Shown here piece by piece: positions 1 to 37,244 of a stretch of DNA of 37,244 nucleotides. A model generated the notes under the pieces. The model was not told where the DNA came from. It saw only the letters and a list, made by a program, of their open reading frames with translations, and did no database searches. The stretch is from the NCBI GenBank assembly GCA_021775775.1, contig JAJFHF010000013.1:1-37244 (forward strand), given 5' to 3'. The DNA is from Hyphomicrobiaceae bacterium (GTDB taxonomy: Bacteria > Pseudomonadota > Alphaproteobacteria > Rhizobiales > HXMU1428-3). How positions within the stretch are numbered: position 1 is the stretch's first letter; the number at the start of each line of letters is the position of its first letter. The position numbers and the translations under genes were made by a program.

Positions 1-15
1 ATGTTTTGATTTGTT

Positions 16-57
16 ATCCAAACGGTGTTTCCCCAAACATCTTGGTTTGGATTTTTT
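16..57 (+). terminator. intrinsic terminator upstream of the tRNA gene
   Basis: ATCCAAAC (16-23) pairs with GTTTGGAT (45-52), followed by a T-run. Confidence 0.6.
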
Positions 58-65
58 GTTTTTGG

Positions 66-141
66 GGGCCCATAGCTCAGTTGGTAGAGCAACTGACTTT
101 TAATCAGTAGGTCACAGGTTCGACCCCTGTTGGGCTCACCA
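66..141 (+). tRNA. tRNA-Lys (anticodon TTT), CCA encoded
   Basis: GGGCCCA/TGGGCTC acceptor stem, TAGCTCAGTTGGTAGAGC D-arm, CTGACTTTTAATCAG anticodon arm, CAGGTTCGACCCCTG T-arm, ACCA end. Confidence 0.97.
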
Positions 142-234
142 CTTTTTCTCTTTAAAATCAACCGCTTACCGTATCTCAATTTTTTGCTTTTCATTTATAT
201 TGTTGCCACTGGTCCACTACTGGTCCGATATGGC

Positions 235-456
235 CTATTTTCCGTCGTTTTGGGCCGCAAAATCTCGTTTTTCATATTCGGCAATTTGGGATGCCCGCCA
301 ATAGCGAGTGTTACCTCTGTACATTGGTTTTGGTAGCCGGTTCTCTTTCACCCATACCCATATGGTTCTTGTGTGGATGCTGTACCTGTCAGCAATGAAT
401 TTTGCCGTTACAAGGCGGTCATTCAAAATATCTGTAACTTGTTCTGTCTGTGCCAT
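235..456 (-). CDS. small HTH protein, AlpA/excisionase-like (MerR-type fold)
   Basis: VTAKFIADRYSIHTRTIWVWVKENRLPKPMYRGNTRYWRASQIAEYEK is AlpA/Xis-like; adjacent to the tRNA attachment site. Confidence 0.75.
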   Translation of the reverse strand: MAQTEQVTDILNDRLVTAKFIADRYSIHTRTIWVWVKENRLPKPMYRGNTRYWRASQIAEYEKRDFAAQNDGK

Positions 457-654
457 GTCTATTCACTCCTCCTTATTGGTCTTAGCTTCAATATTTTTTA
501 AACGTTGGTCCAACATCTCTAATTGGATTGATATTTCGTTGCCGTAAATTTTAATTATTTGGTGCTGATGAAGGCTAGAAATGACCAATGACCAAATAAT
601 GAATTTCCAAAATATGTGTATAGTCTCTATTCCTTCTCTTTAGCTCTAATCTCA

Positions 655-843
655 TTAACTGAGATAATTAGTTGCCGGTCTCTCCCAACCATCGCCAGCC
701 TGTGCTAGATTGCTCTCGCTCTCAACATACCCACCAAGATCCCCTTTATTAACATCTGTAAAATCTTTAACGGCTTTTATGCGGTGTAGCTTGCAACCGT
801 TGAACGTGATTGTTTCGTCGATTAGTTTATATTTTTTAGCCAT
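655..843 (-). pseudogene. truncated phage polymer-forming-type protein (N-terminal fragment only)
   Basis: KYKLIDETITFNGCKLHRIKAVKDFTDVNKGDLGGYVESESNLAQAGD resembles the N-terminus of longer repeat-containing phage proteins, then diverges and stops at 63 aa. Confidence 0.5.
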
Positions 844-878
844 CACTCACCCTCCTTGTTTTCTGTAGGGTTGAGCAT
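843..878 (-). other. 11-codon mini-ORF MLNPTENKEGE, overlapped at both ends
   Basis: TAATG start overlap with the upstream gene and GAGTGATG stop/start overlap with the downstream gene. Confidence 0.35.
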
Positions 879-1270
879 TAGTCAGCCACCCTGCGCGCTT
901 GTTTTGTGAATGGGTCATAGTCGATCAAGCTACCAATGATGTATTCACCCGCTTCTATTATTTGTGCCTCATGCGGCGCTGATGCGTCTTGATAAAGTCG
1001 TTTGTTTTCTTTCACGATGGCATGAAATATTTTCATGCCATCGTGAGCAAATTCAGTTATTTCGATGTCTTCGCGCTCGATTACGTGGTGATGCCCACTC
1101 TCAGAATGACCAACAATAATATCGCCATTAGCGGCTGTGTCAGTAAGTGGACCGAAGTCACTAGTATCTGGAACACCACTAATGATTTTATAAAAACCAA
1201 TTTCGCCATGAGCGTTGCTGTACTCAACTTTTGTAACGTTTTTGAAGATTTTATCTGTAATTTTATTCAT
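878..1270 (-). CDS. hypothetical phage protein
   Basis: ORF; ATG at 1270 preferred over the listed 1327 start, which overlaps the DUF6745-like gene. Confidence 0.65.
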   Translation of the reverse strand: MNKITDKIFKNVTKVEYSNAHGEIGFYKIISGVPDTSDFGPLTDTAANGDIIVGHSESGHHHVIEREDIEITEFAHDGMKIFHAIVKENKRLYQDASAPHEAQIIEAGEYIIGSLIDYDPFTKQARRVAD

Positions 1271-1272
1271 GA

Positions 1273-2322
1273 TCAGGTCCTTGTTTTTGGGTAAGTAAAA
1301 AGATGGTTTGGAAGTGGAGATTTCCAAGCCTGGGCCGCAAACACAGTCGGCTCAGAAAGCTCTCGTCTATTTACGCCCTCCATCATTACGCCGTTTCGCG
1401 GGCATTCAAATTTTAGATACCATTCTGGTTCCGGGAGCCCGTCGAGCGTGACCTCAATCAAATCACCGTGTTCGGGGTCTGGATCACTATCAATAATTTT
1501 GTGATCCAAATGATCAAGCATCTTGTGCCAGCCGATAATCTGACAGCCGGCGGCTCTTTGCTCGACGTTTTCAGTCTTCAAAATCTCATTCGGATCTAAA
1601 TTGCTTTTGTCTTCAATCCAGTGTGCGGGGACCTTTGTGCCGTGCCAGTGATATAACGCCCACCCATCGCGCCATTTGTGGCTAGGGCCATCTTCGCAAT
1701 GCGGTTGGTTGTTATCGTTAACATTTAAAATCTCTGGAAAATCACAGACCATGCAAAATTCTTCATGCATAACGCGAAAACCGCCATGAATCGCGGCTTG
1801 CCCCCAAGGCTGATATTTTTTGTGATCAGGTAATTCTAGCCCTAGGATGTCGCGGCACGCAGTTAAGTAACTCTCGCTTGCTGACCACATGTTGCCGCCT
1901 TGATAAATAGCCCCCCACCGCCGCGCGCATAAAATGCCAAAGCGTCCAGCAAGATCTAGGCAGGCATTTGCAGCTAATTTTTCCGCGTTGTCTGTGGCTT
2001 TGTCTGTGGCTTTGTCTGTGGCGTTGCGTGTGGCGTTGTCTGTGGCGTTGGTTTTACGCTTGTGCCAAATCGCTGCTGATGCGCCATAAGCAAACGCCAT
2101 AACGAGGGGCGATGGGACGATGACAACTCTCGGCTCCTTCAAACCAGAAACAGCATAGATTTCTTTGATGACTGGTATAATTTTTGATGGCTCAATTGGT
2201 TTTGTTCGCATCGCACGGCTAATCCAGAGTTTTGAGTGCTCCGCCATGCGAGCTTTTTCTTCAGGTGTGATACCACCTTCTGCACGTAATTTCGTTCTGA
2301 TGATTTCAGGCACTTTATTCAT
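1273..2322 (-). CDS. DUF6745-like protein
   Basis: Motifs GRWGAIYQGGNMWSASESYLTACRDILGL, HCEDGPSHKWRDGWALYHWHGTKVPAHWIE and C-terminal WYLKFECPRN..EA-type end resemble DUF6745. Confidence 0.7.
   Translation of the reverse strand: MNKVPEIIRTKLRAEGGITPEEKARMAEHSKLWISRAMRTKPIEPSKIIPVIKEIYAVSGLKEPRVVIVPSPLVMAFAYGASAAIWHKRKTNATDNATRNATDKATDKATDNAEKLAANACLDLAGRFGILCARRWGAIYQGGNMWSASESYLTACRDILGLELPDHKKYQPWGQAAIHGGFRVMHEEFCMVCDFPEILNVNDNNQPHCEDGPSHKWRDGWALYHWHGTKVPAHWIEDKSNLDPNEILKTENVEQRAAGCQIIGWHKMLDHLDHKIIDSDPDPEHGDLIEVTLDGLPEPEWYLKFECPRNGVMMEGVNRRELSEPTVFAAQAWKSPLPNHLFTYPKTRT
1987..2046. repeat. five tandem 12-bp units (consensus GTTGTCTGTGGC) inside the DUF6745-like ORF
   Basis: GTTGTCTGTGGC TTTGTCTGTGGC TTTGTCTGTGGC GTTGCGTGTGGC GTTGTCTGTGGC; encodes a repeating (A-T-D-K/N) linker. 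Confidence 0.9.
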
Positions 2323-2340
2323 TTCCGTCTCTCTTTCTCT

Positions 2341-2574
2341 TTAGCTATTGGCTATTGCCTCTAGCTGAATGCTTGTTTCTGTTAACAACATTCTGATATT
2401 GCTGGAATTGTCATAGGTGGTTTTAATAATACCAAAGCTCAATGTGATAGTTACAAATACAATCACAGGCAGCATTAAGACTGTGATGATCTGATCAAAG
2501 CCTGGCCATTTTCTTTTTTTCACATAGGGCATGGGGTTAATTGGCTGGTTATCCATATCGACAATGTTAGGCAT
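2341..2574 (-). CDS. small single-pass membrane protein
   Basis: Hydrophobic segment IITVLMLPVIVFVTITLSFGII. Confidence 0.6.
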   Translation of the reverse strand: MPNIVDMDNQPINPMPYVKKRKWPGFDQIITVLMLPVIVFVTITLSFGIIKTTYDNSSNIRMLLTETSIQLEAIANS

Positions 2575-3149
2575 CACTCACCCCCTGTTTCTGTAGGAGG
2601 GAGGGGGTAGAATTTTTTTGGGGCTAAGTACACCGTTCCACTCCACTCATCAAACCATTCATCATCAGAACCCCATTCACATGTTGGGATCGGCGCCCAC
2701 TTCACAAGCGCTGCATCACCAGGTTTGCAGAGTGACCACAGCTTGCCGTCGCTTGAGTGCTTTTCCCAATCCATGATTATGACCTGATCGAGTTTTTTAG
2801 CCTTCTCTATAGGAATGCCTTCTTGGAACTCAGAGAGCTTTTCGTCTTTTTGCTTTAATTCTGCTTCTAAAGCATGGATATGTTTTAGCTGTTGACTAAC
2901 AACATCTCCCCTCCCCATATCTTCTCTGATGATTGCTTCATGCATATCTAAAGCCCATTGGATGCCATCCAAAGACACGTGAAACATAGTCTCGTTGTTC
3001 TGCACAGCAAGGCCGCTATAAACCATGTCTTGCCAGTCGAATTGATCTTGACCTCCCTCTGACGTTTCATAGTAATTGCGATACGCTAGATTTCTTTTGT
3101 TGGGGAGCCCTAATGCATGACGGGCCATATCTCTCTTACATTCAGACAT
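2574..3149 (-). CDS. hypothetical phage protein
   Basis: ORF in a tightly packed operon; coiled-coil-like middle. Confidence 0.6.
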   Translation of the reverse strand: MSECKRDMARHALGLPNKRNLAYRNYYETSEGGQDQFDWQDMVYSGLAVQNNETMFHVSLDGIQWALDMHEAIIREDMGRGDVVSQQLKHIHALEAELKQKDEKLSEFQEGIPIEKAKKLDQVIIMDWEKHSSDGKLWSLCKPGDAALVKWAPIPTCEWGSDDEWFDEWSGTVYLAPKKFYPLPPTETGGE

Positions 3150-3470
3150 CTATTTTTTATCTCCCTCTTGTGTGGGAGCTTCATAAAGACCTAGATCTTG
3201 GGCCTCATCGACCATTTTTTGCAGGGCTTCCTCATTTTTAGGAATTGCTTTTAGTAGGCGCTCTATTTGGTCTTCTTGATCTGCAATTTGTAAATCTTTT
3301 ATTTTGATCTGTGCTTCTAGCTCTTTAATGCGAGCTTGGAAGGACGCAGTACCAGTCTCAATTGTTCTTTTTTCATTTTCCGTATGACATTTTGCGCATA
3401 TAGGTGAGGGTTCAAACGCTGGATTTTCATCGCACTGCTCGCATAAATCGTAAACAAGTGTTCCTGACAT
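3150..3470 (-). CDS. hypothetical protein, Cys-rich N-terminus plus coiled coil
   Basis: CEQCDENPAFEPSPICAKCH followed by a heptad-like region. Confidence 0.6.
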   Translation of the reverse strand: MSGTLVYDLCEQCDENPAFEPSPICAKCHTENEKRTIETGTASFQARIKELEAQIKIKDLQIADQEDQIERLLKAIPKNEEALQKMVDEAQDLGLYEAPTQEGDKK

Positions 3471-3472
3471 CT

Positions 3473-3724
3473 CTACACCTCCCCTTTAGATTGTTGCGGG
3501 CCATAAACACCGTTATGCAAATCGCATACAGACGTTGCGGTAGAAAAACTGTAAGTGAGGTGATTTTTAAAAACAAATTCTTTGTGGCAAGATTCACAAG
3601 TAGCTTCATCTGTTGCTTCATCACTTAAATTGTATTCAAAGTAATCATTGCTCCAAATGTCGAAATCTTCATCGCAGTGAGGGCACTTTGGAAGGTCATT
3701 CATAAAATAATTTAAATCGATCAT
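3473..3724 (-). CDS. small zinc-ribbon-like protein
   Basis: CPHCDEDF...CESCHKEF. Confidence 0.6.
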   Translation of the reverse strand: MIDLNYFMNDLPKCPHCDEDFDIWSNDYFEYNLSDEATDEATCESCHKEFVFKNHLTYSFSTATSVCDLHNGVYGPQQSKGEV

Positions 3725-3957
3725 TATTCTTTATCTCCCTCTTGTGTGGGAGGGGTGGAGGTCTCATTTGTTTGCTCAAGTATTTTTGAAACAGCCTTCA
3801 TTATTTTAATGCCTGTTTGATGTGGTGCAGAAACACGAATGACACTGTCAAACTTGCCACCTGACATAAAACTAATATTGATTGGGTCGCCTAATTTCTC
3901 AAAAACAGATGTTGTTGAATCTATATATTGAGCTGACAATTTTGTTTCTTCTGTCAT
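3724..3957 (-). CDS. hypothetical phage protein
   Basis: ORF in operon; C-terminal PPTQEGDKE shared with the gene at 3150. Confidence 0.55.
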   Translation of the reverse strand: MTEETKLSAQYIDSTTSVFEKLGDPINISFMSGGKFDSVIRVSAPHQTGIKIMKAVSKILEQTNETSTPPTQEGDKE

Positions 3958-3966
3958 TGTTCCCTC

Positions 3967-4068
3967 TTAATTATCTTTTCTCGTGCCAATCACCAAGACC
4001 ACCAAGACCACACCTAAAATGCTCGTGGCAATGAGACTGGCTAAGACGACGCCCCAAAATAGCTCCAT
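3967..4068 (-). CDS. 33-aa membrane peptide
   Basis: MELFWGVVLASLIATSILGVVLVVLVIGTRKDN read from minus strand; GGGAGATAAC upstream. Confidence 0.45.
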   Translation of the reverse strand: MELFWGVVLASLIATSILGVVLVVLVIGTRKDN

Positions 4069-4070
4069 TG

Positions 4071-4529
4071 TTATCTCCCTACAGGGTGGTTTGTTTTACG
4101 GTCAAAGATGGTACTTTTCTTGTCCCAATGTGTTTGCCAGACATTTTTCATTAACTCTAAGTCGTGACGATTTTGCCAAAGGGCTGAGGCGAGATCTAAG
4201 CAGTAAATTCCTCGGTCTTTAAACCAGTTTATCTCATTCCTTGAACCAGTCTTTTCAACGCCATTAATGTGACATTCGTGGCAAAGCGGAACGCCCCATT
4301 TGTCTGTTGACCTCATCCCAGCCCCGCGCTCGCCAGTGCATTTTAAGTGATGTATTTCACTGTCAGACTCACCGCAATTAATGCAGGGTAAAGCTCTTAT
4401 GTTTTCACAATGCTGCTCACACATGCCGTGGCGTTTGTCTTTTTTCTTAGCCTTTTTTGACTTGAGTTTTTGCGCGGGCGTTGGCTTGAATCTGCCGTAA
4501 ACGTGCTGTTTTTTAACTTGTGTGGCCAT
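4071..4529 (-). CDS. HNH-type nuclease (Ref/DUF968-like)
   Basis: IRALPCINCGESDSEIHHLKCTGERGAGMRSTDKWGVPLCHECHINGVEKTGS. Confidence 0.75.
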   Translation of the reverse strand: MATQVKKQHVYGRFKPTPAQKLKSKKAKKKDKRHGMCEQHCENIRALPCINCGESDSEIHHLKCTGERGAGMRSTDKWGVPLCHECHINGVEKTGSRNEINWFKDRGIYCLDLASALWQNRHDLELMKNVWQTHWDKKSTIFDRKTNHPVGR

Positions 4530-4712
4530 TTATTTTGCCCCTCTCAAAATCACTGGTGACCAATGGGTGTCATAGACAGCCTCACCATTCACATGCAATA
4601 CCCAACAGCCATTAGGATGTGTCCTATCGCATGTCCCCTTGCATTTTTCAGAGCTCCACCAAACATGCTTGATTTTGTCCTGCTCAGGAAGGGACAGAGG
4701 TTGTTTTTTCAT
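4530..4712 (-). CDS. hypothetical protein
   Basis: MKKQPLSLPEQDKIKHVWWS...; start overlaps the stop of the next upstream ORF. Confidence 0.5.
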   Translation of the reverse strand: MKKQPLSLPEQDKIKHVWWSSEKCKGTCDRTHPNGCWVLHVNGEAVYDTHWSPVILRGAK

Positions 4713-4876
4713 CACAGCCACCCGTTGCTTACGGCAAAAGTCATTACGAAAAGTCCGGAGGTAAAGCCCAAGAACATCGATGGCAGTTGAATATCAGGCC
4801 GTAATGCATGGTCAATCAAGAGCGCCAAAAGAACAGCAATAGCGACGAAGATTATGAATTTTACTGAAGCTATCAT
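4712..4876 (-). CDS. 54-aa membrane protein
   Basis: MIASVKFIIFVAIAVLLALLIDHALRPDIQLPSMFLGFTSGLFVMTFAVSNGWL; ATGA overlap with the next gene. Confidence 0.5.
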   Translation of the reverse strand: MIASVKFIIFVAIAVLLALLIDHALRPDIQLPSMFLGFTSGLFVMTFAVSNGWL

Positions 4877-5061
4877 GTTACCGCCTCTTCAAATTTCTGT
4901 TTCTCACCATTCGGCATTTTGCGTCCTCTAAAATCAACCAATGGAGCCCAATACAAACAGCTATATCTTGCGTTGACATGAGGACCATTTTGTTTGCAAC
5001 GGCCTACTGAGCTATCTAGGATTTTATAATGATTGCACATCGCACATGTTTGTTTGGTCAT
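4873..5061 (-). CDS. small Cys-containing protein
   Basis: CAMCNHYKILDSSVGRCKQNGPHVNARYSCLYW. Confidence 0.6.
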   Translation of the reverse strand: MTKQTCAMCNHYKILDSSVGRCKQNGPHVNARYSCLYWAPLVDFRGRKMPNGEKQKFEEAVT

Positions 5062-5489
5062 GCGGCTTGCCCCTTGGCATCAAGAAGAGATTCAACATCA
5101 ATACCCAATCGTTCGCATAGGAGTTTTACTGCTCTATCGTAGAAGAGTTTGAACTTGATTTGATCCATGCTCTCAAAGGCAATTGATCTGGTTACAATGA
5201 AAACTTGCCCATCAACCTCCATTTTATAGTCAACATAACCCAACTTAATTTTGACCCATTCGCTAACCATGTCGGCGGTTTCAAGGGCAGGGTCATTGTC
5301 GGCAACAATCTGATAGATTGACCATATGCGGTCATGGTGTTTAGGGTTCCTTGGTTGATGAGCTTTGATGATTACTGGTCGTTTGTTGGTTATTGTTTCA
5401 AAGTCTCTCATGGCCGCCGCACCATAAGGTAGCAAGCAAATTCTACCTTCAATAACATCTTTGATCATTGTTATTTTTGTCTTGCTCAT
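5058..5489 (-). CDS. DUF1367/NinB-like recombination protein
   Basis: RNPKHHDRIWSIYQIVADNDP...ITRSIAFESMDQIKFKLFYDRAVKLLCERLGID; next to the annealing protein. Confidence 0.65.
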   Translation of the reverse strand: MSKTKITMIKDVIEGRICLLPYGAAAMRDFETITNKRPVIIKAHQPRNPKHHDRIWSIYQIVADNDPALETADMVSEWVKIKLGYVDYKMEVDGQVFIVTRSIAFESMDQIKFKLFYDRAVKLLCERLGIDVESLLDAKGQAA

Positions 5490-6346
5490 GCGGCCTCACT
5501 TAGACGCATTTTGTTTTTATCAAAGGCATCTGCAATGCGTACGCCTTCGTCTAATAAAAAGGAAAACTGGCTTTGAGTGCTGTTAAATTCATCCAAGATT
5601 TCATCTAATATTGAGAGGTCCGGTGCACTATTCATGCGTCCTTCAATATCATCTAGAAATTTACCAGGATCACCCAAGCCTTTTTCAATCACAAGGTTTT
5701 CAGCAGCTTTTCTTAATTCGATTTTTTTCCGCTTAATTTCTTCACGCAGGACATCTTTCCAGCTATCAGGGTAGGCGGTGATGGTATGTTTGTGGCTATC
5801 TACGCATGCGTTTAGCTCATCTTCACTTTGGCAAGCTCTTATGTCAGCTTCTATCGTTGGGTATTTACCGTCCTGTCTGGCCTTGTAAGCGCTTATTTGC
5901 TCTTCACTTGCAACCTGGCTTTGCTGTTTGTCATAAAGCGCTAAACCAAAGGGGTTGCCATACGTCATAAGCGCACGTTTCATGGCGTCAGTTTCAGCTT
6001 CTTTGACAGCGCTTTCTATAGCGTCCCCAATTGCATCCTCTTTACCAAAGCCAGAGCCAAAGCCAGTTCCATCCTTGTGAACACCACCAGCGGTAACTCT
6101 AACAGTTGCGACAAAGGAAACTCGCCATTGTTTTCCATTTCTAGCTTCATGCAGACCACGGCTGGCTTCAAAAAGGGTCACTGTTTCGCGAGACCACCCA
6201 TCAAATCCGAATATCCTGTTAGCCTCTGCTATGGCGTGCCAGCCCTCAACGTAGCTGAGGGACACGCCCGCTTTGGTGCGCTTTTTAATAATGGATTTAT
6301 CTAGAGGGGCGTTAAGTTCTGTGACTTGCTCTGATGTAAACGACAT
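5486..6346 (-). CDS. Rad52-family single-strand annealing protein
   Basis: VSLSYVEGWHAIAEANRIFGFDGWSRETV...GFGSGFGKEDAIGDAIESAVKEAETDAMKRALMTYGNPFGLALY. Confidence 0.9.
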   Translation of the reverse strand: MSFTSEQVTELNAPLDKSIIKKRTKAGVSLSYVEGWHAIAEANRIFGFDGWSRETVTLFEASRGLHEARNGKQWRVSFVATVRVTAGGVHKDGTGFGSGFGKEDAIGDAIESAVKEAETDAMKRALMTYGNPFGLALYDKQQSQVASEEQISAYKARQDGKYPTIEADIRACQSEDELNACVDSHKHTITAYPDSWKDVLREEIKRKKIELRKAAENLVIEKGLGDPGKFLDDIEGRMNSAPDLSILDEILDEFNSTQSQFSFLLDEGVRIADAFDKNKMRLSEAA

Positions 6347-6720
6347 CACTCACCCCCAACAATACGTTCTGATGAACAAATGGCCTGAGTTGCTAGGCCT
6401 TGCATAACCCCAATTGCATTGCTCACTTCAATCGCGTGGTCACAAAACTGGTGATTGTTTTTTTTGCGTTCCCGAGCAACCGCATACAGGCCTTCACAGA
6501 TCATTTGGATCTCTTCGCAGGCTGCAAAAACTTGGTCGAAAGCAGCTTCATAATCGCCTGGCATACAAGGGACAATTGGCGCGTGGTCTTTTATTTCATC
6601 AACAGGGACGCCCGACAGCTTCGCAACCACCCCATTTGAAATGCTGTGCTTGGATTCTGAGAGCTGCTTACCTAGAGATTTGGCGGTGATCTCTTGGCTA
6701 TGGACTAATTTAAGGGTCAT
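6346..6720 (-). CDS. hypothetical phage protein
   Basis: ORF in operon. Confidence 0.55.
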   Translation of the reverse strand: MTLKLVHSQEITAKSLGKQLSESKHSISNGVVAKLSGVPVDEIKDHAPIVPCMPGDYEAAFDQVFAACEEIQMICEGLYAVARERKKNNHQFCDHAIEVSNAIGVMQGLATQAICSSERIVGGE

Positions 6721-7046
6721 TATCCAAACCTCCGGCCTAGACGTTCATGGTGTCCAGGAGCGTGCTCGTTTTGGGCAGGGTGAAGACCTAAGTCCTCAAC
6801 AAGGTTTTCAAAAATTTGTTCGCTAATTTCATCCTCAACATCATCAAGGGCTCTGACTAACCCATCTGTTAAGGCCTCATACTCACCATCTTTATTTTGA
6901 ATCCAATAACTTTGAATATCAGAGACGAAATCATCAGTGTTGTCGGCATTGTTGTGCTCGACCAAAGCGATGGCTTCAACAGTGGCAAAGGCTGTGCCTT
7001 CTACCCCTTTGAAATCAACGCAAAAATCTATATAAGCTTCACTCAT
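6720..7046 (-). CDS. hypothetical acidic phage protein
   Basis: ORF in operon. Confidence 0.55.
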   Translation of the reverse strand: MSEAYIDFCVDFKGVEGTAFATVEAIALVEHNNADNTDDFVSDIQSYWIQNKDGEYEALTDGLVRALDDVEDEISEQIFENLVEDLGLHPAQNEHAPGHHERLGRRFG

Positions 7047-7159
7047 TTTTTCTGCCTTTCTTTTCGCCTCGCCTCTTTTTTGATTAACTCAAGGGCTAGG
7101 ATAATTTCTGTTTCTGAAAACTCGTTTTTAATAAATGTTGCTGTTTCTACTTCACTCAT
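7043..7159 (-). CDS. 38-aa peptide
   Basis: MSEVETATFINKNEFSETEIILALELIKKEARRKERQKK; ATGA overlap with downstream gene. Confidence 0.4.
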   Translation of the reverse strand: MSEVETATFIKNEFSETEIILALELIKKEARRKERQKK

Positions 7160-7209
7160 TCGACTGACTTTCTATTAGTGTTGTTGGTGTCAGCCTGCCT
7201 GTTAACGTC

Positions 7210-7416
7210 TCAAAACATGCCTTTTTGGGTTGCGACCCATTCGGGAATTGTGAAGGTGCATAAATGCTTTTCCTTTACTTGAGCCTGCGTTTTTGGAAAC
7301 CACTTTGCATCTTTCTTTTTTCCAGTTGAGGAAAGGAGATAAGCCCTTGGTGTTTCTTGATGAACTGTGAGCATGAACTCACAATCAGTTGATTTTTGAA
7401 TATTGCGTTTAGCCAC
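7210..7416 (-). CDS. hypothetical phage protein, GTG start
   Basis: AGGAGAG Shine-Dalgarno just upstream of GTG at 7416; the listed 7572 start reads through leader sequence. Confidence 0.5.
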   Translation of the reverse strand: MAKRNIQKSTDCEFMLTVHQETPRAYLLSSTGKKKDAKWFPKTQAQVKEKHLCTFTIPEWVATQKGMF

Positions 7417-7627
7417 AATCTCTCCTTTTCCCCTTCTGGCGGCCCCTGTAATAGGAGTAACTTGGGACCGCCCTTCCTTGGGAGGGATAAACTTTCTTGT
7501 TTGTTTTTGCTGGTGAGAGCCTGTCTCTAAACCCTCACCAGCAAACCCCGCTTTAAAAAGCCTGACCCTCATTGAGGAACCTCACAGGCTCTTACCAACA
7601 GTGCGGTAATGCGTTGTTGATAACTCT

Positions 7628-7656
7628 ATTAAAATCTAATTTATTTAGATTGTCAA
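7628..7656 (-). promoter_or_regulatory. leftward early promoter (PL-like) with operator in the spacer
   Basis: Minus strand TTGACA (7651-7656), 17 bp, TTTAAT (7628-7633); operator AATCTAATTTATTTAGATT (7633-7651) fills the spacer. Confidence 0.75.
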
Positions 7657-7662
7657 TAAAAA

Positions 7663-7681
7663 AGTCTAATTAATTTAGATT
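7663..7681. promoter_or_regulatory. second left operator
   Basis: AGTCTAA-TTAAT-TTAGATT; same geometry, centre 30 bp from the first. Confidence 0.7.
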
Positions 7682-7887
7682 ATTTGTGCTATGATGATTT
7701 TGAGTTATAGGAGAATGAGCAAGTTAATAATTGTAAGAACTATGCAAATATGCATAATGAGGCCATGATTTAATACTTGCTGAGTGTTACTTGGTTTTAA
7801 TCATGACTGGCAATGTAGTGCCGGGGATTTAAGGGTGGGGGTGTATGTGAGGGAACGGCAGAAATTTAAGCTAATTAATAAAGCGGC

Positions 7888-8205
7888 TCAAGACTCAGAG
7901 TTGTCATTTGATTTGTTAGAGGCGATATCAAGGGGATTAGATGAAAAAGCGCTTGCCATCTTATGTGGCAATGCATCTAAGCTACCGCAATATATAAAGT
8001 CTAAGGACAATCCAAACCTTTCACGGACCTTTATTGCACCGGGTATGGAGATTCTAAAGGCCCCACTTTCCCACTGATTATAGGATTTTGGAGGAACACC
8101 AGCTTCTTCAGCATATTTTTTTTGAGACAGATTGTAATACGCTCTAGCCATCCGTAACCGGTTGGATATATCAGCGAACTCACCTGTTACTTTATGTATT
8201 TTCAT
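7888..8205 (-). CDS. XRE-family repressor (CI-like)
   Basis: ISNRLRMARAYYNLSQKKYAEEAGVPPKSYNQWESGAFRISIPGAIKVRERFGLSLDFIY HTH. Confidence 0.85.
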   Translation of the reverse strand: MKIHKVTGEFADISNRLRMARAYYNLSQKKYAEEAGVPPKSYNQWESGAFRISIPGAIKVRERFGLSLDFIYCGSLDALPHKMASAFSSNPLDIASNKSNDNSES

Positions 8206-8220
8206 CCACTCAAGCTACAC

Positions 8221-8239
8221 AATCTACAAATAATAGACT
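8221..8239. promoter_or_regulatory. degenerate right operator near the repressor start
   Basis: AATCTAC-AAATA-ATAGACT, matches TCTA-N7-TAGA geometry. Confidence 0.5.
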
Positions 8240-8256
8240 ATTCCTAATAATTAGTA

Positions 8257-8284
8257 TTGACAAAATCTAAGAATATTAGATAAT
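8257..8284 (+). promoter_or_regulatory. rightward early promoter (PR-like) with operator in the spacer
   Basis: TTGACA (8257-8262), 16 bp, GATAAT (8279-8284); operator ATCTAA-GAATA-TTAGAT (8265-8281). Confidence 0.8.
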
Positions 8285-8290
8285 AACTGT

Positions 8291-8515
8291 ATGGCTACAG
8301 TTAGAGAGATAGTAAATGTTATTGGAAGGGACGCGCTTGCGGACGCTTTAGGATTGGCTAATGCAAAAAGCATTCAGCCGGCGGTGACTGCGGGTGAGTT
8401 TCCAGCCGCTTGGTATCCAACCATTAAAGAGCTTTGCGAAAAACAAGAGATTAGTATTCCCATGGCTCTATTCAATTGGAAAATACCTGTATCTGACAAC
8501 CACACCACAGCCTAA
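8291..8515 (+). CDS. Cro-like regulator
   Basis: VREIVNVIGRDALADALGLANAKSIQPAVTAGEFPAAWYPTIKELCEKQEISIPMALFNWK; first gene of PR-like transcript. Confidence 0.75.
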   Translation: MATVREIVNVIGRDALADALGLANAKSIQPAVTAGEFPAAWYPTIKELCEKQEISIPMALFNWKIPVSDNHTTA

Positions 8516-8574
8516 CCACCATTACCCCCGCGTATTTGGGATCACATACCAATTTTAAACCACGCGGGGGGGCA

Positions 8575-9072
8575 ATGCCTAGCTACACCAAAGCAGCAAC
8601 ATCTTGGACGCCTGACAGGGTTGATCTTTTAAAAGAGCTTTGGGCTAAAGGGCATTCATGCAGCCAGATCGCGGCGCAGCTTGGCGGCCTGACTAGAAAT
8701 GCGGTTATAGGCAAAAAATCTAGGCTTGGACTGCCCGAAAGAAGAACGACTTTAAGCGCTACCAGGCGCAAGAGGACGGTTAAGCAGCCGCCGCAAAAAT
8801 CTATGGCCCAGCCCGTTGCATTCAGAGGACCAGAAATCATCCCTTCAAGTAAACCATTTTCAACCAAAGTTTTCGAAGCGGGTGATCGTAAGCCAGTTAC
8901 GATTGATGATTTACACGGCTTGTCCTGCCGCTTTCCATTTGATGACCAGGACGGCAATCATATCGGCTATTGCGGCGCTACTAAAACTGGCGAGGCTTAT
9001 TGCGATTTCCATGCGGCTATTGCTTATCCAGCCTTAAGGCACCTGGCTGAAAGAAAAGAGGAGGTTGCATGA
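8575..9072 (+). CDS. GcrA-family cell-cycle regulator homologue
   Basis: SWTPDRVDLLKELWAKGHSCSQIAAQLGGLTRNAVIGKKSRLGLPER plus C-terminal LSCRFPF...YCGATKTGEAYCDFHAAIAY. Confidence 0.9.
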   Translation: MPSYTKAATSWTPDRVDLLKELWAKGHSCSQIAAQLGGLTRNAVIGKKSRLGLPERRTTLSATRRKRTVKQPPQKSMAQPVAFRGPEIIPSSKPFSTKVFEAGDRKPVTIDDLHGLSCRFPFDDQDGNHIGYCGATKTGEAYCDFHAAIAYPALRHLAERKEEVA

Positions 9073-9428
9073 AAAAGAAATCAAACAAAAGCACCGTGCA
9101 CAGAATTAAACGACCGTCAAAGAAGAAGGTCAGACAGTCGCAAGCAGACAAGTACAGAGACCAGGTTTTAGCTTATTTGCATATGGAGGATGAACAACCC
9201 TCCAGAGGATGGACACGAGCCTCCAGCATATATTCAGACTATGTTTATGACTGTCTTTCGGAGGGTGCATCTTATTGTAAACAAACAACATTTGGCAAAA
9301 TAGCGTCTGACTGTCTGGAGAGACAAAAGCGGAGGGACGGCTATGTTTATTACCGTCCGAAACTATCCCTCTACAATTACTTACTCTCCCTCCTAGAGGG
9401 GTGCGGGGACGTTAAAAAGGCCGCGTGA
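9069..9428 (+). CDS. hypothetical basic protein, possible winged-helix
   Basis: ASSIYSDYVYDCLSEGASYCKQTTFGKIASDCLERQKRRDGYVYYRPK resembles a wHTH; ATGA overlap with GcrA-like gene. Confidence 0.55.
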   Translation: MKKKSNKSTVHRIKRPSKKKVRQSQADKYRDQVLAYLHMEDEQPSRGWTRASSIYSDYVYDCLSEGASYCKQTTFGKIASDCLERQKRRDGYVYYRPKLSLYNYLLSLLEGCGDVKKAA

Positions 9429-9440
9429 ATTTAAACAGCA

Positions 9441-9483
9441 AAAAACCCCAAATCAAATTTGCCGTTTGAAGAGGGGTTTTTGA
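9441..9483. terminator. bidirectional intrinsic terminator
   Basis: AAAAACCCC (9441-9449) / GGGGTTTTT (9473-9481). Confidence 0.75.
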
Positions 9484-9645
9484 AACAATGACGCTTTTTG
9501 CAGAAGCGTTAAAATCAATCGAACTTACAGAAGGCAATTCCATTAAGTAGGAATGAATTGATGCCTTCGTTTATACACAGGTTCTTAACAGAAGGCAATA
9601 AAATAACATGGAAGGTTCAAACTTTCAACAGGATAATAAGGCCGC

Positions 9646-9876
9646 TTATTCAGGATCATTAAGCTCTAACCGACGCTCAATTCTTTCAAGCTTGTCTTGC
9701 ATAGAAGCAAGGGCAGCGTCTTGTGATACCTCGGAGTTCATGAAGCCAGCCATATGGGATTTTAAACCTCGGATTTCTGCTTTAACGTCAGATATATCAC
9801 TGGCCATTCCGCCTAATTTAGACTGTACGCTCTTTAAATGCTCTAGGAGCAATTCGTTTGTCACATTATCAGCCAT
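9646..9876 (-). CDS. small coiled-coil protein
   Basis: TNELLLEHLKSVQSKLGGMASDISDVKAEIRGLKSHMAGF; abuts the XRE gene. Confidence 0.65.
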   Translation of the reverse strand: MADNVTNELLLEHLKSVQSKLGGMASDISDVKAEIRGLKSHMAGFMNSEVSQDAALASMQDKLERIERRLELNDPE

Positions 9877-10119
9877 CTATTGGGATTCCTTCTTTAAACG
9901 AACACCTGGGCCTGATGTAGGGGTTTCAGGGATGAATTCAATGCCTGATTGTTCGAGGGCGACTTTGATCCCAAGAATATTGTTTGTGTGGGGTATGCGA
10001 CGACCTTTTTCAAAGTCCCTAATAGTGCTTAACCCTAAACTAGATATAGTTGCTAGTTCTTGCTGGGATAACTCAAGGAGGGCTCTTGCGGCTCTGCATT
10101 GTTCGATAGTAATTTCCAT
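9877..10119 (-). CDS. XRE-family HTH regulator
   Basis: EQCRAARALLELSQQELATISSLGLSTIRDFEKGRRIPHTNNILGIKVALEQSGIEFI. Confidence 0.85.
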   Translation of the reverse strand: MEITIEQCRAARALLELSQQELATISSLGLSTIRDFEKGRRIPHTNNILGIKVALEQSGIEFIPETPTSGPGVRLKKESQ

Positions 10120-10135
10120 ATCTCAATATGGCAAA

Positions 10136-10221
10136 GTCAACGATAAAAATCAAGAAAAAACTATAATCGTTGACAAGTTAAAAGTAATGGATTACGTTGA
10201 CCATCAACGAATACCGTTGAC
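10136..10221. promoter_or_regulatory. cluster of GTCAACG/CGTTGAC half-sites
   Basis: GTCAACGAT 10136, ATCGTTGAC 10166, perfect CGTTGA-CCA-TCAACG 10195-10209, CGTTGAC 10215; TTGACA at 10170. Confidence 0.65.
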
Positions 10222-10292
10222 TATATCAGCCCAAGCCAGTGTTGGAAGCACTGACAAGGGCCTAACCAAGCTAACCTTTATTGGAGGTCATC

Positions 10293-10616
10293 ATGGCTAC
10301 ACATTCAATACACCCGGAGTCCGATCAGGGCAACGACGATTTACTCATCAGCATCGCAAAAGTTTACATGCAGCTGGAAAGCTTGCACACAAAAGGCCGT
10401 CATTTATGGCCAGAAGACGAAGATGCTTTAATTCTTTACATGGACCGTCTGCAAAATGCGGCTCTCACAATAGAGATAAAAACACCAGAAGATTGTTTGG
10501 CTTTGGGAGCCATGTTTACCGCCAAGCAAGACTTAGACCCGGACAGCAAGGGACCGTTTCAGCAAGTGGAATGCAAGATGTTCGAATTTTCACGACAGAT
10601 GATCAAAGAGCAGTAG
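10293..10616 (+). CDS. hypothetical phage protein
   Basis: GGAGG Shine-Dalgarno before ATG at 10293. Confidence 0.6.
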   Translation: MATHSIHPESDQGNDDLLISIAKVYMQLESLHTKGRHLWPEDEDALILYMDRLQNAALTIEIKTPEDCLALGAMFTAKQDLDPDSKGPFQQVECKMFEFSRQMIKEQ

Positions 10617-10629
10617 GGGGCACGGTGTA

Positions 10630-10896
10630 ATGGAGGTCCATAAAGAATGTTTTCCTGAAATGATTGAGTTTTTGCGTGATCACGCCAGTGATCAAGAATG
10701 TGCATTTTTAGATCGTTACTGCGAAATTTTAAAAAGAGATCATAATAAGATCGAACCAGGGAGCAAGGATTCCCTAAGGTTCACAGAAATAGCTAATCAA
10801 TCAGGTTATTTTGAAAGTGAAGTGTTCTTTCGCCATCTTCAAAAGATGCAGCCTATAATTTCAAACCTTCTCGATCAACTTGAGGAGGGCGAGTGA
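10630..10896 (+). CDS. hypothetical phage protein
   Basis: ORF in operon, overlaps next gene. Confidence 0.55.
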   Translation: MEVHKECFPEMIEFLRDHASDQECAFLDRYCEILKRDHNKIEPGSKDSLRFTEIANQSGYFESEVFFRHLQKMQPIISNLLDQLEEGE

Positions 10897-11774
10897 TGAA
10901 TAAGATTGGCCATAACAATCCTCCTAAACAAAGCGTTTTTCGTAATACAGATAAAGGTGATAGTCACACAACGATTCTCAATGAAATGATTCATGACAAG
11001 CGCCTGAGTTATGATCAAATAGGTATCTTGACCTTTCTTTTGAGCCAGCCATATGACTGGGTTGTTACCTCTAAATTGATGATCAGAAAGGGATGCAAGA
11101 AAGATAAGCTTTACCGCCTTCTCGCTGAATTAACGCTACTTGGTTACATGGGCTTTGAGGACATTAGGGACGAAAATAATCAGTATTTAGGGCGTCATTA
11201 CTGGGTTTCTGATAAGCCGTTTGCTGAAATACCGAAAGGAGACTGGCCGCTTACGGAAAAACCGGACACGGGTATCGAAAAATCACAACAAAAACAACCG
11301 TTAACGGAAAAACCGGACGCGGGACCCGTAAGCGGTTCTGCCGTAAGCGGAAAAACCGCCTCTATACAAAATAATATAAGAAACAAAAAAGAAAAAGAAG
11401 AAAAAGAAGATTATTTGGTTTTGGCTTTTGAGGCCTTCAATGATCTAACAGAAAGATCGCCTGTACAAAAAATCATCAAATTATCTGATAAGCGAAAAAA
11501 AGCACTAAGAGCCAGATTGGGAGAGCATAACCTCAATGGTTGGCACAGTGCTTTAGCTGCAATCGAAAGGTCGAGTTTTTTATGTGGGGATAATGACCGA
11601 GGATGGAAAGCTGATTTTGATTGGTTAGTAAATCCAAATAATTTTCTCAAAGTGATTGAGGGAAAATACGGCAACGGACGAGTACGAAAATCAAAAATCA
11701 GCGAAGAGCGAAAAGTCGAGTTGTTGGCCAAGTACGCAGCCCCCCCACCGATCATCAGCGAGGATGCACGATGA
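10896..11774 (+). CDS. winged-helix replication protein
   Basis: SHTTILNEMIHDKRLSYDQIGILTFLLSQPYDWVVTSKLMIRKGCKKDKLYRLLAELTLLGYM; LTEKPD repeats in the linker. Confidence 0.7.
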   Translation: MNKIGHNNPPKQSVFRNTDKGDSHTTILNEMIHDKRLSYDQIGILTFLLSQPYDWVVTSKLMIRKGCKKDKLYRLLAELTLLGYMGFEDIRDENNQYLGRHYWVSDKPFAEIPKGDWPLTEKPDTGIEKSQQKQPLTEKPDAGPVSGSAVSGKTASIQNNIRNKKEKEEKEDYLVLAFEAFNDLTERSPVQKIIKLSDKRKKALRARLGEHNLNGWHSALAAIERSSFLCGDNDRGWKADFDWLVNPNNFLKVIEGKYGNGRVRKSKISEERKVELLAKYAAPPPIISEDAR

Positions 11775-12319
11775 AAACAGCGGATGAGCTTTGCAGCCAA
11801 AACAAAATACCCCAAAACCAACCGCTCAAGGCCGGGCACAACTACACGACTTGCCCCGAATGCAGCCAACAGCGCAAACCACGCAACAGGAAAACAAAAT
11901 GCTTGAGAGTGACGGTTGACCAGCTTGGAATTAAATTTACCTGCTTTCATTGCGGGTGGTACGGGCACGGATTTTATGACGAGGATGAACATGGAACATA
12001 TCAAAATTCAAGAAATCGATTGGGCGGAAAGCCGGGGGCTGGACGCGGAACAAGCGCGCAGGCAAGGGCTGGAAGCGCAGGGGAGCAAGATCGGGTTCAG
12101 GTACGAATTTGGCGGACAGACGAAATTCACGAAATGGCGCAATCACGACAAAACGGGCTGGAACATACAGCCAAGCGGACAGCCAATGTTTCTGTTCAAC
12201 GTGGATTGCCTAGCGGATCACGTCTGCATCCCCGAGGAAGTTCACACGCCATTGATAATCACGGAGGGCGAGTTAGACGCGATAAGCTGCATTCAGGTGG
12301 GGTTCTCGTTCGTCGTTAG
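11771..12319 (+). CDS. primase-type zinc-binding domain ORF (credible coding to about 12000)
   Basis: YTTCPECSQQRKPRNRKTKCLRVTVDQLGIKFTCFHCGWYGHGF; the rest of the frame lies inside the TOPRIM reading frame. Confidence 0.6.
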   Translation: MKTADELCSQNKIPQNQPLKAGHNYTTCPECSQQRKPRNRKTKCLRVTVDQLGIKFTCFHCGWYGHGFYDEDEHGTYQNSRNRLGGKPGAGRGTSAQARAGSAGEQDRVQVRIWRTDEIHEMAQSRQNGLEHTAKRTANVSVQRGLPSGSRLHPRGSSHAIDNHGGRVRRDKLHSGGVLVRR

Positions 12320-13490
12320 TGTTCCGACAGGTGCCGGATGTTCAAAATCTGAAGGTATAATTGACGCTGGCAATGATAAGCAGTTTCAATATTTGTGGGA
12401 TGTGATCGGGAAAATTGACGAGTTTAAAAAGGTGATTTTATTCACTGATAACGATGATGCAGGACTAACGCTGCGCAATGAATTGTCAATTCGAGTGGGT
12501 GAGAAAAAATGTTATTACGTCCAGGTGCCAGATGGCTGCAAAGACGCTAATGATATTTTGGTCAGGCATGGCAAAGACCATTTGAACCAATTAATAACTC
12601 AGGCAAAGCCGCTTGTAAGTGATGATATTGTTGGTTTGTTTGATTTACCGCCAATGCCTAAAATGCCTCAAATTCTCACAGGCTGGGAGCCATTAAATCA
12701 ACATTGTTTGCTCACACGCCCTGAGTTCATGGTGATTACGGGGGAGCCAGGGACAGGTAAATCTCAGTTTGCCAGAGCCTTGGCGTTTCACTTGAGTTTT
12801 GGATTATCGAGAGGCACATTTAAAACCGGCCCTGATGTTTTACGAGGGATGTTTTTCACACTAGAAGACCCCGCTAGTCGTTTGCAGAGAGACAGCTATT
12901 CATACATGCGCGGGATTGGCTTTGGAAGCTCTGACCCTGAAAAACAACAGCGGGTGAGGGAGTTCATATCTGACCGCATCAAAGTGATCAAACCCTCTGA
13001 CAATGTCTTAACGCTTGATTGGGCGGCTGAAAGAATTGAATGGGCTGTAACCAGACACAATTGTAATTACATCATTTTGGACCCATGGAATGAGGTCGAG
13101 CATGATTTTGGGCGTTTGTCGGAAACCATCTATGTTGGCAATGCCATTAGGCGGTTGAAGCGTCTTTGCTCACGTCTTGGGATTTTACTAATCGTCGTTG
13201 CCCACCCAACAAAACGCGATAAAAAGACAGGCCCTGTTGATCTCTACTCAATCGCAGGGTCAGCAAATTGGTACAACAAATCTGATCACGGGATTGTTTT
13301 GACCAAGCCTGATTTTGGCGAAAATATTCTCAAGGTCGATATCCAAAAATGTAAGGACTGGGAAACAATGGGATCACCAGGCGCTGTCTATATGCGGTTT
13401 AATAGAGATAAGAAAGATTTTGTCTGCCTGTCTGGTGATGAGGTGGCGGAACTAAAGGAAGCTTACGAAGAAAAAGGATTTAACTCATGA
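11977..13490 (+). CDS. TOPRIM / DnaB-like helicase protein
   Basis: LIITEGELDAISCIQVG...VILFTDNDDAG (TOPRIM); FMVITGEPGTGKSQFARALA Walker A; start chosen near MTRMNMEHIK (ORF open from 11916). Confidence 0.85.
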
Positions 13491-13903
13491 CCCCATTTCT
13501 ACTCATTGCAATAACAATTTTAACAGCGGCCCTCCTAGCTAGTTTGCTGGTGAACAGCTCCCAAGCCAAGATAATCAATCGGATAAAAGCCCGTGTTGAG
13601 CAATTGGAGGCTTTGGACCGATCTGAAGAGATCCAACGATTAACAGCTGAGCACGGCGTGAGGATGGGCGCTCTTCGACTTGAGATAGAGAAAATCACTG
13701 ATTGTTACAATGATCTGAAAAAAGAGCGTGGCTGGGGCTTTGAGAGTAGCTCACTGGGAAGCAAAAGCTCAAAAAGGGATGGCCTCCCCACCTTAGCAAT
13801 TAAAGGACCTTCACAGAGAGGATACGAGAGTTTTGAGGGTGATGATTTTGACGATGGAAGAGAGCTTATGACCACCAAGCAAAGAAAAAGGATTGGTGGG
13901 TAA
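13487..13903 (+). CDS. small membrane-anchored coiled-coil protein
   Basis: N-terminal hydrophobic segment then heptads. Confidence 0.55.
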   Translation: MTPFLLIAITILTAALLASLLVNSSQAKIINRIKARVEQLEALDRSEEIQRLTAEHGVRMGALRLEIEKITDCYNDLKKERGWGFESSSLGSKSSKRDGLPTLAIKGPSQRGYESFEGDDFDDGRELMTTKQRKRIGG

Positions 13904-14557
13904 ATGAATATTATTATTAAAGACAAAGCAACCCAAGCGCTTATTGATCGACTAGGAATGAAACTTCTTGAGGAACTTAAAAGGCGCGTATTAGAAATGA
14001 TGGAGCGAGTGAATGCTGATACTCAATCTAATTTAATAGAGGTGGTTGCGTATAGGCATGGGCGGGGGGTTTGTCTTCAAGCAGAGTTCAATGGGGGGCA
14101 GCTTGAGCAGTATTTAAATTCTCAGCATTTGACCTTTGAAGGCCCCTTGAAAAGAAAACCAAAAAACATTGTTAAACCAAGAACAACATCACCAACCCCT
14201 TATAGAGCACTCCCCTCAAAACAGCCTGCAAATTTTATTGACACTCGAGAAATTCATGGAGACAGAGAGATGGCAAATCAAATTAGTGAGCAGCGATTGA
14301 GAGATATAATGAAAGCTGCAAAAAAGCGTGAAGAGTGCCTTCGCGCAAAACCAAGAGACCAGGATGGCGCTATCTCATCAGGTATTGAATTAGAAAAACT
14401 ATTGGACTTGCAAACAGCCACAGCTCTTGTTCGCACCTATCGCGCGGTTCAATCAATTGAAGAAGCAAATTTGGCGGTTGAGACGAGGGCGCTTTCAAGA
14501 TTGATCTCAAATCAAAAATTATTAATTGACGCCTTGGGGGGTGCGCATGGAAATTGA
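13904..14557 (+). CDS. hypothetical phage protein
   Basis: ORF in operon. Confidence 0.55.
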   Translation: MNIIIKDKATQALIDRLGMKLLEELKRRVLEMMERVNADTQSNLIEVVAYRHGRGVCLQAEFNGGQLEQYLNSQHLTFEGPLKRKPKNIVKPRTTSPTPYRALPSKQPANFIDTREIHGDREMANQISEQRLRDIMKAAKKREECLRAKPRDQDGAISSGIELEKLLDLQTATALVRTYRAVQSIEEANLAVETRALSRLISNQKLLIDALGGAHGN

Positions 14558-15263
14558 TAGACAAGCCGCTAAGCAAATACGCGAAGAAAAGGCAAAAAAC
14601 GCCAAAATAAGCTTTGGTGTGCAGAGGTATAACTCAACCACACCAACGCAAGGCCATAGGCATAATACAAGCTATTACCTTGAGCGAATGGAGAAGGGTG
14701 AAGTCGGAAACCCTGAAATAATAGAGGGTAGGGATGCCCCGCCTCAGGCCTTCATAAGCCCAAAGGATGGCCGATATAAACATTTAGCGCCCCCACCACG
14801 ATTAGGAATGCTTAGTCGGCTTTACAGCAATGGGCGACTACGTCTACGACACCTTCGTGCATTGAATCTTTTTCTAACGGATTGCGCTAGAGCACAAGGA
14901 AGTTCAAAAGGGCTAACGGCTCAGCTGTCTGAAAAGGTGGATTGCCCGAAAACACTGAAAGCTCCGGAGGCTTACTTGGGGTCTTATGGGAATGATGCAT
15001 ATTACCGTTATAAGCATATTTATAATGGATTGAGAAACCATGAGCTAGCGCTTTTGGTTTGGTCTGTTGTGCAAGAAATGCTCACAACTGATGAGATCGT
15101 TGCGCGCGACATAGATCGCTCAGGTGACCAGAAAAACGTAGAGACAATCGGGGCTGCCTGTGATGGTTATAAGCACAAAACTGCAGCATCTTCAGCCGGT
15201 ACGGCAAGGCTCCATGCATTGCTTGATTCAATTGCAGAGCTTTACGGATTGAGGGAGGAGTAA
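14547..15263 (+). CDS. hypothetical phage protein
   Basis: ATG at 14547 overlapping previous gene's end. Confidence 0.6.
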   Translation: MEIDRQAAKQIREEKAKNAKISFGVQRYNSTTPTQGHRHNTSYYLERMEKGEVGNPEIIEGRDAPPQAFISPKDGRYKHLAPPPRLGMLSRLYSNGRLRLRHLRALNLFLTDCARAQGSSKGLTAQLSEKVDCPKTLKAPEAYLGSYGNDAYYRYKHIYNGLRNHELALLVWSVVQEMLTTDEIVARDIDRSGDQKNVETIGAACDGYKHKTAASSAGTARLHALLDSIAELYGLREE

Positions 15264-15428
15264 GTGAGGATGTTATCGACCGTGACCAAGTGGTCAAGAT
15301 GTGGCGGCAAAACCACGTGATATGCCTGCAAGTGGCTGATGGTGACTTGTCCGTCATGGAAAAAATCAGATTAAGAGAGCGAAGCGATGTTGATAGATCA
15401 ATATGTGGTGAATGGATAGGGGGGGGTG

Positions 15429-15671
15429 ATGGAGACTGATCTAGATAAAATCAATAAAATTTTTCAAAGTCCATTTGTCCATATGACAGATGAAAAACAG
15501 TTGCAAGCAGAGATCGCACAACGCTTTGATGAGCATGGTATTGAGTATTCAAAAGAGATTGCTGTGACAGGCGGTGTTATAGATTTTCTGGTTTGCCTGT
15601 TGCGGAATGAAAAAAGGATTATGCAAATAAAATCCAAAAACCCGCTTGACACCATGCGCATAGCATGTTAG
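15429..15671 (+). CDS. short PD-(D/E)XK-like protein, possibly truncated
   Basis: EKQLQAEIAQRFDEHGIEYSKEIAVTGGVIDFLV...IMQIKSKN resembles a nuclease core but stops early. Confidence 0.4.
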   Translation: METDLDKINKIFQSPFVHMTDEKQLQAEIAQRFDEHGIEYSKEIAVTGGVIDFLVCLLRNEKRIMQIKSKNPLDTMRIAC

Positions 15672-15674
15672 GTA
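15646..15674 (+). promoter_or_regulatory. candidate late/leader promoter
   Basis: TTGACA (15646-15651), 17 bp, TG-T-TAGGTA (extended -10, 15669-15674). Confidence 0.5.
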
Positions 15675-15693
15675 AATTTCCATAGTTGGAGAT

Positions 15694-15724
15694 GCGCCTA
15701 AAACTCGGTTTTGGGCGCTTTTTT
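15694..15724 (+). terminator. strong intrinsic terminator directly after the promoter
   Basis: GCGCCTAAAAC (15694-15704) / GTTTTGGGCGC (15708-15718), loop TCG, then TTTTTT. Confidence 0.85.
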
Positions 15725-15770
15725 GTGAATAAATTCCTATTTCTAGTAAAGTAGCATAGTAAGAATGCAA

Positions 15771-16390
15771 AGAGGTTGGCAACTGTCCGTCTAAGAAAGA
15801 AGCCAACCCCTCTAATATGAAGTAATCCTAATTCAACTATTTCCAATATTGAAACGGTTATGGCCCTTCCCTGTATGGTCAGGGGTTGTACTCTGACGGG
15901 GGTACCTCTCGGAGCAATGTTGTGCATAGCATTGTGAGCATCGAAGCTCTGAGGGCCACCAGCAATTTTTTTATCGTCTGGTGTATACAGAGGGACGGCA
16001 AACCGACTGTATGTTTATATTTACACCAGATGCTAACCCCACCATTTGCCCTTAGCGGTGGGGACTAATTCAAGCCCCGCACCTCTAGATCGCGTTAAGA
16101 GATATACAATTAGCTACTGTATGCAGGCGATCTACGTGCGGGGTGTCTAATTCAAACAACAATCCAGTTAGAGCAGCCAGGCATGCCCCATGAACGCTTG
16201 AGCGGACCCACCGCTTGCGTTCAACCCAGCACCTCACCTGGTTGCTCTATCCCAATTACACAGGCTCTTTTTGTGTTCACCTCCCTGGCACAAAAACTAA
16301 AGCTTGTGTAACCAGTTTAGTCCACAACGAACCCAAGCGAACCTATACAGAAGCAATCGTAAAACATAGCGCTATGGGATGTTGTGGGCT
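15771..16390 (+). ncRNA. candidate large structured RNA: eight consecutive nested/multibranched stems
   Basis: Stems 15774-15780/15802-15808; 15861-15868/15951-15958 enclosing four hairpins; 15977-15990/16007-16030; 16037-16043/16057-16063; 16075-16093/16127-16143; 16169-16181/16237-16249 enclosing 16191-16197/16217-16223; 16256-16275/16289-16311; 16319-16339/16370-16390. Confidence 0.7.
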
Positions 16391-16438
16391 ATAATGCCTT
16401 TAAATGATTTGGAACAACTACGTGAGGGCAATAGGTAA

Positions 16439-16648
16439 ATGGCTGACGAAATTGAACCTGAATGTCAAGAGGGTGATATCGCCAAAAGAAAAGAGTCTGA
16501 AGACGGAGAAATCGTTATTGTGCCCATATCTTCAAGAGGACACTATCCTGATGAGCCTCATTACTACGAAATAGGGCCTAATGTTTACTTTGATGGTGCT
16601 CAGATGAGAGAGCTAGGGCTAGAAGGTTTCAAAAAAATAATTAGATGA
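16439..16648 (+). CDS. small acidic hypothetical protein
   Basis: ORF with GAGGG about 11 nt upstream. Confidence 0.55.
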   Translation: MADEIEPECQEGDIAKRKESEDGEIVIVPISSRGHYPDEPHYYEIGPNVYFDGAQMRELGLEGFKKIIR

Positions 16649-16953
16649 TAAATCGACGCAAACTCTTACAAGCACTAGGCTGTTCAGGATTGGTGTTAAC
16701 CTTGCCGATTGGGCAGGAGGCTCAGAAGACGCCAGAGACAGCCTCCCAAGATATTCCAGATTTAATGAGCCCTCGGTTTATTGAGGTGAATGTCATGTAC
16801 AGGTTTACCCGCAGTGATCAGTGGAGCGCTAAGGAACAGGATGCATTGATGAAACTCCAGCAGCCAGCCGCTCAATACAACCAAATTAAGCCTAAAAACA
16901 ATAAAGGCAGGCCATCACTATATTTTCAGGCACAAAACCTGTCAAAGACTTAA
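16645..16953 (+). CDS. RR-type signal-like N-terminus fused to portal-like fragment
   Basis: MINRRKLLQALGCSGLVLTLP then WSAKEQDALMKLQQPAAQYNQIKPK, similar to portal WSSEEQEILRKRQQPDTYYNQIRLK at 19283. Confidence 0.5.
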   Translation: MINRRKLLQALGCSGLVLTLPIGQEAQKTPETASQDIPDLMSPRFIEVNVMYRFTRSDQWSAKEQDALMKLQQPAAQYNQIKPKNNKGRPSLYFQAQNLSKT

Positions 16954-17021
16954 GACACTTAATCATAAGCTAAGTGCATAGAGGCACAATCTTAACTCAC
17001 CTAGAGCCAAACTTACACAAC

Positions 17022-17046
17022 AACCCGCTTCACGGCGGGTTTTTTA
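17022..17046 (+). terminator. intrinsic terminator (AACCCGC/GCGGGTT)
   Basis: Stem 17022-17028/17035-17041 then T-run and ATTGGAAA. Confidence 0.8.
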
Positions 17047-17062
17047 TTGGAAAGATTTCTAA

Positions 17063-17425
17063 ATGACAAAACGCCTTATAAAGCCAGTAAGAAACGGAAG
17101 AGATGTTTTATACGGTGTTCATAGCAAGAAAGACGGCCGCTATTATTGGGCCTCTCAGGAAGATGGTGAGGCTGTTAAATACACAATCGACATGAAGCAA
17201 TGGATGGATGAAGACGAAACCATCACAGATGTAACAGAAGCTGGCAGTGCCCAAACAGAAAAAGAGCTCACTGATACATCTGTCACATACATGATTAAAA
17301 AGGCTGGCTGCATTGAATCGTTGATTACAACATCAACAGGCGAAACCAAGGTGGTTAACTTACACATTGTAGAGCCGTGCACATATGTAAGAGATAGCTA
17401 CCGTAGTGACGGGTACTGGGGTTAA
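17063..17425 (+). CDS. hypothetical phage protein
   Basis: ORF between terminator and TerS. Confidence 0.55.
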   Translation: MTKRLIKPVRNGRDVLYGVHSKKDGRYYWASQEDGEAVKYTIDMKQWMDEDETITDVTEAGSAQTEKELTDTSVTYMIKKAGCIESLITTSTGETKVVNLHIVEPCTYVRDSYRSDGYWG

Positions 17426-17434
17426 GGGGGTATT

Positions 17435-17869
17435 ATGGGGGTACTGAAAAACACAAAGTGGGAGTTGTTCGCCCAAGAAATATTAAAAGGTGAGACAGCG
17501 GACCAAGCTTATGTAAACGCAGGTTATAAAAAGAACCGCAAAAACGCCGCTCGCTTGAAGACAAATGAGGACATCATGGCCAGAATTGATGCCCTAAAGA
17601 GGACAGCGGCTATAAAAGCGGTTGTTGATCGGGCTTGGGTACTAGAGCACTTGAAGGAAAATGCTCTTGTTAGTATGGGAAAAATGAGAGTCAAAGATGA
17701 GAACGGGATCCTTGCTGAAACCAATCATAATCCATCGGCTGCAAATGCAGCTTTAAAACTTCTGGGCCAAGAACTTGAAGGCATGTTTATTGATGTCAAA
17801 AAACAAATTGACGATGACGGCAAGGCTGTTGTCCCAGTGATAAATGTTACCATCGGAACTGAATCTTAA
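17435..17869 (+). CDS. terS: terminase small subunit
   Basis: KWELFAQEILKGETADQAYVNAGYKKNRKNAARLKTNEDIMARI; immediately upstream of TerL. Confidence 0.85.
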   Translation: MGVLKNTKWELFAQEILKGETADQAYVNAGYKKNRKNAARLKTNEDIMARIDALKRTAAIKAVVDRAWVLEHLKENALVSMGKMRVKDENGILAETNHNPSAANAALKLLGQELEGMFIDVKKQIDDDGKAVVPVINVTIGTES

Positions 17870-19298
17870 TCTTCACCCCAAGCAGGGTGAGGCTTTCTTA
17901 TCTAAAGCCACTGAGATTTTGTATGGCGGTGCAGCTGGTGGTGGAAAATCTCATTTAATGCGTGTAGCGGCTATTATTTGGGCATCACAAATACCAGGGC
18001 TGCAAATTTATTTATTCCGTCGCATTAAAGAGGATTTGGTCAAAAACCACATTGAGGGGCCCAAGGGTCTTAGGACGCTGCTAGCAGGCTGGGAGCGTGA
18101 GGGCTTTGTTACCATCGTAGAAGATGAAATAAGGTTCTGGAACGGCTCTAAAATCTATTTATGCCACTGTAAGGATGCGAAGCACCGGTTTAAATATCAA
18201 GGTGCTGAAATCCATGTTCTGTTGATTGATGAGCTTACCCATTTTCCTGAAGAAGTTTACCGCTACCTAAGAGGGCGGTGTCGGATGGTCGGGCTTAAAG
18301 TGCCAAAGCAGTATGTGGGGCAATTCCCTTGCATCATCGCATCGAGCAATCCAGGTGGCACGGGTCATCTTTGGGTTAAGAATACGTTCATTGATTTCGC
18401 TAGGCGTATGGAGATTGTGAGGACTGAGAAAGGTGAGGGAGGGATGCTTCGTCAATATATCCCTGCGAAGGTAGATGACAACCCATCCTTAATGAAAGAC
18501 GATCCTGAATATATCAGTAAATTACAGGGCCTTGGTAAAGATGAGCTTGTCGCCGCCATGCTTGAGGGAGATTGGAATCAAGTCGAAGGCGCTTTCTTTA
18601 ACGAGTTTTCACGTGACAAACATGTGATAGAGCCATTTGCCATACCTCAAGAGTGGACCAAATTTAGATCATTTGATTGGGGCAGTGCCAAGCCATTTTC
18701 TTGTGGCTGGTGGGCTGTTGTATCAGATAACTATAGAACAAAATGTGGCAAAACAATACCGCGCGGGGCTTTGATTAGATACCGCGAATATTACGGCTGT
18801 GTGAAGGGGAAGCCTGACACTGGGCTTAAGATGAAAAGCTTTAAGGTTGCAGAGAAAATCAAAGCGAAGGATGACGGCGACAAGATAGCTTACGGAGTTG
18901 CTGACCCTGCGATATTTGCAGTGACCGACGGGCCATCAATCGCGGAAAAAATGCGTAAGGCAAAAATATTCTGGCGCAAAGCTGACAATAAGCGGATTAG
19001 CAGGAGCGGCGTGCAAGGTGGCTGGGATCAAATTAGGGACCGGCTTGGGGGGGAGGGTGATAACCCAATGATTTATTGGTTTAGCACTTGCTTAGATTCA
19101 ATCCGGACCATGCCAGCGCTACAGCATGATCCGGTACGACCTGAAGACTTAGACACAAAATCAGAAGATCATATAGCAGATGAGACACGCTATGCCTGCA
19201 TGAGCAGGCCTTACATTGCATCAAGATCTAGCGATAAGCCAATACGGGATGATTATTATTCAAATGAGGATCAAGGAAATTCATGGATGACAGCTTAA
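17844..19298 (+). CDS. terL: terminase large subunit
   Basis: YGGAAGGGKSHLMRVAAIIWA Walker A, VLLIDELTHFPEEVYRYLRGR Walker B; start may be slightly downstream of 17844. Confidence 0.95.
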   Translation: MLPSELNLNLHPKQGEAFLSKATEILYGGAAGGGKSHLMRVAAIIWASQIPGLQIYLFRRIKEDLVKNHIEGPKGLRTLLAGWEREGFVTIVEDEIRFWNGSKIYLCHCKDAKHRFKYQGAEIHVLLIDELTHFPEEVYRYLRGRCRMVGLKVPKQYVGQFPCIIASSNPGGTGHLWVKNTFIDFARRMEIVRTEKGEGGMLRQYIPAKVDDNPSLMKDDPEYISKLQGLGKDELVAAMLEGDWNQVEGAFFNEFSRDKHVIEPFAIPQEWTKFRSFDWGSAKPFSCGWWAVVSDNYRTKCGKTIPRGALIRYREYYGCVKGKPDTGLKMKSFKVAEKIKAKDDGDKIAYGVADPAIFAVTDGPSIAEKMRKAKIFWRKADNKRISRSGVQGGWDQIRDRLGGEGDNPMIYWFSTCLDSIRTMPALQHDPVRPEDLDTKSEDHIADETRYACMSRPYIASRSSDKPIRDDYYSNEDQGNSWMTA

Positions 19299-21193
19299 AC
19301 GCTCAATCACCCCAAGACGGGGAGGCTAAGCCTAATACATTTCTTGATGGTGAAAAACTAACAAAAATGTTCAAGGCCTATGGGAGCGCAAAAGAAGAGG
19401 AGATTAGTCTTGCGCGGCGTTGTTGGGATTTTTACCATGGCTATCAGTGGAGCTCTGAAGAGCAGGAAATTTTAAGAAAGCGCCAGCAACCTGATACGTA
19501 TTACAACCAAATCAGATTGAAAGTTAACGCATTTGTTGGTTTGCAAGAAAATATGCGGCGCGATCCAAAAGCATTTGCACGCACTCCTAAGCCTAATAGC
19601 CAAAAATTGGCGGAGGGCGCAACTAAAATATTGAGGTTCATCACTGACAACAATAATTTTGCGAATATTGAGGCCCGCGTTACGCTACGTGGCATTGTTG
19701 GGGGGTATGATGGTATTGAGTTTGATATAGAACCTGACGGCGATCAAAGTGAGATTGTCATCTCTCCTATTTCTAAAAACACCTTCTTTTATGATCCACG
19801 CTCTGAAGAGCAAGATTTCTCTGATGCTAAATCTATGGGCACAGCTAAGTGGGTGGATATTGAAGATGTAAAAGCCCTCTTCCCTCATAAGACTGACTTC
19901 ATTGATGAGATAGTAAGCGCAGCGGAAACTAACGATTATTCTTCTTTTGAAAAGGAGCAGGATAAAAAGGATACATGGGTTGAGTTTGGGAAAAAACGTA
20001 TGTGGATTGTTGAGCATTGGTATTTAAACAAAGGCCAGTGGCATTGCGCACACCACTGCGGAATTTACGTCATTAATGAGCAGATAAGTCCCTTTGTCGA
20101 CGACAAGGGCAAGACCATGCATCGCTATGAGCTTTGGACCCCCTTGATGGACGAAGCGGGCATGAGGTACGGCGCTGTTAAAGACATGATTCCGATCCAA
20201 AGCGCTATAAACAAGCGCCACTCCAGCGCCCTGCATAACATGTCGAAAAAGACAATTGTATATGAAGAAGGGTCTGTTGAAGACATCCAGGAGGCAAGGC
20301 GGCAACTTCACAAAGCTGATGGTGTGGTTGAGGTCAATCCTGGCGGTATGCGTTTTGAGATCATCTCAAATGATAGCGAGGCATCAGGACAGCTAAGTTT
20401 ATTACAACATGACTTGGCTCAGATGAATGAGATGGGGCCTAACAACGCTTTAACAGGGCGTGGCACGGAGAGCCAATCTGGTATTGCCATCCAAGAGCAA
20501 AAACACTCAGGCGTTACAGAGCAAAGCCCTCAACTGCAAGAATTGCGCAATTGGAAAATTAGAGGCTACCGCAAAATGTGGAACCTTGCCCGTCAGTTTT
20601 GGACAACAGAACGTTATATTCGTGTAGCGGAGGACGGTGGTACAGCGCAGTTCTTAGGATTAAACCAAATCGGGATTGATGAGCAAACAGGAAAGTTTGC
20701 GGTACAAAACAAGGTCGAAGACATGGATGTCGAAATCATCTTGGATGAAGGTCCTGATACAGTGACAGTCCAGCAAGAAGATTTCAGAACTTTATTAGAA
20801 GTGGCCCCGTTCTTAAAGCAAAATGGGCAGCCATTACCGCCAGAAGTTATTTTTGAGGCAACTCCTTTGAGCTCCAAAGACAAGATCATGCAAAAGCTGC
20901 AAGAGAGCGAAGCTAAGACCCAGCAAATGCAGCAGCATCAAATGCAGCAAGAGCAACGCAAGCAATCACTGTTAGAGCAAGAGTTCCAGCTCAAGTTGGC
21001 TGAGATCCAAGCAGGCATTCAAGAAACAGTTAGTAAAACAGGATTAAACAATGCCAAGGCACTCAAAGAGGCCCAGGCGGCTGATGTTTTAGATGAACAG
21101 GACAGAGTGGACTTGATCCCCCTTGACCCTTACCAGGGCCGCGACCAAGGAATTGTCTACCCTGATCAGATCCCACAGGAATTTGTTCAATAA
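19283..21193 (+). CDS. portal protein, P22-like
   Basis: FYHGYQWSSEEQEILRKRQQPDTYYNQIRLKVNAFVGLQENMRRDPKAF... Confidence 0.9.
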   Translation: MDDSLNAQSPQDGEAKPNTFLDGEKLTKMFKAYGSAKEEEISLARRCWDFYHGYQWSSEEQEILRKRQQPDTYYNQIRLKVNAFVGLQENMRRDPKAFARTPKPNSQKLAEGATKILRFITDNNNFANIEARVTLRGIVGGYDGIEFDIEPDGDQSEIVISPISKNTFFYDPRSEEQDFSDAKSMGTAKWVDIEDVKALFPHKTDFIDEIVSAAETNDYSSFEKEQDKKDTWVEFGKKRMWIVEHWYLNKGQWHCAHHCGIYVINEQISPFVDDKGKTMHRYELWTPLMDEAGMRYGAVKDMIPIQSAINKRHSSALHNMSKKTIVYEEGSVEDIQEARRQLHKADGVVEVNPGGMRFEIISNDSEASGQLSLLQHDLAQMNEMGPNNALTGRGTESQSGIAIQEQKHSGVTEQSPQLQELRNWKIRGYRKMWNLARQFWTTERYIRVAEDGGTAQFLGLNQIGIDEQTGKFAVQNKVEDMDVEIILDEGPDTVTVQQEDFRTLLEVAPFLKQNGQPLPPEVIFEATPLSSKDKIMQKLQESEAKTQQMQQHQMQQEQRKQSLLEQEFQLKLAEIQAGIQETVSKTGLNNAKALKEAQAADVLDEQDRVDLIPLDPYQGRDQGIVYPDQIPQEFVQ

Positions 21194-21216
21194 CCAATTT
21201 GTAAATGTTGAGTACC

Positions 21217-21241
21217 AACCCGCTTTTTTAGGCGGGTTTTT
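21217..21241 (+). terminator. intrinsic terminator (AACCCGC/GCGGGTT)
   Basis: Stem 21217-21223/21232-21238 then TTTTTT. Confidence 0.8.
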
Positions 21242-21373
21242 TGTTGCCTGCGCGCAGGGCAGAAAACAGCGCGTTTCGTTTGCTCTTAACGACAAAGGGG
21301 CACTTCGGCATCGCCAGCCGTAACCAGGCGCTTCGTGACCAGCAACGATAAGCGGAAAAAAGGATGAAAGCTT

Positions 21374-22246
21374 ATGACCACCGAAAACGAACCTAACATT
21401 GATAGCATTTTTGATGATGAATTTGAGACTGAAGACGCAGGCGTTAATGCAGCGGATGAGGCTCAAGGCGAGACTACTAAAGAGGTGGTGGAGCCACAAC
21501 CTGAGCCAGAAGGAGACGTCTCTCAAAACGAGACCGAAACGGAAGGTGAGGGGCAACCTGATCAAGATGCCGAAGGTAAAGCTTCGCACATGGTGCCTAT
21601 AGCAGAAATCCAAAAGACGCGGGAGCAGCGTAACGAGTACAAAGCCCAGGTCGAAACGGCTCAAGCTGAATTAAATAATGTTCAGCAATACACCGCGAAA
21701 CTTGAGCAAGAGCACCGCAATTTACTTAACTATTTGGAACAGCAGAACAAGCAGACCAATCAGCAACCTGTTGCGCCTGATCCTTTAGAGGACCCTCAAG
21801 GTTATGAGAGCCATATATTGGGCCAGGCACAACAGGCTTTAAACCCCATCCAAGAACAAATAGCCGAAATTAAGCTTGGGCAATCGCATTCCAATGCAGT
21901 CGCCACTTATGGCAACGACGTTGTGAATGCGGCTGTTCAAGCGGCTGATGCGGCTGGGGTTGGGCAACAGCTCAGGGTTAATTCTCAAAACCCATATGCC
22001 GAAGCCGTGGCTTGGTATCAGACCCAACAATTACGACAAGAAGTCGGGAATGATCCAGCCGCTTACAAAGCCCAGGTCATGAAGGAAGCCCGCGAGCAAG
22101 CGCTCGAAGAGCTGAAAGCTGAACAGTCTCAAGGAAACGCAAATCCAAAGATTCCGCCCTCTATCCGCAACGTTACGGACGCTGGTAACGGACAGGCTCA
22201 AGTCCTGTCGGATGAGGACCATTTTAATAAACTCTTTGATGACTAA
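21374..22246 (+). CDS. scaffolding protein
   Basis: Acidic N-terminus, long coiled coil, between portal and capsid. Confidence 0.75.
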   Translation: MTTENEPNIDSIFDDEFETEDAGVNAADEAQGETTKEVVEPQPEPEGDVSQNETETEGEGQPDQDAEGKASHMVPIAEIQKTREQRNEYKAQVETAQAELNNVQQYTAKLEQEHRNLLNYLEQQNKQTNQQPVAPDPLEDPQGYESHILGQAQQALNPIQEQIAEIKLGQSHSNAVATYGNDVVNAAVQAADAAGVGQQLRVNSQNPYAEAVAWYQTQQLRQEVGNDPAAYKAQVMKEAREQALEELKAEQSQGNANPKIPPSIRNVTDAGNGQAQVLSDEDHFNKLFDD

Positions 22247-22257
22247 GGACAAACACA

Positions 22258-23364
22258 ATGACAATGACAACCACCCCCCCAGAAATGAAAAAACAAGATT
22301 GGGAACAATCGTTCCATGAAGAATATGTACGCGAAAGCGGATATAAATCTTTCATGGGTAAATCGCCCATGTCTGTGATCCAGGTGAAGGCAGAAAATAA
22401 AATTCCAGGCGAATCTTTAACTCTCTCGTTGTCTTCACGGCTAACAGGTGCTGGTGTGAGCGGCGTAAATAATGATCTGGTTGGTTCTGAGGAACCTTTA
22501 GGTCTTTTCACTCACAAAATCCCCGTGCAAGAACGTATTCACGGTGTTCTGCTTTCTAAATCTGAGGCCCGTGCATCAGCTGCGGACCAACGAGCAATTG
22601 TAAAGCCATTGCTTAAAGATTGGGAGATTGACCAAACTCGCAACGATATTTCAGATGCTATGTTAATGGCGCAAAGCAACAAGACATTGGTTGCGCCGCT
22701 AAACACACTGCATAATGCAGAAGCTTCAGTAGCAGAGAAAAACAGCTGGATTACTGATAATGAAAACCGTGTTTTGTTTGGTGCTTCTAAAAGCAATCTG
22801 GTGTCTGGTGACTTCGCAGCTTCATTGGCAACCGTTGACGCGGCCGGTGATAAGTTTACCGGCGCACGTCTCTCTCTGATGAAGCGCATTGCCAAGACAA
22901 CCTCACCTCACATCCGCCCAATTCGGATACAGGGCAAGGGCCGTGAGTATTTTGTGGCATTCACAGACACGCGCGCTTTCCGTGATTTAAAGGAAGATTT
23001 GCGCACTGTGAATTCAGATGCCCGTGAGCGTAATGTCAACTCAAATCCTATTTTCCAAGATGGTGAGTTGATTTATGACGGTGTCATTGTTTGTGAGATT
23101 CCTGAATTGCCTGTTTTTGCAGGCGCAGGTGCCTCAGCTATTGACGTGTCTCCAGCGCTTCTTTGTGGTGCTCAAGCCATCGCGATGGGGTGGGGCCAGC
23201 GTCCGCAATACAAAAAACGGTTAGAAGATGACTACGGTCGCCGTATTGGTCGTGCGATTGAGGAATATATCGGGATAAACAAGATCCAGCGCTTCAAAGC
23301 AGGTGACCCTTTAATTGACCATGGCATGGTCTCAGGCTTCTTTGCCGGTGTAGAAGACGCTTAA
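22258..23364 (+). CDS. major capsid protein (N4-gp56/DUF4043-like)
   Basis: Position after scaffold; KNPVIQVKAEN..LTLSLSSRLTGAGVSG type sequence. Confidence 0.8.
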   Translation: MTMTTTPPEMKKQDWEQSFHEEYVRESGYKSFMGKSPMSVIQVKAENKIPGESLTLSLSSRLTGAGVSGVNNDLVGSEEPLGLFTHKIPVQERIHGVLLSKSEARASAADQRAIVKPLLKDWEIDQTRNDISDAMLMAQSNKTLVAPLNTLHNAEASVAEKNSWITDNENRVLFGASKSNLVSGDFAASLATVDAAGDKFTGARLSLMKRIAKTTSPHIRPIRIQGKGREYFVAFTDTRAFRDLKEDLRTVNSDARERNVNSNPIFQDGELIYDGVIVCEIPELPVFAGAGASAIDVSPALLCGAQAIAMGWGQRPQYKKRLEDDYGRRIGRAIEEYIGINKIQRFKAGDPLIDHGMVSGFFAGVEDA

Positions 23365-23390
23365 TTTTTACTTAAAACAGCAAACACAAC

Positions 23391-23427
23391 AACCCAAGGC
23401 GATTGATTTTGCCTTGGGTTTATTATT
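23391..23427 (+). terminator. terminator-like hairpin
   Basis: AACCCAAGGC (23391-23400) / GCCTTGGGTT (23411-23420). Confidence 0.6.
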
Positions 23428-23447
23428 CAAACAAAAGGATTATCACT

Positions 23448-23648
23448 GTGAAAATTACATATGCGGGAGATGCACAAGAGGTTAAAACTCAAGGCATTAC
23501 CTTCCCAAAAGACAAGGCTGTCGATGTCGATGATGAGCAGATTATTGCCCGTCTTTCCAACAACAAGTATTTCAAGGTTGAAGAGGCGAAAAAAGCGCCA
23601 ACCGCCAAAAAAGCCAAAGAGACTAAACAGGTAAAAAATGAAGACTAA
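23448..23648 (+). CDS. small head-associated protein, GTG start
   Basis: AAAGGAT upstream of GTG at 23448; Lys-rich tail. Confidence 0.55.
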   Translation: MKITYAGDAQEVKTQGITFPKDKAVDVDDEQIIARLSNNKYFKVEEAKKAPTAKKAKETKQVKNED

Positions 23649-23979
23649 AACCAAGCACGATCTCGTGACGCGGGTTTTAAGAATTGTTCTTGGCGTTATC
23701 GACTCTTCTGAGGTGCCTGGAGCTGAAGACCAGCGCGATGCTCTAGACCTCTATGGATCCCTTTATGAAGAGCTTGCGCATAAGGGCATCTCCTATTGGG
23801 CAGAGGATGAAATTCCAGTCGCCATAATTGATCCTCTAGCAACTATTATCGGTATGCGGCTCGCCCCGTCCTTTGGAAAAGTTAGGGATATTGGGCAGGA
23901 AGAATATGCCCTAAAAAAGCTGAGACAGCATACGTCAAAAGCCTATGAAGACAGACCTGTTATTGTGGACTTTATGTAA
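23638..23979 (+). CDS. head-completion / gp4-like protein
   Basis: Position between capsid and gp10-like gene; helical. Confidence 0.5.
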   Translation: MKTKTKHDLVTRVLRIVLGVIDSSEVPGAEDQRDALDLYGSLYEELAHKGISYWAEDEIPVAIIDPLATIIGMRLAPSFGKVRDIGQEEYALKKLRQHTSKAYEDRPVIVDFM

Positions 23980-25371
23980 ATGCCACTTGTCCCTATTGCC
24001 TTCCCAAAGAAATCAAATCCGGCGAGATACAAAGCACATGGTGCAGCCAGGCTATTAAATGCTTATGTTGAGGAAGTTGGAGAGGAAGGTAAAAAGCCGC
24101 TTAGCCTCTATTGCTCAGATGGTTTGAAAGTATTTGCTGATACGGGGTCTAAGCTGCCGTGTCGTGGGGCTATAGCTTTTGATCATGAAGCTTTTATCGT
24201 TGTTGGTTATCACCTTTATCGTTTAACGCCATCTGGTAAGACTTTTAAAATTGGTACGATTGCAGGCAAAGGTCCTATCTCCATAGACCACAACCAGCAT
24301 AGGCCTACCCAAATAGCCATCGTTAGTGAAGACGGTGGTAATTATGTGCTGGAAGGTGGAAAGCTTACAAGTAATCCTGACAAGGATCTAATTAAACCTA
24401 ATTCTGTGGCGTTTCTGAACCAGTATCTGGTCTATTTCCATAGAGACGGTCGCATTACATCGACTGCAATAAGTGACGCAACAGATATCAACGCTTTAGA
24501 TTATGACAGCGCTGAGTACAGTTCAGACCGTACCTTAAAAGGCGTTGCGAAGGGATCTGAGTTATGGGTCTTTGGTGAAAAAACCATTGAAATTTGGCAG
24601 CCGGCTGGTGGAGAGGGGCTTCCATTCTTACGCCAGGACGCAATTGAAATTGGCACACTCTCAGGTGCTTCAGTTCAGACATATGATGGCATTGCGTTTT
24701 GGGTTGCAGATGATCGCACAGTCAGGGCGGCAAAGGGCTATGATGCCCAAAAAATATCAACTCATGCCGTAGATCGAGATTTAGCCAAAGTTAAAGATCC
24801 AGAGACGATCACCTCCATGGTGTGGAATTCCGTTGGTCATACATTCTATTCTATCACCAGTGATGAATTTACCTGGGTGTATGATTTAACAACAGGTCTT
24901 TGGCATGAGCGTCAATCTCATGAACGTAAGAATTGGCGCTGCGGGGTAGCCTTCGAGTTTCGTGGCAAGAAGCTTTTTGGTGATAACAAAACAGGGATTA
25001 TTTACGAACAAGACGTTGAAGTTTTCACAGAAGGCGAAGCCCCTTTGCCATGGAAAGCGTTGCTTTCCATTACTCACGCAACGCCAAATAGATTGATCAT
25101 GAATGAACTGCTCATTGATGCTGTCACAGGGATGACCGAAAGCAATCAAGAAGCTTTCATTAATGTCCGTGTTTCAAGAGATAACGCCCATACCTGGTTT
25201 GCAAATAGACAGCTGAGCTTGGGCGCAGTGGGCGAGTACTCAAAACGTCTAAAGGCCAACAGATTTGGGGCTTCAAAAAAAGATGGGTTCGTTATTGAGC
25301 TTTCATCTTCAGACGAAACGGTTCGAGCTATATCCGGAATATATGCTGATATTGAAAAGATAGGAATTTAA
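23980..25371 (+). CDS. P22 gp10-like packaged DNA stabilisation protein
   Basis: NPARYKAHGAARLLNAYVEEVGEEGKKPLSLYCSDGLKVFADTG...; WVADDRTVRAAKGYDAQKISTHAVDR. Confidence 0.8.
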   Translation: MPLVPIAFPKKSNPARYKAHGAARLLNAYVEEVGEEGKKPLSLYCSDGLKVFADTGSKLPCRGAIAFDHEAFIVVGYHLYRLTPSGKTFKIGTIAGKGPISIDHNQHRPTQIAIVSEDGGNYVLEGGKLTSNPDKDLIKPNSVAFLNQYLVYFHRDGRITSTAISDATDINALDYDSAEYSSDRTLKGVAKGSELWVFGEKTIEIWQPAGGEGLPFLRQDAIEIGTLSGASVQTYDGIAFWVADDRTVRAAKGYDAQKISTHAVDRDLAKVKDPETITSMVWNSVGHTFYSITSDEFTWVYDLTTGLWHERQSHERKNWRCGVAFEFRGKKLFGDNKTGIIYEQDVEVFTEGEAPLPWKALLSITHATPNRLIMNELLIDAVTGMTESNQEAFINVRVSRDNAHTWFANRQLSLGAVGEYSKRLKANRFGASKKDGFVIELSSSDETVRAISGIYADIEKIGI

Positions 25372-25373
25372 TT

Positions 25374-26219
25374 ATGGCATTTTTTGACGCGGCCCTTGGC
25401 CTTGGGGGAACTGCCCTTGGTGGGTATTTTGCCTCTAGAGAAAACAGAAAAGCACGCAAAGGCCTTGCAAGAGCAGGGCGAGCCGCTGAAGGAGATTTGC
25501 GTGCAGGTTATGATGATGCCCTTGGATTCTTAGATCAAGGACACGGGGATGCATCTAAGTACCTCACGCCTTACGTCGATTCTGGTCAAGCTGGGCAGAA
25601 ACTTTATCACGATGCTTTAGGGATAAATGGCGGCGAAGCCCAAAAATCCTATCACGATGACTTCCAAGATGATCCAGGGTTTCAAGATGGGGTAGATTAT
25701 TCTCTAAACCAGGTTGAGCGTTCGTTCGCAAACAGAGGCGGCGTGAACTCAGGGCGAGCCATGATTGCCTTAGCCGATAATGCTAGAAAAGCAAAATATG
25801 GGGCTTATCAAGATCGTTTATCTCATTTGCGCGGGGTAGGCGAGCTGGGGTTTAACGCCTCACGCGGCCTTGCTGATTTGGCATATAATACAGGAACCAA
25901 CAAGGCTTCATATCGCACAAATTTGGCCAGTGCACTGGCCAGTAATGCAATATCGGGGGCGGGTGGGCAAGCCCAAGCCCATTCTAATAATGCGAATATT
26001 ATTGGAAACACGTTATCTGGTCTTGGTTATCAGTTCGGAAGATTTAACGGGGAAACTAGTGGGCAGCAAGAGGCACAGTATAACCCGATTAATGAGTTGA
26101 GGGATGTTGGTAGTTACCTTCCTTCGTTTGGGCAGGAGCTTCAGGGGAGGCAAAGTCAGCAACGCGGCTTAAAGCGCCAGCCAAGCGCAAACGATCTCAC
26201 ATATTACCTGCAAGGATAA
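25374..26219 (+). CDS. ejection/DNA transfer protein (gp7-like)
   Basis: Gly/Ala-rich N-terminus, DDFQDDPGFQDGVDYSLNQVERSFANRGGVNSGRAMIALAD. Confidence 0.6.
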   Translation: MAFFDAALGLGGTALGGYFASRENRKARKGLARAGRAAEGDLRAGYDDALGFLDQGHGDASKYLTPYVDSGQAGQKLYHDALGINGGEAQKSYHDDFQDDPGFQDGVDYSLNQVERSFANRGGVNSGRAMIALADNARKAKYGAYQDRLSHLRGVGELGFNASRGLADLAYNTGTNKASYRTNLASALASNAISGAGGQAQAHSNNANIIGNTLSGLGYQFGRFNGETSGQQEAQYNPINELRDVGSYLPSFGQELQGRQSQQRGLKRQPSANDLTYYLQG

Positions 26220-26222
26220 GCC

Positions 26223-27158
26223 ATGTATAGAATGCCACGTATAACAAACAGCTTTGACCCAACAGCTTATGATAAGGGTTTTGGTGTTGGGCGCAAGCGC
26301 CGGCTTGATCAACAAGCTGAGATTAACAATGCAGGTCTTGGTCGTCATTTAGCCAGTGGGCAGTTTGACGAAGCTCAAAAGTTTGCATTTGATAACGGCA
26401 TGGTAGAGCAAGGATTGGGCTTGCGCCGTATGCAGCGCAATGAGCAAAATGATATTTATAATAGAGGCCGGCAGGAAAAAGCAGACGGGCGGAGTGACCA
26501 GCTTCATAATTTGAGGTTGGGGGAGCATGCGTATAAAACGCAGCAGGGTGGTGGTCTTGACGATCAGCTAAAAAAGCTGAAGATCATTAAGATGCAGAGG
26601 GAAGCGCGGGGCGTAACAGGAAAATCTCTTGCGGAGGACCGGAGTAGAGCAAGTAAGACAAGAAACATCCACCAAGGTATAGAGAACCTGGCTGGGTTAC
26701 CTGGTTGGGCCAAGAAAAATAAAATGGACTTTGATGGCTCAATCGGTCCATTGGATAATTCTATAGCAGGTCGGGCATCATCAGTATTTTTTGATCCTGG
26801 TGAAGGAGAGGTAAGGCGTCGAATAAGTGGTGATGTTGAAGCATTAGCAGCAGCAATCAAGCCTTTAATTAGAAAGCCTGGCGAGGGAGCCTGGACGGAC
26901 ACAGACCAAGAGCGCTTAGTAAGCGTCGTTGGTGACTTAACACTCTCCAGAAATACAGCCGAATATCAAAGAGCCCTATCGGGTGTACGAAAAAGAATAA
27001 ATGCTAATTTTGGCCTGAATATCCCTGTCCTTAGTTTTGTTGCTTCACCGTTTCCAAAAGAAGCGAGAGCCGCCGCTGAAAGAGCTATTGCCCAAGGTAA
27101 GGACCGCGCCCTGGTTATGAAAAAGTTACGTGAGAAATTTGGAAACGGGGCTCAGTAA
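26223..27158 (+). CDS. putative internal virion/ejection protein
   Basis: Position in ejection module. Confidence 0.5.
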   Translation: MYRMPRITNSFDPTAYDKGFGVGRKRRLDQQAEINNAGLGRHLASGQFDEAQKFAFDNGMVEQGLGLRRMQRNEQNDIYNRGRQEKADGRSDQLHNLRLGEHAYKTQQGGGLDDQLKKLKIIKMQREARGVTGKSLAEDRSRASKTRNIHQGIENLAGLPGWAKKNKMDFDGSIGPLDNSIAGRASSVFFDPGEGEVRRRISGDVEALAAAIKPLIRKPGEGAWTDTDQERLVSVVGDLTLSRNTAEYQRALSGVRKRINANFGLNIPVLSFVASPFPKEARAAAERAIAQGKDRALVMKKLREKFGNGAQ

Positions 27159-29311
27159 TGGAAAATTACGACGATCTATTTGCCGATATCCCCAGCCAGA
27201 ATAGCACTAATGAATATGATGAGCTATTCGCTGATATTGAAGTGACGAAGCCTGTCAAGCGCAAAAAGGGTGTAAAGCAACAAAAAGCTTTAGATCCTTA
27301 TGACTTTTTAAGAGAAGCGCAAGAGCCCCCCTCAGAAACCCCTATAGATAACAGCAATATAGCTGGTCGTTTTGCGGACGCAGCGGGCAGGGGTTTCAGC
27401 AAAGGCTTTGGTGATCAACCCATTGGTGATGGTAAAACAGGTCGTTACTTACCTGCCACTCCATTCACAGGCGGTCTTAACATGATGATTGATAAGGGCC
27501 TTGATTTGGGAGTGACAGGCCTTCGTGCCTTGGGCGGGGTAGCACGGGCTGGGACGCATGTGGCGGCTCAGGCAGGTCAAGAATTAGGATTGAGTCCCAG
27601 TAGCGCAAAAAGACTTGAGCGGGATTTGGCTGGTATGGTTGAAGTCGGGGCTATCATGTCAGGCGCCCCAAATACAGTTTTGTCAGGCGGACTAAAAAAA
27701 ATAGGCGGCAGAGTTCCCGGGCAAGACCAGATCATGCAAACAAGCAAGGATATTGTTACCTTGCCTAAAAAGGTTATCCCTAGAGTTGTCCGTGAAATTG
27801 TTTCTGATGGGACAGGGGCAATCAAGGATTCTGTTAAACATAAATTCCAAGCTGATGATACTGTCGCGGCCGATATTTTGAATAAGACAATACAGCGCTC
27901 AGGGAAAACACCGGACCAGATGCTTGCTGATTTTAAAGAAGGACAGCGCGTCTCCAGGTTTGGCAAAAATAGCAGCGCGTTACCTGAGTCTTTAGCTGAG
28001 TTGGGAGGTGAGGCAACGCAGTCTCTTTTGGAAACGACAGTACTGTCACCAGGCCGTGCCCGGTCTATTGTTCGTGATCGCATTAACAATAGGCAGAGAG
28101 GGACAAGGCAGCCCTTTAGCACTGAGAAATTGCCTGACACAGTTGGAGATCAGCAAGCGCTTTTTGGGCAGCGTGAGCGGCTTCTTGATAATTTAGCTAG
28201 ATCTTTAGAGATAAAATCATCGGGTACGGCCTTGAAGACCGAAAGAGACATATTGATAGATCTTAAAAGGGAAGCCGGGCCTCTATATAAGAAAGCATTT
28301 AAGCAAGCTGATGATTTTGATTTGTCGGGCATAATCCAGGGTGCAAAGACCGAGTTAGATGATATGTCAGGTGGAATAAGGAATTCTCTGAAGAAGGCAA
28401 TTGGTTATTTTGAAAAAAGTTTGCCACAAAACGCACACAACTTGCCATTGAACCAAAAGCTTAAACGTTTTGATAACGCAAAAAAAGCGCTTGATGATAT
28501 GATCTCTGCGAAAAGAAGGGGTGGTAAATCTGAATCTGTTCGGGCTTTAACTGAATTTAAAAATCAGATGTTAAACGCAGTACATGGTGGTGACAAGCTT
28601 AACCCAACGCGAAATACATTCTACGCTTCAGCTCGAGATCTCTACTCTGGCGGTAAGAGAATGCAAGACGCAATCCAAAAGGGCAGGGACACCTTTAAGG
28701 AAGGCGCAGAGCTGACAGCCGAAATGGTCCAGGGCTTAAACCAAGGTGAGATTAAAATGTTGCGCCTTGGGTTTTATGATGCAGTTAAGAAAAACCTAGG
28801 TCGCAAAAAGAGAACTGATGATGCGACACAGTTATTCAGGCGCGCTGAATTTGCTGATTTGCACAAAGCTATAGCGCCCCATAAAAAGAGCAAAAAAGCT
28901 TTAACAAAGCCATCTGATCAATTTGGTGAGTTGCTAGACCGTGAGCAGCGTATGGTTGAAACGAAAAACATGCTTGGTGGCTCAAGAACTGCATTTAGAA
29001 TAGAGAGCGCAAAAGATTTTAATGCGCTTGCTGACTTCTCAAGAAGAATGAAAGATAATAACTTATTATCAGCTGTGGCGGATACTGTGGGTATGGTTGT
29101 GCGGGAAACGTTGGGGATGCGAGAGGAGGTTTCTACCAAACTTGCTGAACTGCTGACATCGACGGACCCGAAGCAGATAGAGAAAGCTTTAAATATTATA
29201 AAATCCCGATATGGACAGGCAAAGTCTCAGGAAGTGGGATCTAGTTTGATGGATATAATAGCAGATAACGAGAGCGCTTTAAGGGCGGGGTATTTAGGTA
29301 GGGAAAATTAA
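27158..29311 (+). CDS. large internal virion/ejection protein
   Basis: 717-aa helical ORF in ejection module. Confidence 0.6.
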   Translation: MENYDDLFADIPSQNSTNEYDELFADIEVTKPVKRKKGVKQQKALDPYDFLREAQEPPSETPIDNSNIAGRFADAAGRGFSKGFGDQPIGDGKTGRYLPATPFTGGLNMMIDKGLDLGVTGLRALGGVARAGTHVAAQAGQELGLSPSSAKRLERDLAGMVEVGAIMSGAPNTVLSGGLKKIGGRVPGQDQIMQTSKDIVTLPKKVIPRVVREIVSDGTGAIKDSVKHKFQADDTVAADILNKTIQRSGKTPDQMLADFKEGQRVSRFGKNSSALPESLAELGGEATQSLLETTVLSPGRARSIVRDRINNRQRGTRQPFSTEKLPDTVGDQQALFGQRERLLDNLARSLEIKSSGTALKTERDILIDLKREAGPLYKKAFKQADDFDLSGIIQGAKTELDDMSGGIRNSLKKAIGYFEKSLPQNAHNLPLNQKLKRFDNAKKALDDMISAKRRGGKSESVRALTEFKNQMLNAVHGGDKLNPTRNTFYASARDLYSGGKRMQDAIQKGRDTFKEGAELTAEMVQGLNQGEIKMLRLGFYDAVKKNLGRKKRTDDATQLFRRAEFADLHKAIAPHKKSKKALTKPSDQFGELLDREQRMVETKNMLGGSRTAFRIESAKDFNALADFSRRMKDNNLLSAVADTVGMVVRETLGMREEVSTKLAELLTSTDPKQIEKALNIIKSRYGQAKSQEVGSSLMDIIADNESALRAGYLGREN

Positions 29312-29331
29312 ATTATGCCCAAGGTGCTCAG

Positions 29332-29835
29332 CTATTGACTTAAAAACCTGTCAACGTCTCTCATGTTCATATTGTCTTTGTACTCATGGCGCTTCAACTT
29401 AAAGCCTGATTTGCCCATGCAACCAATATAAGCATTACGAATAAATTGCTGTCTTTGATTGTTTGCTGCTATTATCTGTTTATTGGCAGCCCTTCTTTGA
29501 CCATCCTCAAAGCCTCGTGAAAAACTAGTGGGGTCGTAACTGTCGCCTATTTTAGGCATGAGTGGGGGCCTATTATTTGCGTAGACATCCCCGTGAACGG
29601 TTATATTGGTTTGTCTATAGTCTGGCCTTCTCGGGGGAGATGGGGGGGTTATTGGGAATCGTGAGGCAATTTGCAGCACATGATTATTACAAGCATATTG
29701 CGATTGAAGAAAAGCTTTTTCTTCAGGTAGTTGCTCATCTAAAGTAACCCAAGATAATGAAGTTCTTGTTACCTGACCGCAACAACAAAGGAATAGAGTT
29801 GAGAAGAGTGAAAGAGTAAAACTAAGCGTTTTCAT
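29332..29835 (-). CDS. lipoprotein, reverse-strand cargo gene (moron)
   Basis: MKTLSFTLSLFSTLFLCCCGQV lipobox-like signal; opposite strand within late operon. Confidence 0.65.
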   Translation of the reverse strand: MKTLSFTLSLFSTLFLCCCGQVTRTSLSWVTLDEQLPEEKAFLQSQYACNNHVLQIASRFPITPPSPPRRPDYRQTNITVHGDVYANNRPPLMPKIGDSYDPTSFSRGFEDGQRRAANKQIIAANNQRQQFIRNAYIGCMGKSGFKLKRHEYKDNMNMRDVDRFLSQ

Positions 29836-29917
29836 CGAGAATACCATTATCAATTAAGATCTATTGAAAGGTAAATATACTTGGGGCGTAGATTAAAAGG
29901 CAAGTGGAATTATTAAC

Positions 29918-29942
29918 AAGGAGCCTCAGGGCTCCTTTTTTA
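29918..29942 (+). terminator. intrinsic terminator (AAGGAGCC/GGCTCCTT)
   Basis: Stem 29918-29925/29930-29937 then T-run and ATTGGAAAAATC. Confidence 0.8.
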
Positions 29943-29953
29943 TTGGAAAAATC

Positions 29954-31327
29954 ATGGAACTAAGAGACTTATCAAACGACGAAATGGATAGCCTGTTTCA
30001 AGAAATCCAGGTAGAAGGCCAGCGCATGGCCAGGCAAAGCCTTATTGATGAGAGTAGGGCGGTGCTTGAGGAAGGGCCTGAGCGAGCTTTAGGTGAGCCA
30101 CTGAGACCTGAATATCAAGGCTTCCCTGAGCATTTTTCTTCTTTGCAGCCAAATCGTGAAAGACCTGAATTAAGAGCAGTGCAGCCCGATGTAACAGAAC
30201 AAATATTATCGAGCCTGGGCAGGAGAACACCTGATTATTCACCTGATACGACACCCGATGGACGGCCTTTGATGAGATCCAGAGAGCGTACTTTAGGTGA
30301 TCACATCCGCGATGTTATGCCTGGATCAGAGGCTTACAATAGATTTGGTGATGTGGTCGATTATTTAGGTCAGCCTTATCAAGTCTCTAGCGCCCAATTT
30401 GCCGAAGATGGTATTGATAAATTCTCTGAAGGAGTTGAGGAAGGAAAGCCATTAAAAGCACTTGGTGGTGCTGGAATGGTTGGCCTAACAGCATTACCCT
30501 TTGCAGGACGGGCAGCGGGCCAGATGTTTGCAACGATACCAAGGTCACTTGGGACTGGCGCGGCTGTAACTACAGCGCCTTTGCTAGCTGAAGAGGCGTT
30601 TGACGCAAGCCCTGCTTATGCGGCGGGGGAGAGAGGGTTAGGGGAGGAGCTGGTTGATAAGGGGAAGAGTTTGTTGCCGCGCTACGCTCTATCTATGGCT
30701 CCTTATGCTGCTGCGCTAGGGGCTGGCAAAGTATCGGGACTATATGCAAATCGACTAGCCGGGCAAGAGGCGCTTAAAAGGCAACAGAGGTCAGCGGATT
30801 CATTGCAGGTCGGTCGTAATCGAGAAACAATACAAAATTTACAGCGCAATACAGACGATGTTCCGTTGCAAAATTCTTTGCAAGATGACTTGATGGCTAT
30901 TGAGCCAGCTTACTATAAGGGTTTAAGCCAAGCTCAAATAGCACGACAGATTGATAAGGACGATAAGGTGCAAAGGTTTATTGCAGATAATAGAGATGGA
31001 ATAAGCGTGTCCGCAGGAGCCTTAGGCGGTGGCTTGGCTGGTTATAGTGCGAGCGAGGGTGATCCAGAAGCCACAGCTTATTCAACGTTTATTGGAGCAT
31101 TAGGCGGGCGTAGAGGTAAATTGGCTCCCCCTAAAACTGTTAAATCCAGAGTCCCTCGTTTAAATCCTGATGAAACTTTGAGAAAGCGAGGCTTAAAGCT
31201 TGTGAATGAAAAAGATGCGCGTGGTCTTACGTATGGGGAGACAATGAGCCAGAAGGCAAAGAGACAAAAGAGAAAAGGCGGCAAGTTCGTTAAAGGTTAC
31301 AATAAAGACAGTGGAGACCTGGATTAG
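29954..31327 (+). CDS. putative virion/ejection protein
   Basis: 457-aa ORF with membrane-active-like Gly/Ala segments. Confidence 0.5.
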   Translation: MELRDLSNDEMDSLFQEIQVEGQRMARQSLIDESRAVLEEGPERALGEPLRPEYQGFPEHFSSLQPNRERPELRAVQPDVTEQILSSLGRRTPDYSPDTTPDGRPLMRSRERTLGDHIRDVMPGSEAYNRFGDVVDYLGQPYQVSSAQFAEDGIDKFSEGVEEGKPLKALGGAGMVGLTALPFAGRAAGQMFATIPRSLGTGAAVTTAPLLAEEAFDASPAYAAGERGLGEELVDKGKSLLPRYALSMAPYAAALGAGKVSGLYANRLAGQEALKRQQRSADSLQVGRNRETIQNLQRNTDDVPLQNSLQDDLMAIEPAYYKGLSQAQIARQIDKDDKVQRFIADNRDGISVSAGALGGGLAGYSASEGDPEATAYSTFIGALGGRRGKLAPPKTVKSRVPRLNPDETLRKRGLKLVNEKDARGLTYGETMSQKAKRQKRKGGKFVKGYNKDSGDLD

Positions 31328-31677
31328 TAGCCGAAGAAATGCAGGCAAATAGCTAAAACAAAAAACGGGACTGCTATATATAGAGACAAAAGCCTTCCTT
31401 TCTTTGTGTAAATTTCACCCTCAACATATTCCATAGCTTCAGCACGGCTAAGCTTTTCATCTATCTTGATGGGTTTTGTTATTTTTGTGCAGACGTAAAG
31501 CCCCATAGCAGTAACTAAGAATAACTCTCCTGTTTTTACTGAGAAATCATAGAAAGGGGCGGCAAAAAATAGAACAACAGAACTGACAGCCAATACAAGG
31601 CTTGCCCAATAAGCCCACACCGACCAATGTGCTTTAGGCCTTCTAAATGTTTCTTTATGCTGATCTAGTTCTTGCAT
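31324..31677 (-). CDS. small multi-pass membrane protein, reverse-strand cargo gene
   Basis: WAYWASLVLAVSSVVLFFAAPF, LLSLYIAVPFFVLAICLHFFGY. Confidence 0.6.
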   Translation of the reverse strand: MQELDQHKETFRRPKAHWSVWAYWASLVLAVSSVVLFFAAPFYDFSVKTGELFLVTAMGLYVCTKITKPIKIDEKLSRAEAMEYVEGEIYTKKGRLLSLYIAVPFFVLAICLHFFGY

Positions 31678-31771
31678 AACTAACTATACCACACTTTTAA
31701 ACTTTTGGAAGACGACAAGTCCGCCCCCAAACTTTACATACAAAATTAGATTACAGATAGCAATTCACACC

Positions 31772-31796
31772 AAGGAGCCCCACGGCTCCTTTTTTA
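31772..31796 (+). terminator. intrinsic terminator (AAGGAGCC/GGCTCCTT)
   Basis: Stem 31772-31779/31784-31791 then T-run and ATTGGAAAAAATC. Confidence 0.8.
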
Positions 31797-31810
31797 TTGG
31801 AAAAAATCCT

Positions 31811-32944
31811 ATGACATTAAAACTCTGGCGAAAAGCTGGTGAGCAATTTTTTGACAACAATGGCAATCCTTTAAACGAAGGCCAGATACACATCTTTGAG
31901 CCCTTACCATCAACGAACAGGATCAGTTTATACCTAGACAAAGATGGCACTACGCCCTTAACGAACCCTGTTGTTTTGGACAGCTCAGGACGCATTGCCG
32001 GTCCAGTATATATTGAAGGAGGGGTCTTATTCAGAGAAGCCATCACGAATAATGGCATAAATGTCTTTGGGGCTGATGAATATTTGATGTCAGAAAGTGG
32101 CGGGGTTACGGAGGCTTCTGAATTTGCCCTTTCGAAAACAAATGTTATTCAAATAAATGATAATCTGGTTCTTGCTGATGCTCACAAAGGATATGAGATA
32201 AATTGCGATCCAACAAGTGGTGATATCACTGTTCAGCTTGGGGATGTGTGGGATAATGGCGACCAAGTCCTGGTTCGTAATATTGGCACTCAAGACAACG
32301 TTTTACTTTCCGATCTGGAAAGCACCTTCAATACGATTAAACCAGGAACCTGGGCTAGGATCGTTTCGGACGGTGCGCAATGGATTATTGACCAGTATAA
32401 GAGCAGCCAGGTTACTGTCTCAAGCGGGTTCGTGGGTGAGGGAACGGACGCTTCTCCTTTGTCTTTGGATCAAAATTACTTGGATGCAGCAGCCATCGCG
32501 TCGGCCCCCCCGCATAGCATTTTAGCTGGTAAACGAAGCCAGGCTGAGGGTGGTGAGAGTTCCACAGGGAACACTTACGTCACTCGCTACCTGAACACTA
32601 AAATCAAAGACCATCCTGATGTTACCTTAAACGCGAGCATTTTTACTATAAGTCGGATTGGGATGTGCTCGATAAGATGGGAGGCCCCAGGCTTTGAATG
32701 CGGCACCCATCAAGCCAATCTAAAAGATATAGCCAACGATGCATTCCATTATGGTAGCTCGCCAACGTCTCAATCTGGCTCTGAGAGCACATCAATTTCT
32801 ACAGGCATTGCCAGGCTAGATATCACGGAGCCAACTGATTTTTCTGTTGAGCATAAAGCGACAGAATCCAGCACGAATGGGTTTGGAGTGCCCGCTCTTA
32901 ATGAACAGGCGCTGTTCACAAGAGTAGAGGTTTCATTCGAGTAA
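31811..32944 (+). CDS. tail protein with P22-tailspike-like head-binding domain
   Basis: FDNNGNPLNEGQIHIFEPLPSTNRISLYLDKDGTTPLTNPVVLDSSGRIAGPVYIEG. Confidence 0.75.
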   Translation: MTLKLWRKAGEQFFDNNGNPLNEGQIHIFEPLPSTNRISLYLDKDGTTPLTNPVVLDSSGRIAGPVYIEGGVLFREAITNNGINVFGADEYLMSESGGVTEASEFALSKTNVIQINDNLVLADAHKGYEINCDPTSGDITVQLGDVWDNGDQVLVRNIGTQDNVLLSDLESTFNTIKPGTWARIVSDGAQWIIDQYKSSQVTVSSGFVGEGTDASPLSLDQNYLDAAAIASAPPHSILAGKRSQAEGGESSTGNTYVTRYLNTKIKDHPDVTLNASIFTISRIGMCSIRWEAPGFECGTHQANLKDIANDAFHYGSSPTSQSGSESTSISTGIARLDITEPTDFSVEHKATESSTNGFGVPALNEQALFTRVEVSFE

Positions 32945-33810
32945 TGGGGCTACCAGCTCATACAGCACAAATGGTTGATGCGAACGGTCGTATCACACCT
33001 ACGTGGCGACGCACCCTTTCGCAATTTGATCAGGTCTTATCTCTCTTTGAGACGCAGGATACCAAAGGGCTCGTTGAAGACTTAAAAAAAGTCAAAGAAG
33101 ATTTGGAGCTCACATCCTTCAACGCTGTGAATAAAGCAAAGTTTGAAGCTGAACAAGGCAGGGCTGAGACGGCCCTTGAGGAGATAAGAGACACGCTTCT
33201 TTACTTTGGGGAAGAGGTTCAAAAATCAGTTGATGTCAGTACAAATTCCAGAGTTCAGATAGACGGAGAGCGTGAGGCTCGCCTACAGCAAGTGCGTAAG
33301 CTTGAGGCCAAAAGCAAAGATGTTAGTGCAAGTGTTACAGACCTTGAACAGGTGGTTGTTACCGAGCAGAGTGCCACCGCCTCAAAGTTTAGCCAGGTTC
33401 AAACCGAACTTGATGGAAACTCAGCCGCTATAACACAAATAGATCAGTCCGTTGATGGGATTGAGGCAAAGCGCATACTTTCCATAGAATCGAACGGACA
33501 GGTTGTTGGCTCACGGGTAATTGGAGGGGGGCTCAGTGGTAGTTATGTCGACTTCTTAGTTAATGTGTTTAGGTTGGTCCATCCAAACGGGGGGGCTCCT
33601 ATCCCTATTTTTGTGGCGACCTTGGACGAAAATGGTGCACCAGCAGTCTCAGTTAACGGCTTGGTTTCAGCGAACAATATAACCGCTGGTACTATTCAAG
33701 GGGTTATTGTTAAAGCAAGTGTATTTAAGGGCAATAAATTCGAGTCAGACGATGGGACTTGCTACCTCGATTTTAACAATAATGTAAAAAGATTTGAGAT
33801 GGAATTTTAA
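32944..33810 (+). CDS. tail protein with DUF1983-like region
   Basis: ASVTDLEQVVVTEQSATASKFSQVQTELDGNSAAITQIDQSVDG... Confidence 0.65.
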   Translation: MGLPAHTAQMVDANGRITPTWRRTLSQFDQVLSLFETQDTKGLVEDLKKVKEDLELTSFNAVNKAKFEAEQGRAETALEEIRDTLLYFGEEVQKSVDVSTNSRVQIDGEREARLQQVRKLEAKSKDVSASVTDLEQVVVTEQSATASKFSQVQTELDGNSAAITQIDQSVDGIEAKRILSIESNGQVVGSRVIGGGLSGSYVDFLVNVFRLVHPNGGAPIPIFVATLDENGAPAVSVNGLVSANNITAGTIQGVIVKASVFKGNKFESDDGTCYLDFNNNVKRFEMEF

Positions 33811-34526
33811 TGGGAAAAAAGAAATTTGTAGTAGATGCTAAAAAGGGAATAGCCGCTATCTACGATAGCTCTCGGCCCCAAGCAGAGGATAGCCCTGAGT
33901 CTAATCTGCCATATCTATATTTTCATTCCAAGTTGAAATATATGGCCATGCGGAAAAAGATAATTAAAACGATAAATTTTCCAAGCAAGACAGTTAATTC
34001 ATCATATTCCATTTTTGGAGGGGGCAAGCCACCGCCTTTTGGTGAGTCTGAATATAGTTTAGGGACCAACAGCTTTGGCAGTGATGTTTTTTTTCTCCCA
34101 GTTGTCGGTGGAATAGCGATATCAGGGGGATACCCGCTTTATGCGAACAGTCAAAGTATGAGGGCTATTTCGGTTGTGCTCGATGGGAGCACGCTAAAGT
34201 GCATGGAAAAATGGAGAGCCTACGGGACTGTGTCAATACCCGCGCAGTCAGTAACGATTAAAACATATATTTTTTCTTCAATAGAATTTCCATATAGCAA
34301 CACCAAAGGTTTGTTAATAGATGAAAACGGTATCTCAATAGGAAATGGCAAGATTGATACGAGGCACGGCCACCTTCGCAAGGGGGCAGGCTTTTTACTA
34401 CCAACCTCAAGAACAATGAAGGTGTCAAATGGGGGGTATTCCGCGCTTAGCACGTCAGGCGTTTCAAAAAAATATTGGGGGTCAACCGCTGTTGTGTCAG
34501 CGATTGGAAATCAGGTGAAAATTTGA
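33810..34526 (+). CDS. hypothetical tail-associated protein
   Basis: ORF in tail module. Confidence 0.5.
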   Translation: MGKKKFVVDAKKGIAAIYDSSRPQAEDSPESNLPYLYFHSKLKYMAMRKKIIKTINFPSKTVNSSYSIFGGGKPPPFGESEYSLGTNSFGSDVFFLPVVGGIAISGGYPLYANSQSMRAISVVLDGSTLKCMEKWRAYGTVSIPAQSVTIKTYIFSSIEFPYSNTKGLLIDENGISIGNGKIDTRHGHLRKGAGFLLPTSRTMKVSNGGYSALSTSGVSKKYWGSTAVVSAIGNQVKI

Positions 34527-35185
34527 GCGCTAAATTCTCCGTAGATTCTCAGACTAATCGCATGTATGTGAAGGACAGTAATGGAGATACAGTATTCGAC
34601 ACAAGTGAGCCTATGCCAGCTTTGTTTGACACAAACGGTTTAACTTTTAACAACGTGAATGTTGATTTCCCCAAGCTAGGAAACGAAGAGGTTAGATACG
34701 ACAATGAATCGTGTGACAACAACTATCGCGGCTGGTACAGAGTTGAAGCGGCTACCTGGTCACACGTCTATGATTTAGGGCCAGCCAACAGCGACACAAA
34801 CGTTTACTGGGTTAAAATAAGAGGGGTTCGCACATCTCTTCCTTGGTTGCGCCGCTATGCTGGTTCTTGCGATTCAGTCTCATTTAATTATTTCGTCCTT
34901 TTCCCTGAAAATAAATGGATAAGCCTTAACGGGAGTATGCTTTTAGAAGTTTCTGGGGCTGGTGGAAACAACAGCGGGCCTAGCCACCCTTGGCTCACAA
35001 GGATGATATCGGTTTACCGATCAGGAAGTAGGTGGAAATTAGAGGCCAACCACTCAAACAGATACTATTACGATGATGATATCACAGATTCACCATCTAT
35101 GAACTCAAGCGATGTGCGTCACGGTAGAATGGCTTCTTCTTATCAATTTGATATTAGAATTTTGCCTGGACGTTTTACAAAATAG
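34523..35185 (+). CDS. hypothetical tail-associated protein, possible TTG start
   Basis: TTGA overlap with previous stop; ORF open from 34475. Confidence 0.45.
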   Translation: MSAKFSVDSQTNRMYVKDSNGDTVFDTSEPMPALFDTNGLTFNNVNVDFPKLGNEEVRYDNESCDNNYRGWYRVEAATWSHVYDLGPANSDTNVYWVKIRGVRTSLPWLRRYAGSCDSVSFNYFVLFPENKWISLNGSMLLEVSGAGGNNSGPSHPWLTRMISVYRSGSRWKLEANHSNRYYYDDDITDSPSMNSSDVRHGRMASSYQFDIRILPGRFTK

Positions 35186-35194
35186 GCTCTCACT

Positions 35195-36433
35195 ATGACA
35201 ACAAACAATACAATTCACCCCCTCTATGAGCGGGGCACAATATCACTCATACAAAATTCTGAGTTTATCACTGGGAGCGGCACCTTTTGGCAGCATCGTA
35301 TTTTAAAATACGGTCAGCTTAACGTTCACGGGCAGGTAGGGCCTTTTTATATTAAAGAGGTTATATCTGATACCCAAATAAGAATTAATAGGCCGTGGCC
35401 TTACGTGTCGATGCCTGAGGCCAATTACATTATATTTTCTCAGCACGGTTCAATTACAGACGCAATCCTCCATGACATAGTGGCAGCTGCCCAACAGAGA
35501 GCGGAGAAAAGCTTAGCTGTGCATGTGTTTCAGCCGCATGAGATAGATGTAAATGGCGACCCCCTTGATGTCGTTGGCAATGATTATGACCTTGGTTACT
35601 TGCTAGACCAGGAAGGAAATATTTTAACAAGTTGGCAAAAGCTGGGCGGGGAATGGGGAGATGGTGCAGATCTGAAAGGGGGCAAGGGCGACACAGGGAC
35701 ACTTGCCGTTGGTCAGGTCAACACTGGTCAGCCAGGGTCAAATGCGAGCGTTACAAATAGCGGAACCAACCAAGAAGCTATCTTTGACTTTACTATTCCC
35801 CGCGGCAATCAAGGTGAGCAAGGCCCATCAGGTCAACTTACCGTTGGCCAGGTTACGACAGGTTCACCAGGAACAGACGTTGAAGTTGTAAATTCAGGAA
35901 CGACAGAAAACGCGGCTCTCGACTTTATAATTCCACGCGGTGATCAAGGCCCTTCAGGCAAGTTATCTGTCGGCCAAGTCACAACTGGTGCAGCGAATAC
36001 AGATGTTGTTGTTACAAATACAGGCACTCTAGAAAATGCGATAATGAACTTTACTATCCCACGCGGTTCCAAGGGAAACAAGGGAGACGAAGGGGCCCAG
36101 GGCAACCCCGGACCCGCCTTAGTTGTAGAGGTTGAAGGTCCTTTTGCTGATCGTAGTCTTTACGACAATGAGCCCAAAGGCTTCTCATTTTTCGCAACGG
36201 ATCAAAACTCAATTTACCATCGTAATTCTGACACTGCCGGTACATGGATCGGGCCGATCGCGGTCGGGACATTAAAGCCAATTTTTTATGGGTTTAGAGT
36301 TGACGAAAATTATAATTTCATAGTTGAGCAGCCAGATGGTGAAATTAATCTGGTTGATTACCCCTCCCACACAATATGCCCAGGCGTTTGCCAATTCACT
36401 TTGGAAAACGGGCAGTTAAAGCAAACTCTATAA
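35195..36433 (+). CDS. tail fibre protein with collagen-like repeats
   Basis: Three ~43-aa repeats VGQVTTGxPGxxxxVxNSGTxENAxxDFTIPRGxxGxxG. Confidence 0.8.
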   Translation: MTTNNTIHPLYERGTISLIQNSEFITGSGTFWQHRILKYGQLNVHGQVGPFYIKEVISDTQIRINRPWPYVSMPEANYIIFSQHGSITDAILHDIVAAAQQRAEKSLAVHVFQPHEIDVNGDPLDVVGNDYDLGYLLDQEGNILTSWQKLGGEWGDGADLKGGKGDTGTLAVGQVNTGQPGSNASVTNSGTNQEAIFDFTIPRGNQGEQGPSGQLTVGQVTTGSPGTDVEVVNSGTTENAALDFIIPRGDQGPSGKLSVGQVTTGAANTDVVVTNTGTLENAIMNFTIPRGSKGNKGDEGAQGNPGPALVVEVEGPFADRSLYDNEPKGFSFFATDQNSIYHRNSDTAGTWIGPIAVGTLKPIFYGFRVDENYNFIVEQPDGEINLVDYPSHTICPGVCQFTLENGQLKQTL

Positions 36434-36445
36434 AGGAGATATTTA

Positions 36446-37244
36446 ATGAATGCGATTAATCATGGGCCTATTGCTGTTCGGTGGCGAGGGGGGTGGGTTA
36501 ATACTGAACAATATTATAGATTGAATCTGACAACATATATCAATGAAACATATATTGTGAAGAGCAATGTGCCAAATGACCCACCAATTGGCACATTACC
36601 AACTGATGTTGCTTACTTTGACAAAGTCATTGAAGATTCTGGAGCCAGCTTCAATCCATTGGCAGGGGGCTTTCTCGGTATTAATGCCACAGCTGACACA
36701 ACAAATCGTTTGTCTTTAAGCTCACCTGGCAGCCTGTTCGATCATGAGGGAGCCGGGCACCAACAAAAAATCAATAAAAACACCACAACAGATACGGCGA
36801 GTCAGCTCTATCAAACAGGTTCTTCCGGGCGTGCTGAACTTGGCCTGACCGGAGATGATGATTTTCATATGAAAGTCAGTCCAGATGGCACGACCTTTCA
36901 TGAAGGCATCGTAATTGATAAAGATACGGGCGCGTGCACTTTTCCCAATACAGCTATGGGTAAAGTTTTGCAAATTAAAACATTTTCAGACCCCACAGAT
37001 TACACGAGAACAGGAAACACTTATGCAAATATGGGTGCCCCCTTCACTGTTTCGCCAATTTCGACAACTTCCAGCTTGATAGTTATGTGGTGCGCTGATC
37101 TAGGAATTACTGCAGGTAGTGCGGATGATTTGGGGTTTCTTGTTTTCCCCCATTACTACAATTCATCTGACAGCACATATTATGCGGTTGGAATACCCAT
37201 GCGACAAAACCTAACCAATATAGCAAGCAGCACTGGTCAATCAG
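36446..37244 (+). CDS. tail protein with DUF2793-type C-terminal region (runs off window)
   Basis: AAAGGAG before ATG; GINATADTTNRLSLSSPGSLFDHEGAGHQQKINKNTTTDTASQLYQTGSSGRAELGLTGDDDFHMKVSPDG. Confidence 0.7.
   Translation, partial: MNAINHGPIAVRWRGGWVNTEQYYRLNLTTYINETYIVKSNVPNDPPIGTLPTDVAYFDKVIEDSGASFNPLAGGFLGINATADTTNRLSLSSPGSLFDHEGAGHQQKINKNTTTDTASQLYQTGSSGRAELGLTGDDDFHMKVSPDGTTFHEGIVIDKDTGACTFPNTAMGKVLQIKTFSDPTDYTRTGNTYANMGAPFTVSPISTTSSLIVMWCADLGITAGSADDLGFLVFPHYYNSSDSTYYAVGIPMRQNLTNIASSTGQS

Follow-up and report, generated by a model that had tools for sequence, protein, structure and literature searches.

The window analysed here (37,244 nucleotides from a Hyphomicrobiaceae bacterium, contig JAJFHF010000013.1) contains a prophage whose genes include those for a P22-type portal, the terminase, and early replication. 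A preliminary description had proposed a large ornate RNA at positions 15771-16390, in the gap between early and late genes. This location was correct: the stretch is a non-coding interval after the last early genes and before a small adaptor-like gene that precedes the first packaging gene, the terminase small subunit gene terS (17435-17869, +; Pfam Terminase_2, 1.5e-06; phrog_51, 1e-15). Judged from the list of open reading frames (ORFs), it holds no credible protein gene, as had also been stated; the ORFs crossing it encode 60, 85, and 102 aa, and two of the three are on the minus strand. The last large early gene (14547-15263, +) belongs to a weak family whose other members occupy the corresponding position in related loci (G003, G006, G005, L057, L138, G004, and G007). 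It has no Pfam or PHROG match and no recognisable antiterminator similarity, and its AlphaFold model was uninformative (pLDDT 38), of too low quality for a comparison with Q proteins; its position makes it a candidate late regulator. Elsewhere in the window are a tRNA-Lys gene (66-141), a DUF6745 protein gene near the left end (PF20530, 1273-2322), and a prophage-encoded GcrA cell-cycle regulator (PF07750, E 1.1e-31, 8536-9072). A phage Rad52-type recombinase (PF04098) is encoded at 5486-6349 and may help explain the module exchange described below.

The natural unit is wider than 15771-16390, with a predicted promoter and terminator T1 upstream and terminator T2 downstream. The predicted sigma-70-type promoter, TTGACA-N17-TAGGTA (15646-15674, +), recurs at the same place in relatives: TTGACA-N17-TANNN(A/T) was predicted after the last early gene in all six loci with a readable 5' end, and GCGCC (GCGTC in L057) lies 15-22 nt downstream of it in the same six. 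The window's copy of the promoter matches the consensus weakly (TAGGTA) and is absent from the list of a stricter consensus scan, in which promoter-like sites were about as many as in shuffles. An 81-aa ORF (15426-15671) ends inside the predicted promoter; it is phrog_5928-like (E 1.9e-05) and by eye resembles a truncated nuclease. T1 (15694-15724, +) is a predicted intrinsic terminator with an 11-bp stem and a T run, and its 5' arm, the GCGCCTAAAA motif, is the downstream GCGCC motif of the window. T2 (17022-17047, +), AACCCGC/GCGGGTT with a T run, is predicted before the late genes. Between the last RNA domain and T2, in an interval that varies among relatives, are two short ORFs of 69 and 102 aa (16439-16953, +).

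The eight stems listed in the preliminary description were confirmed at their positions by checking stem coordinates and folding the 620 nt, and they define eight domains on the plus strand. Domain 1 is a hairpin, GGTTGGC/GCCAACC (15774-15808), and domain 2 a four-armed junction closed by TGGCCCTT/GAGGGCCA (15861-15958; z -2.4 when folded alone). Both are known from the fold, and no homologue of either was found among the related loci. Domain 2 has a cloverleaf look and ends in ACCA, and it was considered as a tRNA or tmRNA; ARAGORN and Rfam gave no tRNA/tmRNA match. Domain 3 (15977-16030) is a two-tier hairpin with an invariant loop, GAGGGACGGCAAACCGACTG, and domain 4 (16037-16063) is a hairpin, CCCCAC/GTGGGG. 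The domain 4 loop, TTTGCC, could pair with its complement GGCAAA in domain 3 to give a loop-loop contact. Domain 5 (16075-16143) is again a two-tier hairpin, with the self-complementary AGCT in its conserved loop. Domain 6 (16169-16249) has a 13-bp closing helix around a hairpin, and domain 7 (16256-16311) is a two-tier hairpin. Domain 8 (16319-16390) is a hairpin whose 42-nt core, AGCGAACC...GCGCTATGG, is invariant; a perfect palindrome, CATAGCGCTATG, lies within the domain. The recurring two-tier build that had been described thus stands for domains 3 and 5 to 8, to which we confine it. The stretch is not a simple repeat array, as the same description had held, since the sole recurring piece is a 9-nt linker, CTAATTCAA, present three times.

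The predicted fold of the 620 nt is mostly a string of hairpins, with an energy of -224.9 kcal/mol compared with -177.0 ± 6.6 kcal/mol for dinucleotide-shuffled sequences (z -7.25, with 0 of 20 shuffles as good). This shuffle control had been suggested along with the original proposal and came out in its favour. The minus strand of the same 620 nt gave z -5.5, and the plus strand had the better z in all eight leader regions folded. When both strands of the whole 37 kb window were scanned in 160-nt stretches, the most extreme was 16161-16320 (+; z -9.8), followed by 16241-16400 (+; z -6.0). Other strong folding stretches in the window were 21681-21920 (-; z -6.0), 961-1120 (+; z -5.5), and 9441-9600 (+; z -4.7), the last of which lies between ORFs.

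Comparison of relatives, which had been proposed as a check, bore out a structured plus-strand RNA, with compensatory changes in domains 3-4, 5, 6, and 8. Given that the stems had been named from the window alone, the pair test is fair. Across domains 3-6 and 8 pooled, 159 of 163 homologous pair cells were paired, with 12 two-sided Watson-Crick changes, although homologues are few and some stem from recent recombination, so that independent events are fewer than pair cells. For domains 3-4 in five loci, 98% of cells were paired, including all helix cells of domain 4, and two pairs, both in domain 3, had changed on both sides. The covariation score here was 0.170 compared with 0.084 ± 0.023 for shuffled alignments (1/500), and fell to ≤0.095 when slid. 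Domain 5, whose homologue is in L054, showed CG>TA, AT>GC, and CG>GT changes relative to the window, with one C.A and one T.T mismatch (2 of 16 cells unpaired). In domain 6, all 13 pairs were retained between the window and L057, and three had changed. The MAFFT alignment of domain 6 was too poor for pair counts, and its support comes from this window/L057 comparison and from single-sequence folds. The full domain 8 hairpin, present in the window, L057, G003, and L138, showed one CG>AT change plus G.U exchanges. The domain 3 loop and the domain 8 core are invariant while the stems vary. Domains 1, 2, and 7 were without compensatory-change support in the loci compared, and domain 7 is identical in L057, which makes that comparison uninformative. 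Note that the seed alignment (A3) has inserted N letters for column register; pair counts were taken from an alignment of real sequences (A9). Furthermore, 8 G.U cells compared with 1 A.C cell were found across domains 3-6 and 8, and this excess points to the plus strand as the functional RNA.

Parts of the element are carried at the same site by seven further prophage or viral loci, four of them from hosts of the same genus. Of seven other species of the genus searched by BLAST, three carried the domain 3-4 part, and one of those three also carried domain 8. A covariance model of domains 3-4 and a pattern scan of genome contigs added L054 (JAJFHO010000034.1); 40 of 44 pattern matches in genome contigs were chance matches according to the covariance model. 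IMG/VR yielded L057, whose terminase is 99% identical, and L138, which has domain 8 in common. A search with the last early gene yielded G004, with promoter, hairpins, and a domain 6-like domain, and also G007, in which a 668-aa protein gene (L162 1920-3926, -) stands after the last early gene in place of the RNA. In 398 genomes from the order and 387 from the class, the domain 3-4 model matched only within the same genus. No match to the element was found in phage and plasmid DNA collections, no domain 3 loop in pattern searches of IMG/VR, and no domains 3-4 in 80 IMG/VR loci with a large terminase (TerL) related to that of L054. The known extent so far is eight prophage or viral loci in a small group of mostly uncultured Hyphomicrobiales.

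The single fixed ornate RNA first envisaged did not survive this comparison, because subsets of domains differ by phage and the 5' part is wholly different among them; the predicted RNA is a mosaic, pieced together from hairpin domains that phages can exchange. Domains 3-5 are common to the window and L054, domains 3-4 are missing from some relatives, and G003 and L138 have a domain 6 and domain 8 in common. Domain 6-type domains occur once or twice per relative, with similarly closed domains in G003, G004, G005, G006, L054, and L138 (two in L138). Between the window and L057, near-identity begins at the 3' arm of domain 6 and continues downstream, whereas the sequence upstream is unrelated. 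The 42-nt domain 8 core is identical in five loci, and domain 8 is missing in G005 and G006. L054 keeps the core and has lost the 5' arm; a small ORF ends where that arm would be, which counts against the hairpin being needed in that locus. Several pieces were also seen around these domains. A further hairpin-like domain, TTGGATAAGATCGGAA..., is shared by G006 (L008 3522-3593) and L057 (2802-2873) and absent from the window, and a terminator-like CCCCAC...GTGGGGTTTCTTATATG hairpin lies upstream of the other domains at L006 8124-8160, L008 3070-3105, L054 1-30, and L138 10310-10350. Inside the domain 6-like domain of G004 (L161 3010-3055), GGGTTCGATTCC resembles a tRNA T arm and was not scored as a tRNA. 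In G005, a tRNA-Thr (TGT) gene (L007 148-224) lies immediately 3' of domain 4, the one relative with a tRNA neighbour.

Alternatively, the hairpins might be a by-product of palindromic DNA in a packaging (cos/pac) or recombination site at the early/late boundary. The position before terS, the perfect palindrome in domain 8, the domain 8 core without its 5' arm in L054, and recombination of phages at this place, such as the window/L057 switch at the domain 6 3' arm, are consistent with this. On the other hand, the phages that bear the element have four TerL types downstream, which makes a packaging site unlikely, and the asymmetry of G.U over A.C (8 to 1) points to an RNA of one strand. A dispersed palindromic repeat was rejected as well, as each genome has a single copy, which always occupies this site in the prophage. 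We conclude that the element is probably not a packaging site, and a DNA element of either type seems very improbable.

Membership in GOLLD or ROOL, the precedents that had been named, was not borne out: neither the window nor the seven homologous loci gave an Rfam covariance-model match at the gathering threshold, nor did 15600-16500 at E≤5. The suggested novelty relative to Rfam did hold, as no family, including tmRNA, was matched; the relaxed search returned just a chance miRNA match, and overall only tRNAs and chance matches were found at gathering and relaxed thresholds. By Rfam standards, it would count as a new RNA family; its general kind, structured phage RNA, is known, and its modular build is unusual. 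It could still be a large stand-alone RNA of the GOLLD/ROOL kind, whose copies would fold and assemble into a particle as the cell lyses, irrespective of late-gene control. Its length, elaborate fold, and prophage location would suit such an RNA, as would the tRNA gene abutting it in G005, and the domain 3/domain 4 complementarity and the AGCT of domain 5 could give loop-loop contacts like those described for GOLLD and ROOL (PMC12286853). However, there is no Rfam match, the prediction is mostly a hairpin string, and the swapping and loss of domains among relatives fit one precise multimer poorly, so we consider this explanation rather doubtful.

The distribution of T2 bears on how the element might act. 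Among seven loci scanned, those with T2 were precisely the four in which domain 8 is complete (the window, L057, G003, and L138); both are lacking in G005 and G006, and L054 has a different terminator. Termination before the late genes is consequently not general. This co-occurrence, and the two tandem conserved hairpins in a late-operon leader, would fit an RNA antitermination leader acting in cis, in which domains 3-4 and/or domain 8 would alter their own polymerase in the style of HK022 put and thereby carry it past T2 and later terminators. However, domains 3-4 are absent from L057 and L138 despite T2, and the element is far larger than put. Such a leader seems rather doubtful; it and the GOLLD/ROOL-like particle are the main rivals of the reading favoured below.

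Building on what is shown here, namely a conserved and modular structure, its strand and position, and the sequences of promoter and terminators, we propose, at about even chances, a late-leader RNA of modular build that would also be a stable product with a role of its own. A plus-strand RNA would be transcribed from the conserved sigma-70-type promoter directly after the last early gene and fold into separate hairpin domains, and in the window it could end at T2 just before the late genes. Without the late regulator, the promoter would give a stable non-coding leader RNA, as in the pR'-6S-tR' arrangement of lambda. The product of the last early gene may then act on polymerase, letting transcription continue through terS and the late genes. 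Most likely, the folded domains represent a stable RNA acting on its own, to which protein or RNA might bind via the invariant loops of domains 3, 4, and 8. The pR'-6S-tR'-type layout, together with the regulatory RNAs known 3' of PR' in lambdoid prophages (PMC4104026), favours this late-leader reading. Against it stand the lack of T2 in G005 and G006, the weak promoter match in the window, the absence of recognisable antiterminator similarity in the last early gene, and G007, where a protein gene rather than such an RNA comes after the relative of that gene.

A bolder and quite doubtful proposal is that these phages have a new class of RNA, with a precise core (domains 3-4 joined by a loop-loop contact, plus domain 8) that would carry interchangeable hairpin cassettes, each binding a different host factor or joining copies through self-complementary loops. 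If so, phages would reassort RNA functions like accessory genes. Only a few large structured RNAs are known from phages, and what they do is poorly understood. If phages that differ in their packaging genes exchange such an RNA domain by domain, modular phage evolution would have its counterpart at the RNA level. Given the absence of an Rfam match, the comparative support, and the site at the early/late junction, the function should be testable with simple deletions.

GOLLD is expressed during phage lysis and forms a multimeric cage, its 3' region is universally conserved and its 5' region variable, and both ROOL and GOLLD occur near tRNA genes in phages (PMC12286853). The element resembles GOLLD in being a large structured prophage RNA with a more variable 5' part and, in G005, a tRNA neighbour, but it is shorter, has no Rfam match, and has swapped hairpin modules in contrast to the universally conserved 3' region of GOLLD. 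ROOL and the element are alike as large structured prophage RNAs of similar length with no known protein partner; the element differs in its mosaic build and lack of an Rfam match, and multimers of it are hypothetical. In HK022, the hairpins of put RNA modify the polymerase that made them, and terminators are then read through in cis. Like put, the element has a pair of neighbouring conserved hairpins in what would be the leader transcript of a phage; the element is much larger, antitermination by it is hypothetical, and the two were compared by description rather than sequence. In lambda, pR'-6S-tR' comprises a promoter after the last early gene, a non-coding leader, and a terminator before the late genes. 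The element is likened to this pR' leader (6S RNA) by a similar predicted layout rather than by sequence, but it is several-fold longer and far more structured, and the gene upstream has no recognisable similarity to Q. The lambda pR' region and the element are also alike in that small genes are gained and lost in each.
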